Below, piece after piece: positions 1-61,020 of a stretch of 61,020 nt of DNA. The position numbers and the translations under genes are program-made. Below the pieces are notes generated by a model. That model ran no database searches. It was not told where the DNA came from and saw only the letters and a list, made by a program, of their open reading frames with translations. Origin of the DNA: Bacillota bacterium (lineage in GTDB: Bacteria > Bacillota_I > Bacilli_A > Erysipelotrichales > Erysipelotrichaceae); assembly GCA_018065105.1 (NCBI GenBank), contig JAGHTX010000145.1, forward strand, positions 1-61,020, given 5' to 3'. The first letter of the stretch is position 1. Every line of letters starts with the position of its first letter.

Positions 1-503
<503 letters not shown>

Positions 504-545
504 TTTGTATTTCCTCCTAATAAATTTTCATACACATACGTGTAC

Positions 546-574
546 ATTATAATTCAGAACCTAAGTAAAATCAA
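546..574 (-). promoter_or_regulatory. Probable separate promoter for tuf
   Basis: Read on the minus strand there is TTGATT (569-574), a 17-base spacer and TATAAT (546-551), about 40 bases before the tuf start. The -35 lies in the loop and 3' arm of the fusA-tuf hairpin. Position and match make a tuf-specific promoter likely; it has not been tested. Confidence 0.6.
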
Positions 575-587
575 CGATTTTACTTAG
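561..587. other. Perfect 12-bp hairpin overlapping the fusA stop codon
   Basis: CTAAGTAAAATC (561-572) and its exact complement (576-587) flank a three-base loop; the fusA stop is inside the 3' arm. On the transcribed minus strand no U-run follows, so it does not look like an intrinsic terminator. It may be an mRNA processing or stability element between fusA and tuf. Confidence 0.6.
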
Positions 588-2670
588 AATTCTCTTTAAT
601 GATTTTTTCAGCGATACTCTTTGGTACTTCTGAATAGTGGTCGAATTTCATTGAGTAGTTTCCACGACCTTGAGTGAAACTACGTAAGTCTGTTACATAT
701 CCGAACATTTCTGAAAGTGGAATCATAGCACGAACGATAATTGCGTTTCCACGTTCTTCTTGATCAGTGATTTGTCCACGACGAGATGAAACGTCACCCA
801 TTACTGAACCTAAGTATTCAGATGGTGCAGTTACGTCTACAGACATGATTGGTTCAAGGATTGCTGGTTTACATTTTTTAGCAGCTTCACGTAATGCGAA
901 TGATGCAGCGATCTTATAAGCCATTTCACTTGAGTCAACATCGTGGTAAGATCCATCAAATAATGTAGCTTTGATATCGATTACTGGATATCCAGCAACA
1001 ATACCGTGATCTAAAGCGTCAACTAAACCTTCCATTGTAGGTTTGATATATTCACGAGGTACTGAACCTCCGACGATAGCGTCAACGAATTCAAATCCTT
1101 TACCTTCATTTGGTTCGAATTTAATCCATACGTGACCATATTGTCCACGACCACCTGATTGACGAACGTATTTACCTTCGCAATCAGCAGTAGCACGAAT
1201 TGTTTCACGGTAAGCAACTTGTGGTTGTCCTACGCTAGTTTCAACTTTGAATTCACGACGTAAACGGTCAACGATGATGTCTAAGTGTAATTCACCTACA
1301 CCAGCGATGATAGTTTGTCCTGTTTCTTCGTTAGTATATGTTTTGAAAGTTGGGTCTTCTTCAGCTAATTTTGATAATGCTAATCCCATTTTGTCTTGGT
1401 CAGCTTTAGTTTTTGGTTCTAGAGATAACTCGATAACTGGTTCTGGGAATTCCATTGATTCAAGAATGATAGGATTCTTTTCGTCACATAAAGTATCTCC
1501 AGTAGTAGTTACTTTTAAACCTACAGCTGCAGCGATATCTCCGGCATAAACCATATCGATTTCTTTACGTGAGTTAGCGTGCATTTGCACGATACGTCCT
1601 AAACGTTCTTTTTTGTTTTTAGTCGCATTTAATACGTAGCTTCCTCCAGTAGCGATACCTGAGTATACACGGAAGAATGATAATTTACCAACGAATGGGT
1701 CTGTTGCGATTTTGAATGCTAACGCTGAGAATGGAGCGTTGTCATCTGACTCACGAACATCTTCTTCACCATCTAATGTAATACCTTTAATAGCTGGTAC
1801 ATCTAATGGGCTTGGTAAGTAATCTACTACAGCGTCTAATACTAATTGAACACCTTTGTTTTTGTAAGCAGATCCACATAATACTGGGAAGAAGTCACCG
1901 TTACATACAGCGATACGTAATACACGTTTGATTTCGCTGATTTCTGGTTCTTCACCTTCTAATACCATCATCATGAAGTCTTCATCATAATCTGCAAGGT
2001 ATTCTAATAATTTTTGACGATATTCTTCAACTTGATCTACCATATCTTCTGGAACTGGTTTAGTTGTAATGTTTTTACCGTAGTCACCAGAGAAGTAGTA
2101 AGTTTTTCTTTCGATAATATCGATAATTGCTTCGAAGTTTTGTTCAGCTCCGATAGGTAATTGAATAGGACAAGATTTAGCTCCTAAACGATCAACGATT
2201 GTGTCACATGACATTAAGAAGTCTGCTCCAGTTGCATCCATTTTGTTACAGAATACAATACGAGGAACTCCATAAGTTGTAGCTTGACGCCAAACTGTTT
2301 CAGTTTGAGGTTCTACACCTGCTTTAGCATCAAGAACTGTAACGGCACCGTCTAATACACGTAATGAACGTTCAACTTCTACTGTGAAGTCAACGTGACC
2401 TGGTGTATCGATGATGTTTAAACGACATTCTTCACCAGTTCCGTCTAATTTTCTCCAGTGACAAGTTGTTGCAGCTGAAGTGATTGTGATACCACGTTCT
2501 TGTTCTTGTTCCATCCAGTCCATTGTTGAAGCACCATCGTGTGTTTCACCAATTTTGTGGTTAACCCCTGAATAGTAAAGAATACGTTCAGTTGTTGTTG
2601 TTTTTCCGGCATCGATGTGAGCCATGATACCGATGTTACGAGTGTTTGCTAAGCTATACGCTCTACCCAT
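580..2670 (-). CDS. fusA: Elongation factor G
   Basis: EF-G is the GTPase that moves tRNAs and mRNA through the ribosome after each peptide bond. The 696-residue protein has the usual length. Visible are the P-loop [15 protein letters not shown] near residue 17, the ERGITI effector motif, DTPGHVDFT (switch II) and NKMD, followed by the beta-barrel, the YRETI-containing domain IV and the C-terminal domain ending in the [11 protein letters not shown] region. It lies 18 bases after rpsG in the str operon. Codon use is strongly biased, as expected for an abundant protein. Confidence 0.99.
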
Positions 2671-2688
2671 GATTCATGACCTCCAATC

Positions 2689-3159
2689 TTACCAACGGTA
2701 GTGAGCAAATGCTTTATTTGCTTCTGCCATTTTGTGAGTGTCATCACGTTTTTTAACTGATTGACCTGAACCGTTAGATGCATCGATAATTTCTGCAGCT
2801 AAACGTTGTTCCATTGTTTTTTCGTTTCTTAAACGTGCGTAGTTTACGATCCAACGTAATCCCAAAGTTAAACGACGTTCATCGCTTACTTCAACTGGTA
2901 CTTGGTAGTTAGCACCACCTACACGTCTAACTTTTAATTCTAATTGAGGCATAACGTTTTCCAATGCTTGTTCGAAAACTTCCATTGGTTGTTTTCCTGT
3001 TTTAACTTCTACGATTTCAAACGCGTTATATAAAATTGTTTGAGCAACCCCTTTTTTTCCATCAATCATGATTTTATTGATTAAACGAGTAACCAATTTG
3101 GAATTATACATAGGATCTACTAAAACGTCACGTTTGGCAATGTGTCCCTTTCTAGGCAT
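2689..3159 (-). CDS. rpsG: 30S ribosomal protein S7
   Basis: S7 is a primary assembly protein of the 30S head and contacts 16S rRNA and E-site tRNA. The 156-residue sequence has the normal length and signatures: [20 protein letters not shown] at the N-terminus, [11 protein letters not shown], the [14 protein letters not shown] loop, and the C-terminal [21 protein letters not shown]. It is 26 bases after rpsL and has its own AGGAGG site. In other bacteria S7 can repress its own operon; no such site was identified here. Confidence 0.99.
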
Positions 3160-3185
3160 TATAATTTCCTCCTTTCACGATTGAC

Positions 3186-3599
3186 TTATTTCTTAGGTTT
3201 TTTAGTTCCATATAAAGAACGAGAACGACGACGATCGTTAACACCAGCGCAGTCTAATGTTCCACGGATAATGTGATAACGAACCCCTGGTAAGTCTTTA
3301 ACACGTCCACCACGAATTAATACAACACTGTGTTCTTGTAAGTTGTGTCCAATTCCTGGGATGTAAGCTGTAACTTCCATTCCGTTTGATAAACGAACAC
3401 GGGCATATTTACGAAGTGCTGAGTTTGGTTTCTTAGGTGTCATTGTACCAACACGAGTACATACTCCACGTTTTTGAGGAGCAGATAAGTTAGTTGGTTT
3501 AGACTTTAATGAGTTGTAACCACGGTTCAAAGCTGGAGACTTAGAAACGTTTTCACTGGCTTTACGACCTTTACGAATCAATTGGTTGATTGTTGGCAT
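3186..3599 (-). CDS. rpsL: 30S ribosomal protein S12
   Basis: S12 sits at the decoding centre and affects fidelity. The 137 residues carry the family hallmarks: [12 protein letters not shown], the [11 protein letters not shown] loop and [14 protein letters not shown]. Both lysines where streptomycin-resistance mutations usually arise (in PKKPNS and GRVKDLPG) are the ordinary lysines, so nothing here predicts ribosomal streptomycin resistance. It is the first gene of the str operon, with a leader of a little over 100 bases and an AGGAGG ribosome site. Confidence 0.99.
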
Positions 3600-3753
3600 T
3601 TTAAAGCCCTCCTTTCAAATTTCTTTCTTATTTTTTAAACACACGTTTTCGGGTGGTTCTTTTTTTACCCTTTTTTTATAGGGCCGTAATTAGCCCTATA
3701 TTTTCAGCGTGCAGATAAAGTTTATCACGATAAAATAGAATGTCAAACACTTT
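3600..3753 (-). promoter_or_regulatory. Promoter and structured leader of the rpsL-rpsG-fusA operon
   Basis: On the minus strand, TTGACA (3741-3746), 16 bases, then TAAACT (3719-3724) form a good promoter about 120 bases before the rpsL ATG. The leader contains a hairpin with ATAGGGC/GCCCTAT arms (about 3680-3702) and a second weak GGGT/ACCC pairing just downstream. Neither is followed by a U-run on the transcript, so they are more likely leader structures than terminators. No known ribosomal-protein leader motif was recognised. Confidence 0.65.
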
Positions 3754-5148
3754 TTAATGTTTTTTTCTATAAATTGATTGTCCATTGGATTCACACACTT
3801 CTTTGTACCAAAAGTATGATTTTTTAGGCATTCTTCGCAAATTATTTTCAAAATCTATAGCCACTAAACCATATCTTTTTTCACAACCGTTCTTCCAAGA
3901 ATATAGATCAAAAGGACTCCACACGAAATATCCTCTTACATCCACTCCCATATCCATCGCATTCAATATCGCATTGATATGATCGTTTAAGAATGAAATA
4001 CGATACACATCATTCACTTCTCCTTTTGAGACATCTTCATAGAATCCCAAACCATTCTCTGTAACAAATAATGGTACTCCATATTTTTTATGAGCACGAA
4101 CTAATCCCTCTTGCAATCCTTTTGGATATATTTCTGTATCCCATTCCGTATACTCACTATTGGGATCCATAACCTGTTCAAACCAGTTCTTAATAATCGT
4201 TTTAGAAGTCCCTTTTCCTTTTTTACCTGTATTATTTACAATCAGTTCTGTTTCTCCACTTGTATACGGTTTAACCAAAGCACGAGCATAATAATTCAAT
4301 CCTAAAAAATCAACGGTGTTCTCGCGCATTATTTTTTTATCTTCTTCCAAGATAAAAGAAAGATCCACCCCTTCTGAAGCAAGCTTCTCTAACATATCTT
4401 CTGGAATTTCTCCTAAAGCTGCTGTATCCAGTACCCAATTGTTACAATAATTATCCGCAAAACGCATAGCTTCTAAACAAGCCGGGCTATCATCTACACC
4501 ATCGATTGGTGTATAGGAATGTACAATGCCAATCTGACCTGGAATATGCATAGTTTTAAAAGCACGAATAGCTAAGGCATTGGCCAACATGACATGATAC
4601 GCTCCCAAAGTCGTTAGCTGCTTATCCTTTTTTCCAGGAGGATAGTTTCCAATCCAGTATCCATTAAAAATAAACCATCGTGGTTCATTAAACGTTGTCC
4701 AGTACTTTACTTCTCCACAAAAAGCTTCGAAAACAACTTTTGAGAAATATTCATACGCATAAACCGTATCTTTATTTAACCATCCACCTTTTTCTTCCAA
4801 ATATTGTGGTAAATCCCAATGATATAAGGTCACAAAGGGTTCCAATCCGTTTTCTTTACAACAGCGGATCAAGGAACGATAAAATTCAATTCCCTTTTGG
4901 TTGATTTCATTCTTTTCAGTTAAGATCCGACACCAGGAAATAGAAAAACGATACGCATTCTGTCCACCATCCCTCATTCTTCGGATATCTTCTTCATAGC
5001 GATGATAATGATCACTCGCAACATCTCCATTTTCTAAATTATTTACATGTAAATAGTGATCCCACATGGATTCTATTTTGCCATCTTCTTTCCAAGCCCC
5101 TTCACATTGATAACTTGCGCTTGCACTTCCCCACAAAAAATTGTTCAT
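3754..5148 (-). CDS. GH1 6-phospho-beta-galactosidase/glucosidase
   Basis: A 464-residue family GH1 hydrolase that should split phosphorylated beta-disaccharides delivered by a PTS. The N-terminal FLWGSASASYQCEGA strand, the acid/base motif TFNEP and the nucleophile motif TENGLG are present. The phosphate-binding set of 6-phospho-glycosidases is visible as Ser417, Lys424 and Tyr426. Trp418 follows that serine, as in LacG-type 6-phospho-beta-galactosidases, whereas BglA-type enzymes have Ala there. I chose the ATG at 5148 because TGAGGAA lies 8 bases before it; an in-frame ATG five codons upstream has no good site. No PTS transporter gene is adjacent. Exact sugar preference is inferred. Confidence 0.85.
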   Translation of the reverse strand: MNNFLWGSASASYQCEGAWKEDGKIESMWDHYLHVNNLENGDVASDHYHRYEEDIRRMRDGGQNAYRFSISWCRILTEKNEINQKGIEFYRSLIRCCKENGLEPFVTLYHWDLPQYLEEKGGWLNKDTVYAYEYFSKVVFEAFCGEVKYWTTFNEPRWFIFNGYWIGNYPPGKKDKQLTTLGAYHVMLANALAIRAFKTMHIPGQIGIVHSYTPIDGVDDSPACLEAMRFADNYCNNWVLDTAALGEIPEDMLEKLASEGVDLSFILEEDKKIMRENTVDFLGLNYYARALVKPYTSGETELIVNNTGKKGKGTSKTIIKNWFEQVMDPNSEYTEWDTEIYPKGLQEGLVRAHKKYGVPLFVTENGLGFYEDVSKGEVNDVYRISFLNDHINAILNAMDMGVDVRGYFVWSPFDLYSWKNGCEKRYGLVAIDFENNLRRMPKKSYFWYKEVCESNGQSIYRKKH

Positions 5149-5180
5149 AATGTATTTCCTCATATTCTCTTTATTATTAT

Positions 5181-5216
5181 AAAAGAAAAAGAATGTCTCT
5201 TTTATAGAAACATTCT
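5181..5216 (-). terminator. Intrinsic terminator after nudC
   Basis: Arms of 11 bp with one G-U pair (5190-5200 and 5206-5216), a five-base loop, and a U-rich tail on the minus strand. The hairpin begins at the nudC stop codon. Confidence 0.85.
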
Positions 5217-6048
5217 AAAATTCTTCTGGATGCTCTTTAAAATACGTCATCATTTCATAAGTTAGGGTAATACCTATATCTTGAATATTGATGTCATCTC
5301 GACCATACCAGCCAGCCATAGACAATTCGTTTTGGTCGATGTGGATTGCATCGTCTCCATCTAAATCGCAATAGAATCCGAGTAACATGTTACAATCTGT
5401 ACCCCAAGGCTGTGACTTATAATAACGAATGTTCTTTACTTTTAATCCAACCTCTTCCATTACTTCTCTAGCTACTGCTTGTTCTGGGGTTTCTCCAACT
5501 TCAATAAATCCAGCCAATAGTGCAAATCCACCATAGGCTCTTCCAGCATATTTAGACATTAAGATTTTATCTTTGTTCACTAGACCGACAATCACACATG
5601 GAGCTATTGTTGGGAAAAACATGCTCTTGCATTCTGGACAATACATCATTCTTTCTTTTTCTGCATGAACCAGTTCTTTTCCACAATGACCGCAGAATTG
5701 GTGCATGCTATACCATTTATATATATGCCAACAAGTTAAGATTGTTAACCAAAAAGCACGATCTTCTGGAGTCAAACTTTGACGAAAAGCTTGTTTTGCC
5801 ACATAAGTATATCCATCTAATTTAATCGGATCCACTTCTTTACGCGTTACATAATATGCTTGTCCATCCGTAGCGCATGCATATTGAAGTTCGAATCCAA
5901 ATTGTTTCACTTCTTTATATGTAGGCAGTTTCCAATTTTTGCTCATACATACGTTAAGTCCATGAAACAAAACCACATAGTCTTCGTCTTCTATTTCTTT
6001 ATTACGAAATTGATTATCTAAATGATGAGGATAAATATCTTGAATCAT
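5215..6048 (-). CDS. nudC: NADH pyrophosphatase NudC (NAD-cap removing Nudix hydrolase)
   Basis: NudC hydrolyses NADH/NAD to NMNH and AMP and removes NAD caps from RNA. In 277 residues there is a zinc ribbon with Cys119, Cys122, Cys137 and Cys140, a perfect Nudix box at 180-202 (GX5EX7REUXEEXGU, with Glu198 and Glu199), and the NudC-specific SQPW at 212-215. The N-terminal third is the variable NudC N-domain. Its ATG is one base after the stop codon of the upstream membrane protein gene, so the two are translationally coupled. A strong terminator follows. Confidence 0.95.
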   Translation of the reverse strand: MIQDIYPHHLDNQFRNKEIEDEDYVVLFHGLNVCMSKNWKLPTYKEVKQFGFELQYACATDGQAYYVTRKEVDPIKLDGYTYVAKQAFRQSLTPEDRAFWLTILTCWHIYKWYSMHQFCGHCGKELVHAEKERMMYCPECKSMFFPTIAPCVIVGLVNKDKILMSKYAGRAYGGFALLAGFIEVGETPEQAVAREVMEEVGLKVKNIRYYKSQPWGTDCNMLLGFYCDLDGDDAIHIDQNELSMAGWYGRDDINIQDIGITLTYEMMTYFKEHPEEF

Positions 6049-6049
6049 A

Positions 6050-7771
6050 TCATTCTACCTTCCAGCTTAATTTTTTAATTACAGATACATCTTCGCTTTC
6101 TTTATATTGAATGCTTAACGTATCACCTGCTTTAATAAACGCTACAATATCTTCATTACTAGTTGAAACAGTGATTTTATAACGTTTTCCTTCTTCATCC
6201 ACTAAAAAACATTTTGATTTTCCATCAACATTTAAGATTTGTACATCCGCGATCACAATGTCCTTTTCTAAATATTTAGAAGTATCATCATCTTCTTCAA
6301 CTTCTGTTCCTAAGAATTTTTTCTTCAATGTTTTAAATCCTTCATCTGGATCAATAACCGCTACCTTCTGATAATTTGTTGCATCAACCATGGCATACTT
6401 CTTGATCAATCCACTGTCGTCTTTTAAAGCCATCATATAAACTGGATTTCCTTTTACGTTAACCAGCAATGGGAAGGTTGCATGATAACCGTAGTTCTTA
6501 ACTTCCCCTTCTGCACTATTCATCGCACTGTATTCATTAGCGCCAGGACTCTTAATTTTCATTGCGTCGTGTGTACGCAAGTTAACTAGCACAAAAGCTA
6601 AATTGGAAGAGTCATTGGTTGCAGAAGTTATACCCGAATAAATATAGATATCTCCATCTTGTGCTAAATAGTTATATCCATCGCTTGTTTGCGTTACATT
6701 CTTTTGACCAAACATAGAGTTAAGGAAACCATTTTGATACATACCATTGTCATCTACTTCTTCCATAACCAAAGACTCAGGATAAATACGGTCTACCCAT
6801 TTTGGTGCTTTGTCTACCGAATACTTTGTAGAATCTCCGGTAATTGGGTCAAACAATACAACACCGGTAACTCTTCGTTTTGTTCCATATCCAGTATAGT
6901 TATATGTTGTACAAACATACCAAGGATGTCCATCTTCATCAATTTCGAAAGATGGCGATCCAAAGATTGTGGTTGGATACTGCATTTGAAGTTGTCTTTC
7001 CAAGTTTTCATTAAAGAATCCACTTGGTACATACTTCATTCCATCCAATCCTAAATCCTTTAATTTTACTAGCTTTGTTTCTCCGGTTACGGAATTTACC
7101 ATAATATAGGCTGGAATTCCTTCGCTACGATTTCCAAAGTATTTAATAACGGAAGCGTATTCCAAAGGTGTTACTCGATATACTGTATTTTGATATGTAA
7201 TTTGTGTGTATTCATCACTTACTTCAAATTGCGAAACCAATTCTGGCATTTGTCCCATGACACGGTCCCCTAATACCATTGTGGAATTACGATCAATAAT
7301 AGGCGTTTTTGTGAAATCCACTTCTTTGACATTGCTAAAGTCCACATTTTCTATTTGAATACGATTCGCAAACGACTTCGCATTAAAAATCGGTCCACAT
7401 ACCCATGGTGAAACAAAGATATATAATAATGGAAGTACAAACGAAGCAATCGCTAAATAGTGGAACACACGGCTAATTCCGTTGGTACGAGACGATTTGG
7501 ATAAAATCCCACGCATTCCAAAGATGCTTGTTTCATTAAATCCCAAAGATAACAGGGTAAACAAAATCGCAAAAGCGATAGCCCAGAAAATCAAGCCTTC
7601 ACTGTTAATCGCAAAAGCGGGTACAGTAATATACCAGGCAATAGCCACAATCACTAATTCCAAGACAATGAATTTCACCATTTTTCCTTTACTTAATAAG
7701 AATGGTTCCTGTGGTTGTGGATTTGTATTTGTATTAAAATTTGCGTTTCTAAATAAATCTTCTACTCTCAT
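6050..7771 (-). CDS. Large membrane protein of unknown function
   Basis: A 573-residue protein with a short polar N-terminus, three clear membrane segments (about residues 32-52, 58-78 and 104-126), and then about 440 residues that should lie on one side of the membrane, probably outside. The large region alternates beta-type segments with phrases such as VNSVTGETKLV and VLFDPITGDSTKY, resembling a beta-propeller or repeated beta-sandwich. The C-terminal 60 residues look like a small OB/SH3-like fold. No catalytic motif was recognised. It is the first gene of a two-gene unit with nudC. I do not assign a function. Confidence 0.75.
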   Translation of the reverse strand: MRVEDLFRNANFNTNTNPQPQEPFLLSKGKMVKFIVLELVIVAIAWYITVPAFAINSEGLIFWAIAFAILFTLLSLGFNETSIFGMRGILSKSSRTNGISRVFHYLAIASFVLPLLYIFVSPWVCGPIFNAKSFANRIQIENVDFSNVKEVDFTKTPIIDRNSTMVLGDRVMGQMPELVSQFEVSDEYTQITYQNTVYRVTPLEYASVIKYFGNRSEGIPAYIMVNSVTGETKLVKLKDLGLDGMKYVPSGFFNENLERQLQMQYPTTIFGSPSFEIDEDGHPWYVCTTYNYTGYGTKRRVTGVVLFDPITGDSTKYSVDKAPKWVDRIYPESLVMEEVDDNGMYQNGFLNSMFGQKNVTQTSDGYNYLAQDGDIYIYSGITSATNDSSNLAFVLVNLRTHDAMKIKSPGANEYSAMNSAEGEVKNYGYHATFPLLVNVKGNPVYMMALKDDSGLIKKYAMVDATNYQKVAVIDPDEGFKTLKKKFLGTEVEEDDDTSKYLEKDIVIADVQILNVDGKSKCFLVDEEGKRYKITVSTSNEDIVAFIKAGDTLSIQYKESEDVSVIKKLSWKVE

Positions 7772-7798
7772 ACAATAGTCCTCTTTTCCTTAAGTTTC

Positions 7799-7804
7799 AT
7801 TATA
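7799..7804 (-). promoter_or_regulatory. -10 element before the membrane protein-nudC unit
   Basis: A perfect TATAAT on the minus strand lies 27 bases before the start. A partial -35 (TTGCTC, 16-base spacing) falls within the 3' arm of the preceding terminator hairpin. Confidence 0.5.
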
Positions 7805-7862
7805 GATAAAATCAAGAAAAGAGCAACTCTTTAGACTCCGTTGATCAAAGTCGTTGCTCTTT
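7805..7862 (-). terminator. Terminator after the 114-residue gene
   Basis: AAAGAGCAAC (7818-7827) pairs perfectly with GTTGCTCTTT (7853-7862), and an inner CTTT/AAAG pairing extends the stem. On the minus strand it is followed by a U-rich stretch. The stop codon of the gene lies within the hairpin. Confidence 0.7.
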
Positions 7863-8175
7863 GTTGGATTGTATAGCGATATTGTTCAAAAGAAGGAAAC
7901 AGCTGATCTTCTTTCAAATCCAAATTACGAATCATCAACAATTCCAGTACTTGAATTGCGTTTTCTCTTGCACAGGAAAGGTGAATGGCATCCCCATATT
8001 CAAAGTACAAAGTTGAATCGGTTGTTTGTTCTAACCAGTATTCATAGTTTCTCTCTTGCAATCCTAAGACCCCAATAAATTCTAAAAAAATTCGAAAATA
8101 AGAATATTCCTGTTCATTAGTAATTTCCACTACATTCTTTCCCGATAAAAATTCAACAAATACGTAATTCATCAT
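7831..8175 (-). CDS. Small protein of unknown function
   Basis: A 114-residue, soluble, mildly acidic protein with no membrane segment, signal peptide or metal motif. It begins MMNYVFVEFLSGKNVVEI and alternates beta and alpha segments, with an acidic FEYGDAIHLS stretch near the middle. An excellent AAGGAGG lies 8 bases before the ATG, so it is very likely expressed. It has its own terminator and stands alone between two operons. I do not recognise the family. Confidence 0.65.
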   Translation of the reverse strand: MMNYVFVEFLSGKNVVEITNEQEYSYFRIFLEFIGVLGLQERNYEYWLEQTTDSTLYFEYGDAIHLSCARENAIQVLELLMIRNLDLKEDQLFPSFEQYRYTIQQRATTLINGV

Positions 8176-8231
8176 AAGCGTTTCCTCCTTGTACCTATAG
8201 AATGAGCTTTAATGTGACACAATAAGTGTAC

Positions 8232-8260
8232 ATATAAAAAGAAGTGCTATACACTTCTTA
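8232..8260 (-). terminator. Terminator of the kptA operon
   Basis: A perfect 8-bp stem AAGAAGTG (8239-8246)/CACTTCTT (8252-8259) with a five-base loop and a U-run on the minus strand, at the stop codon of the last gene. Confidence 0.85.
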
Positions 8261-8791
8261 ATCTTCCTCATTCCAAATACAATAATAATCTTCTTCGTCT
8301 TGCCAGGGATCATTTCCTTCGCTAGGCCCAACATATACAACCTTTTCATTTCGAATTAGAATACAGCACATGTGTTCTGGTTCCCAGGGACATTCCGCTT
8401 CAACGCCATATCCAAGTTCTCCTTCCAATTGTGGAAATACAAGAAGTGTTGGACTATATAAGTAAGAACATAAAGCTTCGCCTTTCTTAAAACCTTCTAT
8501 AACTGGTTCTAAAGAATCCGCAATTTCTTCATATACATCTTCCATAGCTCCCCATTCCTCATACATATATAGGAAAAATGGTTTTAACATGTTTTCGATT
8601 TGCGTATAAAGGTCACTTTGATCTGTCAAGCTGTTGTAGTGTTCTATACAACGATAGGCATCTTCCAAACTCGCTCCATCGTCCGTAAAAATCATGACTT
8701 TCATTTCCTCATGAAATAAAGATGTAGAATCAAATATTCCATAAGTAAACCAGTTATTTTCATCGCTTTTAATATCTCGAATATTTACCAT
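8258..8791 (-). CDS. Acidic protein resembling DUF6985-type proteins
   Basis: A 177-residue, strongly acidic, soluble protein. The C-terminal half carries an ECPWEPEHMCCILIRNEKV segment followed by VYVGPSEGNDPW, which recalls the DUF6985 family found in many Firmicutes; this is from memory of the pattern and is not certain. The function of that family is not known to me. The gene starts 12 bases after the HAD gene and no clear Shine-Dalgarno sequence precedes its ATG, so it may rely on translational coupling. It is the last gene of the kptA operon. Confidence 0.6.
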   Translation of the reverse strand: MVNIRDIKSDENNWFTYGIFDSTSLFHEEMKVMIFTDDGASLEDAYRCIEHYNSLTDQSDLYTQIENMLKPFFLYMYEEWGAMEDVYEEIADSLEPVIEGFKKGEALCSYLYSPTLLVFPQLEGELGYGVEAECPWEPEHMCCILIRNEKVVYVGPSEGNDPWQDEEDYYCIWNEED

Positions 8792-8803
8792 ATATATTTT
8801 TTT

Positions 8804-9514
8804 CTAAGCTATATCTCGAAAAAATGATTTTAGAGCTTCGAAATCGCCATTTGGATATTGTGAGATATCCTTTTCTTTTTTATTAATCATGTCATTTGTC
8901 AACAAGAAAACTTTCATCCCTAATTTTTGTGCTACCATATCTTCTTCAACATCGTTCCCAATCATAAGGCATTCCTCTGGTTTTACCCCAAGTTTTGTAC
9001 ATACTTCTACATAATACTGAGGATTTGGTTTACTAGAATAGGAGTTTTCATATGTTGTAACCAACTCAAAATCTTCTATATCTAATCCTGCCCAGCGAAT
9101 TCGACTTTCGGTAGCTACGGAAGGAAAAATTGGATTGGTTGCCAAAGCCACACGAAATCCTAATTTCTTACAAAGTTGAACAATATCGTTTGCTTCTTTG
9201 TGAGAGTCACAAATCCCTTCTACTCGTTGAAACTCATTACGATAGAACTCTTCGAATTTTGGATAGTCTTCTTTACTTTTTCCAGGATATACACTTTCAA
9301 AAAATGACCAGAATACTTCTTCGTTTGTATGCGTTCCATTATTCATGACCATCATAGCGGTCCCTTTCCAGATATTCTTGATCAACAAGTCTGGATCGTA
9401 TCCAAAAGCACACATTTTCTTTGCCATCAAAGAGAAATAAGCGTTAGTAAATTTGTCCTGGTCCATTCCTAATAGAGTTCCGTCTAAATCAAATAATACG
9501 GTTGTTACTGCCAT
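8804..9514 (-). CDS. HAD-family phosphatase (phosphoglycolate phosphatase-like)
   Basis: A 236-residue HAD hydrolase. Motif I is LFDLDGTLLG at residues 7-16 with the nucleophile Asp; motif II is ATNP; motif III Lys is in SSKPNP; motif IV is GNDVEEDM. The helical cap between motifs I and II is of the C1 type seen in phosphoglycolate and haloacid-type phosphatases. The substrate cannot be read from sequence. An AGGAG site precedes the ATG. It starts 9 bases after the 2-hydroxyacid dehydrogenase gene, in one operon. Confidence 0.85.
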   Translation of the reverse strand: MAVTTVLFDLDGTLLGMDQDKFTNAYFSLMAKKMCAFGYDPDLLIKNIWKGTAMMVMNNGTHTNEEVFWSFFESVYPGKSKEDYPKFEEFYRNEFQRVEGICDSHKEANDIVQLCKKLGFRVALATNPIFPSVATESRIRWAGLDIEDFELVTTYENSYSSKPNPQYYVEVCTKLGVKPEECLMIGNDVEEDMVAQKLGMKVFLLTNDMINKKEKDISQYPNGDFEALKSFFRDIA

Positions 9515-9523
9515 AAAATACTC

Positions 9524-10456
9524 CTAATATCCAAATACACGATCTACTACGTTTCGCATTGGCTCATTCTTTAAATAATGTTGAATGTTTTCTTCAACAA
9601 TCGCATAGAACAGTTCATATGTAATCTTATTCGCATAGTTTCCCGCCACATGAGGTGTTAAAATCACATTTTCTAAATCCCATAGAGGACTGTCTGCTGT
9701 TAAAGGCTCTTGTTCATATACATCTAGACAAGCACAAGCAATTTGTTTCGAAGACAATGCTTCATATAGAGCTTGTTCATCAATCGCATTACCACGACCT
9801 ACATTCACCAAAACCGTATCCTTGCGCATTTTTGATAAAGTATCTTTATTAATGATATGCGTCGTTGAAGGATGATTTGGAAGCGTCATGACAATCGCAT
9901 CCGCTTGATCAAAGTATTGTTCCATATGATCTAGGGTATCCACTTGATCAAAATAGGCTAAAGAATCCACCGGAGTACGTTTTAATCCAATCGTATTTCC
10001 TCCTAATAGTTTTACTCTTTTCGCAAACTCCGAACCCAAATCTCCCGTTCCTAAAATCAAGAAAGTAGAACCTTGAATCATTTTGTTCGGAATGATTCTT
10101 TCGTAACGGTGTATAGGTTTGGATTCTACATAAAAAGTCATATTGCGAAAGGCCATTAGTATGACCATCATTATATGCTCAGCAATACTTGCGCCAAAAG
10201 TTCCGGATCCATTGGTTAAAATCGCATCTTTTTTTATAGTATAGGCATACTGATCACTTCCCGCACTGTCCAATTGCAGCCATTTAATGTTTTTCATTTC
10301 CGGAACAAATCTAGCTGGCACATTCCCTATACAGATGTCTACATCTTGTACATCTTCCACCGTAATATTTTTTACAGGTATATATGTATAATCACCTAAT
10401 TGCTTTGCCATTTCTATTAACTTTTCTGATAATTGAATTGTACTAATTACTTTCAT
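9524..10456 (-). CDS. D-2-hydroxyacid dehydrogenase (NAD-dependent)
   Basis: A 310-residue oxidoreductase of the D-isomer-specific 2-hydroxyacid dehydrogenase family, converting 2-oxo acids to D-2-hydroxy acids or the reverse. The nucleotide-binding motif is GTGDLG; the catalytic Arg is in NVGRGNAIDE, the Glu in DVYEQEPL and the His in LTPHVAG. I start at the ATG at 10456, which has GAGAGG just upstream; an upstream in-frame start would overlap the previous gene. Substrate specificity is open. It is less similar to classical D-LDH than the fusion protein at 38.3 kb. Confidence 0.85.
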   Translation of the reverse strand: MKVISTIQLSEKLIEMAKQLGDYTYIPVKNITVEDVQDVDICIGNVPARFVPEMKNIKWLQLDSAGSDQYAYTIKKDAILTNGSGTFGASIAEHIMMVILMAFRNMTFYVESKPIHRYERIIPNKMIQGSTFLILGTGDLGSEFAKRVKLLGGNTIGLKRTPVDSLAYFDQVDTLDHMEQYFDQADAIVMTLPNHPSTTHIINKDTLSKMRKDTVLVNVGRGNAIDEQALYEALSSKQIACACLDVYEQEPLTADSPLWDLENVILTPHVAGNYANKITYELFYAIVEENIQHYLKNEPMRNVVDRVFGY

Positions 10457-10470
10457 AAAACCTCTCATTT

Positions 10471-10989
10471 CTATATAAATAGTATCCCTAATAGAATACA
10501 TAATTGTGCGAGTGTATTAATCACTTCTTCAATCCAGTTATTTTTCGCATCTTCTTGGGAACAGTTTTTAGCCATATACCCCATCAAAGCCATTCCTATG
10601 ATTCCAATCCCAAAAAAGATCACAGAAGGCATGGTACACATGGCTTGAAAAAGGGATAGCCAATTTACTTTTGCCATGATCGTAGAAATGAACATAATCA
10701 TAGCGCCGCTGATCATACAATATTTAAATTGGTTGGATAAAATCCGAACATCCTTTTGTTTCCAAGCTAATAATATCTTCCACACTACTTTTCCCAGTCC
10801 TGCTAAAAAAGATAGAATGGCTCCTATTCTAAAAAATGGATTATTGAACTTTGCACCGATTGATAAAACTGAAATTCCAAACAACAATACCGGACATGCA
10901 TCCAACAATGCTAATTTCCAAGTAAATCCTTTCATTTGAAGATTCTCCGTTTCTTTATTCAATGAAATAACTATATCACTATTTCTCAC
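10471..10989 (-). CDS. Small integral membrane protein, unknown function
   Basis: A 172-residue protein with five hydrophobic segments: about residues 29-45, 51-73, 92-107, 117-138 and 157-172. The last ends at the C-terminus. The first 22 residues are polar. There are no catalytic or transport signatures I recognise. Its start overlaps the end of kptA by 11 bases and its stop is 14 bases before the 2-hydroxyacid dehydrogenase gene, so it is firmly part of that operon. Confidence 0.7.
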   Translation of the reverse strand: MRNSDIVISLNKETENLQMKGFTWKLALLDACPVLLFGISVLSIGAKFNNPFFRIGAILSFLAGLGKVVWKILLAWKQKDVRILSNQFKYCMISGAMIMFISTIMAKVNWLSLFQAMCTMPSVIFFGIGIIGMALMGYMAKNCSQEDAKNNWIEEVINTLAQLCILLGILFI

Positions 10990-11545
10990 AAGGAATCACT
11001 TCCAAGATATATTTTGTATCGACTTTTTCTATACACCATACTGCGTTTTCACTAACTCCAATACGATATCCTTCTTCCTGCATTTTTTGTGCATCGATTG
11101 AAAGAACAACAGGTTCTTGATTTTTCCATCGTTTTGCACTGCGACTTGCCATTTCTAAACTCGCACTCATGTGTACAGCGTGTCGTTTCATTTTAGAAAT
11201 ATAACCACAATTCTGAATCTTTTCCCAAGCTTTGCGCGTTGTTCCATGATATAGAATCTCAGGTGGAGCTAAGTAGGATAATTTTGGAATCACCCAATCA
11301 ATCGAATGTCCTTGACAGGCTTTGATTCTCGTATGCTCTTCGTTAAAACGAAATCTTCCTTTATTATCCGAAAAAACAATTTCTTCTAAAAGAGTTTGGT
11401 CTATCTTATATTTTGAATATGTATTGATTCCATGAATTAGCGATTCTACACTCACCCAACCATGCTCGTCCATAGTTAATTGTGCTTCTTCTGGTCTGTG
11501 TCTAAGTAACATACTTATATAAATAGATATTTTTTGATTTGACAT
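10979..11545 (-). CDS. kptA: RNA 2'-phosphotransferase (KptA/Tpt1 family)
   Basis: KptA moves a 2'-phosphate from RNA to NAD+, giving ADP-ribose 1'',2''-cyclic phosphate. In eukaryotes this completes tRNA splicing; the bacterial role is unclear. The 188 residues show the family pattern: SMLLRHRPE near residue 12, FSDNKGRFR, RIKACQGHSI, LYHGTTRKAW, AVHMSASLEMA and VWCIEKVDTKYI. The catalytic Arg-His-Arg-Arg set appears intact. An AAGGAG site precedes the ATG. It is the first gene of a five-gene operon with a membrane protein, a dehydrogenase and a phosphatase. Confidence 0.92.
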   Translation of the reverse strand: MSNQKISIYISMLLRHRPEEAQLTMDEHGWVSVESLIHGINTYSKYKIDQTLLEEIVFSDNKGRFRFNEEHTRIKACQGHSIDWVIPKLSYLAPPEILYHGTTRKAWEKIQNCGYISKMKRHAVHMSASLEMASRSAKRWKNQEPVVLSIDAQKMQEEGYRIGVSENAVWCIEKVDTKYILEVIPCEK

Positions 11546-11598
11546 GCACTTTTTTCTCCTTTTCTATTCTACTCTTCTTAGGAAGTATTTGAAATGCT

Positions 11599-11611
11599 CA
11601 TAGTATCTATG
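11599..11611. promoter_or_regulatory. Inverted repeat in the kptA/LysR divergent region
   Basis: CATAGTATCTATG has matching 5-bp arms around a three-base centre, about 40 bases before the LysR gene start. Its size and place fit a regulator half-site pair, but no binding protein can be assigned. Confidence 0.35.
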
Positions 11612-11648
11612 TAATAATATAAGAAAATATTATAGTAGGAGGTACTCC

Positions 11649-12548
11649 ATGAATATCCAACAACTTCAATACTACATTTCTGTAGCTACATATCAAAACT
11701 TCACCAAAGCAGCCAATGCACACTATATTTCGCAAACTGCCATCACCCAACAAATGCAGGCTTTGGAAACAAATCTAGGTATTAAATTAATTGATCGTTC
11801 CAAGCGTCCGATTGAATTAACCAATGCTGGAAAGACTTTCCTACAAGAAGCCATGGCTATTGTAGAACGTTATGAATATGCAGTTCAAAAAACCAAAGAA
11901 GCCAGTCAAGGAACTGGGGGTACGCTTCGTATTGGATTTATCCGTGGATATGAAAGAAGTTCTTTATCCAATTACTTAAAAGAATTCCATGACTCTCATC
12001 CAAATATCTTTATCACATGTTATCGTGAAGACAGCGATACTTTGGCTGCTGGATTATTAAATGGAGACTACGATTTAATCTTTACCTGGGATAGTACAAA
12101 CATCAAGACAGAAGAAAATGTCAAATCCGATTTTGTGGAAAATGTACCATTCTATGTTGCACTAAATACTTCACACCCTTTTGCGCAAAGAAAAATCTTA
12201 ACACGTAAAGATTTGGCAAACCAGACAAACTTATACTATACACACGCTAAAAGTCGCTTCTCTTATGGAGACCAGGCTTATATGGAATTGTACCGTCAAG
12301 CTGGATACGAGCCAGATATTGTCTTTGAATCGAGCAACCCTGAAACAATCTTAATGATGGTAGCTGCTAATGAAGGAATTTCTATTCTTCCTTCTTATGT
12401 GACTTCGAAATTAGTGGATGCCGAAAATATTGTCTTTATTCCATTGGTAGGAGAAAACGAACACGAACCAATTATTCGCGTTTGGAAAAGCAATAACGAA
12501 AACGAACTGTTAAGTTCATTCTTACATTTCATTCAAGGTCAGAAATAA
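11649..12548 (+). CDS. LysR-family transcriptional regulator
   Basis: A 299-residue LysR regulator. The N-terminal winged helix-turn-helix covers about residues 1-60 (MNIQQLQYYISVATYQNFTK, then the recognition helix YISQTAITQQMQALE). The effector-binding domain follows from about residue 90. A strong AGGAGG precedes the ATG. It is divergent from the kptA operon and lies just before the YitT gene, which has its own promoter. LysR proteins usually control a divergent neighbour, so kptA is a candidate target, but this is only inference. Confidence 0.9.
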   Translation: MNIQQLQYYISVATYQNFTKAANAHYISQTAITQQMQALETNLGIKLIDRSKRPIELTNAGKTFLQEAMAIVERYEYAVQKTKEASQGTGGTLRIGFIRGYERSSLSNYLKEFHDSHPNIFITCYREDSDTLAAGLLNGDYDLIFTWDSTNIKTEENVKSDFVENVPFYVALNTSHPFAQRKILTRKDLANQTNLYYTHAKSRFSYGDQAYMELYRQAGYEPDIVFESSNPETILMMVAANEGISILPSYVTSKLVDAENIVFIPLVGENEHEPIIRVWKSNNENELLSSFLHFIQGQK

Positions 12549-12560
12549 TCTGGCCTTTTT
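12536..12560 (+). terminator. Terminator after the LysR gene
   Basis: AGGTCAGA/TCTGGCCT arms with one G-U pair, a five-base loop and a five-base T-run; the LysR stop codon lies in the loop. Confidence 0.8.
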
Positions 12561-12596
12561 ACATTTTATACGGGCGAAATGTAAATATATTTCAAG

Positions 12597-12625
12597 TTGG
12601 TTACAAAAGCTTACACTGTTATACT
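12597..12625 (+). promoter_or_regulatory. Promoter giving an apparently leaderless YitT mRNA
   Basis: TTGGTT (12597-12602) and TATACT (12620-12625) are 17 bases apart. Only six bases separate the -10 from the ATG at 12632, and no Shine-Dalgarno sequence is present, so transcription would begin at or next to the start codon. Confidence 0.45.
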
Positions 12626-12631
12626 ACATTC

Positions 12632-13471
12632 ATGAACAAAATTAAAGAATATGTCTATATAACATTTGCGATGGGAATTGTAGCGGTTGCCGTTTATTTC
12701 TTTTTAGGACCTAGCCAACTAGCGATAGGAAGTGTTGCCGGTTTAGCCTATGTACTTTCCCATTTCATTCCTCTACCCGTATCTATTATTACTTTATCTA
12801 TCAATGTATTCTTATTGGTCATTGGGATTGTATTAATTGGAAAGGAATTTGGTGCCAAGACCATCTATACAACGATACTAATTTCTGTATATTTAGCTAT
12901 TTTTGAGAAATTGTTTCCAAATGTACAATCGTTAACGCAAAGTGGAATCTACGATGCCCTATTATATAGTATTATCGTAGCCCTAGGACAAGCGATGCTC
13001 TTTAAAACCAACGCAAGCAGTGGAGGCCTAGACATTGTCGCCAAAATACTAAATAAATATACCCCATTGGATTTAGGAACCAGTGTAACCTTAGCCGGAA
13101 TGAGTGTAGCCGCCAGCTCTTTACTCGTATACGATCTAGGAACCATGATTATTTCTATGTTTTGGACGTATGCGAATGGATTGATTATCGACAGTTTTAT
13201 CGATGGATTCAATCGAAAAAAACGCGTTTGTATCATTTCTGATGATTACGATCGAATTCGTGAATATGTACTATTCAACATGAAACGAGGGGTATCCATG
13301 GTCAAAGTCATTGGAGGATATGATCAAAAAGAAAAGATGGAGCTACAATCCATCATGACAAAATATGAGTACAAGCGTCTGTTAAACTTTTTAGAAAAAG
13401 AACAAATTCAGGCCTTTATCACCATTTCTACCACAAACGAAGTCATCGGTATATGGAATCAAAAGAGATAG
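12632..13471 (+). CDS. YitT-family membrane protein (DUF161 with C-terminal DUF2179)
   Basis: A 279-residue protein of the YitT family, common in Firmicutes and mostly of unknown function. Five hydrophobic segments fill residues 8-175 (for example VYITFAMGIVAVAVYFFLG, then LPVSIITLSINVFLLVIGIVL). The motif ASSGGLDIVAKIL is typical of the family. The C-terminal 100 residues form the soluble DUF2179 domain, with MKRGVSMVKVIGGY. No ribosome binding site is seen, and the start is placed at the only sensible ATG. A perfect 11-bp terminator follows. Confidence 0.88.
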   Translation: MNKIKEYVYITFAMGIVAVAVYFFLGPSQLAIGSVAGLAYVLSHFIPLPVSIITLSINVFLLVIGIVLIGKEFGAKTIYTTILISVYLAIFEKLFPNVQSLTQSGIYDALLYSIIVALGQAMLFKTNASSGGLDIVAKILNKYTPLDLGTSVTLAGMSVAASSLLVYDLGTMIISMFWTYANGLIIDSFIDGFNRKKRVCIISDDYDRIREYVLFNMKRGVSMVKVIGGYDQKEKMELQSIMTKYEYKRLLNFLEKEQIQAFITISTTNEVIGIWNQKR

Positions 13472-13498
13472 GAAACAAACCTATCTCTTTATTGTTTT
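13462..13498. terminator. Bidirectional terminator between YitT and the cupin operon
   Basis: AAAGAGATAGG (13462-13472) pairs perfectly with its complement (13480-13490) across a seven-base loop. T-rich sequence follows on both strands, serving the convergent genes. Confidence 0.85.
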
Positions 13499-13928
13499 AT
13501 AATGCGTAATAAACTTCGTCGCTTACGGGTTCACACCATTCGTTTGAAGTGTTTTCTCCTGGTGGTTCAAACGTTACATGGCTAAACCAAGAGTCCTTTT
13601 TAGCTCCATGCCAGTGTTTCACATTAGCAGGAATACAGATAACAGTTCCCGGCACTAAACTAACAGGTTCTTTCCCTTCCTCTTGATACCATCCTTCACC
13701 ATAGGTACAAAGTAAGATTTGTCCTCCACCAGTTGTAGCGTGGTGGATATGCCAATTATTGCGGCATCCTGGTTCAAAAGTTACGTTGAAAACAGGGAAT
13801 TCTCCTTGTCCTGTTAAAGGTTTTAAAAAAGAATCGTTAATAAAATATTGCGCAAAGCCTGTATTTAGTGCACCGATTCCAAACGCATCGGTTTTCATCA
13901 TTTCTTCTTTAGTACTAATTTTTGCCAT
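13497..13928 (-). CDS. Cupin-domain protein, copy 1
   Basis: A 143-residue single-domain cupin. Metal-binding motif 1 is visible as WHIHHATTGGGQILLCTYGEGWYQEEG (His, His, Gln, plus the YGEG turn) and motif 2 as PANVKHWHGAKKDSWFSHV. It is a close paralogue of the next gene; copy 1 has an extra Thr-Gly-Gly before the strand after the His pair. Cupins of this type often sit with carboxymuconolactone-decarboxylase-like proteins, as here. Reaction unknown. It is the last gene of the MATE-flavodoxin operon. Confidence 0.85.
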   Translation of the reverse strand: MAKISTKEEMMKTDAFGIGALNTGFAQYFINDSFLKPLTGQGEFPVFNVTFEPGCRNNWHIHHATTGGGQILLCTYGEGWYQEEGKEPVSLVPGTVICIPANVKHWHGAKKDSWFSHVTFEPPGENTSNEWCEPVSDEVYYAL

Positions 13929-13937
13929 AATTGCCTC

Positions 13938-14345
13938 CTATAATTTATTGTATTCTTCATCATTAACCGGTTCTAACCACTCATGATTTCCTGGAATTGT
14001 TCTAGACATCACAGAAAGATGAGCAAACCAGCTATCTTTGGTAGCTCCATGCCAGTGTTTCACATCCAATGGAATTTCTACAACACTCCCCGGAACCATT
14101 TTCACAGGTTCTTTTCCCCATTCCTGATACCAGCCTTCACCACCAACACAAACTAGAATTTGTTGACAACCGTGATGAATGTGCCAATTGTTTCGACATC
14201 CCGGTTCAAAAGTTACATTGCTTATATCAGTTTGAGCTTCATTACTTGTTAATGTGGCATAAAAACTTTCTCCAGAAAAATATTGAATGACTGGATTTAC
14301 ACCCCCTAATTCAAAAGGGGAACAAGTTTCTTTTGTATTCTTCAT
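13938..14345 (-). CDS. Cupin-domain protein, copy 2
   Basis: A 135-residue cupin, paralogue of the downstream gene. Motif 1 has NNWHIHHGCQQILVCVGGEGWYQ split over about 25 residues and motif 2 is PLDVKHWHGATKDSWFAH; the metal ligands are present. I start at the ATG at 14345, preceded by GAGG; a longer reading frame would overlap the previous gene. The stop codon of the decarboxylase-like gene is next to this ATG, so the two are coupled. Tandem duplication is the simplest origin of the two cupins. Confidence 0.85.
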   Translation of the reverse strand: MKNTKETCSPFELGGVNPVIQYFSGESFYATLTSNEAQTDISNVTFEPGCRNNWHIHHGCQQILVCVGGEGWYQEWGKEPVKMVPGSVVEIPLDVKHWHGATKDSWFAHLSVMSRTIPGNHEWLEPVNDEEYNKL

Positions 14346-14346
14346 A

Positions 14347-14979
14347 TTAAGCCTCTTCGACACAACGAATCGCATTTAATGTACGAGGATAACCAATCAT
14401 TGGAATGTTGTATTTTACAATATCTAATAAGAACTCTTTGGAAGTTCCTAGCCCTAAGTTCGCTGCGATATGCGACTTTAATTGAGGTTCTACTCCACCT
14501 TGTGCATATAAGTAGCAGAATGTACACCATTCTCTTTGTTTGTTGTCTAGACCTTCACGAGTATAGTAATCTCCAAAACAGTTTTCCGCTAACCATTGAT
14601 TTACTTGTCCACCTTTATAGAAATCTTTCATGTGTGGTCCGAATAATTCACATTGTTTGGCAGATCCTACTTCCAAACGATTTTCAATCGTTGTGGTTGA
14701 AGAATCTACGTGTTGACCTAAACATTGTACAAATGGATACACTCTAGACATTCCTAAATAAGCAGTAGCCTGATAAACGACTTCTTGAATTTGTAGACCA
14801 GATACCTTTGTATAGGCATAAGGCAAATATTGTTTAAACAAATCAATACCTTGTGATCCGATCATAACCGCTAATCGCGATAATACTTTTGTTGTATCAT
14901 CTAGATTCACCTTTTGTTCAACATCTTCTAAAAAGTATTGAAGACGTTCTTCCATGTTTTTTTCATATCCTAAATACAT
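14347..14979 (-). CDS. Carboxymuconolactone decarboxylase/AhpD-like protein
   Basis: A 210-residue protein with two all-helical CMD-type segments. The second contains REWCTFCYLYAQGGVEPQLK followed by SHIAANLGL; the Cys-x-x-Cys pair and the later His are the residues used by AhpD-type peroxidase partners, while true gamma-carboxymuconolactone decarboxylases use other residues. A thiol-redox role is therefore more likely than aromatic degradation. A strong AAGGAGG precedes the ATG. The gene lies between the flavodoxin and cupin genes. Confidence 0.82.
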   Translation of the reverse strand: MYLGYEKNMEERLQYFLEDVEQKVNLDDTTKVLSRLAVMIGSQGIDLFKQYLPYAYTKVSGLQIQEVVYQATAYLGMSRVYPFVQCLGQHVDSSTTTIENRLEVGSAKQCELFGPHMKDFYKGGQVNQWLAENCFGDYYTREGLDNKQREWCTFCYLYAQGGVEPQLKSHIAANLGLGTSKEFLLDIVKYNIPMIGYPRTLNAIRCVEEA

Positions 14980-14991
14980 ACAAAGTCCTCC

Positions 14992-15591
14992 TTATTCTAT
15001 TTCTTGTAAGTATTCTTTGACTTCTTCCTTCGAAGAAGATCCAAATCTTTTTCCATTAACAATCTTCTTTTCTGGATATAAACCTTGAAGATCTTTTAAA
15101 CTTTGTTCAATCCCGCTGCCTCCAGAAGTGCAGAAAGTATAAATCTTAGTATTTTCTAATGGATAGGTTTCCAAGAAGGTCTGAATGATACGAGGAGCGG
15201 TTCCCCACCAGATTGGATATCCTAATAGGATCGTTGAATACTTTTCCACTTCCGGAATTTCTTCAAACTCTGGTCTAGAAGACTCATCATTCATTTCTCG
15301 ATTGGCACGACATGCATCATCTGTATAATTAATATCTTCTTCTGTATACGCTACAGATGGAACAATTTCATATAGATCTGCATCCAACTCTTCGGATAGT
15401 TTTATCGCAACTTCTTTTGTGTTTCCGGTTGCCGAAAAATAAACTACTGCTATTTTTTCTCCATCCAGCTTTTCTACTTGTACTACTTCTTCCTCTTCAC
15501 TAACTTGTTTCTTAACGGCCGGTTGGCTCGAACAGGCAACTAATGAAAGAAGCATTCCTGTTTTGATTAAATTCATTATAAACTTTTTCAT
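14992..15591 (-). CDS. Flavodoxin-like lipoprotein
   Basis: A 199-residue protein beginning MKKFIMNLIKTGMLLSLVAC, a lipoprotein signal with the lipobox Cys at about residue 20, then an acidic linker and a flavodoxin domain. The FMN phosphate loop is YFSATGNTKEVA, and YPIWWGTAPR is typical of flavodoxin_4-type proteins. It is probably a surface-anchored FMN electron carrier or quinone-type reductase. The true start is the ATG at 15591, which follows the MATE stop codon directly. Neighbours suggest a stress or detoxification role. Confidence 0.87.
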   Translation of the reverse strand: MKKFIMNLIKTGMLLSLVACSSQPAVKKQVSEEEEVVQVEKLDGEKIAVVYFSATGNTKEVAIKLSEELDADLYEIVPSVAYTEEDINYTDDACRANREMNDESSRPEFEEIPEVEKYSTILLGYPIWWGTAPRIIQTFLETYPLENTKIYTFCTSGGSGIEQSLKDLQGLYPEKKIVNGKRFGSSSKEEVKEYLQEIE

Positions 15592-15592
15592 A

Positions 15593-16918
15593 TTAGATGA
15601 CTCGCATGTTTTTCCATGCACCTTTCATAAAACGATACGCAAAGACAATTCCTCTAGCTGTCCAGTCAAAGCACATCGCAAAAGCAATTCCGACAACACC
15701 CATGTTGAACCATACACCCAGGATAATTGATAAGACCAAACGTACAACAACTGTAGATAGGATGGAAACATACATTGTGAACTTTACATCCCCACAGGCT
15801 CTTAATCCAGAAGGAAGAAGTCCGGAGAATGGGAATGCAATCGCATTAAAGATGTTGTGAATGATGACCAATTCAATAACTAAATTTTTTGTTTGTTCAC
15901 TGACATTGTAGAAATTCATCATAAGTGGAGTGCCTAATCCAATAAGAATATTCCATGTGATGGAGAATACAAGAGCCCATTTCATTAATTTCTTAAAGTA
16001 GAAATCGGCTTGTTGAATATCTCCAGCTCCCATGCATTGCCCAATTACAGTAGTAAATACAGGTGAGAAGCTTGCCCCTACTAAAGCTGCGACTGACCAG
16101 ATACTTTGGGCAATTCCATTGGCTGCGATTTGATAAGTACCAAATAGAGCAACAACACTTCCTAAGGCTACTTTTACCAATTGGAAGACACCTTGTTCAA
16201 ATCCATTTGGGATCGCAATACTCAACATTTTTCCTAATAATTGACCATTCCAGTTGAATACCATTTCTTTTTCGTAGTATACAGCATTGGTTTGTTTGAA
16301 ACACAATACAGTAATTACGCCGGCACTAAATAGACGAGCTAATAAGCTTGGATAAGCAACCCCGGCAACTCCGGCATGAAGTACATATACTCCAATACAA
16401 TTTCCTACGACATTGATTACGTTTGAGAAAATAGAGATGTACATTGTTACACTTGTTTTTCCCATACTTCTATATAAAGCAGCTCCGGCATTATAAACGG
16501 CTAAAGCTGGATAACTATATGCAGAAATACGAAGATATGTTTGTGCAGCTTCCATAACGGCTTCTTCAACATGTCCAAACAACATTGTTAAGACGGCATT
16601 TTTGATTACCAACACAAATATCATCATGAAGACACTGAATACAGCACTGAACATTAATAATTGGGAACTGCTTTCATTGGATAGCTTTTTATTTTGATTT
16701 CCAATGTATTGGCTGATTACTACCGCTCCTCCAGCTGCAAGAGCTGTAAATAAATAGATGAAAATCGTATTGAACATGTTGACTAAGCTTACTCCCGATA
16801 CAGCAGCTTCTCCAGCATAAGAGATAATGAATGTATCAGCTAAACCTACCAACATCACTAAAAATTGTTCAAAGAACAAAGGAATTAACATTTTGCGTAA
16901 TGCTTGATTTGAGAACAT
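15593..16918 (-). CDS. MATE-family efflux transporter
   Basis: A 441-residue multidrug/toxin extrusion protein with about twelve membrane segments, in the two six-helix halves usual for the family. The N-terminal motif LVGLADTFIISYAGEAAVSGVS and the middle region QGVFQLVKVALGSVVALFGT are typical. It exports cationic or amphipathic compounds in exchange for Na+ or H+; the substrate is unknown. The ATG has TAGGAGG upstream. It heads an operon with flavodoxin, decarboxylase-like and cupin genes. Confidence 0.92.
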   Translation of the reverse strand: MFSNQALRKMLIPLFFEQFLVMLVGLADTFIISYAGEAAVSGVSLVNMFNTIFIYLFTALAAGGAVVISQYIGNQNKKLSNESSSQLLMFSAVFSVFMMIFVLVIKNAVLTMLFGHVEEAVMEAAQTYLRISAYSYPALAVYNAGAALYRSMGKTSVTMYISIFSNVINVVGNCIGVYVLHAGVAGVAYPSLLARLFSAGVITVLCFKQTNAVYYEKEMVFNWNGQLLGKMLSIAIPNGFEQGVFQLVKVALGSVVALFGTYQIAANGIAQSIWSVAALVGASFSPVFTTVIGQCMGAGDIQQADFYFKKLMKWALVFSITWNILIGLGTPLMMNFYNVSEQTKNLVIELVIIHNIFNAIAFPFSGLLPSGLRACGDVKFTMYVSILSTVVVRLVLSIILGVWFNMGVVGIAFAMCFDWTARGIVFAYRFMKGAWKNMRVI

Positions 16919-16937
16919 ATGACCTACCTCCTACATA

Positions 16938-16977
16938 AACAATAAAACAAGCATCTAGTTATGTAAAATGCTTGTTT
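16938..16977 (-). terminator. Terminator after the second LysR gene
   Basis: AAACAAGCAT (16945-16954) pairs with ATGCTTGTTT (16968-16977); a T-rich tail follows on the minus strand. It precedes the MATE gene, for which no clear separate promoter was seen. Confidence 0.75.
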
Positions 16978-16988
16978 CGCATATTCAG

Positions 16989-17858
16989 TTATTCGCTTTT
17001 TGTATTTCTGATATAGTCGATAAATTCCGACACAAGAACCGAGTTTTCCTGGTTTCGATAGAGTAATACACTTCCTACATCAATCGAAGGAGAAATCGAT
17101 TTGCACAACAAACCTTTAAATTGCACATCCAGATCCAAAGTCAGTGCAACTCCCATATTTTCCTGTACCATATATGCCATATTCAATGGCATAGAAAAAT
17201 AAGAAACAATGTGCGTCTTTTCCAAATATTTGCCCAGCCAGCTAGAAATAATGTTGTTGGCACCAGGCTTTTTTTGAATCAGTAGATTCTCTCCTACTAA
17301 ATCCTTAGGGGTAATCGCTTCTTTACTTGCCAAAGGATGATTTTCTGGCAACAAAACTTTAAATTCATCTCGCAAAGGCATCGCAATGTATGGATACGAA
17401 CTATAGTCCAGACGTTTTAGGATCAATGCCAGATCAATCAAGCCTTTATCCATTTTTTCAACCATGTCATCAGCCGTTCCCGTTTGAATCTCAAACAAGA
17501 CATTCGGATTCTTTTCTTGGAAGCCTTTCATCCACCTTGCTAGAATTCGCATGTTTACACTTTCTGCACAACCGATGGTGATTTCTCCAGACAGTTCCAC
17601 TTGTTCCTTATGTAGTTCGCTCTTTGTAGAATTGGTAAGATGCACAATTGTTTGTGCACGTTTTCTTAAAAGTTCCCCTTCTTCGGTCAATGTTATATTG
17701 TATTGACCACGCTTAAACAAAGATACCCCAAGTTCTTCTTCGAGTTTAGCTAGTTGTCTAGATAAAGTGGGTTGAGTGATATATAGTTTTTGGGCTGCTC
17801 TTGTAATGTTTTCTTCTTTGGCAACCATTAAAAAGTATTCTAATAATTTAATTTCCAT
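16989..17858 (-). CDS. LysR-family transcriptional regulator
   Basis: A 289-residue LysR regulator. The DNA-binding helix-turn-helix is at about residues 16-40 (ENITRAAQKLYITQPTLSRQ) and the effector domain starts near residue 92 (ITIGCAESVNM). It lies between the aldo-keto reductase and the MATE operon, all on one strand, and is the likely regulator of both. There is no Shine-Dalgarno sequence: TATAAT ends only six bases before the ATG, so the message may be leaderless. Confidence 0.9.
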   Translation of the reverse strand: MEIKLLEYFLMVAKEENITRAAQKLYITQPTLSRQLAKLEEELGVSLFKRGQYNITLTEEGELLRKRAQTIVHLTNSTKSELHKEQVELSGEITIGCAESVNMRILARWMKGFQEKNPNVLFEIQTGTADDMVEKMDKGLIDLALILKRLDYSSYPYIAMPLRDEFKVLLPENHPLASKEAITPKDLVGENLLIQKKPGANNIISSWLGKYLEKTHIVSYFSMPLNMAYMVQENMGVALTLDLDVQFKGLLCKSISPSIDVGSVLLYRNQENSVLVSEFIDYIRNTKSE

Positions 17859-17864
17859 GGCTTC

Positions 17865-17893
17865 ATTATAAAGAAAAAAAGTCGCATTTTCTA
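17865..17893 (-). promoter_or_regulatory. Promoter for the LysR gene, embedded in a terminator
   Basis: TAGAAA, 17 bases, then TATAAT (17865-17870) on the minus strand. The spacer is made of the terminator's 3' arm and T-run, and the ATG follows six bases after the -10. Confidence 0.5.
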
Positions 17894-17901
17894 GCGACTT
17901 C
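17872..17901 (-). terminator. Terminator after the aldo-keto reductase gene
   Basis: AAGTCGC (17879-17885) and GCGACTT (17894-17900) form the stem; seven T residues follow on the minus strand. The gene's stop codon is inside. Confidence 0.88.
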
Positions 17902-18886
17902 CTTTTTGATTGGCCATAACCCCTACTAATTTATGAGGTTGGTATAATTCTTCTAAGTATTGGAATTCTTCTTCCGTAAATGTAACCGACATCGCTTCCA
18001 CGATTCCTGCTAAATGATGTGGCTTAGTAGCTCCAACAACCGGAGAAGCCACCTTTGTCATTAACCAGGCTAAAGAGATTGCTGTCATAGATACATTTTT
18101 CTTTAATGATAGTTCGTATACGCGTTCAATAATTTGATTGTCCATTTCGGCACTCGCATCGTATTTTCCTTTCGCAAATGCATCTTTTTCTAAACGATTG
18201 GAACTTTCTCCCACTTTACGAGCCAAACGTCCAGCGGCTAGAGCACTATAAGGAACCATAGATACTCCATTTTGGTTACAGTAGTTTACCATTTCTCTTT
18301 CTTCTTCTCTGAAGATTAAGTTGTAGTGCCCTTGTACGGCTACAAAAGGTGCCCATCCATTGTGTTTGGCAATTTCGTTGGCTTGTGCCAATTGCCAGGC
18401 AAAGCAGTTTGAAACGGCAATGTAACGAACTTTTCCAGAAACTACACATTCGTTTAATGCTTCCATTGTTTCTTCAATAGGTGTGTCATTATCCCACATG
18501 TGTAAATAATATAAATCGATATAATCCATATCCAGGCGTTTTAAACTATTTTCTAAACAAGTAAAGATGTGTTGTTTAGCACTGATTCCTGCTTCTATTT
18601 GTGCAGGGGAGCGAGGTACGTACTTGGTCGCAATCACAACCTGATTTCTTTGTGTTAGTTCTTTTATAGCTCTTCCTACATATTCTTCACTTGTTCCGCC
18701 TTGATATCCCATAGCTGTATCAAAGAAGTTAATTCCAGCTTCTAATGCACTTTTAATGATTTCTTTTGTGCTTTCGTAGTCCAAAGTCCATTTGTGCATA
18801 CCTTTTTGGGCATCTCCAAATCCCATGCATCCTAAACAGGCTTTTGATACTTTTAAATCTGTATCGGGTAATGTTACATAATTCAT
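17891..18886 (-). CDS. Aldo/keto reductase
   Basis: A 331-residue NADPH-dependent TIM-barrel oxidoreductase. The catalytic tetrad is visible: Asp in FFDTAMGY, Tyr of the same motif, Lys in VIATKYVPRS and His in LYYLHMWD. The C-terminal cofactor region contains SPVVGATKPHHLAG. It resembles the general stress or YhdN-type group; substrate unknown. AAAGGAG precedes the ATG. It lies immediately upstream of the LysR gene and a strong terminator separates the two. Confidence 0.9.
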   Translation of the reverse strand: MNYVTLPDTDLKVSKACLGCMGFGDAQKGMHKWTLDYESTKEIIKSALEAGINFFDTAMGYQGGTSEEYVGRAIKELTQRNQVVIATKYVPRSPAQIEAGISAKQHIFTCLENSLKRLDMDYIDLYYLHMWDNDTPIEETMEALNECVVSGKVRYIAVSNCFAWQLAQANEIAKHNGWAPFVAVQGHYNLIFREEEREMVNYCNQNGVSMVPYSALAAGRLARKVGESSNRLEKDAFAKGKYDASAEMDNQIIERVYELSLKKNVSMTAISLAWLMTKVASPVVGATKPHHLAGIVEAMSVTFTEEEFQYLEELYQPHKLVGVMANQKGSR

Positions 18887-18991
18887 AAAAATTCTCCTTT
18901 ATTGGTTATTTATATTTTATAAAATTGGATCCATTTCCTGCGATTTATAAACTCTATTTCCTATCTAGATTTTGACATTTCTTCCCTTTTG

Positions 18992-19894
18992 TCAATCTCG
19001 ATAGTAACACTGCATGGAACATCCTTTTTCAAAAAGTTCTTTTTTTACTTTTTTCACATATTCTTCTTCACTATTGGATTCTTTTACGAGTCGCAAAGCT
19101 CTTTTTAGTTCCATAATATCTTCTATGGTTTCTTCCATAAAGTTTCCTCGACTAACCAGTTTGCCATACTGGATTCCCATTTTTGAAAGTTTATATAAAG
19201 CACAAATACCACATCCACTTTTCCCTAAACAATCTATACTGGTTTCTACTTCTTGAACTTCTTTTTCCATTTTATAAGGAACCAGACACATATGATGCAG
19301 TCCGTCACAATGCAGACCTTGACAATATCCACCGTGGAAATGGCAATTTTCATTGAGTACAAATGCTTCATATTCTAGATTCTTTTTCATCATTTTTTCC
19401 ATATTGGATAAAGACACTTTTCGATGAAAAATAATACGTTCGGGTTCATATTCTTCTAAGTATTGAAGCACAAAAGAATTCATTTCTCCAAGTTCTCCAC
19501 TAATATGCACCTTTATCTTTGGCAAAATACCTTCTTTTTTCAAATAGGAAAGAAGATGAACGTCCGCAATGATAAAAGTATCAAAGCCATCTTCGATACA
19601 TTCCAAGATCATTTGTTTCAAGAAAGGAAGCATACTGACTGGATAGTATAGAGAATTTAAAGTAATAGAAACAGGGACTGCAACCTTTTTCACCATCTTG
19701 GCTAAGATTTGCAGCTCGCTTCGTGCTCCGATTTGAACATTGGAATACAAGACTTCCCTCCGATTCACAGAAGGAAGATTTTCATACTGATGAAGAAGAT
19801 ATGGAGGGACATAGCCAATAAATACTTCATCCGCTCCCGCTTCTACATAAGGAATGTATTCGTCAATACTTCCCATACCTACTGTAATTTTCAT
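18992..19894 (-). CDS. U32 peptidase-like protein with Cys cluster (UbiU-like)
   Basis: A 300-residue protein of the U32 family. It begins MKITVGMGSIDEYIPYVEAG, the usual TIM-barrel start with the ADEVFIG motif. The C-terminal half has at least seven cysteines between about residues 187 and 235 (NENCHFHGGYCQGLHCDG, then SIDCLGKSGCGICAL), suggesting an Fe-S cluster as in UbiU/UbiV-type proteins. Those work as hydroxylation or tRNA/rRNA modification partners. The stop of the upstream gene is two bases before this start, so the two are probably a heteromeric pair. Substrate unknown. Confidence 0.75.
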   Translation of the reverse strand: MKITVGMGSIDEYIPYVEAGADEVFIGYVPPYLLHQYENLPSVNRREVLYSNVQIGARSELQILAKMVKKVAVPVSITLNSLYYPVSMLPFLKQMILECIEDGFDTFIIADVHLLSYLKKEGILPKIKVHISGELGEMNSFVLQYLEEYEPERIIFHRKVSLSNMEKMMKKNLEYEAFVLNENCHFHGGYCQGLHCDGLHHMCLVPYKMEKEVQEVETSIDCLGKSGCGICALYKLSKMGIQYGKLVSRGNFMEETIEDIMELKRALRLVKESNSEEEYVKKVKKELFEKGCSMQCYYRD

Positions 19895-19896
19895 AT

Positions 19897-21120
19897 CTAC
19901 ACACTCACTATCATTCTCTCTGCATTTTCTGATATTTTCTCTAGATAATCACTTTCCTGAAGGCTTCTTAAATCGTAACCGAAAATACTATTGTATTCGC
20001 CAATCGTATTTAAGTGTTTAGGATATAAAAAGTGTTGGGAAACACAATATCTAGGACATTCGAATACATCTTGTTGGTAAGCCCGATTGCCATTGTGGCA
20101 TTTGGCATACATGGTACACATACTCGCTGTATTGGTTTGATATTTTGGAAAGTATAAATCGCTTCCTGCTTTATGTTCCAGGGCATATCCACAACTTTCA
20201 TAGCTTAATTTATAGTTGTAGCTGTTTTCGTTTTGGATGAAATGCTCAAGGTTCAAATCGACATACTGCATTCTTGTATCCTTTAAATGTTTATTGAGTA
20301 ATACGCCTAATGTTACGTTAAAAGTACTTTCTTTTAATAGTTCCAGCATGCCCAAATCGTTGATGACCACTTCACTATATGAATCTAATATATTTAAAAT
20401 ACTTTTATATCGTTGAATGTTGTGCTCTTTCATTGGAGAAAATACAACAACACATATTAAGTGTAGACTTCTACATTTTTCTATTACCTTAGAAAGCGTG
20501 TCATTGTTTGGAAATAGATGTTCACAAAACGAATTTCCAATATAAATATACTCAATCTTTACATCCCTAATAGGATGATTTTGAAGACAGGCCTGTTCAA
20601 AATAATACGATTGAAATGCACTCCATTCCAGTTTTAAGAATTGATCTACTAAAGTTGGATTTTCTAAACAGATTCCTATTTTCTTCTCTTTTAGGATCTC
20701 CTTATATTTAGAATCCGGACAAAGATCAAAAAACATCGATTGCAGTAAATCCTTTTTCGATTCTGGATAGATTTCGTCTAGTTCCACCGGGTATCGTGTT
20801 ATTTTTTCTTGTTGATCTTCTAATTTTAAAGAAATGTAGTCTTGCATGCGTTGCATTAAAGCCCGAACATGATTTGCATACTTTTCTTGTTCGATTTCAA
20901 CACGATAGGTAGTAAAAAATTCTCCTTGTTCCATTTGTTCAACCGTATAATTTTGAAGAGAAATCGATTCGTACGTTTTTCCAATATAAAAAGAAACCTG
21001 AATTTTATGAATTGTGTCTATTTTCTCTGGTACCCGAAATTCCAAATGATAGATGGAACAATCGGTAATACGTACATCTAAATCATTGATCGTACACTGT
21101 ATTAATGTATAGGGAATCAT
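19897..21120 (-). CDS. Divergent U32-like partner with an extra N-terminal domain
   Basis: A 407-residue protein. Residues from about 135 to 407 look like a degenerate U32 barrel: SEVVINDLGMLELLKES is the typical strand-loop, and cysteines cluster near the C-terminus (ASMCTMYAKCHNG, ECPRYC). The first about 105 residues form a separate beta-rich domain that could be PilZ-like (LDVRITDCSIYHLEFRVPE, later TTYRVEIE), but its key arginines are not clear, so this is a weak guess. It starts right after the TetR terminator and is coupled to the smaller U32 protein, recalling the UbiU-UbiV arrangement. Confidence 0.6.
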   Translation of the reverse strand: MIPYTLIQCTINDLDVRITDCSIYHLEFRVPEKIDTIHKIQVSFYIGKTYESISLQNYTVEQMEQGEFFTTYRVEIEQEKYANHVRALMQRMQDYISLKLEDQQEKITRYPVELDEIYPESKKDLLQSMFFDLCPDSKYKEILKEKKIGICLENPTLVDQFLKLEWSAFQSYYFEQACLQNHPIRDVKIEYIYIGNSFCEHLFPNNDTLSKVIEKCRSLHLICVVVFSPMKEHNIQRYKSILNILDSYSEVVINDLGMLELLKESTFNVTLGVLLNKHLKDTRMQYVDLNLEHFIQNENSYNYKLSYESCGYALEHKAGSDLYFPKYQTNTASMCTMYAKCHNGNRAYQQDVFECPRYCVSQHFLYPKHLNTIGEYNSIFGYDLRSLQESDYLEKISENAERMIVSV

Positions 21121-21129
21121 GCTTCCTCC

Positions 21130-21157
21130 TTTAAAAAAGACTATCCGAAGATAGTCT
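21130..21157 (-). terminator. Terminator after the TetR gene
   Basis: Perfect 8-bp stem AGACTATC/GATAGTCT (21138-21145, 21150-21157) closed by a TTCG loop on the transcript and followed by six T. The next gene's ribosome site lies directly behind it with no visible promoter, so read-through may be used. Confidence 0.88.
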
Positions 21158-21734
21158 ATTCTCTAATCTCATAAGGATTTCCTGGATGTGCTCCATCTTT
21201 AAATAAAGCTTCCATTCCAACCCCTCGCATTTGGCAAATCAATCGGGCCATTTCTTCACTAGACACACCCATTCCAGAAAGGATCCAGGATAAACTCATA
21301 GAACTTGATGCATGTGCATGATAGATTGTTGCTAATTTTAGGGATTCTGGCATAGGTTGGGACCCATATAATTTTTGATGAAATTGAAGATCAAATTCTT
21401 CACAATGTGTGAAAATATAATCTTTTAAACAATTTTGTCCTTCCATCTTGCAAGCTTGAATCATAAATTTCTTATATTTACGCATATTATCAAAAGATTC
21501 AACAAGGTTCTTATAAAAATTCATATCCAAATTTTTTGAATTGTATTTTGGAACAACTTTTGAATCGTAAATATAGTGAATTAAATCGTCCATATCTATA
21601 AAATGATTATAAAAACTTTGACGTGATACCCCAGTTTTCTCCAAAACCTGTTTTACTGTAATCTTATCCAAAGGTTTCCATTCACAAATCTCCAACAATC
21701 CGTTCGCTATGATTTCTTTTAAATTGATTGCCAT
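21156..21734 (-). CDS. TetR/AcrR-family transcriptional regulator
   Basis: A 192-residue regulator with the N-terminal TetR helix-turn-helix at about residues 22-48 (LDKITVKQVLEKTGVSRQSFYNHF). The C-terminal ligand domain is of the type with a TetR_C_8-like length and no recognisable ligand signature. A GGTGA site lies before the ATG. It is downstream of folD on the same strand and could control the folate or the U32 genes, but no operator was found. Confidence 0.85.
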   Translation of the reverse strand: MAINLKEIIANGLLEICEWKPLDKITVKQVLEKTGVSRQSFYNHFIDMDDLIHYIYDSKVVPKYNSKNLDMNFYKNLVESFDNMRKYKKFMIQACKMEGQNCLKDYIFTHCEEFDLQFHQKLYGSQPMPESLKLATIYHAHASSSMSLSWILSGMGVSSEEMARLICQMRGVGMEALFKDGAHPGNPYEIRE

Positions 21735-21779
21735 ATTATTTCACCGCATTTCTTTTTTATATTATAAAAGAAATACGAT

Positions 21780-22634
21780 TTACATTAAAGTTCTTTTTGC
21801 GGCTTCTACCACGTGTGAAACCAATACACTTGTAGTTACACTACCTACGCCTCCAGGTACTGGTGTAATCGCATCGACGATTGGTTCCACTTCTTCAAAC
21901 TTCACATCGCCACATAGTTTTCCTTTTTGTTCATTCCAGTTGATTCCCACATCAATAATAGTTTGTCCGGGTGCGAAATATTCTTTTCCTAAGCTTTCCA
22001 TTTGTCCAGAAGCTGCAATAATAATATCCGCATCTTTTGTGATAGAAGGAATATCTTTTGTGCGTGTATGACAAATAGTCACAGTGGCGTTTTTGTGCAT
22101 CAACATCATTGCTACGGGACGACCAATGACTAAAGATCTTCCAATCACGACTGCTTTTTTTCCACATGGATCCACATCATAGTATTTTAAAATTTCCATA
22201 GCTGCTTGAGCTGTGCATGGAGAAAAACCAGTTTGCGTATTTGTGAATACACCAACCAAGGATCCATCGGTTCCTCCATCTACATCTTTTTCTGGAGCCA
22301 ACATTTTACGAGCTTTTTGCCCATCAATGTGTTTAGGAAGCGGTTGGAACATTAGAATTCCATGAATGGAATCGTCTTTATTTAATGATTCCAATGTTTC
22401 AAAGAATTTATCTTCCTCTACATCGGCTGGTAGGACAACATTTTTTACTTGTACCCCAACTTTTTCACAACGTTTCATAGCTCCTCTTTCGTAAGCCAAA
22501 TCATCGCTTCTTTCTCCAACTCTGAATATCGCAAGGGTTGGTGTTACCCCTTTTTCTTTTAATGTTTGTACGTCGGCTGCCATTGCTTCGCTTAAGGCAT
22601 CCGCTACCGCTTTTCCTTTTAGAATCTTTGCCAT
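21780..22634 (-). CDS. folD: Bifunctional methylenetetrahydrofolate dehydrogenase/cyclohydrolase FolD
   Basis: FolD interconverts 5,10-methylene-, 5,10-methenyl- and 10-formyl-tetrahydrofolate, supplying one-carbon units. In 284 residues the catalytic region shows YERGAMKRCEKVGV (the usual Y-x3-K is replaced by Y-E-R-G-A-M-K-R, with Lys present nearby), GILMFQPLPKHID, and the NAD(P)-binding GRSLVIGRPVAMML and PVPGGVGSVT motifs. It is three bases after fchA, so folD and fchA form an operon. The two provide overlapping cyclohydrolase activity. Confidence 0.95.
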   Translation of the reverse strand: MAKILKGKAVADALSEAMAADVQTLKEKGVTPTLAIFRVGERSDDLAYERGAMKRCEKVGVQVKNVVLPADVEEDKFFETLESLNKDDSIHGILMFQPLPKHIDGQKARKMLAPEKDVDGGTDGSLVGVFTNTQTGFSPCTAQAAMEILKYYDVDPCGKKAVVIGRSLVIGRPVAMMLMHKNATVTICHTRTKDIPSITKDADIIIAASGQMESLGKEYFAPGQTIIDVGINWNEQKGKLCGDVKFEEVEPIVDAITPVPGGVGSVTTSVLVSHVVEAAKRTLM

Positions 22635-22637
22635 ATA

Positions 22638-23261
22638 TTATCCTCTCAATTTTGCCATAACTAATTTGGCTGTTTCTTCTGCTTTTGGAATGTATGTATC
22701 CAACATTTGAATCGTTTCTTCTTCCAACGATTGTTTAATTTTTTCTGGTAGATATTTTGTGTTAATAAAAATATTCATAGAAGCACATTCTAATGCGGCT
22801 CTAGAACATAAAGCCCCACATCCAACATCACTGGCAAGCATGACACTTCCCTTAATGTGCATTTCTTCGAGTAGATCAATACTGCGACAAATGTTTCGCA
22901 TCATTTCTAAAGGGGCCTGGCACGCATCCACACTGGCTTGGTCCAAAATTTCTTGTCGATTTGGTGCATCTTTAGGAATCGCATAAGCCTTTGATAAAGG
23001 TTCAAAAGCCTGAGCATCTTTATCGATACAAGCTAATAAATTTTTTTGAATCTCTTCGCCTTCTTTTAACATGCGTTGAATATCTTCTTCGTAACATGCA
23101 TATTTTTTCTTTCCTGTTGTATAGTTTCCTACCATGGAGCATAAAGCACTTCCTAGAGCACCGACTAGGGCGGCAACACCTCCCCCTCCTGGTACAGGTG
23201 CCTTAGAAGCTAAGACTTCGGTAAATTCAATACAGGTTTTATTTGATAGTTGTTCACTCAT
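22638..23261 (-). CDS. fchA: Methenyltetrahydrofolate cyclohydrolase (FchA/FTCD-C type)
   Basis: A 207-residue cyclodeaminase/cyclohydrolase-family protein. The N-terminal region has the family motif LASKAPVPGGGGVAALVGALGS split over residues about 12-33, and the body is helical (DKDAQAFEPLSKAY). It hydrolyses methenyl-THF to formyl-THF, as in purinolytic and acetogenic anaerobes. The start is the ATG at 23261 (TGAGGAT upstream); an upstream GTG is less likely. It is the first gene of the fchA-folD operon. Confidence 0.88.
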   Translation of the reverse strand: MSEQLSNKTCIEFTEVLASKAPVPGGGGVAALVGALGSALCSMVGNYTTGKKKYACYEEDIQRMLKEGEEIQKNLLACIDKDAQAFEPLSKAYAIPKDAPNRQEILDQASVDACQAPLEMMRNICRSIDLLEEMHIKGSVMLASDVGCGALCSRAALECASMNIFINTKYLPEKIKQSLEEETIQMLDTYIPKAEETAKLVMAKLRG

Positions 23262-23284
23262 AATTCTAATCCTCACTGAAATTC

Positions 23285-23313
23285 ATTATACTCTACCAGA
23301 CAAGGTTTGTCTA
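23285..23313 (-). promoter_or_regulatory. Promoter of fchA-folD
   Basis: TAGACA (23308-23313), 17 bases and TATAAT (23285-23290) on the minus strand, 23 bases before the fchA ATG. This is one of the best promoters in the window. Confidence 0.75.
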
Positions 23314-23371
23314 AAAGAGTGAATGACTTACTTCTTCGCTATACATACGGTCGTTCCTATTGCCTAAATCC

Positions 23372-23400
23372 TAGAAAAAAAGAAGACTTTTCTATACAAT
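23372..23400 (+). promoter_or_regulatory. Promoter giving an apparently leaderless HAD mRNA
   Basis: TAGAAA, 17 bases, TACAAT; six bases later comes the ATG at 23407. No Shine-Dalgarno sequence is present. The -35 is identical to that of the LysR gene at 17858. Confidence 0.5.
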
Positions 23401-23406
23401 AAAATT

Positions 23407-24234
23407 ATGAAACCTTATGCAGTATTTTTAGATATCGATGGAACTTTAGTGTTCCAGGATCAAATTTCAAATCGTGTAAAAGAAGCCATTCAACAAGCTC
23501 GTTCCAATGGGCATTTCGTATTTTTATGTACCGGAAGGACAATTTTGGGTGCAAATTCCATTCCGCCTATTGAACTTGATGGTGCTGTAATTAGTGCTGG
23601 TGGATATGTTGAAGTACAAGGAAAAGTTCTTCATCACTCTTGGATGAAAGAAGAACTGGTACAAAAAGCGATTTCTCTTTTTGAAGAAAATCATATCACG
23701 TATACTTTGGAGACAGACCACGCCACATATTTGGACGAAGAATCTATGAATGCGTTTATCTTATCATTTAATGCCGATATGGATAATTCCGAAATAGAAA
23801 GGATGAAAGCGGAAATGTCCCAAGCATTAAACTTTCAACCTCTCAAAGATTTTAAAGATAAGCCCGTACCAGTACAAACCATCTGCTTCTTTGTGCATAG
23901 CAAAGACACTTTAGAAAAAATAAAGCCAGAATTATCTGATTTTTACTTTATTCTTCATGGTGTCAGCGGGGATGACTATAATTGTGAAATCAATCGTACG
24001 GATGCAGATAAAGGAGTAGGGATCCAAAGAATTTTAGATTATCTACAAATCCCTAAAGAAAGAAGTATTGGTTTTGGCGATGGCATGAATGATTTAGCTA
24101 TGCTCCAAACTTGTGGAAGAGGCGTTGCGATGGGAAATGCCAATCCAGGATTAAAAGAAGTGGCAGACGCAGTTTGTGAAAGTGTACAAGAAGATGGTAT
24201 TTATCATGAATTAAAAAGATTGGGAATCATTTAA
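23407..24234 (+). CDS. Cof-type HAD phosphatase
   Basis: A 275-residue HAD hydrolase of the Cof/IIB group, which dephosphorylates sugar phosphates or flavin/pyridoxal phosphates. Motif I is FLDIDGTLV at residue 7-15, motif II CTGRT, motif III Lys in the NRTDADKGVGIQRI region, motif IV GFGDGMNDLAML. The large C2 cap lies in the middle. It starts without a ribosome binding site. Its last codons overlap the last codons of the convergent phosphoesterase gene. Confidence 0.9.
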   Translation: MKPYAVFLDIDGTLVFQDQISNRVKEAIQQARSNGHFVFLCTGRTILGANSIPPIELDGAVISAGGYVEVQGKVLHHSWMKEELVQKAISLFEENHITYTLETDHATYLDEESMNAFILSFNADMDNSEIERMKAEMSQALNFQPLKDFKDKPVPVQTICFFVHSKDTLEKIKPELSDFYFILHGVSGDDYNCEINRTDADKGVGIQRILDYLQIPKERSIGFGDGMNDLAMLQTCGRGVAMGNANPGLKEVADAVCESVQEDGIYHELKRLGII

Positions 24235-24247
24235 TCCCAATCTCTTT
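24213..24247. terminator. Bidirectional terminator within two overlapping gene ends
   Basis: AGATTGGGA (24217-24225) and TCCCAATCT (24235-24243) form a perfect 9-bp stem with T-rich sequence outside on both strands. The stem arms encode the C-termini of both convergent genes. Confidence 0.85.
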
Positions 24248-25372
24248 TATAATCTGAAGTGCCGATGAACATGCTTCACTAATTTTATCCTTTGCCTTAT
24301 GTAGCTCGCTCTTTTCTAAATATACAATTTGTGAACTTTCATAGATCAAAGTATCATCAATACTTGGATACGCATTGGCATGGATTCCCTTCGCCTTCAA
24401 TTCATGAATTCCTTCTTTGGAATACCGAGCGATTTCTACTTTTTCTTCATCAATTTTAAAAGCTGTCATGGTTAGACAACCATCACTATATCCTCGGTCT
24501 TTAAAATAGCCAACATAGCCAGCATTCATATACGTGAAATTTAATGTTTCTGTTGTATAGGTAACTCCCTTTTCCATATTCGCTCCATGTTTGCAACCAA
24601 GTACGGGAATATATATTTCGTCTCCTTTTTTTAAGAAAACCGCTGCCCCTCCTAAATAGTTTTCACAACCTTTGGAATGATTGTGGCCATATAGGAAAAA
24701 TAAGTTTAAATTTTTCTTTCCATATTCATTTAATACATCAAAGATATACTTTCCATATTCGCCATCTCCATATAAATTGGTTCGAGTGGTTATATGAAGT
24801 GGAATATGGCAAAGTACGAAAATCGGTTTCTCATAGTTCTCTTTGGACAGCTTCTCAAGACTATCTTTAAGACAATTTGCGGTATGAACATCTATATTTT
24901 CATAATAAGAGCCAGCTTGGTTTCCAGACTCCCAAGGATAATCCTTTTCATTAATTACATATACGCTGTATGCATCAAAAGTATGAAGACCGCTTTCTGA
25001 ATGATAGATAGGTTCTCCTACTTTTGAATTATCATGATTTCCTTGTTCCATTACAATATTTTCCTCTTTTAATGAAGGAAACACATTTTGTACCGTCGTC
25101 TTTAAAGAAGTCAGCCCTTCATTGGAATCTTTCGCATTATAGTCTAATTTAACTGTATAGTCTCCCGCAAACAAGAAACCATCAATGGCCTCGATGCCAT
25201 CTCTTTGCATGGCTGTTAAGATTTCTGTTACCTGTCTTGCACTTTGCGTAGGATCACTACCTTGATAATCGGATCCAGCAAGAACAATGGTTTCTTCTTT
25301 TGCGTTTATATTTGATAAATTGCAGAAACATACAACAGAAACGCTCAAAAGCACTTGTAGTATTCTTCTCAT
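24227..25372 (-). CDS. Secreted calcineurin-like metallophosphoesterase
   Basis: A 381-residue exported protein. MRRILQVLLSVSVVCFCNLSN is a signal peptide with probable cleavage near residue 24. Metal-binding motifs are present in order: GSDYQG (Asp), FAGDYT, EQGNHDNS, LCHIPLH and YGHNHSKG. Between GD and GNHD the spacing is normal. It is likely a phosphodiesterase or phosphatase acting outside the membrane; there is no 5'-nucleotidase C-terminal domain and no wall anchor. The gene lies 15 bases after the IIB-like gene, probably in one operon. Confidence 0.85.
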   Translation of the reverse strand: MRRILQVLLSVSVVCFCNLSNINAKEETIVLAGSDYQGSDPTQSARQVTEILTAMQRDGIEAIDGFLFAGDYTVKLDYNAKDSNEGLTSLKTTVQNVFPSLKEENIVMEQGNHDNSKVGEPIYHSESGLHTFDAYSVYVINEKDYPWESGNQAGSYYENIDVHTANCLKDSLEKLSKENYEKPIFVLCHIPLHITTRTNLYGDGEYGKYIFDVLNEYGKKNLNLFFLYGHNHSKGCENYLGGAAVFLKKGDEIYIPVLGCKHGANMEKGVTYTTETLNFTYMNAGYVGYFKDRGYSDGCLTMTAFKIDEEKVEIARYSKEGIHELKAKGIHANAYPSIDDTLIYESSQIVYLEKSELHKAKDKISEACSSALQIIKEIGIK

Positions 25373-25387
25373 ATTTTTCTTCCTTTT

Positions 25388-26134
25388 TTATTTCAAAGAA
25401 TGATATAGCTTCTCTAGTAAGGAGTTAAAGTCGAAGGTTGCAAAATCAACTCGGTCTATCTTCTGAATCTTATCTCCATATTTTTCCTTCAATTCTTCTT
25501 CTAAATAATAAACTTGTGGCGAAAGGAGAACGATATCATATTCATTGATGATATCCGGTAATCGATTTACACTGGCGCCTCGTACCTTAATGGTATTATC
25601 CTTTTTATCTTGATCCATTTTATCTTGAAGCAGATTGGCAAAATAGCCCGATGTCAATCCTACTGTACAACAGATTAGAATGCTTTGAATATTTGAAGGG
25701 AATACTTTCATCTCAATGTCTTCTTCCTCCGTTTTGTATAAGAACTTAAAGAAAGAAGCCAATTGTTCCAAGACAAATTCAAAGTCTATCATTTCAAAAT
25801 GTAGATAATAAATAGGTTGTGCATGTATTTTCATTAAGTAGCCTGTCAAGGATGGTTCTTTATCCTTATTCTCAAAATCAACATATTCTTCGTAAATAGA
25901 AAGTTCTAATATGTCTCCATAAAAGCTTCCTTGTTCTCTTTTTTTCACCGATTTATCGTAGAACTGCATAATCCCAAAGCGAACTAATTGAAACCCTCTT
26001 TCATCAAATTCATTCTGTGGTTCTTCAATGAACAAACGATTATAGTCCGAAGAATCCCTTGTACAATCCAAAGACGATAACCACGCTTGAATAATCGGCT
26101 TTATAAAAGCACTTGTATAATTCTTTTTTTCCAT
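25388..26134 (-). CDS. Unknown N-terminal domain fused to a PTS IIB-like domain
   Basis: A 248-residue soluble protein. The C-terminal 100 residues match the lactose/cellobiose PTS IIB fold: IQSILICCTVGLTSGYFANL, where Cys156 takes the place of the phosphorylated Cys, then DIVLLSPQVYYLEEEL and DFATFDFNSLLEKLY. The N-terminal 145 residues (acidic, helix-rich) are unlike IIA or IIC and I do not recognise them. No transporter subunit lies nearby. It may be a PTS-phosphorylated sensor or regulator rather than a transporter part. Start chosen at the ATG after AGGTGAT. Confidence 0.65.
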   Translation of the reverse strand: MEKKNYTSAFIKPIIQAWLSSLDCTRDSSDYNRLFIEEPQNEFDERGFQLVRFGIMQFYDKSVKKREQGSFYGDILELSIYEEYVDFENKDKEPSLTGYLMKIHAQPIYYLHFEMIDFEFVLEQLASFFKFLYKTEEEDIEMKVFPSNIQSILICCTVGLTSGYFANLLQDKMDQDKKDNTIKVRGASVNRLPDIINEYDIVLLSPQVYYLEEELKEKYGDKIQKIDRVDFATFDFNSLLEKLYHSLK

Positions 26135-26295
26135 ATATATCACCTGTTTCTAATCCAATTATATATTTTTTTCTTTTTCAGTTGTTGAAAACTGCTTAAA
26201 TTTGATATCTTTCAATCGCAATTCACAAGATTATCAATAACTGTGTAAACGAAAAAAGAAGAATCTATGATAAAATAACAATAGGTAAAAATCAT

Positions 26296-27083
26296 ATGAA
26301 ATGCACGATGTTAGGGACAGGACATGCGATTGTAACACATTGTTACAATACGTGTTTTGTGTTAGAAGAAGATCATGAATATTTTTTAGTGGATACCGGT
26401 GGAGGTGGACAAATCTTAACCCAGTTGGAACAGGCCAACATTGATTTGTGTTCAATCAAAGCTGTTTTTATTTCTCATGCGCATACGGATCATATTATGG
26501 GAGTATTCTGGTTAATACGAATGATTGGCATGTATACCATGATGGGAAAAATTAAAGAGCCAATCTACTTATATTCTCATCCGGAATGCATCCAAAAGAT
26601 TATAAATATTTCAAAAGAACTGTTCACAAAAGAACTTAGCTGTTTGGGAAAAACCTTGCTTTTTTGTCCTATTTCCGATTTAGAAGAACGAAAGATTCTT
26701 AATCATAGGATTCAATTTTTTGATACCCAGGCCAAGAAAATCGCGCAATTTGGATTTAATTATGAGTATGATGATGAGCATATACTAACATTCTGTGGGG
26801 ATGAACCACTCTCACGGGAAAATATGTGCACCAGCACAACTTATTTAATGCACGAGGCCTTTTGTTTATATAGCCAAAAAGAAACTTTCAAGCCCGAACG
26901 TGCGGGACATTCAACTGCTTTACAAGCTTGTCAGCTAGCTGAAAAGTTACACATTCCAAACATTATCTTGTATCACACGGAAGATACTGACATTTCAAAT
27001 CGCAAAATGAAATATACACTAGAGGGACGAAGCGTATATTCTGGAAATATTTTTGTCCCAGATGATTTAGAGGTTATAGAATT

Positions 27084-27087
<4 letters not shown>
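26296..27087 (+). CDS. Metallo-beta-lactamase-fold hydrolase (RNase Z-like)
   Basis: A 263-residue hydrolase. The metal motif is ISHAHTDHIMG (His-x-His-x-Asp-His) at about residues 58-68, followed by GDEP and a C-terminal AGHSTALQACQLAEKLH with the HST motif used by RNase Z relatives; a late His is in ILYHTEDTD. The N-terminus begins with MLGTGHA rather than the usual FLGTG. It may act on RNA ends or a small ester; the true target is unclear. It overlaps the next gene by four bases. Confidence 0.82.
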
Positions 27088-29115
<2,028 letters not shown>

Positions 29116-29119
29116 TACT

Positions 29120-29147
29120 CGCAAAAGGCAGGAAACTGCCTTTTTTC
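29120..29147 (+). terminator. Terminator between the GH1 and GH13 genes
   Basis: AAAGGCAG (29124-29131)/CTGCCTTT (29136-29143) with a GAAA loop and T-run. The GH13 ribosome site follows at once with no room for a separate promoter, so expression of GH13 would depend on read-through. Confidence 0.85.
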
Positions 29148-29166
29148 ATAAAGGAGATCTATTTGT

Positions 29167-30807
29167 ATGTTAGATAAGACAAAAAAAGACTGGTGGCAAA
29201 ATGCGGTATTCTATCAAATCTATCCAAAAAGCTTTATGGACAGCAACGGAGATGGAATTGGAGATATCCCAGGCATTCTTTCCAAGCTAGATTATTTAGA
29301 AAAACTAGGTATCGATGGAGTATGGCTATCACCTGTTTTTGAATCTCCACAAGTCGATAACGGATATGATATTTCTAATTATCAGGCAATCGATTCCATG
29401 TTTGGAAATATGGAAGACATGAAGTTACTAATCAGCGAAGCAAAGAAACGAGGTATTTCCATCATTCTAGATTTAGTACTCAATCATACATCGAACCAGC
29501 ACCCCTGGTTTCAAGAAGCTATAAAATCCAAGGACAATCCTTATCATGACTACTATATCTTTATAGATGGAAAAGAAGGTGTCTATCCTAACGATATGAT
29601 GGCCACCTTTGGAGGTCCAGCTTATCAATGGGTTCCCGAATTGAATCAATACTATTTCTTCCAGTTCTCTCCACAACAGCCCGATCTAAACTGGGAGAAT
29701 CCAAAATTGCGAGAAGAATTATATAAAATGATTCGTTTCTGGATAGATTTAGGAATTGAAGGGTTCCGTCTGGATGTCATTGATCAAATCGCAAAAGTTC
29801 CTGCATTAAAAATACGAAACAATGGGCCTAGACTTCATGAATATCTGCAAGAGCTATCCCAAAAAGCTTTTATCCATGAAGGAATTGTCACCGTTGGAGA
29901 AGCATGGGGCGCTAACACGGATAACGCAAAGCTCTTTTCCAATCTAAATGGAAATGAATTGAGTATGGTCTTTCAATTTGAACATATGTGTATTGATCAG
30001 CAATATGAAAAATGGAATACAATTCCTTTGAATCTAGTAGAACTGAAGCAATGTTTCAAACGATGGCAGCAGGGTTTATACAATAAAGGATGGAATAGCT
30101 TATTTCTTAACAATCACGACTTACCTCGAATTGTATCCAGATGGGGAAATGATGCAACATACAGAGTTGAATCCGCCAAAATGTTAGCGATTTTTCTTCA
30201 TGGTATGCAGGGAACTCCATTTATTTATCAGGGAGAAGAAATTGGTATGACCAATGTCAAATGGAACATGGAAGAATATAACGATTTGGAAACATTGAAT
30301 TTCTATCATCAAAGAAGAGCACAGGGATAATCGCATGAATCCATTATGGATTCTATTTATAAACGAGGAAGAGACAACGCTCGTACACCAATGCAGTGGA
30401 ATAATCTTAATAATGCGGGATTTAGTACCAATACGCCTTGGTTAAAAGTAAATGATAATTATAGAGAAATAAATGTTGAACAAGCATTGAAGGATTCCAA
30501 TTCTATCTTCTATACGTATCAAAAATTAATTCAATTAAGAAAACAATATTCAGTTTTTAAAGATGGCTGGTTTGAATTAATAAACGAATACGATACAGAT
30601 ATTTTTGAATATACCAGAGAAAACAAACAGGAAAAGGTACTTGTGATCACAAACTTTTCCAATCGAAAGAAAACAATATGGCTTCCAGAGGAATTTGTAC
30701 AAGGAGAGGTTCTTATATCCAATTATGAAGAGTTCAAGTTGGAAGATGAATATGTATGCAGGCCTTATGAAGCTATGATTCTTCTATCAAATAGATATTA
30801 TGAATAG
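29167..30807 (+). pseudogene. GH13 alpha-glucosidase (oligo-1,6-glucosidase type) broken by an in-frame stop
   Basis: The frame encodes a typical GH13_31 enzyme of about 546 residues in one unbroken reading frame except for a single TAA at 30328-30330 (codon 388). Before it are the catalytic residues Asp203 (GFRLDVID), Glu245 (VGEAWG) and Asp318 (NNHDLPR). The sequence continues in frame as SHESIMDSIYKRGRDNARTP, which is exactly the expected family sequence after AQG; a Tyr normally stands where the stop is, so one base change (TAT or TAC to TAA) explains it. The truncated protein would lack the end of the barrel and domain C. Either a recent mutation or a sequencing error. Confidence 0.88.
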
Positions 30808-30810
30808 CGA

Positions 30811-30891
30811 TACTTTGCGCACTATATTGTATTTTAACAAATATTACTTTGCGCACTGTGGGTATTTTCGTGCATAATTACTTTGCGCACT
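30811..30891. repeat. Three direct repeats with exact 34-bp spacing
   Basis: TACTTTGCGCACT occurs at 30811-30823, 30845-30857 and 30879-30891. The last two copies share flanking bases too (ATTACTTTGCGCACTGT). Between the copies the sequence is AT-rich and not conserved. The region has no reading frame. The layout resembles the multiple terminal repeats at IS21-family ends or a set of protein-binding sites; no transposase is in the window. Confidence 0.8.
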
Positions 30892-31010
30892 GTAATTTAT
30901 CAATCAATTATCCACTTAAATAATCTGTATTTATAAATGGAGTGCTTGATGAAGAACTAATATGTTGTGGTGTCTATTCCAATAAAATATAGAAAGTGAG
31001 ATTTACCAAT

Positions 31011-31520
31011 ATGATTAATACTATTTTAAAACGATGTAGTTGTCGTAAATTTAAAAAGGAACAACTTTCAAAAGAAGAACTACAATTGGTACTTGATGCA
31101 GGATTAAGTGCACCTAGTGGTATGAATCTTCAAGATACAAAAATTGTCGTTGTACAAGATAAGAATGATATATCTGCATTGTCCAAATTAAATGCTCAAA
31201 TCTGGGTCAAAGAAGATATCGATCCATTCTATGGAGCACCAACTGTATGTTTGATTTTAGCGCCTAGAGCAAGCCGAAATAATGTTAAGGATGGTTCCTT
31301 GGTTATTGGATATATGCAGATGGGTGCCTATGCGATTGGTGTGGGTTCTTGCTGGATCAATCGTTGTGATTCCATGATGGAAACCGAAGAAGGAAAAAAA
31401 TGGTTAAAAAAATGGAATTTGGAAGAATACGTAGGTGTTGGAATTTGTATCCTGGGCTATCCAGATCAAGAATATACAAAAAAGACAATCAAGGAAGATC
31501 GCGTGATTTATAATGATTAG
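31011..31520 (+). CDS. Nitroreductase-family protein
   Basis: A 169-residue FMN-dependent nitroreductase-like protein. It begins MINTILKRCSCRKFKKEQL, the usual RRSxR-type FMN phosphate-binding start, then LSAPSGMNLQDTKIVVV, and the C-terminal GVGICILGYPD motif. These enzymes reduce nitro compounds, quinones or flavins using NAD(P)H. I start at the ATG at 31011 behind AGTGAG; an in-frame GTG upstream is less likely. The stop overlaps the next gene by eight bases. Confidence 0.87.
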   Translation: MINTILKRCSCRKFKKEQLSKEELQLVLDAGLSAPSGMNLQDTKIVVVQDKNDISALSKLNAQIWVKEDIDPFYGAPTVCLILAPRASRNNVKDGSLVIGYMQMGAYAIGVGSCWINRCDSMMETEEGKKWLKKWNLEEYVGVGICILGYPDQEYTKKTIKEDRVIYND

Positions 31521-32289
31521 ACCCAAAATCGCATTTTTTGATGTCGACAATACACTTGTATCCCATACCCAGCACGATATTCCTTCTTCAACTTTAAAAG
31601 CTTTATATCAGCTTCAGGAAAACGACATAAAAGTATTCTTAGCAACAGGTCGTCATTATTGCGAACTGGATGAACTTCCGATGCATGACTTCCCTTTTGA
31701 TGGATATGTTCTATTAACCGGACAATTGTGTTTGGACAAAGATTTAAACATTCTTTATCACCATCCTTTTGACAAAGAAGATCAAAGAAATATCGTAGAG
31801 ATTTTTAATGAAAAGAAAACAGCTACCATGTTGGTCAATCAAAAAGATTGTTACATCAATATCGTAAATGAATATATTAAAAAGATATCAGAATCCTACA
31901 CTTCGGATACACCAAAAATACAATCCTATTGTGGAGAAGATATTTATCAGGCTTCTCTTTTTACGGACTTAAAGGATGCTCAAAGAATTATTCAAAAACT
32001 ACCCAACTGTAAGTTAGTCTCTTGGTCTAACGATGGCTTTGACATTATTTCTAAAACCGGTGGAAAAACAATAGGCATACAAAAAATCTGTGAACATTAC
32101 AAAATTGATATTCAAGATACCATGGCTTTTGGAGATGGAGATAATGATATCGATATGTTGAAAGAAGTAGGTCTAGGCATTTGTATGGGAAATGGTACAA
32201 AAGAGGCTAAAGAGGCGGCAGATTTTGTGACCAGACACATTGACGAAGATGGGATTGAATACGCTCTTCAATATTACAAATTTATTTAA
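31513..32289 (+). CDS. Cof-type HAD phosphatase
   Basis: A 258-residue HAD hydrolase with motif I FFDVDNTLVS (Asn in place of the common Gly), motif II LATGRH, motif III Lys in SKTGGKTIG and motif IV AFGDGDNDIDML. The C2 cap is intact. It is one of four HAD proteins in the window and starts inside the end of the nitroreductase gene, so the two are translationally coupled. Substrate not known. Confidence 0.9.
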   Translation: MIRPKIAFFDVDNTLVSHTQHDIPSSTLKALYQLQENDIKVFLATGRHYCELDELPMHDFPFDGYVLLTGQLCLDKDLNILYHHPFDKEDQRNIVEIFNEKKTATMLVNQKDCYINIVNEYIKKISESYTSDTPKIQSYCGEDIYQASLFTDLKDAQRIIQKLPNCKLVSWSNDGFDIISKTGGKTIGIQKICEHYKIDIQDTMAFGDGDNDIDMLKEVGLGICMGNGTKEAKEAADFVTRHIDEDGIEYALQYYKFI

Positions 32290-32316
32290 GAAGTGGAACT
32301 TTTCACTTCTTTTATT
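32288..32316 (+). terminator. Terminator after the HAD gene
   Basis: AAGAAGTG (32288-32295) pairs with CACTTCTT (32304-32311), followed by TTATTTAT. The stop codon is at its start. Confidence 0.75.
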
Positions 32317-32346
32317 TATACTGTTTATAAGAAGAGGATAAATAAT

Positions 32347-32832
32347 ATGACTATACAAGGAAAAACAGTTTCCCAATCTCAAGTGGAAACCTTCCATATC
32401 GTTCGTCCAAATGACTTAAACCCAGCTGGACGTCTGTTTGGTGGAACATTAATGTCCTGGATTGATGAAGTTGCAGCACTAGTAGCCAGAAGACATGCTC
32501 AAATGAATGTGACAACGGGATCCGTGGACAATTTGAAGTTTTTAAGTGCAGTATATTTAGAAGAAATGTTAGTGATGAAAGGAAAGGTTACCCATGTTGG
32601 TACTTGTTCCATGGAAATCAAAGTCGAAACCTTTGTGGAACACATTAACGGACAAAGAGATCTAGTAAATGTAGCCTATTTCACCTTAATTGGTTTGGAT
32701 GACAAGGATAAACCAGCTCCATTACCGAAATTAAAATTGGAAACAGAAGAAGATAGGATAGAATGGGAAAAAGCGAATAAGCGTAGAGAATTGCGTCGCA
32801 AACAAGCCCAGGAAGGTTTTCATTTCTATTAA
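32347..32832 (+). CDS. Acyl-CoA thioesterase (hotdog fold)
   Basis: A 161-residue thioesterase of the YciA/BACH-like group. The sequence NPAGRLFGGTLMSWIDEVAAL gives the catalytic Asp and the hotdog helix; TGSVDNLKFLSAVYLEEML is also typical, and the C-terminal tail is basic and helical. It splits acyl-CoA to free acid and CoA. The start at 32347 follows AGAGGAT; a longer reading frame to 32293 is not supported. It has convergent orientation to metI and shares the terminator. Confidence 0.9.
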   Translation: MTIQGKTVSQSQVETFHIVRPNDLNPAGRLFGGTLMSWIDEVAALVARRHAQMNVTTGSVDNLKFLSAVYLEEMLVMKGKVTHVGTCSMEIKVETFVEHINGQRDLVNVAYFTLIGLDDKDKPAPLPKLKLETEEDRIEWEKANKRRELRRKQAQEGFHFY

Positions 32833-32840
32833 AACGAACA

Positions 32841-32873
32841 AAGAGGAATCGATTGATTCCTCCATTTTTTTGT
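32841..32873. terminator. Terminator between the thioesterase gene and metI
   Basis: GAGGAATC (32843-32850) and GATTCCTC (32855-32862) with a four-base loop; seven T follow on the plus strand and a T-rich stretch on the minus strand, so it may serve both. Confidence 0.85.
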
Positions 32874-33508
32874 TACGACAATTTTTTAAATAACCAGTTT
32901 CCAATATTTTGTACGATTTGTACAAAGACAATCAGAATGGCGGATGTAACGAATAAGTATTTAAGGTTATAGGCTTGATATCCACGACGAATCGCAACAT
33001 CTCCTAATCCTCCTCCACCAATAGCTCCAGCCATTGCTGTATATCCTACGATAGAAATCATAGTTAAGATGATTCCAGATAGGATAGCTGGCAAAGCTTC
33101 TTTGAAATAAACACGTACCATAATTTGCATATCGCTTGCCCCAAAAGATTTAGCCGCTTCAATAAGTCCTGGATCCACTCCTCTTAATGCACTTTCAATA
33201 ACACGAGCTACGAAAGGAATGGCAGAAATTGTTAGTGGTACAAGGGCTGCAGTGGATCCAATAGAAGTTCCGGCAATGGCTCTTGTGACTGGGATTACGA
33301 TAACCATTAAGATAATAAATGGGAAAGAACGGAATGTATTTACAATAAAGTCTAAAATTTGATATACAACTTTATTTGGTTTCAATCCATCTGGCGCTGT
33401 TAAGGTTAAAACGATGGCAGGAATAAATCCTAATACAACCGAGAAGAAGGTTGTTCCAAACACCATGTATAGGGTTTGAAGACTGGCATCAATCATTGTT
33501 TGTGTCAT
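32873..33508 (-). CDS. metI: Methionine ABC transporter permease
   Basis: A 211-residue permease with five membrane segments. The EAA loop, AAKSFGASDMQIMVRVYFKEALP (seen over two blocks), contacts the ATPase. The family pattern IVGYTAMAGAIGGGGLGDVA is present. With MetN and MetQ it imports methionine and possibly methionine derivatives. The ATG is just after the metN stop, so translation is coupled. The genes are controlled by the Met T-box upstream. Confidence 0.95.
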   Translation of the reverse strand: MTQTMIDASLQTLYMVFGTTFFSVVLGFIPAIVLTLTAPDGLKPNKVVYQILDFIVNTFRSFPFIILMVIVIPVTRAIAGTSIGSTAALVPLTISAIPFVARVIESALRGVDPGLIEAAKSFGASDMQIMVRVYFKEALPAILSGIILTMISIVGYTAMAGAIGGGGLGDVAIRRGYQAYNLKYLFVTSAILIVFVQIVQNIGNWLFKKLS

Positions 33509-33509
33509 C

Positions 33510-34475
33510 TTATAATACCTCCCATTCTACGTTACAAGTTTTTAAGTAATCTAATACTTTTTGTTCATCTTTTTCTTCTACATTAATAATCAAACTTCCT
33601 AGAATTCTTCCTCTAAAGTTTTCAAGCTTACCTTGACAGATGTCAAAGTCAATGTCCAAATCACGAGCCAACGAAGTAATTGTGTGTGATTTTGAATTGC
33701 TGTTTGTGAAGAATAGTTTAATATTGATTCCTGAATCTGGAAGAATATCTGCATCGTTTCCTGTAAAGTCCAAAATATCTTCATTAGAAGATACGAATAA
33801 ATCTTCTGGCTTTCCTTGGGCAACGATTTTTCCTTGTTTCAAGAACACCATTTTATTACATATTTGTTTAACAACTTCCATTTGGTGGGTAACAATCACG
33901 ATCGTAATGTTTAATTCTTGATTGATTTTTTGTAGTAAAGCTAAAATATCTTGCGTAATCTTTGGGTCTAATGCACTGGTTGCTTCATCACACAATAAAA
34001 TTTGTGGATTCATAACCAAAGCACGAGCAATAGCTACACGTTGTTTTTGTCCACCCGATAGTTCTCTTGGTTTAGAATGAATCTTTTCTTCCAATCCAAC
34101 TAAGTTTAATAACTCATGAATTCTTTTTTTATTTTCTTCACTCTTTGGATCTTGTTTCCAAAAGCGTAGTGGTAAGGCGATATTGTCATAGACATCCAAA
34201 CGATTTAAAAGATTGAAATTTTGGAAAATCATCCCCATATCTTTTTGCATCAATTGAAGATCTTTTTTACTTAAGCTCTTTACTTCTTTCCCTAGGGCAA
34301 CAATGCTTCCGCTTTGGTAATCTTCCAATCCATTGAAGCAACGTAAAAGAGTTGATTTTCCAGCTCCAGATTGTCCGATAATACCGAAAATATCTCCTTT
34401 TTCAATTTCAAAAGATACATCTTTGATTACTTCTAGTTCATCAAAGTTTTTTATTAAATTCGTAACTTTAATCAT
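33510..34475 (-). CDS. metN: Methionine ABC transporter ATP-binding protein
   Basis: A 321-residue ATPase. The Walker A motif is GQSGAGKSTL (about residues 34-43), the signature LSGGQKQRVAIARAL, the Walker B ILLCDEATSALD, and the H-loop IVTHQ. The C-terminal 80 residues are the NIL domain, which binds methionine and inhibits the transporter in family members. It sits between metQ and metI, with a normal AGGAG site. Confidence 0.96.
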   Translation of the reverse strand: MIKVTNLIKNFDELEVIKDVSFEIEKGDIFGIIGQSGAGKSTLLRCFNGLEDYQSGSIVALGKEVKSLSKKDLQLMQKDMGMIFQNFNLLNRLDVYDNIALPLRFWKQDPKSEENKKRIHELLNLVGLEEKIHSKPRELSGGQKQRVAIARALVMNPQILLCDEATSALDPKITQDILALLQKINQELNITIVIVTHQMEVVKQICNKMVFLKQGKIVAQGKPEDLFVSSNEDILDFTGNDADILPDSGINIKLFFTNSNSKSHTITSLARDLDIDFDICQGKLENFRGRILGSLIINVEEKDEQKVLDYLKTCNVEWEVL

Positions 34476-34570
34476 ACTTCTCTTCTCCTTTTCTCCACTT
34501 TTACAAAATTAAATTTTAATTTTATAAAACTAGAGAGGTACTTTTTCAAGCACCTCTATTTTACATTATT

Positions 34571-35395
34571 TTAGAATACACAAACAACTGCTGAACCGTA
34601 GTTTTCTTCGATATATGCTTTTACTTTATCTGAAGTGATCGCTTTTACTAAAGCTTGGATTTTTTCTGAATTTTCATTTCCTTCTTTTACAACTACATAG
34701 TTAGTACGAGCTGCAATATCTGGAACTTCTACGAATAAGTTATTTGCGCGATCTTTGATTTTTGATTCTAATGCATAGTTACCATTTACGATTAATGCGT
34801 TTACATCATCGTTAACTTGAGGAACGTTTGCAGCTTCTACTTCTTGGAATTTAATATTTAATTTGTTTTCAACGATTCCATCTAATGGTGAATCAACAGC
34901 TTTTTCTGCATCGTATTTGATTAATCCAGCAGCATCAGCAACAACTAAGGCACGTTTTTCGTTATCTGTGTCATTTGGAATAGCAATTGTATCTCCGTCT
35001 TTAATTTCTGATAAGTCTTTGTATTCTTTAGAGAAGATAGTCATTGGTTCATAGTGGATACCAGCTACTTCTTTTAAGTGCATTCCACGAGATTCGTTTT
35101 GATCATCTAAATATCCTTTTGTTTGGAAATAGTTAGCGTCTAATTCCCCTTCTTCAACGGCAGTATTTGGTTGTACATAATCAGAGAATTCTACAACTTC
35201 TAATGTCCATCCATCTTCTGCTAATGTATCTTTAACTACATCGTTAAGGATCATTGCGTGAGGAATAGCTGTTGCTCCTACTTTAATTGTTTTGTCATCT
35301 TGAGCAGCTGCACCAGAATCTTTAGCTCCTCCACCACATGCAACTAAGCTTAATGTTAAGGCTCCTGTTGCCAATACTTTTAATAACTTGTTCAT
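34571..35395 (-). CDS. metQ: Methionine-binding lipoprotein
   Basis: A 274-residue NLPA-family substrate-binding lipoprotein. MNKLLKVLATGALTLSLVACG is a lipoprotein signal with Cys20 as the lipid-modified residue. The following region (TIKVGATAIPHAMILNDVV, VEFSDYVQPNTAVEEGELDANYFQ in separate blocks) is typical of MetQ. It delivers methionine to MetNI. The ATG has a strong AGGAGG and lies about 50 bases after the T-box terminator. Confidence 0.95.
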   Translation of the reverse strand: MNKLLKVLATGALTLSLVACGGGAKDSGAAAQDDKTIKVGATAIPHAMILNDVVKDTLAEDGWTLEVVEFSDYVQPNTAVEEGELDANYFQTKGYLDDQNESRGMHLKEVAGIHYEPMTIFSKEYKDLSEIKDGDTIAIPNDTDNEKRALVVADAAGLIKYDAEKAVDSPLDGIVENKLNIKFQEVEAANVPQVNDDVNALIVNGNYALESKIKDRANNLFVEVPDIAARTNYVVVKEGNENSEKIQALVKAITSDKVKAYIEENYGSAVVCVF

Positions 35396-35448
35396 ACGTT
35401 TCTCCTCCTTCTTTTTTCTTTTCTGCTTGAAAAGGATCAGGCTATTTA

Positions 35449-35479
35449 TAAAAAAAACACGCCCTATATTAGGACGTGT
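35449..35479 (-). terminator. T-box-controlled terminator before metQ
   Basis: ACACGTCCT pairs with AGGGCGTGT (35457-35465, 35471-35479) with one G-U pair, and eight T follow on the minus strand. Part of its 5' side is next to the T-box sequence, allowing an alternative antiterminator. Confidence 0.9.
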
Positions 35480-35706
35480 GTCATACGTGTTACCACCTAA
35501 TTTTACGCTTACCTCACGATAAGTGCCTCTTCAAGTACGCTTTAAACAGTTATACTCTATTGCGATAACGGGCAATCCCGGCAAAACCTACATATCGGCT
35601 TTGCGACTCCCAGACCATCTTCCAGCTATTCTTCTTATCTGTTTACACCAACCACAGACTCTCTTGAAAGCTTACCAGCTGTACTCTTCTGTTCTTTGTC
35701 ATTTAC
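35449..35706 (-). promoter_or_regulatory. T-box riboswitch, Met specifier, controlling metQNI
   Basis: The transcribed minus strand has the main T-box parts in order: stem I with GAGAG and GGTTGGTG elements, a specifier region with ATG (35616-35618) in the GAAGATGGTCTGGGAG context, the T-box sequence TTAGGTGGTAACACG (35486-35500) that pairs with the tRNA acceptor end, and a terminator. Uncharged tRNA-Met would stabilise the antiterminator and turn on metQNI. The specifier fits the downstream genes. Confidence 0.92.
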
Positions 35707-35712
35707 GAGATT

Positions 35713-35741
35713 AATATACTCGCAATATCCTAGTTTGTCAA
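35713..35741 (-). promoter_or_regulatory. Promoter of the T-box-metQNI transcript
   Basis: Consensus TTGACA (35736-35741), 17 bases, then TATATT (35713-35718) on the minus strand. Transcription would begin near 35706. Confidence 0.85.
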
Positions 35742-35825
35742 TAGGAATTTAGTGATATTTTTAATATTTTTAAGTTTTCTAATTTCTAGTATAATATAGA
35801 GGAAGAAAAAGTAGGAGATTTTATT

Positions 35826-36437
35826 ATGCCAACTATCGCAAAAATCGTAATTACCGGTGGACCTTGTGGAGGAAAAACTACCGTTTTATCTTATATTCGT
35901 AAACATTTTGAATCAAAAGGATATACCGTACTCTTCATTCCTGAAACAGCAACGGAATTAATCGGAGGAGGAATCTGTCCTTGGACAACAGGAACCAATT
36001 TAGACTATCAAATTTGCCAAGTAGAATTGCAGCTTCAAAAAGAAAGAATCTTTACCCAAGGAGCCATGACTATGCCAAAAGATAAAATCATATTAATTTG
36101 TGATCGTGGTTTAATGGATAATCGTGTATATATGAGTGAAGAAGATTTCCAAACTGTATTAAAGACAGTTGGTCATACAGAACAAGAATTCTTAGATGAA
36201 TACGACGCAATCTTCCATTTAGTAACCGTTGCCGATGGAAAACCGGAACTTTACTCTTTTGAAAACAACCGTGCTCGCTATGAGAATGTAGAGCAAGCTG
36301 TTGCGTTGGATAAATCCTTAATTAAAGCCTGGTCAAAACACCCACATCACCATATCATCGATAACTCCACCGATATGGAAGGAAAAGCACAGCGCTTACT
36401 TGTCTATTTATCAAAATACTTAGAAAGTCAGGAATAA
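35826..36437 (+). CDS. P-loop ATPase of the AAA_28 type
   Basis: A 203-residue single-domain P-loop protein. The Walker A is VITGGPCGGKTT at residue 8-19 and a Walker B-like ILICDRGLMD appears near residue 96. The overall pattern (PETATELIGGG, then LYSFENNRARYE) is that of the AAA_28/NadR-kinase-like group, which may phosphorylate small molecules. Exact substrate is not known. A GTAGGAG site precedes the ATG and a terminator follows. Confidence 0.82.
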   Translation: MPTIAKIVITGGPCGGKTTVLSYIRKHFESKGYTVLFIPETATELIGGGICPWTTGTNLDYQICQVELQLQKERIFTQGAMTMPKDKIILICDRGLMDNRVYMSEEDFQTVLKTVGHTEQEFLDEYDAIFHLVTVADGKPELYSFENNRARYENVEQAVALDKSLIKAWSKHPHHHIIDNSTDMEGKAQRLLVYLSKYLESQE

Positions 36438-36450
36438 CTGACTTTTTTTG
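36424..36450 (+). terminator. Terminator after the AAA_28 gene
   Basis: AAAGTCAG (36424-36431) and CTGACTTT (36438-36445) with a six-base loop and T-run. Confidence 0.88.
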
Positions 36451-36526
36451 TACACATTTTTTCTTGTATGCTACTAATCTTTTTATGGAAGACCTATAAT
36501 AACACTGTTATAGAAAGAAGTAGTAT

Positions 36527-38158
36527 ATGAAAAAGAAAAAAATTCTGTTTGTCGCATTTCTTGCGATTGTTGTGTGTCTTCTTTGGATCAGTACCCAGAC
36601 TCCACAAAGGGTGGGACCAGAGTATGTTCCCAAAGCATATACATCCGTACTATCCTTATTACCACCTATCATTGCGATTACCTTAGCTTTGATTACTAAA
36701 GAAGTATATTCTTCTTTGTTTTTAGGAATCGTAACAGGTGCCTTGCTCTATTCCAATGGGAATATCTTACTTGCCTTAAATACCGTCGTGTACAATGAAA
36801 GTGGTGGTCTGGTTACTAAAATCGCAACCACATCCAATGCCAGTATTTTAGTCTTCGTTGTAATTCTAGGAACGCTCGTTGCCTTGATGAATAAATCCGG
36901 AGGCTCGTATGCCTTTGGAGCATGGGCCAGTCGACACATTAAATCCAAAGTGGGTGCGCAGCTCGCAACCATTGCCCTAGGAATCTTAATCTTTGTCGAT
37001 GATGGTTTTAACTGTATGACCGTAGGAAACGTTATGCGCCCTGTTACGGATCGCTTTAAAGTATCTCGTTCAAAGCTAGCTTATCTATTAGATGCGACAG
37101 CCGCTCCTATTTGCATCATTGCTCCTATTTCATCCTGGGCTGCTGCCGTAACCTATTCAGTACCTGAAGACATGAATATCAATGGATTCTCCATGTTTCT
37201 AAGAACCATTCCTTATAATTTCTATGCTCTATGTACCATTGTAATGATGGTCTTACTTGTCGTACTTAAGTTTGACTTTGGAAAAATGAAAGATCACGAA
37301 GATAATGCCAATAATGGAGATTTATTTACGACACAAAGCCGACCTTATCAGGAAGTGGACAATCAAACACCAAATCAAAACGGAAAAGTCATCGATTTAG
37401 TCTTCCCTGTTGGTATCTTAATTATTTCTTGCATTATTGGAATGATTTATACGGGAGGATTCTTTGAAGGGGTATCCTTTATTGATTCCTTTGCCGATTG
37501 TGATGCCGCAAGAGGATTATTATTTGGATCTTTGTTTACCTTAATTGTCACATTCATTTTCTATCAGTTGCGCGATGTATTATCCTTCCAGGAATTTATG
37601 GATTGCCTGCCAGAAGGGTTCCGTTCGATGTGTGCTCCTATGATCATTTTGATTATGGCATGGAACTTATCAGGTATGACTAACCTATTAGGAGCTAGTA
37701 TTTTCATTCACGATATCGTAGAAAATGTATCCACAGTTAAGATGTTCTTGCCATGTATCATCTTCGTAATTTCGGTATTCTTAGCCTTTTCTACAGGAAC
37801 CAGCTGGGGAACTTTCTCCATCTTAATTCCAATTGTATGTAGCGTATTCTCTTCTTCGTATGAAATGTTGGTCATTGCTATTGCTGCCTGTTTATCTGGA
37901 GCGGTTTGCGGGGACCATTGTTCACCAATTTCTGATACGACCATTATGGCCAGTGCTGGAAGTCATTGTGAACACGTAAACCATGTAGCTACCCAGCTTC
38001 CATACGCCCTAACTTGTGCAACCATTTGTGCCATTGGATATTTATTAGCTGGAATCTTAGGATACACATTCAATTCTCAGCTGGCATTGATTTCTTGCCC
38101 GATCACTCTATTATTAATGACTGGTACAATTTATTTCCTATCAAAGAAAACAATTTAG
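36527..38158 (+). CDS. NhaC-family Na+/H+ antiporter
   Basis: A 543-residue membrane protein with about twelve membrane segments. Characteristic motifs are FVDDGFNCMTVGNVMRPVTD, APICIIAPISSWAAAVTYS, FSTGTSWGTFSILIPIV and SGAVCGDHCSPISDTTIMAS, each seen in NhaC-type carriers; the DHCSPISDT motif is strongly conserved. It may exchange Na+/H+ or an organic anion pair such as malate/lactate. A hydrophilic insert lies near residues 255-285. A strong terminator follows. Confidence 0.9.
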   Translation: MKKKKILFVAFLAIVVCLLWISTQTPQRVGPEYVPKAYTSVLSLLPPIIAITLALITKEVYSSLFLGIVTGALLYSNGNILLALNTVVYNESGGLVTKIATTSNASILVFVVILGTLVALMNKSGGSYAFGAWASRHIKSKVGAQLATIALGILIFVDDGFNCMTVGNVMRPVTDRFKVSRSKLAYLLDATAAPICIIAPISSWAAAVTYSVPEDMNINGFSMFLRTIPYNFYALCTIVMMVLLVVLKFDFGKMKDHEDNANNGDLFTTQSRPYQEVDNQTPNQNGKVIDLVFPVGILIISCIIGMIYTGGFFEGVSFIDSFADCDAARGLLFGSLFTLIVTFIFYQLRDVLSFQEFMDCLPEGFRSMCAPMIILIMAWNLSGMTNLLGASIFIHDIVENVSTVKMFLPCIIFVISVFLAFSTGTSWGTFSILIPIVCSVFSSSYEMLVIAIAACLSGAVCGDHCSPISDTTIMASAGSHCEHVNHVATQLPYALTCATICAIGYLLAGILGYTFNSQLALISCPITLLLMTGTIYFLSKKTI

Positions 38159-38166
38159 AAAAGAAT

Positions 38167-38196
38167 TCCTCCTGTACTTAGCAGGAGGATTTTTTT
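38167..38196 (+). terminator. Terminator after the NhaC gene
   Basis: TCCTCCTG (38167-38174)/CAGGAGGA (38182-38189) with a seven-base loop and seven T. Confidence 0.88.
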
Positions 38197-38257
38197 AGAT
38201 TTCGGTTTAATTTGCATGTATCTTCTTGATAGCCAAATCTTTACAAGAAAAAAAGGT

Positions 38258-38280
38258 ATCCTTTCGGATACCTAAAGAGA
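38258..38280 (-). terminator. Terminator after the HPr-LDH gene
   Basis: On the minus strand, TAGGTATCC and GGATACC-type arms (about GGTATCC 38254-38260 and GGATACC 38266-38272 on the plus strand) form a short stem followed by T-rich sequence (TTTTTTTC). It lies about 20 bases after the stop codon. Confidence 0.65.
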
Positions 38281-38296
38281 TTAATTTTGAATAAAA

Positions 38297-39592
38297 CTAT
38301 TTAGCAGCTACTTCAGCCATTCCGTATGGGTTACCTTCGTTGAAGTTACGAGCATTTTCCATAGTTGTTGTAGCGATTGCTTGTAATGCTTCACGAGTGA
38401 AGAATGCTTGGTGAGAAGTTAATACTACTTGAGGGAACATTAATAAACGTCCTGTAATATCGTTAGCTAATGCTTCATCTGAACGGTCAGTGTAAACGTT
38501 AGCATCTTCACCTTCATAAACGTCTAATGCAACAGCGTGGAATTTTCCCATCTTCATTGCATCGATTAATGCTTCAGCATCTACTAATGGTCCACGAGAA
38601 GTGTTGATTAAGATTACGTTGTCTTTCATCATGCTGATAGCTTTAGCATCGATGATGTGGTAAGTACTTGGGAATAATGGAGCGTGTAATGAGATTAAAT
38701 CTGATTTAGCGAATAATTCTTCTTTTTCTACGAATGTTAATAATCCAGATTCTTCTAACGCTTTGTTAGGGAATGCATCCCATCCTAATACTGTCATTCC
38801 GTATCCTTTACAGATGTTAGCCATACATACACCGATACGTCCAGTACCTAAGATACCAGCAACTTTGTTGTGTAAGTCAACACCTAATAAACCAGATAAT
38901 GCGAAGTTGTTGTCTTTAACTTTGTTGTGAGCTTTGTGAAGACGACGGTTAGCTTCTTGACCAATAGCCATAGCGTGTTCAGCAACTGCATATGGTGAGT
39001 AAGCAGGTACACGTAATACTGTGATTCCACATTCTTTAGCTGCTTGTAAGTCAACGTTGTTGAATCCTGCGCAACGTAATAAGATTAACTTAACACCTAA
39101 TTCGTGTAATTTTTCTACTACAACACGTGGTGCTTCGTCATTTACGAAAATACATACTGCATCATAACCTTTAGCTAATTCAACAGTTTCAGGAGTTAAA
39201 CGTACTGAGAAATATTTAATATCTGAGTTGTAAGTTCCTTCACCTTTAACTTTAGTTAATTCTGAGAAGAAAGTACGGTCATAATCTTTAGTTCCGAAGA
39301 ATGCAATTTTTAATACTGGGATAGCTTTTTTAGCTTCTAATTCTGCTTTTAATAATTCTTCGATTTTAGCGATATCAGCGTCTTCGTTTTCACCTTCAAC
39401 TGCAACAGTTAAAGTGTCACCTTGTTTTGCAGCTAATGCTAAGATTTGTAACACGTTTGATCCATCAGCTGTACGATCATTGCAAGCAATTGTAACAGAT
39501 CCTTTGATATCAACGCATGTTTGAGCTAATAATGCAGCTGGACGAGCGTGGATTCCAAGAGGATTAGTTACTACATAAGTAAATTCTTTCAT
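38297..39592 (-). CDS. HPr domain fused to D-lactate dehydrogenase
   Basis: A 431-residue protein joining two known parts. Residues 1-86 are an HPr phosphocarrier domain: NPLGIHARPAALL holds His15 and Arg17, and Ser45 stands where the regulatory Ser46 of HPr is expected. From residue 94 (LKIAFFGTKDYDRTFF) a full-length D-lactate dehydrogenase follows: NAD motif GTGRIG 249-254, NAD-specific Asp272, and catalytic Arg333, Glu362 and His394, with exactly the spacing of classical D-LDH (29 and 32 residues). It reduces pyruvate to D-lactate and regenerates NAD+. The link to HPr suggests control by, or signalling to, the sugar PTS; that is inference. Codon use shows high expression. The promoter has a Rex-like site. 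Confidence 0.93.
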   Translation of the reverse strand: MKEFTYVVTNPLGIHARPAALLAQTCVDIKGSVTIACNDRTADGSNVLQILALAAKQGDTLTVAVEGENEDADIAKIEELLKAELEAKKAIPVLKIAFFGTKDYDRTFFSELTKVKGEGTYNSDIKYFSVRLTPETVELAKGYDAVCIFVNDEAPRVVVEKLHELGVKLILLRCAGFNNVDLQAAKECGITVLRVPAYSPYAVAEHAMAIGQEANRRLHKAHNKVKDNNFALSGLLGVDLHNKVAGILGTGRIGVCMANICKGYGMTVLGWDAFPNKALEESGLLTFVEKEELFAKSDLISLHAPLFPSTYHIIDAKAISMMKDNVILINTSRGPLVDAEALIDAMKMGKFHAVALDVYEGEDANVYTDRSDEALANDITGRLLMFPQVVLTSHQAFFTREALQAIATTTMENARNFNEGNPYGMAEVAAK

Positions 39593-39626
39593 TATATAAA
39601 TCTCCTTTATTAATAACTTTGAGAAT

Positions 39627-39632
39627 ATTTTA
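39627..39632 (-). promoter_or_regulatory. -10 element of the HPr-LDH gene
   Basis: TGCTAAAAT on the minus strand is an extended -10 (TAAAAT at 39627-39632), about 34 bases before the ATG. The -35 region is poor and is covered by the Rex-like site. Confidence 0.55.
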
Positions 39633-39651
39633 GCACAAATTCAGTAGTATG

Positions 39652-39669
39652 GTGTGATAAAATTCACAA
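39652..39669. promoter_or_regulatory. Rex-like operator before the HPr-LDH gene
   Basis: TTGTGAATTTTATCACAC on the minus strand matches the Rex box TTGTGAA-N4-TTCACAA with a perfect left half and 5 of 7 bases in the right half. It covers the -35 region, a placement that would block RNA polymerase. Rex senses the NADH/NAD+ ratio and commonly controls lactate dehydrogenase genes in Firmicutes. Confidence 0.65.
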
Positions 39670-39748
39670 ATGTATGTAATTTTTTCATAAAAATTTCGCA
39701 ATCGCAGACTTTCGATATGTATGATAAAATAAAGCTAGGTGATATTAT

Positions 39749-41608
39749 ATGACAAATTTTTTACCCGTAACGAAAGAAGAAATGTTAGAAAGAGGTTGGG
39801 AACAGCCTGATTTCGTATATGTCTGTGGAGATGCCTATGTAGATCACCCTTCTTTTGGTGCCGCTATTATATGTAGAACACTAGAAAGTCGTGGGTTTAA
39901 AGTCTGCATGTTACCTCAACCAAATTGGAAAAATGTCGATGATTTCAAAAAATTCGGAAAGCCAAGACTCGGATTTCTAGTATCCAGTGGAAATATTGAC
40001 TCAATGGTAAATCATTACTCAGTTTCTAAGCACCGAAGAAAGAAAGACTCCTATTCCAATAACGGCGAAAGTGGACACCGTCCGGATCGTGCTGTTATTG
40101 TCTATTGTCAAAAAATCCGTGAAGCCTATAAAGATGCTGCCATTCTGATTGGTGGGATAGAAGCCAGTCTAAGAAGATTGGCCCATTACGATTATTGGGA
40201 CGACAAAGTTCGGCAATCTATCCTGGTTGACTCTGGAGCAGATCTATTGATGTTTGGAATGGGTGAAAACAGCATTGTTGAAATTGCAGAAGCACTCGAT
40301 GCGGGAATTGATGTACAATATCTTACTTATTTGGATGGAACGGTATATCGTACAAAAGATTTAGATGTCATTGGAGAAGACTATATCCTTCTTCCTAGCT
40401 ATGATGAAATTCGTACAAACAAGGAAGCCTATGCACGCTCTTTCCATAAACAATATCTAAATACGGATCATTTTGCCTCTAAAATACTCGTAGAACCTTA
40501 TAATGGTTTCTATGTAGTACAAAACCATCCAAACCGTCCACTAACCCAGATGGAATTTGATGATGCATATGCTCTTCCATATATGAGAACGTATCATCCT
40601 ATGTATGAATACATTCCTGCCATTGAAGAAGTAAAGTTTTCTTTGATCAGCAACCGTGGTTGTTTAGGTGCCTGTAATTTCTGTGCCCTTAACTTCCATC
40701 AAGGACGTGTTATTCAGGCAAGAAGTCATGAATCTTTGATCGATGAAGCAAAAATTATGATTGCGGACCCAGAATTTAAAGGATACATTCACGACGTAGG
40801 TGGACCAACCGCAAACTTTAGACAACCTGCTTGTGATAAGCAGGAAACAAAAGGCGCTTGTCCAGGTAAGCAATGCTTATGGCCGAAGCCTTGCCAAAAT
40901 TTAAAAGTCGATCATAGTGATTATGTAAATCTTTTAAGAAAATTACGATCTTTAGATGGTGTAAAAAAAGTATTTATTCGTTCTGGTATTCGTTATGACT
41001 ATCTATATTATGAGAAGGATGATACTTTCTTCAAAGAAATGATCCTAAATCATATTAGTGGTCAATTAAAAGTTGCACCAGAACACATTAGTGATCGTGT
41101 GCTGGATAAGATGGGAAAACCAAGAAGACATTTATACGAATTATTCGTGGATAAGTACTATCGATTAAACAATGAATTAAACAAGAATCAATTCTTAGTC
41201 CCATATTTAATGTCTTCCCACCCAGGAAGTGATTTATATGCAGCAATCGAATTGGCTGAATACTTGCGAGATATTCACCATCAACCGGAACAGGTTCAAG
41301 ATTTCTATCCAACACCAGGTACACTTTCCACAGCTATGTATTACACAGAACTAGACCCTCGTGATATGAAGCCTGTGTACGTAGCCAAAACGCCAAAAGA
41401 AAAAGCCATGCAAAGAGCGTTGATGCAATATAAAAATCCAGCGAACTACAACCTAGTCGAAGAAGCGTTAATTACAGCAGGACGTGAAGATTTGATTGGA
41501 TATGAGCCAAACTGTTTGATTCGTCCTCGAAAGAAAAAAGAAAATAAGGAAAATCCAGTTTCTAAAAAGAACATGCATAATAATAAAGGAAGAAGGCCAA
41601 GAAGATAA
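39749..41608 (+). CDS. YgiQ-family radical SAM protein
   Basis: A 619-residue protein of the UPF0313/YgiQ family. The N-terminal B12-like region begins [20 protein letters not shown], and the radical SAM cluster is [19 protein letters not shown] with Cys-x3-Cys-x2-Cys near residue 310. The C-terminal part ([19 protein letters not shown]) is also family-typical. The last 25 residues are very basic ([12 protein letters not shown]) and may bind nucleic acid. Function is unsettled. The stop codon overlaps the next ATG by one base. Confidence 0.92.
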
Positions 41609-42084
41609 TGAAAGTGTATATCGCCAAAGATGCTGACGTATTAGGAAATGTAAAGTTAGCAGAAAACGTAAATATTTGGTTTCACTCGACCATCCGTGCT
41701 GATGGGGATATTATTACGATTGGATCTGGTTCTAATATTCAAGATAACTGTGTTCTCCATGTAGATCCTGGTTTTCCCATTGTATTAGGAAAGAATGTAA
41801 CGGTAGGTCATGGAGCTATCTTACATGGATGCTCCATTGATGAAAATACCGTCGTGGGAATGGGATCCATTATTTTAAATGGAGCACACATAGGAAAGAA
41901 CTGTATTATTGGAGCGGGTGCTTTGATTACCCAAAACAAACAAATTCCAGATAACAGTCTTGTGTTTGGAAATCCAGCTAAAATTGTTCGTGCCCTTACC
42001 GAAGAAGAAATCGAAAATAACACAAAAAATGCCACTATATATATAGAGGAGGCTAAAGCACAATTGGATGAGATTACTCTCTAA
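41608..42084 (+). CDS. Gamma-class carbonic anhydrase-like protein
   Basis: A 158-residue left-handed beta-helix protein built of hexapeptide repeats (for example VTVGHGAILHGCSI and TVVGMGSIILNGAHIG). The metal-ligand histidines are present: His in VLHVDPG and the two in GHGAILHG. It may hydrate CO2 or, as in many YrdA-type proteins, have another role. A CO2/bicarbonate role would fit the adjacent carbamoyl-phosphate synthase gene. It shares a TAATG junction with ygiQ. Confidence 0.87.
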   Translation: MKVYIAKDADVLGNVKLAENVNIWFHSTIRADGDIITIGSGSNIQDNCVLHVDPGFPIVLGKNVTVGHGAILHGCSIDENTVVGMGSIILNGAHIGKNCIIGAGALITQNKQIPDNSLVFGNPAKIVRALTEEEIENNTKNATIYIEEAKAQLDEITL

Positions 42085-42096
42085 TTGCGCTTTTTT
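42055..42096 (+). terminator. Terminator after the gamma-carbonic anhydrase gene
   Basis: AAAGCACAATT pairs with AATTGCGCTTT with one mismatch, followed by TTT; the stem begins inside the gene's last codons. Confidence 0.7.
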
Positions 42097-42156
42097 GTGT
42101 AAGCCTTTTCACAAGAACATTTCCAAAATTTTTTATTTAACTTTTAGCGCTTTCGT

Positions 42157-42227
42157 GTATAATAGTACAGAATAAGTAATATTCACAAACGCTATACCCA
42201 TTAGCGAACCAAAAAAAGGAGATAACT
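42157..42227 (+). promoter_or_regulatory. Promoter and short leader of carB
   Basis: A perfect TATAAT follows TTTCGTG, with a weak TTTAAC 16 bases upstream. The leader holds a small hairpin (CGCTA/TAGCG) and an AAAGGAG site. No PyrR-binding loop or attenuator was found. Confidence 0.55.
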
Positions 42228-45200
42228 ATGCCCAAAAGAGAAGATATTAACACAGTCTTAGTCATTGGTTCTGGACCTATTATTATCGGTCAAGCCTGTG
42301 AATTTGACTACTCTGGTACTCAAGCTTGTAAAGCATTAAGAAGCTTAGGTTACAAAATTGTATTAGTTAATTCAAACCCTGCAACAATCATGACAGATCC
42401 TGAAACTGCAGATGTTACTTACATTGAACCATTAAACTTAGAACGTTTAACTCAAATCATTGAAAAAGAAAGACCAGATGCATTACTTCCAAACTTAGGT
42501 GGGCAATCTGCTCTTAACCTTTGTTCAGAATTAGACAAAGCTGGTGTTTTAAAGAAATACGGTGTACAAGTTCTTGGTGTTAAAGTTGATGCCATTGAAC
42601 GTGGTGAAGACCGTTTAGAATTCAAAAAAGCTATGGCTGCTATCGGCATTGAATGTGCACGTTCCGCTATCGCTAACACAGTAGATGAAGCATTAGCAAT
42701 CGCTGATGACTTAGGATACCCTGTTGTTGTAAGACCTGCCTATACAATGGGTGGTGCCGGAGGAGGACTCGTTTACAATAAAGAAGAATTAGTTACTATT
42801 ACTAAACGTGGTCTTGCTGCCAGCTTAATTCACCAATGTTTAATTGAAGAATCAATTTTAGGTTGGGAAGAATTAGAATTAGAAGTTATTCGTGACGCAA
42901 ACAATAACTTAATCACAATCTGTTTCATCGAAAACATTGACCCAGTAGGTGTTCACACTGGTGACTCTTTCTGTTCAGCTCCAATGTTAACAATCTCTGA
43001 AGATCTTCAAAAAGAACTTCAAAAACAAGCATATAGAATCGTTGAATCTGTAGGTGTAATCGGTGGTACTAACGTACAATTCGCTCACGACCCAGTATCT
43101 GGACGTGTTGTTGTAATCGAAATCAACCCTCGTACTTCTCGTTCTTCTGCCTTAGCTTCTAAAGCAACTGGATTCCCTATCGCTTTAATTTCTGCGATGT
43201 TAGCTGCTGGATTAACTTTAGAAGACATCCCATGTGGAAAATATGGAACATTAGATAAATACTATCCTGATGGTGAATATGTAGTTATTAAATTTGCTCG
43301 TTGGGCATTTGAAAAATTCAAAGGTGCTGAAGACAAATTAGGAACTCAAATGAAAGCCGTTGGTGAAGTTATGAGTATTGGTAAAACATACAAAGAAGCC
43401 TTCCAAAAAGCTATCCGTTCTCTTGAAACAGGACGTTATGGTTTAGGACACGCTAAAAACTTCGACCAATTATCAAAAGAAGAATTATTAGGAATGTTAG
43501 TAAATCCTACTAGCGAACGTCAATTCATCATGTATGAAGCACTTCGTAAAGGAGCTACTACAGAAGAATTATTCGAATTAACTAAAATCAAACACTACTT
43601 CATCGATCAAATGCGTGAATTAGTGGAAGAAGAAAATCAATTAATGACTTATAAAGGTAAAGAATTACCAGACGAAGTATTAATTGCTGCTAAGAAAGAT
43701 GGATTCTCAGACAAATACATATCTCAATTATTAGATGTTGAAGAAGAAACAATTCGTAAACAACGTTTAGCTGCTGGATTACAACAATCTTGGGAACCAG
43801 TACACGTATCTGGTACACAAGATTCTGCTTACTACTACTCAACTTATAACGCTCCTGACAAATCACGTATCACAAACAACAAAAAGATCATGATTCTAGG
43901 TGGTGGACCTAACCGTATCGGACAAGGTATCGAATTCGACTACTGTTGTGTACACGCTGCCTTAGCGTTAAAGAAATTAGGATTCGAAACAATTATCGTT
44001 AACTGTAACCCTGAAACAGTATCAACTGACTACGATACTTCAGATAAGTTATATTTCGAACCATTAACATTAGAAGATGTATTAAGCATCCACGAAAAAG
44101 AAAAACCATTAGGAGTTATTGCTCAATTTGGTGGACAAACTCCATTAAACTTAGCTAGCGAATTAAAGAAAAATGGTGTTAATATCTTAGGAACTACTCC
44201 TGAAACAATCGACATGGCAGAAGATCGTGACTTATTCAACGCGATGATGGAAAAATTAGAAATCCCTATGCCAGAATCAGGAATGGCTGTTAACTTCGAA
44301 GAAGCGAAAGTAATTGCTGCTCGTATCGGATATCCATTAATGGTTCGTCCAAGTTATGTACTTGGTGGACGTGGTATGGAAGTTGTATACGATGAACCAC
44401 AATTAAAAGAATATATGGCTGCTGCTGTTGGTGTAACTCCAGACCGTCCAATCTTAATCGACCGTTTCTTAGGAAATGCGATGGAATGTGAAGCCGATGC
44501 GATTTCCGATGGAGAAAACGTATTCGTACCAGCTGTAATGGAACACATCGAATTAGCAGGTATCCACTCAGGTGACTCTGCTTGTATCCTACCAAGCCGT
44601 CACATCCCTGTTCGTCACGTAAACACAATCAAAGAATATACTAAGAAAATTGCTCGTGAAATGAATGTTCGTGGATTAATGAACATGCAATATGCGATTG
44701 CAGAAGATAAAGTTTATGTATTAGAAGCAAACCCACGTGCTTCTCGTACTGTACCACTAGTATCAAAAGTATCTAATATTAACATGGTTAAGTTAGCTAC
44801 AGATATCGTTACTTCAGAAATCACAGGAAGACCAAGTCCTGTTGAAGGATTAACAGATCGTAAGATTCCTCACGTAGGTGTTAAACAAGCTGTATTCCCA
44901 TTCAATATGTTCCCTGAAGTTGACCCAATCTTAGGACCAGAAATGCGTTCTACTGGAGAAGTTTTAGGTATTGCCAATTCTTATGGAACTGCCATCTTCA
45001 AAGCCGAAGAAGCAACTCAAACAGTTTTACCAACATCTGGTAAAGTATTAATCTCATTAAATGACAGAGATAAAAAAGACGCTGTTGAATTAGCTCAAAA
45101 ATACTACGATGCTGGATTCAGTATTGTAGCTACAGGAAAGACTTACGAATTAATCGCATCTCACAACATTCCTGTTAAGAAAATCAAGAAACTTTACGAA

Positions 45201-45443
45201 GGTCGTCCAAACATTGCCGATGCGATCACAAATGGTGAATTATCAATCGTAATCAATACACCAAGTGGAAAACAATCCGCAAATGACGATAGCTACATCC
45301 GTAAAAACGCAATTAAGATGAAGATCCCTTATATGACAAACGTTGCTGCCGCAAAAGCTGCCGTAGAAGGTATCGTAGAAGCTGAAGTAACTGGATATAG
45401 TGAAGTTAAATCTTTACAAGAATACCACAAGGCTATTAAGTAA
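42228..45443 (+). CDS. carB: Carbamoyl-phosphate synthase large subunit
   Basis: CarB makes carbamoyl phosphate from bicarbonate, ammonia and two ATP for pyrimidine and arginine synthesis. The 1071 residues have the two related ATP-grasp halves: GSGPIIIGQACEFDYSGTQA near residue 15, ARSAIANTVDEAL and the GGAGGG loop in the first; GGGPNRIGQGIEFDYCCVHA near 560 and GGRGMEV in the second. The last 140 residues form the allosteric MGS-like domain. Length is normal. The small subunit gene carA, which supplies ammonia, is not adjacent, so it must lie elsewhere. Confidence 0.97.
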   Translation: MPKREDINTVLVIGSGPIIIGQACEFDYSGTQACKALRSLGYKIVLVNSNPATIMTDPETADVTYIEPLNLERLTQIIEKERPDALLPNLGGQSALNLCSELDKAGVLKKYGVQVLGVKVDAIERGEDRLEFKKAMAAIGIECARSAIANTVDEALAIADDLGYPVVVRPAYTMGGAGGGLVYNKEELVTITKRGLAASLIHQCLIEESILGWEELELEVIRDANNNLITICFIENIDPVGVHTGDSFCSAPMLTISEDLQKELQKQAYRIVESVGVIGGTNVQFAHDPVSGRVVVIEINPRTSRSSALASKATGFPIALISAMLAAGLTLEDIPCGKYGTLDKYYPDGEYVVIKFARWAFEKFKGAEDKLGTQMKAVGEVMSIGKTYKEAFQKAIRSLETGRYGLGHAKNFDQLSKEELLGMLVNPTSERQFIMYEALRKGATTEELFELTKIKHYFIDQMRELVEEENQLMTYKGKELPDEVLIAAKKDGFSDKYISQLLDVEEETIRKQRLAAGLQQSWEPVHVSGTQDSAYYYSTYNAPDKSRITNNKKIMILGGGPNRIGQGIEFDYCCVHAALALKKLGFETIIVNCNPETVSTDYDTSDKLYFEPLTLEDVLSIHEKEKPLGVIAQFGGQTPLNLASELKKNGVNILGTTPETIDMAEDRDLFNAMMEKLEIPMPESGMAVNFEEAKVIAARIGYPLMVRPSYVLGGRGMEVVYDEPQLKEYMAAAVGVTPDRPILIDRFLGNAMECEADAISDGENVFVPAVMEHIELAGIHSGDSACILPSRHIPVRHVNTIKEYTKKIAREMNVRGLMNMQYAIAEDKVYVLEANPRASRTVPLVSKVSNINMVKLATDIVTSEITGRPSPVEGLTDRKIPHVGVKQAVFPFNMFPEVDPILGPEMRSTGEVLGIANSYGTAIFKAEEATQTVLPTSGKVLISLNDRDKKDAVELAQKYYDAGFSIVATGKTYELIASHNIPVKKIKKLYEGRPNIADAITNGELSIVINTPSGKQSANDDSYIRKNAIKMKIPYMTNVAAAKAAVEGIVEAEVTGYSEVKSLQEYHKAIK

Positions 45444-45469
45444 GATTTGAACAATCAATTTTAAAATTT

Positions 45470-45503
45470 GAAGCAAGAAATTATCATCTTGCTTCTTTTT
45501 ATT
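45470..45503 (+). terminator. Terminator after carB
   Basis: GAAGCAAGA (45470-45478)/TCTTGCTTC (45487-45495) with an eight-base loop and T-run. Confidence 0.88.
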
Positions 45504-45557
45504 TATATACTATTGAATAAAACATGATATAATATCAATCGCTAGGGAGGAATGACT

Positions 45558-47237
45558 ATGGAAGAAAAAGAAGTCATCAGTAAAAACTTTATCGAACGTA
45601 TCATTGATAAAGATATCGAAAATGGAATTGAAGCTAAAATTATTACTCGTTTCCCTCCAGAACCAAATGGTTATTTACACGTAGGACACGCTAAATCAAT
45701 TCTATTAAATTATGGACTTGCTCAAAAATATAACGGTGCATTTAACTTGCGCTTTGATGATACAAACCCTGTAAAAGAAGATATTGAATTCGTAAATTCA
45801 ATCGTTGCCGATGTAGAATGGTTAGGCGCTCACTACGATGGTGAAGTTAAATTCGCTTCTAACTATTTTGAAGACATGTATCAAGCGGCTATTCGTTTGA
45901 TCAAAAAAGGAAAAGCTTACGTTTGTGATCTAACACCAGAAGAAATTCGCGAATATCGTGGAACATTAACAGAACCTGGTAAAGAATCACCATATCGTAA
46001 CCGTTCTGTAGAAGAAAACTTAGCTTTATTCGAAGGAATGAAGAATGGAGAATTTGAAGACGGATCTAAAGTATTACGTGCAAAAATTGATATGGCTAGC
46101 TCAAACATCAACATGCGTGACCCTATTCTTTATCGTGTTGCTCGTATTACCCACCACAATACAGGTGACCAATGGTGTATTTATCCAATGTATGACTTTG
46201 CTCACCCAATTGAAGATGCGGTAGAACACATCACACACTCCATTTGTACATTAGAATTCGAAGACCACCGTCCTCTATACGACTGGGTAGTCATCGAATG
46301 TGGATACAAAAACACACCAGAAGAATTCCCTAAACAAATCGAATTCGCAAAATTATATTTAAAGAACGTTGTTACTGGAAAACGTTACATCAAAAAACTA
46401 GTACAAGATGGTGTAGTAGACGGATGGGATGACCCTCGTTTAGTAACTATTGCTGCTTTACGTCGTCGTGGATTTACACCAGATTCATTAAAGAAATTCA
46501 TGGACTTGGTTGGTGTTGCCAAAGCCGATTCTTCAGTAGACTATGCGATGTTAGAATACTGCATCCGCGATGACTTAAAACTTAAAGCTCCACGTGTTAT
46601 GGCTGTATTAGATCCTATCAAATTAGTTATCGACAACTATCCAGAAGGTGAAATCGAATACTTACCAGCATCTACAAACATGGAAAATCCAGAATTAGGA
46701 ACACACATGGTACCATTTGGTAGAGAATTATGGATTGATCGTGAAGATTTCATGGAGGAACCTCCTAAGAAATACTTCCGTTTATTCCCTGGTAATGAAG
46801 TTCGTTTAATGAACGCTTATTTCGTTAAGTGTGTAAGCTACGAAAAAGACGAAACTGGAAAAGTTACTACAGTACACTGTACATACGATCCTGAAACGAA
46901 AAACGGTACTGGATTCACTGGTCGTAAAGTAAAAGGTACAATTCACTGGGTAGAAGCAACAACAGCTGTAGAAGCGACAGCTCGTTTATATGAAAACTTA
47001 GTGGATGAAGATAAAGGTGTTTACAACAAAGAAACTGGAGAAATGAACTTAAATCCAAATTCTTTACAAGTTGTCACAACTTATATCGAACCATTCATTG
47101 AAGAATTCAAACCTGGAGATTCTTTCCAATTTGCTCGTACTGGATACTTCTGTATCGATACGAAAGATACTACAGAAGATCAATTAGTCTTCAACCGTAT
47201 CGTTTCCTTAAAGAGCTCATTCAAATTACCAAAGTAA
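45558..47237 (+). CDS. glnS: Glutaminyl-tRNA synthetase
   Basis: A 559-residue class I synthetase that charges tRNA-Gln directly. The HIGH-type motif is [15 protein letters not shown] near residue 36, and the KMSKS-type region is [11 protein letters not shown]. The tRNA-binding strand [19 protein letters not shown] and two C-terminal beta-barrels are typical of GlnRS rather than GluRS. Many Firmicutes lack GlnRS and use GatCAB, so its presence is useful for classification. The second ATG (45558), seven bases after AGGGAGG, is the start; the first ATG directly abuts the ribosome site. Confidence 0.95.
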
Positions 47238-47248
47238 TTTAAAATTTA

Positions 47249-47280
47249 GGTACAAACTTTTAAAGTTTGTGCCTTTTCTT
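47249..47280 (+). terminator. Terminator after glnS
   Basis: GGTACAAACTT (47249-47259) pairs with AAGTTTGTGCC (47263-47273) with one G-U pair, followed by a T-rich run. Confidence 0.85.
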
Positions 47281-47307
47281 GTCAAAGAAAAACGAGTATT
47301 ATATACA
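47279..47307 (+). promoter_or_regulatory. Promoter of purC
   Basis: TTGTCA (47279-47284), 17 bases, TATACA (47302-47307). The -35 lies in the terminator tail of glnS. No purine riboswitch was seen in the short leader. Confidence 0.65.
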
Positions 47308-47334
47308 CGTAGTTTCAAAAGGAGGGCCAACTAC

Positions 47335-48192
47335 ATGAAACCTATTAAAGAAGGAAAAGTACGTGAAATTTATGACAATGGTGACAGCCTTATTTTAGTT
47401 GCGACTGACCGTATCAGCTGCTTCGATGTTATCTTAAAAAACATCATCACTAAAAAAGGAACTGTATTAACTCAAATGTCAAAATTCTGGTTTGATTATA
47501 CAAAAGACATCTTACCTAACCACATGATTAGCACAGATGTAAAAGATATGCCTGAATTCTTCCAACAACCTCAATACACTGGAAATTCAATGATGTGCAA
47601 AAAATTAGAAATGTTACCTATCGAATGTATCGTTCGTGGATACATCACAGGAAGTGGATGGGCTAGCTACCAAAAAACTGGTGAAGTATGTGGAATCAAA
47701 TTACCAGAAGGATTAAAAGAATCTGATAAATTACCTGAACCAATTTATACACCGAGTACAAAAGCGGAAATCGGAGATCACGACGAAAATATCTCTTTCG
47801 AACAAAGTATTGCTGTATTAGAAAAACAATTCCCTGGAAAAGGTGATGAATACGCAAAAACATTACGTGATTGCACAATCGCTTTATACAAGAAATGTGC
47901 AGACTATGCTCTAAGCAAAGGAATCATCATTGCCGATACTAAATTTGAATTTGGTCTAGATGAAAACGGAAATGTTGTGATTGGTGATGAAATGTTAACT
48001 CCAGATTCATCTCGTTTCTGGCCAGCTGATGTTTACGAACCAGGACATGGACAACCATCATTCGACAAACAATTTGCTCGTGACTGGCTAAAATCTAACG
48101 AACACGATTGGGAATTACCTCAAGAAATTGCTGATAAAACAATCGCAAAATACTTAGAAGCCTATGAATTATTAACAGGAGAAAAACTATAA
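47335..48192 (+). CDS. purC: SAICAR synthetase (phosphoribosylaminoimidazole-succinocarboxamide synthase)
   Basis: PurC joins CAIR and aspartate in purine synthesis. The protein starts [16 protein letters not shown], with ATP-binding and [10 protein letters not shown] following. The [23 protein letters not shown] and FEFGLDENG motifs (seen in separate blocks) are present, as is [11 protein letters not shown]. At 285 residues it is of the longer (yeast/plant-like) subtype rather than the 237-residue E. coli type. The start at 47335 follows AAAGGAGG. It stands alone, not in a pur operon. Confidence 0.96.
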
Positions 48193-48220
48193 GAGTGGTC
48201 GCTTGACTACTCTTTTTTCT
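48191..48220 (+). terminator. Terminator after purC
   Basis: AGAGTGGTC (48192-48200)/GACTACTCT (48205-48213) with one G-U pair, four-base loop and six T. Confidence 0.88.
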
Positions 48221-48222
48221 TA

Positions 48223-48251
48223 TTGACACATTAATTCTACGGGTTTAAAAT
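48223..48251 (+). promoter_or_regulatory. Promoter of ilvE
   Basis: Consensus TTGACA (48223-48228), 17 bases, TAAAAT (48246-48251). It begins two bases after the purC terminator T-run. Confidence 0.85.
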
Positions 48252-48290
48252 CTTTTTTGAAGTATATAACAGAGGAAGGAATGATTAATT

Positions 48291-49319
48291 ATGGCAAAAA
48301 AGAATATTGATTGGTCTTCTATTGGATTTGGATATATTCCAACAGAAGCTCGTTATGTATCTAACTACAAAGATGGAAAATGGGACGAAGGATCTATTAC
48401 TGATGATGCTAATATCGTATTAAACGAATGTGCTGGTGTTCTTCAATATGCACAAACAGTATTTGAAGGATTAAAAGCTTATACAACTCAAGATGGAAAA
48501 ATCGTTGTATTCCGTCCAGACCTAAACGCTGCTCGTTTACAAGAATCATGTAAACGTTTAGAAATCCCAACTGTATCCACAGAAAAATTCTTAGACGCAA
48601 TTGAACAATTAGTAAAAGCGAACATTGACTATGTTCCACCTTATGGATCTGGAGCTACTTTATACATCCGTCCATATGTATTCGGAACTAACCCAGTAAT
48701 CGGTGTAAAACCTGCAGACGAATACCAATTCCGTGCATTCGTTACTCCAGTAGGACCTTATTTCAAAGGTGGAGTAAAACCTATCACAATCCGTGTATGT
48801 GATTATGACCGTGCTGCTCCTCATGGAACTGGACACATCAAAGCTGGATTAAACTACGCAATGAGCTTATACCCAATCATGGAAGCTCACCGTGAAGGAT
48901 TCGCTGAAAATATGTACTTAGACGCTGCTACTCGTACAAAAGTAGAAGAAACAGGTGGAGCTAACTTCATCTTCATCACTAAAGATGGAAAATTAGTAAC
49001 TCCAAAATCAAACTCTATCCTACCTTCAATCACTCGTCGTTCATTATGCTACGTCGCAAAAGAAATCTTAGGTATGGAAGTTGAAGAAAGAGAAGTATTC
49101 TTCTCAGAAGTTCCAGAATTCGCTGAATGTGGATTATGTGGTACTGCTGCAGTAATCTCTCCAGTAGGAAAAATCAACGACCACGGAAAAGAAATCTGCT
49201 TCCCAAGTGGAATGGAAGATATGGGTCCTGTTACTAAAAAATTATATGATACATTAACTGGAATCCAAATGGGTCGTATCCCTGCACCAGAAGGATGGAT
49301 CAAAGTAATCGCTGAATAG
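48291..49319 (+). CDS. ilvE: Branched-chain amino acid aminotransferase
   Basis: A 342-residue PLP enzyme (fold type IV, class IV) that transfers amino groups to the keto acids of Leu, Ile and Val. The N-terminal YAQTVFEGLKAY, the PLP-lysine region HIKAGLNYAMSLYP, and the later EVFFSEVPEFAECGLCGTAAVISPVG (in separate blocks) are clear. The length fits the longer BCAT group. GAGGAAGGA lies about 10 bases before the ATG. It is single, not in an ilv operon. Confidence 0.95.
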   Translation: MAKKNIDWSSIGFGYIPTEARYVSNYKDGKWDEGSITDDANIVLNECAGVLQYAQTVFEGLKAYTTQDGKIVVFRPDLNAARLQESCKRLEIPTVSTEKFLDAIEQLVKANIDYVPPYGSGATLYIRPYVFGTNPVIGVKPADEYQFRAFVTPVGPYFKGGVKPITIRVCDYDRAAPHGTGHIKAGLNYAMSLYPIMEAHREGFAENMYLDAATRTKVEETGGANFIFITKDGKLVTPKSNSILPSITRRSLCYVAKEILGMEVEEREVFFSEVPEFAECGLCGTAAVISPVGKINDHGKEICFPSGMEDMGPVTKKLYDTLTGIQMGRIPAPEGWIKVIAE

Positions 49320-49329
49320 TGATAATTCT

Positions 49330-49358
49330 AGAAGCTCATTTCGAGCTTCTTTTTTTTG
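49330..49358 (+). terminator. Terminator after ilvE
   Basis: AGAAGCTC (49330-49337)/GAGCTTCT (49343-49350), five-base loop and seven T. Confidence 0.9.
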
Positions 49359-49369
49359 TTTCAAAATGA

Positions 49370-49398
49370 AAAAACACAGAAATTGTTTATTCCTGTGT
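49370..49398 (-). terminator. Terminator after the 247-residue gene
   Basis: On the minus strand ACACAG (49393-49398 on plus) pairs with CTGTGT and is followed by six T. The stop codon is in the loop. Confidence 0.75.
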
Positions 49399-50130
49399 AT
49401 CTTCAGTTAAACTATTTAAATATTTTAAATATCCATTATTTCCCAGTTCACGATTCCAAAAATCAATACTATCCAGAATGCGTAATAGACATTGTATTCC
49501 ACTTTGATAGAAGGTATCTTTTACTTCTTGATCATTCAAATCAAAATCCGGATCGTTTTCTAATACGCTTTGGGCTAACGCTTCATTCATGTATGGATCC
49601 CCATCCATAACCAACAAATTCGCCATTTCATCGATATCCGCTTTTGTACAAGGCAATTGATTATACACAATGCCTTTATATGCACCATACATCTTCACAA
49701 TCCAGGCTTTGACAAGACGAGAAATATCATTTGAATGAAGACCATGATATTCACTAAAGCTTAGAATTTGATTTTCATACATCATCAATCCATCCAAATA
49801 ATCTTCTTCCTCTCCTTGAGGTATTGTACCAATTTCTTTGATAATACGACGAAGAACAGACCCTTGTTTTCCTAAATCCAATGAATCCCCTTTTCTTTCT
49901 ATATAAACTCTTTGAAGAATTCCTTCCCACATCTGCATATCGAAATCCTGTTTCGATTGTAAAATCTCCATAGTCATCATATGTAGATACACACATAGAG
50001 CCTCTTTTGCCTCTTGTTGGCTATATTCGTTTTCCAATAGATAATCATAAGCTTTTTTTGTCGCATCCACTTCCAAAAGCTGACGATCCAATAATTCTAT
50101 ATAATCTTGTTTCAAGTTATTCCATTCCAT
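49387..50130 (-). CDS. Protein of unknown function, helical
   Basis: A 247-residue, acidic, largely helical soluble protein with no signal peptide or membrane segment. The N-terminal 60 residues resemble a helical bundle (DYIELLDRQLLEVDATKKAYDYLL in two blocks); a short HGLHSNDISRLVKAW segment may bind DNA or protein, but there is no clear motif. It sits alone, opposite to ilvE and GntR genes. I do not recognise the family. Confidence 0.6.
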   Translation of the reverse strand: MEWNNLKQDYIELLDRQLLEVDATKKAYDYLLENEYSQQEAKEALCVYLHMMTMEILQSKQDFDMQMWEGILQRVYIERKGDSLDLGKQGSVLRRIIKEIGTIPQGEEEDYLDGLMMYENQILSFSEYHGLHSNDISRLVKAWIVKMYGAYKGIVYNQLPCTKADIDEMANLLVMDGDPYMNEALAQSVLENDPDFDLNDQEVKDTFYQSGIQCLLRILDSIDFWNRELGNNGYLKYLNSLTEDTQE

Positions 50131-50230
50131 ATTTTTCCCTCTTTAGCGTATGCATCTATTATACACATCTTTCATAACTTTTTCTTTTTTTAGTATCAAA
50201 AAAAGTGTATATTAAACCTTGGGTGATTTT

Positions 50231-50932
50231 ATGCAAGAAAAGAAAAGTCTATCAGAATTAACAGCTGAAGCACTAAAAGTTCGCATTTTGGAAGAGAAGG
50301 AATTTAGAGTTGGTGAAAAACTACCTAACGAAAATGTCCTTTCTACTCAAATGGGAATTTCACGAGCTACCTTACGTGAAGCAATTCGCTCCCTTGTATC
50401 TCAAGGCGTATTGGAAGTTCGCAGAGGTTCAGGAACTTTTGTTGCCAATCAATTAAATCAGCCAGCCTATAGTGCTGCAAATATAGCCCCTACAGCTGAT
50501 ATGAAGGTAACTTTAAAAGACTTGTATGAAGTCCGCATGATTTTTGAACCAGAAGCTGCAGCTCTAGCTTGTAAAAGAGCAACAGAAGAAGAAATTCAAG
50601 AAATCTTGCGCTTAGGTGAAGAATGTCAGAAACAGATACTAAACAATCCTAGCGGACAAGAAAGAATTGCTTCGGAAGCCGCCTTCCATGGTGCGATCAT
50701 CAAAGCCAGCCACAACGATTTCTTATATCATTTCATGCCTATTTTAAATGAAACGATTGAAAAAACGTTTGATTTAAAAGTGAATTTAGATGTGATTGCC
50801 GAAGATGCTTATAAAGATCACATCATGATCATGAACTTTTTAAAAAATCGCGATGCGCAGGCTTTAAAGAGTGCAGTAACGATTCATTTACATCATGCAG
50901 CCTGGACAGAACAATTATCCATTGACGTGTAA
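50231..50932 (+). CDS. GntR/FadR-family transcriptional regulator (FCD domain)
   Basis: A 233-residue regulator. The N-terminal winged helix-turn-helix (LPNENVLSTQMGISRATLRE, then LVSQGVLEVRRGSGTFV) spans residues 20-75, and the C-terminal FCD domain (about 95-225) has the EPEAAALACKRA and metal-binding His residues in FHGAIIKASHN and IHLHHAAW. FCD proteins bind carboxylic acids, often via metal. The ATG at 50231 follows GGGTGA. It lies just before the ilvC promoter with three matching operator-type repeats, so it is the likely ilvC regulator. Confidence 0.9.
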   Translation: MQEKKSLSELTAEALKVRILEEKEFRVGEKLPNENVLSTQMGISRATLREAIRSLVSQGVLEVRRGSGTFVANQLNQPAYSAANIAPTADMKVTLKDLYEVRMIFEPEAAALACKRATEEEIQEILRLGEECQKQILNNPSGQERIASEAAFHGAIIKASHNDFLYHFMPILNETIEKTFDLKVNLDVIAEDAYKDHIMIMNFLKNRDAQALKSAVTIHLHHAAWTEQLSIDV

Positions 50933-50945
50933 AAAAGTATTGACA

Positions 50946-52048
<1,103 letters not shown>

Positions 52049-52070
52049 TTATCAACTTTGTCCTATATAA

Positions 52071-52097
52071 GACCACCCTTCGGGGCGGTCTTTTTTT
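52071..52097 (+). terminator. Terminator after ilvC
   Basis: GACCACCC (52071-52078)/GGGCGGTC (52083-52090) with a TTCG loop, one mismatch and seven T. Confidence 0.9.
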
Positions 52098-52128
52098 AAG
52101 TTTTCCATAAAAAAAGCCAAGTTTTCCA
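52098..52128 (+). repeat. Two direct repeats before the small-RNA promoter
   Basis: AAGTTTTCCA occurs at 52098-52107 and 52119-52128, exactly 21 bases (two helix turns) apart, about 30-60 bases upstream of the -10 at 52157. They could be an activator site. Confidence 0.45.
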
Positions 52129-52226
52129 CTTGTATTTTCAACCCAAAATAGTTGTGTATAATAAAAGTACAAAGAAAGAAAAACCTAGGATCTTCTTAAA
52201 TATATACATAGAAAGGATGGACAGCA

Positions 52227-52253
52227 ATGCCAGACATAGATCTTGATTATTAA
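52227..52253 (+). CDS. Tiny reading frame MPDIDLDY
   Basis: An eight-codon frame with AAAGGA 9 bases before the ATG. Its stop lies within the first stem of the RNA, so translation would disturb that stem. An overlapping out-of-frame ATG at 52217 also gives a nine-codon frame. Expression is not proven. Confidence 0.3.
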   Translation: MPDIDLDY

Positions 52254-52328
52254 TAGAAAATATACCTGCTACTAATAATCTTAATTAAAAAGAGGTATTT
52301 ACATAGATGAAATAGAAAAGGAGCAACC

Positions 52329-52349
52329 ATGAATAGATTCATTCTATAA
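52329..52349 (+). CDS. Tiny reading frame MNRFIL before a terminator
   Basis: A six-codon frame with an excellent AAAAGGAG site. The stop codon abuts the first base of the terminator hairpin, so a ribosome would cover the hairpin, as in attenuators. No downstream plus-strand gene exists. Confidence 0.35.
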   Translation: MNRFIL

Positions 52350-52393
52350 AAGGTCTCAACATTAAATAAATTAATTGTTGGGACCTTTTTATT
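52350..52393 (+). terminator. Strong terminator of the small transcript
   Basis: A 12-bp stem, AAGGTCTCAACA (52350-52361) with TGTTGGGACCTT (52376-52387), one G-U pair, and a T-run. It ends eight bases before the convergent acetyltransferase gene. Confidence 0.88.
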
Positions 52394-52400
52394 ATGTCTA

Positions 52401-52886
52401 TTAAATTGTATAAATCATTTCATGCCATTCTTCCCCTCCCCAGGAAGAATCACTAACACCTAAATCTTCATATCCTAGTTTCTTATATAGAGAAACCTTG
52501 GATTCTAAACATGTTAATACAATTGTCTCTCTACATTTTTGGATTTCAATAAAAGCTTTCATTAAGGCTTTTGCCACACCTTTTCCCTGCCAAGCTGGAA
52601 CAACCGCCAACCCAAGAATCATACAATGTTTGCCATTTGGATCGTGTAAGGTGATATCTGTAAAGAACTCATCTTTTAAATGTCTTTCATTTGTCGCAAT
52701 CGCATCAATGATTCCAATCATATTCTCTTTCTCATCCACAGCCACTAGAAACAAGTCTCTAGCGTACTCTATGCGTTGTTTCATGATGGGAAATATACAA
52801 GCCTCATTAGGGGGAAAACACGCTAATTCCACGTTTTCCGCTAATTCTGCTTCGTTTTCTAAAATCTGACGAATACTGTATTTCAT
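52401..52886 (-). CDS. GNAT-family N-acetyltransferase
   Basis: A 161-residue acetyltransferase. The acetyl-CoA loop is WQGKGVAKALMKAFIE (R/Q-x-x-G-x-A/G form) after beta4 LGLAVVPA, and the C-terminal SKVSLYKKLGYEDLG is typical. It resembles the arylalkylamine N-acetyltransferase-like group, but the substrate is unknown. The true start is 52886, after TAGGAG; the longer reading frame runs into the DUF819 gene. Probably an operon with that gene. Confidence 0.88.
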   Translation of the reverse strand: MKYSIRQILENEAELAENVELACFPPNEACIFPIMKQRIEYARDLFLVAVDEKENMIGIIDAIATNERHLKDEFFTDITLHDPNGKHCMILGLAVVPAWQGKGVAKALMKAFIEIQKCRETIVLTCLESKVSLYKKLGYEDLGVSDSSWGGEEWHEMIYTI

Positions 52887-52894
52887 AATTTCTC

Positions 52895-54052
52895 CTATAA
52901 AAATGTCCCAATAAAAATACCCGCATAGTTTCCTAATACGTAGCCTAAGGTTCCTACCAATACAGCTGGTACAACAAGCCCATCCCAACCAAGACTGGTC
53001 GCATAAGCTGCAGCCGTAGTCGGACCTCCTATGTTGGCATTGGATGCCACGCAGATACTTTCTAAAGAATAGTCAAACAATTTTCCACCAATTAATGAGA
53101 TGATCAAATTGATTGAAACAATAATGAAATTAAACACAAATAAAAGTGGCATGCTTGTCAAAATCATCCATAGAGAAGCAGGGATTCCAATAACCATAAA
53201 GAATATATGCATCAAATATTCTCCAACAACTTTGGAAGGCTGCACTTTTTCCATATAATTAGAAAAGGAGGTTGCCAAAAGAACGGACCAAGTGGTAATC
53301 CAAATGTATTGGCTCTTTAGTAATGTGATGAGCACTTCCATAAACACATTGGAAACCGGAATACTACCAAAAGCAGTGCCCAAAGCCTTTGAAATAAACA
53401 CAATGAAAAAGGAAAGTAAACTTCCTAATAATACGGATACAATCGTTAATTTTTGATTCGTATTCTTCTTTTCAACATTCTTATGTTTCTTCTTTTTGAA
53501 GTATTTTTTCAATAAGGTCGAACTTGGTAAATATACAAGAACTAAAAAGTATAAAACCATTAAAAAGTTATCGGCTACAATACTCGCAGATAAGATACTT
53601 TTATTGACTTTAAATAAATCCGCAATCGCAACTAAATTTACACTTCCGCCAATATAGGTACCGCACATCATTGCTCCTATATGACCAATATCTGGTAGTT
53701 GACTTCTAAAAAACAGGATGGCCAGTACTACTCCTAATAGAGTTCCAAAAGCACTTATTAAATAGATTCCCAATAGTCTTTTACTATCTTTAAAGATGTG
53801 TTTAATATTGGCATTCCACAATAAGAATGGAAGGGAAAAAGGAAGTACATAGTCCCAGACAAAATCATATACCACCGAATCGGTTACTACCAGATTCGTA
53901 TTGGATAGAAACATACCAAACACGAGAGCAATCATACAGCCAGATATCTTTTTGGCCCAATTGTACTTCTCTTGTAGAATAAAGGCTACACTCGAGAAGA
54001 ATAGTATTAATAAAACTAAAATCGCATTTTGATGAATCATATTATCACTCAT
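52895..54052 (-). CDS. DUF819-family membrane protein (YjcL type)
   Basis: A 385-residue protein with about ten or eleven membrane segments. Diagnostic motifs are MMCGTYIGGSVNLVAIA near residue 129 and ASNANIGGPTTAAAYAT near 340, placed symmetrically in the two halves as in secondary transporters. The basic loop KKYFKKKKHKNVEKK near residue 185 is cytoplasmic. Function of DUF819 is not well established; a carrier for an organic anion or amino acid is likely. It is divergent from the PAS protein gene. Confidence 0.87.
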   Translation of the reverse strand: MSDNMIHQNAILVLLILFFSSVAFILQEKYNWAKKISGCMIALVFGMFLSNTNLVVTDSVVYDFVWDYVLPFSLPFLLWNANIKHIFKDSKRLLGIYLISAFGTLLGVVLAILFFRSQLPDIGHIGAMMCGTYIGGSVNLVAIADLFKVNKSILSASIVADNFLMVLYFLVLVYLPSSTLLKKYFKKKKHKNVEKKNTNQKLTIVSVLLGSLLSFFIVFISKALGTAFGSIPVSNVFMEVLITLLKSQYIWITTWSVLLATSFSNYMEKVQPSKVVGEYLMHIFFMVIGIPASLWMILTSMPLLFVFNFIIVSINLIISLIGGKLFDYSLESICVASNANIGGPTTAAAYATSLGWDGLVVPAVLVGTLGYVLGNYAGIFIGTFL

Positions 54053-54110
54053 TTCTTAGAACTTATCTTATCACATTCATGATACAATAATTAAAAAAAG
54101 GAGCTTTACC

Positions 54111-54506
54111 ATGGAAATTACTTATGAAATACTAGAGAGTATCTTAGATGCCTATGCGTATGAGATCGTATTTGTTGACCGCACCCACACTGTTCGCTAT
54201 ATGAATAAAACCGCAAAAGAGCGATATGGAAATCGTGTTATCATTGGAAACAGTTTATTCAACTGTCATAACGAAAGTACTCGCCCAAAGATTGAAAGAT
54301 TCTTAGAAAGAGCCGATGCAGGAGAAGATGAAATGTTCGAAGTATTAAATGGAAAAACGGGCGAAAGAGAATTCTTTGTCCCAGTAAGAGACAAGAACGG
54401 TCAGGTCATTGGGTATTTTGAGAGACACGAAGATTGCTGGTCTGAAAAGAATCCTTCGGCTTCGGTAAAAAAATACTGGAGAAAAAAAGAAGAAAAGGAA
54501 CTATAG
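54111..54506 (+). CDS. Single PAS-domain protein
   Basis: A 131-residue protein that is essentially one PAS domain: YEIVFVDRTHTVRYMNKTAK, then GNSLFNCHNESTRPKIERFL and the strand FFVPVRDKNGQVIGYFERHED. It resembles the PAS domains of DUF438-type proteins, with the CHxxxxRPKIE pattern. No kinase, helix-turn-helix or output domain follows, so it must act in trans or bind a ligand or heme itself; no ligand can be assigned. AAAGGAG precedes the ATG. It overlaps the RpiR gene end by six bases. Confidence 0.82.
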   Translation: MEITYEILESILDAYAYEIVFVDRTHTVRYMNKTAKERYGNRVIIGNSLFNCHNESTRPKIERFLERADAGEDEMFEVLNGKTGEREFFVPVRDKNGQVIGYFERHEDCWSEKNPSASVKKYWRKKEEKEL

Positions 54507-55271
54507 TTCTAGTCCCTTTGCGTATTCTTGAGCAATTAAGCTTTCAATAAATTGTAACTGATAAGGATGGCTTCCTTGATTATGGTCGGATTCAAAATAA
54601 ATGATTCGATCAATATAGTCTGGGAAGTCTTTTTTTTGTCCTGTGATCATCCATATCTTTGGCTTCCTTAGCTGATTCTTTTTCCCTCTAAAATTGTTTG
54701 TTTCAAAATAAGAACCTGTATAAGAGAAGATAATGATTAATTCGTCAGAATTTGCGGATAATATATGATCCAATTGATGTTGAAAAGAGACAGAAGTATA
54801 GACTTGTTTCCCTAACATCAACATATCACTTTGAAAATTCATTGCCACGGTTTCGGCTTTTAAAAGTCCAAAAGAACTAATATTTTGATAGTATCGGATA
54901 TCTTCGCAAAGACTGATAATCGCCTCCATATTCACGGATTTTTCTACTTGTTCTATGCTTTTTTTTACTAAATTCGCATTTTCCTGTAATCGCTGAAGGG
55001 AATTGTTTTTTAAGGATTGTCTTTCAAAATAGAAGTTTGTGGTAGTTAACAGTTCTTTTAATTCGGCAAAGCCTTCCAAGCCAATTTCCTTACAAAACCG
55101 AGAAATGGAACTATTAGAAACATGACAAACTTTGGCAAGCTCACTAATTCCTAAATTCTTTACCTCTTCATAATGGGAAAGTAAAAATCTGGCTATTTCA
55201 TTATTTGTGGAATCTTTTCGTTCGCTAGCCATCGTACTTAGTAATACAATGGGAAGTTTATCATAGATCAT
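54501..55271 (-). CDS. RpiR/MurR-family transcriptional regulator
   Basis: A 256-residue regulator with an N-terminal HTH_6 domain (GISELAKVCHVSNSSISRFC, then KEIGLEGFAELKE) and a C-terminal SIS-type sugar-phosphate domain (ISSFGLLKAETVAMNFQ, LIIIFSYTGSYFET). SIS ligands are typically amino-sugar or sugar phosphates. It lies downstream of the two DJ-1 genes on the same strand. The Ser-Tyr-Thr-Gly motif in place of the usual Ser-x-Ser-Gly is a mild variant. Target unknown. Confidence 0.88.
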   Translation of the reverse strand: MIYDKLPIVLLSTMASERKDSTNNEIARFLLSHYEEVKNLGISELAKVCHVSNSSISRFCKEIGLEGFAELKELLTTTNFYFERQSLKNNSLQRLQENANLVKKSIEQVEKSVNMEAIISLCEDIRYYQNISSFGLLKAETVAMNFQSDMLMLGKQVYTSVSFQHQLDHILSANSDELIIIFSYTGSYFETNNFRGKKNQLRKPKIWMITGQKKDFPDYIDRIIYFESDHNQGSHPYQLQFIESLIAQEYAKGLEL

Positions 55272-55291
55272 ATTTCCTCATCCTTTCGATA

Positions 55292-55843
55292 TTATTTTCC
55301 ACCCGCAAAATCATACATCAAGCGAGAACGCATTTCACTTGTATCTACCCCAAAGATTTCGGCAATTTTAAAAGCGAATGGGTATGGTGTCGCTGGTCCT
55401 TGGCTTGTTACGATGTTTTGGTCAAATACTACTACATCTTCTTGGAAAATTCCACCGATTAATTTAGCCGCATATCCAGTATAACCTGTTACCTTTTTAC
55501 CAGTAATGACTTGTGCATCTGATAAAACGACAGTACCTGAGCACATTGCCCCAATCAATTTATTGTTATCATTAAAATACTGTACCATTTTAATGACTTC
55601 TGGATTTTCTTTTAAATTCATTCCTCCAGGTCTTCCACCAGGTAATACAATCATATCGTATTCTTTTACTTCATCACTAAATGGTTTATCGGCTTTGACA
55701 AACATATGGTGCATTCCTTCCACATATTGCTTGTCAAAATAGAAAGTGTGACAAGTTAAACCAGCACGTCTTAGAATATCAACAATTGTTAATGTTTCTC
55801 CTTCTTCATATCCAGTTGCCATGAAAACTGCTACTTTTGCCAT
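55292..55843 (-). CDS. DJ-1/PfpI-family protein, copy 1
   Basis: A 183-residue DJ-1-fold protein: MAKVAVFMATGYEEGETLTI (Glu in GYEEGE), YDMIVLPGGRPGGMN, the nucleophile elbow IGAMCSGTVVLS with the reactive Cys, and TSQGPATPYPFAF. Members act as chaperones, deglycases or glyoxalases; no specific activity can be read. It is two bases after the next gene and 35% or more similar by eye, a tandem duplication. Confidence 0.9.
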   Translation of the reverse strand: MAKVAVFMATGYEEGETLTIVDILRRAGLTCHTFYFDKQYVEGMHHMFVKADKPFSDEVKEYDMIVLPGGRPGGMNLKENPEVIKMVQYFNDNNKLIGAMCSGTVVLSDAQVITGKKVTGYTGYAAKLIGGIFQEDVVVFDQNIVTSQGPATPYPFAFKIAEIFGVDTSEMRSRLMYDFAGGK

Positions 55844-55845
55844 AA

Positions 55846-56406
55846 TTATTCTCCTTCCTTTTTGAACGCATTATAGTAAACCATTCGACTCTTTACGGCT
55901 TGTGCATCGCCACCTAATGCTTCTACTAGAGCATACGCAAACACATACGCTGTAGCCGGTCCTCGGCTTGTAATTATATTTCCGTCTTGAACAACGATGT
56001 CGTATTTAAAGTTACCTGCTTTTATTTTCTGGTCATATCCCTTATACGCTGTAAAGTCTCTTCCTTCTAAAATCCCTGCTTCTTCTAGAGCAATTGGTGC
56101 TGCACACATAGCACAGACAAATTTTCCTTTTTCATTCATTTCTTTTAGGATTTTTTGTACCAAGGAATTCGTTTTCATATAATCGGCTCCTCCATATCCT
56201 CCAGGAAGAACAACCATATCATAATCTGTAATAGCTTCACTGATGATTTCATCACACATCATTTCGATTTCATGAGAACCGGATACATACTTTTGTGCAC
56301 CGAAAGTATGGCATGTAATAAAGGCACGACGAATAATATCTACAATTGTTAATGTTTCCCCTTCTTCAAAACCAGGGCATACAAGTACTGCAACTTTCTT
56401 TTCCAT
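55846..56406 (-). CDS. DJ-1/PfpI-family protein, copy 2
   Basis: A 186-residue paralogue of the downstream gene. It shows KVAVLVCPGFEEGETLTIVD, YDMVVLPGGYGGADYM, the Cys elbow FVCAMCAAPIALE and TSRGPATAYVFAYA. Copy 2 has AMCAAP where copy 1 has AMCSGT, so the two may differ in activity. The start at 56406 follows AAAGGAG; a longer reading frame to 56448 is not supported. The pair and rpiR form one transcription unit. Confidence 0.9.
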   Translation of the reverse strand: MEKKVAVLVCPGFEEGETLTIVDIIRRAFITCHTFGAQKYVSGSHEIEMMCDEIISEAITDYDMVVLPGGYGGADYMKTNSLVQKILKEMNEKGKFVCAMCAAPIALEEAGILEGRDFTAYKGYDQKIKAGNFKYDIVVQDGNIITSRGPATAYVFAYALVEALGGDAQAVKSRMVYYNAFKKEGE

Positions 56407-56560
56407 AAGATTTATCTCCTTTTTTGATAGTTCCATTGTAAATGTCACTTACAAATTTTTCGATTTATTTCCAAAATTTGGAAATGACATTCGAAAATAG
56501 AAAGAAGACATTTATTTTTTAGAAACAGTGATACACTAGTATGCGAAAGAAGTGATAATT

Positions 56561-57898
56561 ATGAATTCAAGTAAAAGTATGACCGAAGGTCCTTTGACAA
56601 TGAAAATTCTAAGATATGCCATTCCTCTGGCATTAACTGCCATATTTCAACAGCTATTTAATGCGGCGGACATTGCGATTATTGGTAGATATGTAGGTAC
56701 CGATGCGATGGCTGCAGTCGGAGCTAACAGTCCGCTAATCAATTTATTTGTTAACTTATTTGTAGGAATCTCATTAGGAACAAACGTAGTAATTTCCCAT
56801 GCGGTCGGAAGCCAAAATAAAGATGATTTACACAAAGCCGTACACACATCGATCTATATCGCCTTAATCGGTGGAATCTTTATGTGTATCTTAGGTGAAT
56901 TATTAGCACCAATCATTCTTGGCTTAATTTCTGTACCAGAAAATGTATTCCCACTGGCATTGTTGTATTTACGAATCTATTTGTTAGGAATTCCAGTTAT
57001 CTTCCTCTATAACTTCGAATCGGCTATTTATAGAGGATATGGAAACACCAAAACACCACTTATTGCACTTTCTTTTTCTGGAATCATCAATGTATTATTA
57101 AACTTATTTTGCGTCCTTGTTATACATATGTCTGTGGAAGGGGTTGCCCTTGCCACAGCTGTTTCTAACCTAGTGAGTTCAAGTATCTTATTTATCTTGT
57201 TGGTAAAAACCCCAGAAGAAATTCGCATCAAATTTTCGGAATTAAAAATTGATTCGGTCATTCTAAAAAGAATTTTGAATATCGGTATTCCCTCAGGAAT
57301 TCAAAGTTCGGTATTCTCTTTCGCAAATGTAGTTGTCCAATCCGCAATCAATTCTTTAGGGGCTGTTGTCATTGCGGCTTCTAGTGCTGCCCTAAATCTA
57401 GAAATCTTCGCTTATTTTATTATGAATGCTTTTGGGCAAGCTTGTACAACCTTTGTCGGACAAAACTATGGTGCTGGAAAACTAGATCGTTGTAAAAAAA
57501 CTTTTACACGCTCTATTCTTTTATCCATGGTATTTACTTTCAGTGCCATTTCCATAATCTTAGTCTTCGGAAAAACGCTATTAGCTATTTTCAATAACGA
57601 TCCAGCCGTTATCGAAGCCGGTTATTTAAGATTGATTATTATCTTCTTTGCCTACTTCTTTAGTGTTTGGCAAGAAATGGGATCTGGATATTTACGCGGG
57701 TATGGACGTTCCATGGTTCCTGCCATGATTTCTATGATCGGTATTGTCTCTACTCGTGTTTTATGGGTATTGTTTATATTCCCAAAATCACCTTCTCTAC
57801 TAACAATCACCTTGATCTACCCAATCAGTTTAGGACTTGTTAGTATCGCAATTATGATCGCAATTTATATCATAAAGCCTCATCAAATACGCACATAA
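56561..57898 (+). CDS. MATE-family efflux transporter
   Basis: A 445-residue MATE protein, the second in the window. It has about twelve membrane segments and begins SMTEGPLTMKILRYAIPLAL, with FNAADIAIIGRYVGTDAMAA and the middle IGIPSGIQSSVFSFANVV typical of the NorM/DinF-like group. The likely function is export of drugs or toxic compounds. I start at the ATG at 56561 instead of an upstream GTG. A perfect 10-bp terminator follows. Confidence 0.92.
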   Translation: MNSSKSMTEGPLTMKILRYAIPLALTAIFQQLFNAADIAIIGRYVGTDAMAAVGANSPLINLFVNLFVGISLGTNVVISHAVGSQNKDDLHKAVHTSIYIALIGGIFMCILGELLAPIILGLISVPENVFPLALLYLRIYLLGIPVIFLYNFESAIYRGYGNTKTPLIALSFSGIINVLLNLFCVLVIHMSVEGVALATAVSNLVSSSILFILLVKTPEEIRIKFSELKIDSVILKRILNIGIPSGIQSSVFSFANVVVQSAINSLGAVVIAASSAALNLEIFAYFIMNAFGQACTTFVGQNYGAGKLDRCKKTFTRSILLSMVFTFSAISIILVFGKTLLAIFNNDPAVIEAGYLRLIIIFFAYFFSVWQEMGSGYLRGYGRSMVPAMISMIGIVSTRVLWVLFIFPKSPSLLTITLIYPISLGLVSIAIMIAIYIIKPHQIRT

Positions 57899-57924
57899 AA
57901 AGACAGTCTCCTGTCTTTTTTATT
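57896..57924. terminator. Bidirectional terminator between MATE and nuclease genes
   Basis: AAAAAGACAG (57897-57906)/CTGTCTTTTT (57911-57920) with a TCTC loop, T-rich on both sides. The nuclease stop codon lies at its edge. Confidence 0.88.
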
Positions 57925-58423
57925 TTGCCAGTTGGTTATACCAGTCTTTATATTTATCATTAGGTGCATAGCTTAATGGTTTACAATACGTATTTTGTAA
58001 CAGAATGGCTCCAAAGTTGTTTTTCTTAAAATCTTCGAATGAATTCGAATTGGCATCCATACTTAACCATATATAAGCGAGCGTCCTTCCGTATTTATCT
58101 TCTCTTTGTTCATCGAATTCCAAATAAACTTTTCTTCCCTCATATAACTCTTTCTTAGTAAAGGAAGAGGCTAATCTACCTTCATACGTGTTTTCCATTT
58201 TATTTGAACTAACACTTTCTGGTGTATCGATACCAATCATACGAACCTTTATTTCTTGATCCTCATATAAAACAACTACCGTATCCCCATCTATGACATA
58301 TACTATTTGTGCTGGATAAAATGTGTTGGATTCTTCCAGGACAATGTTTCGTAGTTGCCATCCAAACCATCCGATGCAGATAAATCCTAGCAATAAAAGT
58401 AACTGTTTCACTCGTCTTAACAT
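57920..58423 (-). CDS. Membrane-anchored thermonuclease (SNase family)
   Basis: A 167-residue staphylococcal nuclease-type enzyme. Residues 7-26 form an uncleaved signal anchor; the catalytic part has VIDGDTVVV, VRMIGIDTPES (catalytic Arg and Asp) and REDKYGRTLAYIW (Glu/Arg). It should cut extracellular DNA or RNA at the membrane surface with Ca2+. The C-terminus is short but contains the YCKPLSYAPND segment. It is downstream of the zinc-ribbon gene, separated by its terminator. Confidence 0.9.
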   Translation of the reverse strand: MLRRVKQLLLLLGFICIGWFGWQLRNIVLEESNTFYPAQIVYVIDGDTVVVLYEDQEIKVRMIGIDTPESVSSNKMENTYEGRLASSFTKKELYEGRKVYLEFDEQREDKYGRTLAYIWLSMDANSNSFEDFKKNNFGAILLQNTYCKPLSYAPNDKYKDWYNQLAK

Positions 58424-58439
58424 GTCTTCATTTTATCAC

Positions 58440-58471
58440 ATCAAAAAAAGATATGTCGAAACATATCTTTT
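58440..58471 (-). terminator. Terminator after the zinc-ribbon gene
   Basis: Perfect 10-bp stem AAAGATATGT/ACATATCTTT (58447-58456, 58461-58470) with a TTCG loop on the transcript and seven T in a row. Confidence 0.92.
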
Positions 58472-59741
58472 ACCAGTCACTATCCCAATCGGATGAGCCA
58501 GAATCCCAAGAATCGCTACTATCCCAAGAATAATCGTTATCCCAACTGCTACCCCAGTCATCATCGTCATCATCATTTGATGAAGAAGAGGAAGAAGAGG
58601 AAGAAGGTGGTGTATAGTAATCACTGTCCATGAAATCACTAGAATCAAAACTAGAATCATAATCCTTTTGCGTATAATAATCTTTCCAGTTTTCATCTAG
58701 ATAGTCCTTCGCATCATAGTCTTTAACCCAATCTTCTAATTCATCGTCGTATTTGTACCAGTTATTATTTTGATAATAGTATGTATAACCATCGTAGTTA
58801 TAATATCCTTTATCTGGCACTGTATTCCATATCCAAATCGCAAACCAAACAATACCAATAATGATTGCTGCAAGTATCGCAGTTCCTATCCAGTCTACGA
58901 TTGTAAGGGATGAGGAATGATGACCTGTCGGTACACGGTTGCTTGTATTGGCTCGATTTCGATTCTTTTGACTAACAATTTCACTTGTTAATCGTTGGTA
59001 GAGTTCATTAACCGCATAAGCTTCATCTTTCCCTTTATATCGAACCGCTCTTGATCCATCGGCTTTATTCTTATATACGACAAAATCTCCTGAATTATTA
59101 TCTTTGTAGATTCCAAACGCTTTGGCTTCTTTAATATCCTTACCAATAAAGAATCGGGTAATATCTTCTGGTGGTAAATGTCTGTCTTTATACCATTTTT
59201 TTAATTCTTCAATTGTTTGTGGTTCTTCTTGCGCACTTCTTTGGGACATATCATTTGGTCCACCACAGTATGGACAAGTCATTAAGGAAGCATCAATCAT
59301 TTCTCCACAATGCACACATGGTACCATAGTCGCATGTACTCTTCCTAAATCAACTTTTTGGTTGCCAAGTACATCTTTTTCTAACACTTGGATGGCTTCC
59401 TGAACAGCCTTTTGTTCATCCATTCCTTTATAGCGAACATTTCTTGTTCCATTGGATAATATCTTGTATACGATGAATTCTTTTGTTTCTTCATCCTGAT
59501 AAATACCTTGACTATATGGAGATACTTTATTTTTTCCTATGAAAAATTTAATATCTCTTTGTGGAGGAAAACCATTAGTACGATACCAGTCTTTCATTTC
59601 TTCAATTGTTGAAGGTCCAATGGCTCCTTTTGGAAGTTTTGGTGGTGTTTTTCTTACATTGGCGTTAGGTGCATCGCAATATGGACACTTTTCTAATGAA
59701 TCCTCAAAACTTTTTCCACAATATTCACATTTGACTTTCAT
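58470..59741 (-). CDS. Double zinc-ribbon membrane protein with repeated domain and Ser/Asp tail
   Basis: A 423-residue protein with clear internal duplication. Two modules, about residues 1-125 and 135-250, each start with a zinc ribbon (CEYCGKSF...CPYC; CVHCGEMI...CPYC) and continue with a similar 75-residue domain (IEEMKDWYRTNGFPPQ and IEELKKWYKDRHLPPE, later RNVRYKGMDEQKAV and RAVRYKGKDEAYAV). One membrane segment follows near residues 283-305. The outside part is Tyr/Asp-rich and ends in a Ser/Asp/Trp-rich low-complexity tail. No enzyme motif. Possibly an envelope sensor; upstream lies an SH3-type lipoprotein. Confidence 0.75.
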   Translation of the reverse strand: MKVKCEYCGKSFEDSLEKCPYCDAPNANVRKTPPKLPKGAIGPSTIEEMKDWYRTNGFPPQRDIKFFIGKNKVSPYSQGIYQDEETKEFIVYKILSNGTRNVRYKGMDEQKAVQEAIQVLEKDVLGNQKVDLGRVHATMVPCVHCGEMIDASLMTCPYCGGPNDMSQRSAQEEPQTIEELKKWYKDRHLPPEDITRFFIGKDIKEAKAFGIYKDNNSGDFVVYKNKADGSRAVRYKGKDEAYAVNELYQRLTSEIVSQKNRNRANTSNRVPTGHHSSSLTIVDWIGTAILAAIIIGIVWFAIWIWNTVPDKGYYNYDGYTYYYQNNNWYKYDDELEDWVKDYDAKDYLDENWKDYYTQKDYDSSFDSSDFMDSDYYTPPSSSSSSSSSNDDDDDDWGSSWDNDYSWDSSDSWDSGSSDWDSDW

Positions 59742-59753
59742 AATATTCTCCTA

Positions 59754-60812
59754 TTAGTAAACAGCTGCGCCTTCGCAAATGGCTGTATAATTGATTCCTT
59801 TTGGAGGTAGCGTAAATCCAAATGGTACATTATTGAAATTGCAGGCTTTTTCAAAATCTTTGAAATCCGCAAATTGGTTGGCGTTGGTTGGAATAGCCGA
59901 CACATAACTCATATAGGCTCCATCCACGTTTTCTATACATGCATACCCTGTTGAAAGCTTAGCCCAGTAATTATTGTCGTCCATACGATATACCTCTCCT
60001 ACAATAATCGCTGCTTTGTTTGGGATGGTCGCTACAATACTTGAAGAAGTATTTGGTTCTGTACGAATGTTTATATCGTATTGTGCCTGATATAAACCAG
60101 CACTGTATTTAAACCCATAATCAACAATGATTACCGTTGCATTCTGAGAAACCTTATTTCCATATACATCTTCAGCAATGATTGTCACGCTATACTTTCC
60201 TCTTTTTCCATAATCTACTTTCGAATCATCAAAGGTAAGCGTAAAGTCAGAATCATCTTTCACCTTGTAGAAATCATGAAAGTTAAAGTGTTCATTGACA
60301 TCCGCATAGACTTCTGGTGAGAATTGGGTAAACACAGGAGGTGTATGATCTGTTACTTCTTCTTTCTTATCCTCAACAGTTTCTTCTTTTTTATCCGATA
60401 GTTCTGGTGCTTTTACATCCAAATTATAGTTCTTAATAATTTGATTCATGTATTCTACATACGCTTGTTGTTCGGTTTCATTTAAGTCGTCCAAAACTTC
60501 TCGGTGAATACTCTTCGCGCTTTCCTTTTTATTCAAAAGCGTATAGACCACGTATAGATTCGCATACACCTTATGTTCCTCTTTTCCCGTTTTCTTTTCA
60601 TACGCTTCTAAAAAATCACGTTTGGCAGATCCATAATCTCCATTTTGAAGATTATTCTCTCCAGATTTGATCGAATCCTCATAACTTTTTTCGACTTTTT
60701 CTGTAGCAGAATCCGATTCAACTGGTTTTGTGTTCCCGTTCGAACTTGTACAGCCAACCAGCATAGCACAGGCTACAACCAAACTACCAAAAATAGTATT
60801 TAATTTTTTCAT
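59754..60812 (-). CDS. Surface lipoprotein with helical repeat, Ig-like and SH3-like regions
   Basis: A 352-residue lipoprotein. MKKLNTIFGSLVVACAMLVG precedes the lipobox Cys at residue 21. Residues 40-130 are helical with a TPR-like part (NLQNGDYGSAKRDFLEAYEK), then a charged linker rich in Lys/Glu, an Ig-like beta domain (HTPPVFTQFSPEVYA to ATVIIVDYG) and an SH3b-type region (DINIRTEPNTSSSIVATIPN). Such SH3 domains bind cell wall. The start at 60812 follows AGAGG; the longer reading frame has no site. It is 12 bases before the zinc-ribbon gene in one operon. Confidence 0.82.
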   Translation of the reverse strand: MKKLNTIFGSLVVACAMLVGCTSSNGNTKPVESDSATEKVEKSYEDSIKSGENNLQNGDYGSAKRDFLEAYEKKTGKEEHKVYANLYVVYTLLNKKESAKSIHREVLDDLNETEQQAYVEYMNQIIKNYNLDVKAPELSDKKEETVEDKKEEVTDHTPPVFTQFSPEVYADVNEHFNFHDFYKVKDDSDFTLTFDDSKVDYGKRGKYSVTIIAEDVYGNKVSQNATVIIVDYGFKYSAGLYQAQYDINIRTEPNTSSSIVATIPNKAAIIVGEVYRMDDNNYWAKLSTGYACIENVDGAYMSYVSAIPTNANQFADFKDFEKACNFNNVPFGFTLPPKGINYTAICEGAAVY

Positions 60813-60890
60813 AATCGTGCCTCTTTGTAGTATCTTTATTAAAATTATTGTACATGAAAATAACGAATCTTTCCCCTCCCAAAAGAACAA

Positions 60891-61020
60891 AATTCTACAA
60901 AAAAAGTCCTATTTTTTATCAATGTCATTCAGCTAAGAAATGACCGATAGTGAGCTTTTCTAAAAATACAGAGATGATAAACAGTTCTCTGTATTTTTTT
61001 CTTTTTCCAATAGTGCTTAA
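60891..61020. other. Right-edge intergenic region with terminator-like hairpin
   Basis: AAATACAGAGA (60964-60974) and TCTCTGTATTT (60986-60996) form a perfect 11-bp stem; T-rich sequence follows on both strands. It probably ends a gene lying beyond the right edge, and on the other strand faces the lipoprotein gene's promoter. No gene is seen in the rest. Confidence 0.65.

What the first reader, a model, noticed from the sequence alone, without database searches (positions are those of the whole stretch)
38297..39592. HPr phosphocarrier domain fused to a complete D-lactate dehydrogenase
The sequence shows an HPr domain with His15, Arg17 and a Ser46-like Ser45, followed by a D-LDH whose catalytic Arg333, Glu362 and His394 keep the exact spacing of classical D-LDH. 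HPr is normally a free PTS carrier. Its fusion to the terminal fermentation enzyme suggests that the PTS phosphorylation state, or HPr kinase acting on Ser45, tunes lactate formation, or that the enzyme reports glycolytic flux. I know of no described system like this. The single frame, intact motifs and high-expression codon use argue against an assembly error.
Basis: partly seen in the sequence, partly recalled or inferred. Interest (0 to 1): 0.85.

Follow-up and report, generated by a model that had tools for sequence, protein, structure and literature searches.

The report
Lactate enzyme with built-in sugar sensor
In a group of sugar-fermenting gut bacteria the enzyme that makes D-lactate is permanently joined to HPr, a small protein that normally carries phosphate during sugar uptake; the joined form is conserved in at least about a hundred distinct sequences and probably lets sugar uptake switch lactate production on and off directly.

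Summary
Window 38297-39592 (-) is one 431-aa frame: an HPr domain (1-86), a short variable linker and a complete LdhA-type fermentative D-lactate dehydrogenase (94-421). It is not a chimera: 104 distinct full-length fusions (67-88% identical) occur in Erysipelotrichales (Floccifex, Sharpea, Faecalibacillus, Eggerthia) and Lachnospiraceae. They form one clade, so one fusion event is likely, followed by transfer between lineages. Two related genomes carry the same pair as separate adjacent genes, HPr directly upstream of the LDH.

His15-Ala16-Arg17-Pro18 is invariant in all fused HPrs, and Enzyme I is present in nearly every carrier checked, so control by His15 phosphorylation is plausible. Control by HPr kinase at Ser45 is not: position 46, the kinase site, is Asn or Asp and never Ser, and Ser45 occurs in only 9 of 102. 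Free HPrs in the same genomes mostly keep Ser46. The domain therefore appears tuned to Enzyme I/PEP only.

Most likely it is a cis-acting PTS-phosphorylation sensor on the fermentation enzyme. The direction proposed here is active when unphosphorylated, that is, when sugar flows. That direction and the allosteric effect are inferred, not shown. I found no published description.

The parts
38297..39592 (-). HPr - D-lactate dehydrogenase fusion gene (431 aa)
   Evidence: single ORF; Pfam PTS-HPr + 2-Hacid_dh + 2-Hacid_dh_C; 104 distinct full-length homologues
39335..39592 (-). HPr domain, residues 1-86, with His15-Ala16-Arg17-Pro18 invariant and Asn46 in place of the HprK target Ser46
   Evidence: PF00381 3-82; column counts in 102 fusions and 32 free HPrs; predicted HPr secondary structure, pLDDT mostly 81-92
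39314..39334 (-). linker, residues about 87-93, the most variable stretch of the protein
   Evidence: mean column entropy 2.2 bits (residues 80-95) against 1.46 (HPr) and 0.61 (LDH); pLDDT dip to 67 for residues 81-90
38330..39313 (-). D-lactate dehydrogenase domain, residues 94-421, LdhA type, with catalytic Arg333, Glu362, His394
   Evidence: 43-45% identity to E. coli/Salmonella/Fusobacterium/Pseudomonas D-LDH structures; catalytic residues 104/104
39601..39607 (-). ribosome binding site AAGGAGA upstream of the ATG
   Evidence: sequence
39652..39669 (-). Rex-like palindrome TTGTGAATTTTATCACAC, a possible NADH-responsive operator; weak evidence
   Evidence: one mismatch to TTGTKA-N6-TMACAA at -77; 11 of 101 fusion upstreams have a site with at most 2 mismatches against about 7% expected, so not conserved family-wide
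38254..38273 (-). intrinsic terminator downstream of the fusion gene, which suggests a single-gene transcript
   Evidence: AGGTATCCGAAAGGATACCT followed by TTTTTTCTTG

Best explanation
It is a fermentative, LdhA-type D-lactate dehydrogenase with an N-terminal HPr domain that works as a cis-acting sensor of PTS phosphorylation. Enzyme I, using PEP, phosphorylates His15 of the fused HPr when PTS sugar is scarce (PEP/pyruvate high). When PTS sugars flow, the phosphate drains to the EIIA proteins and the domain is unphosphorylated. The phosphorylation state changes LDH activity, most likely so that the unphosphorylated form activates pyruvate reduction, coupling lactate fermentation to sugar uptake. 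Because residue 46 is Asn or Asp, the domain cannot be Ser46-phosphorylated by HPr kinase, so it reports PTS/PEP state without the HprK input that the free HPrs receive. Shown here: the fusion, its conservation and single origin, the invariant His15 site, the absence of Ser46, Enzyme I in nearly all carriers, and the split gene pair. Inferred: that Enzyme I phosphorylates it, that this alters LDH kinetics, and the direction of the effect.
For: (1) H15, A16, R17 and P18 are 102/102 invariant while the HPr domain as a whole drifts faster than the LDH (entropy 1.46 vs 0.61; median dN/dS 0.10 vs 0.04, both purifying). (2) Other HPr paralogues in the same genomes can lose His15 (Glu15 forms L114-L117, L126), so its retention here is not automatic. 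(3) Enzyme I over the family cut-off in 20/20 genomes checked by handle (18 fusion, 2 split carriers) and a match in all fusion carriers of the window's family (only weak hits in the 68%-complete G176). (4) Ser46 replaced by N/D in 101/102 and E in 1, in genomes that have HprK and free Ser46 HPr. (5) Two Lachnospiraceae-sample genomes, G243 and G1100, have the HPr as a separate gene about 100 bp upstream of the LDH on the same strand (L150, L176), outside the fused clade; their HPr groups with fused HPrs against free HPrs (98% SH-aLRT). (6) Each of 26 fusion genomes also has a free HPr, so the fusion is not simply the general carrier. (7) Precedent: unphosphorylated HPr binds and activates pyruvate kinase A in Vibrio vulnificus (PMC5987630). 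(8) The nearest LDHs are allosteric tetramers described as having no extra domain and no known specific effector (PMC4230899).
Against: No biochemical data exist. The AlphaFold model gives pTM 0.65, so the placement of HPr on the LDH, and hence any allosteric path, is unresolved. Unfused LdhA relatives work without HPr, so HPr is not needed for catalysis. The split-gene HPrs have Cys18 instead of Pro18, so their active-site loop is not identical to that of classical HPr.
Confidence: 0.58

Rival explanations
1. Tethering or channelling: the HPr domain brings the LDH to Enzyme I, which releases pyruvate each time it takes phosphate from PEP. The LDH removes pyruvate on the spot, keeping the PEP/pyruvate ratio favourable for PTS uptake and regenerating NAD+. 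No allosteric switch is needed.
For: Pyruvate is both Enzyme I's product and LDH's substrate (established biochemistry). Residues 47/48 on the Enzyme I-facing side of HPr stay hydrophobic (V47 100/102, L48 102/102). Codon use indicates high expression.
Against: Bulk glycolytic pyruvate far exceeds local release, and HPr-Enzyme I contacts are transient. Binding alone would not require a strictly invariant His15.
Confidence: 0.15
2. Auxiliary phosphocarrier: the fused HPr is a working PTS carrier that passes phosphate from Enzyme I to EIIA proteins, insensitive to HprK because it lacks Ser46; the LDH is a passenger that benefits from co-abundance.
For: Intact H15/A16/R17/P18 and no Ser46.
Against: All 26 fusion genomes checked have a dedicated free HPr. 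A carrier on a large tetramer would be a poor shuttle. The LDH keeps full catalytic conservation and the fusion is a fixed clade.
Confidence: 0.12
3. One reading: HPr kinase phosphorylates Ser45 and so tunes the LDH.
For: The window protein does have Ser45, and HprK is encoded in the genome.
Against: Ser45 occurs in 9/102 fusions; position 46, the actual HprK target, is Asn/Asp/Glu in all 102. G243, with the split form, has no detectable HprK.
Confidence: 0.03
4. The HPr domain is only a folding, solubility or oligomerisation module with no phosphorylation role.
For: HPr is small and very stable (general knowledge); the linker is short and variable.
Against: The invariant surface-exposed H15-A16-R17-P18 has no reason to persist in a purely structural module; other HPr paralogues lose His15.
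Confidence: 0.08
5. Assembly chimera or annotation artefact.
For: None beyond the window being one contig of a draft assembly.
Against: Same junction in 104 distinct sequences from isolates and metagenome assemblies of independent studies, including the isolate genomes Floccifex porci, Sharpea azabuensis and Eggerthia catenaformis; both halves share codon bias.
Confidence: 0.005

Closest known systems
LdhA-type tetrameric D-lactate dehydrogenases (E. coli, Salmonella, Fusobacterium nucleatum, Pseudomonas aeruginosa; PDB 5z1z, 4cuj, 5z21, 5z20; PMC4230899)
   Same: Whole LDH domain, 43-45% identity; catalytic Arg/Glu/His and spacing.
   Different: Those enzymes have no additional domain (stated in PMC4230899); this one carries an N-terminal HPr.
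Bacillus-type HPr (PF00381, TIGR01003)
   Same: Profile match over 80 residues; His15-Ala-Arg-Pro active site; predicted HPr secondary structure.
   Different: Covalently fused to an enzyme; Asn/Asp46 replaces Ser46; fused-specific Ala23, Gln24, Cys26 and Ala42; separate from free HPrs in the tree (98% SH-aLRT).
Multiphosphoryl transfer proteins (FruB/FPr, DhaM; PMC2405797)
   Same: HPr as one domain of a larger polypeptide.
   Different: In those, the partners are PTS domains (EI, EIIA); here the partner is a metabolic dehydrogenase.
HPr-pyruvate kinase A regulation in Vibrio vulnificus (PMC5987630)
   Same: HPr controls an enzyme at the pyruvate node according to its His15 phosphorylation (proposed here, shown there).
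   Different: There the interaction is in trans and with pyruvate kinase; here HPr is covalently attached to the LDH.
ACT-domain D-3-phosphoglycerate dehydrogenase (SerA)
   Same: A 2-hydroxyacid dehydrogenase with an added regulatory domain.
   Different: SerA's domain senses serine; here the domain is a phosphorylatable signalling protein.

Membership tests
HPr (PTS phosphocarrier) | Profile match PF00381 / TIGR01003 above curated cut-off | tested here: met
   79.5 bits vs 23 and 76 bits vs 47.9
HPr (PTS phosphocarrier) | Phosphorylatable His15 followed by Arg17 | tested here: met
   102/102 fusions
HPr (PTS phosphocarrier) | Accepts phosphate from Enzyme I and passes it to an EIIA | not testable with these tools
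   needs in-vitro phosphotransfer
HprK-regulated Gram-positive HPr | Ser46 | tested here: not met
   N90 D11 E1 of 102; free HPrs from the same genomes have S46 in 21 of 28 aligned
LdhA-type D-lactate dehydrogenase | Full-length 2-hydroxyacid dehydrogenase fold closest to LdhA structures | tested here: met
   phmmer E 2.6e-93 over 94-421; Foldseek top hits are Fusobacterium, Salmonella and E. coli D-LDH
LdhA-type D-lactate dehydrogenase | Catalytic Arg, Glu, His at classical spacing (29, 32) | tested here: met
   R333/E362/H394, invariant in 104/104
LdhA-type D-lactate dehydrogenase | Pyruvate reduction with NADH; tetramer | not testable with these tools
   needs enzyme assay and sizing
Multiphosphoryl transfer protein | HPr fused to other PTS domains (EI, EIIA) | tested here: not met
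   no EI or EIIA domain in the Pfam scan
Crh (regulatory HPr paralogue) | His15 replaced, Ser46 kept | tested here: not met
   the opposite: His15 kept, Ser46 lost

The most novel reading that the evidence does not exclude
A PTS phosphorylation-state switch built covalently into a terminal fermentation enzyme: Enzyme I, through His15 of the fused HPr, turns D-lactate formation on and off post-translationally, with the HprK input removed. This would be the first known HPr-gated metabolic dehydrogenase and the first D-LDH with a dedicated regulatory domain.
Probability: 0.5. Interest if true: 0.85.

Novelty: new variant of a known kind. Interest (0 to 1): 0.72.

Why it matters
Fermentative bacteria must match lactate output to sugar uptake. 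Known controls on LDH are allosteric metabolites (FBP) and transcription. A phosphorelay protein fused to the LDH would be a direct, fast link between sugar import and fermentation end product, testable with a few purified proteins. Carriers include Sharpea, a lactate former enriched in low-methane sheep; its D-LDH gene was reported 12-fold up there (PMC5069950; that paper does not mention HPr, and identity with the fused gene L053 is my inference). Others are human gut Faecalibacillus and many Lachnospiraceae, so the switch may bear on D-lactate production in the gut and rumen. The natural split and fused forms give a ready comparison for how a signalling protein becomes a domain.

Tried and rejected
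Chimera or frameshift artefact: rejected by 104 distinct homologues. Ser45/HprK control: rejected as a conserved mechanism. Rex operator as a family-wide feature: the window has a near-perfect palindrome at -77, but only 11/101 upstream regions have a site with at most 2 mismatches against about 7% in shuffles; kept only as a local note. Conserved operon partner: none recurs widely; the most frequent neighbour is a divergent lactate permease in 7 of 70 loci. Presence/absence correlation of the fusion with EI or HprK within the family: uninformative because both are almost universal. The second unfused LDH with high similarity (G991, L174) and L173 have no HPr beside them. Structure prediction: both domains fold, but the interdomain arrangement is not determined (pTM 0.65). 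Literature searches for an HPr-LDH fusion found nothing; HPr hits in the 2HADH review are hydroxypyruvate reductase; the library covers open-licence papers only.

Full report
Observation. Window 38297-39592 on the minus strand is one 431-codon frame. Pfam finds PTS-HPr at residues 3-82 and the two 2-hydroxyacid dehydrogenase domains at 102-422, all far above cut-off. NCBIfam agrees for HPr (76 bits, cut-off 47.9). By sequence and predicted fold the enzyme half is closest to the fermentative D-LDHs of E. coli, Salmonella, Fusobacterium and Pseudomonas, 43-45% identical. The gene has a ribosome site, its own terminator and strongly biased codons comparable to EF-G in the same window, in both halves.

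Is it real beyond this genome? Yes. Among 196 genomes of the same family, 24 including the window's own carry the full fusion, and one more (G092) carries it broken over contig ends. One genome, G001, matches the isolate Floccifex porci locus in every coordinate, which puts the window in or near that genus (inference). A phylum-wide sample adds nine genomes of a second family of the same order; named loci there include Sharpea, Faecalibacillus and Eggerthia. In a sample of 150 genomes of the family of Lachnospiraceae NK4A144, six carry the fusion and over 60 carry an unfused relative, nearly all 45-58% identical. In a class-wide sample of 391 around the same genome, only that genome carries it. 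In all, 104 distinct full-length sequences were collected. On a tree of the LDH part all fused rows form one side of a branch with 100% SH-aLRT support, with Erysipelotrichales and Lachnospiraceae rows intermixed. This fits a single fusion followed by horizontal transfer. Genome-bin names such as 'Lachnospiraceae' can be wrong for single metagenome contigs, but isolates of both groups are among the carriers.

Pre-fusion form. Genome G243 carries an LDH with 63% identity to the window's, placed outside the fused clade. Directly upstream, 102 bp away and on the same strand, is a separate 86-aa HPr gene. A near relative, G1100, has the same pair. These HPrs have His15 and Arg17, Gln46 instead of Ser46, and group with the fused HPrs against 28 free HPrs (98%, few columns). 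The pair looks like the unfused ancestor state or a close cousin of it. Gene adjacency plus fusion is classical evidence that two proteins work together.

What the HPr domain has kept and lost. In 102 distinct fusions, G13, H15, A16, R17, P18, A23, L48, L53 and G67 never change; Q24, C26 and A42 change once each. Position 46 is N90, D11, E1. Position 45 is N, R, D, S, K and others, Ser in only 9. Free HPrs of the same genomes mostly have K45-S46. HprK is encoded in nearly all carriers, so its target site was lost in spite of the kinase being there. The predicted model starts helix B at residue 47, which makes residue 46 the helix N-cap; Asn and Asp cap helices as Ser does, so the fold is kept and only the phosphorylatable hydroxyl is gone (inference). 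Enzyme I passes its cut-off in all 20 fusion or split genomes checked by handle and matches in all carriers of the window's family (only weak hits in G176, which is 68% complete). Each of 26 fusion genomes has at least one further free HPr.

The enzyme half. Arg333, Glu362 and His394 are invariant and the whole domain is under strong purifying selection (entropy 0.61 bits per column; dN/dS median 0.04). Seventeen of 25 fusion genomes, the window's included, have no NAD-dependent L-LDH above cut-off, so this is probably the main lactate-forming enzyme there (inference; draft genomes). A lactate permease lies divergently next to the fusion in seven loci.

How it most likely works. Inference from these facts and known PTS biology: His15 is phosphorylated by Enzyme I when PEP is high relative to pyruvate and dephosphorylated when sugars drain the relay. 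The attached LDH senses that state. The direction 'unphosphorylated = active' is chosen because unphosphorylated HPr activates pyruvate kinase A in Vibrio vulnificus (PMC5987630) and because lactate should be made when sugar flows. The nearest LDHs are cooperative tetramers whose specific effectors were described as unknown and which have no extra domain (PMC4230899), so a phosphorylatable domain on the N-terminal, substrate-binding side could plausibly shift their cooperativity. None of the kinetic steps is shown. The AlphaFold model does not fix how the domains sit on one another (pTM 0.65).

Relation to what is known. HPr fusions described in a broad PTS survey are with other PTS domains (PMC2405797). 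HPr acting on metabolic enzymes in trans is known. I found no report of HPr fused to a dehydrogenase; absence from this open-licence library is weak evidence, and domain databases may already list the architecture without comment. I therefore call it a new variant of a known kind rather than categorically new.

Noticed in passing
L114-L117, L126 (e.g. L115:1492-1746 -, L126 around 1495-1749 +): An HPr paralogue with Glu15 in place of His15 and Ser46 kept (GLEARPVA...NAKSIMGMM) lies directly downstream of a WhiA-like gene and a RapZ-like gene in Lachnospiraceae-type genomes that carry the fusion: a Crh-like position, but with Glu rather than Gln at 15 (WhiA/RapZ by eye, not by profile).
   Followed up: partly
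window genome G000:C37:34214-34453 (L003): A third HPr in the window's genome has His15 but Lys at 46 (DIKKLLQFM) and sits on a very long branch; another HPr that escapes HprK.
   Followed up: no
window 39652-39669 (-): Rex-like palindrome TTGTGAATTTTATCACAC 77 bases upstream of the fusion start; not conserved across the family, but it would add NADH control in this genus.
   Followed up: partly
fused HPr residue 26 (window about 39515-39517 -): Cys26 is present in 101 of 102 fused HPrs while all 32 free HPrs have Ala; a buried structural role or a redox role are both open.
   Followed up: no
L037, L040, L051, L052, L056, L060, L064, upstream of the fusion: Divergently transcribed lactate permease gene next to the fusion in Faecalibacillus-type and related genomes (L064 copy confirmed by Pfam PF02652).
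   Followed up: partly
G243 (locus L150): The split HPr/LDH genome G243 has Enzyme I but no detectable HprK, although its near relative G1100 has one; could be a gap in the draft assembly.
   Followed up: no
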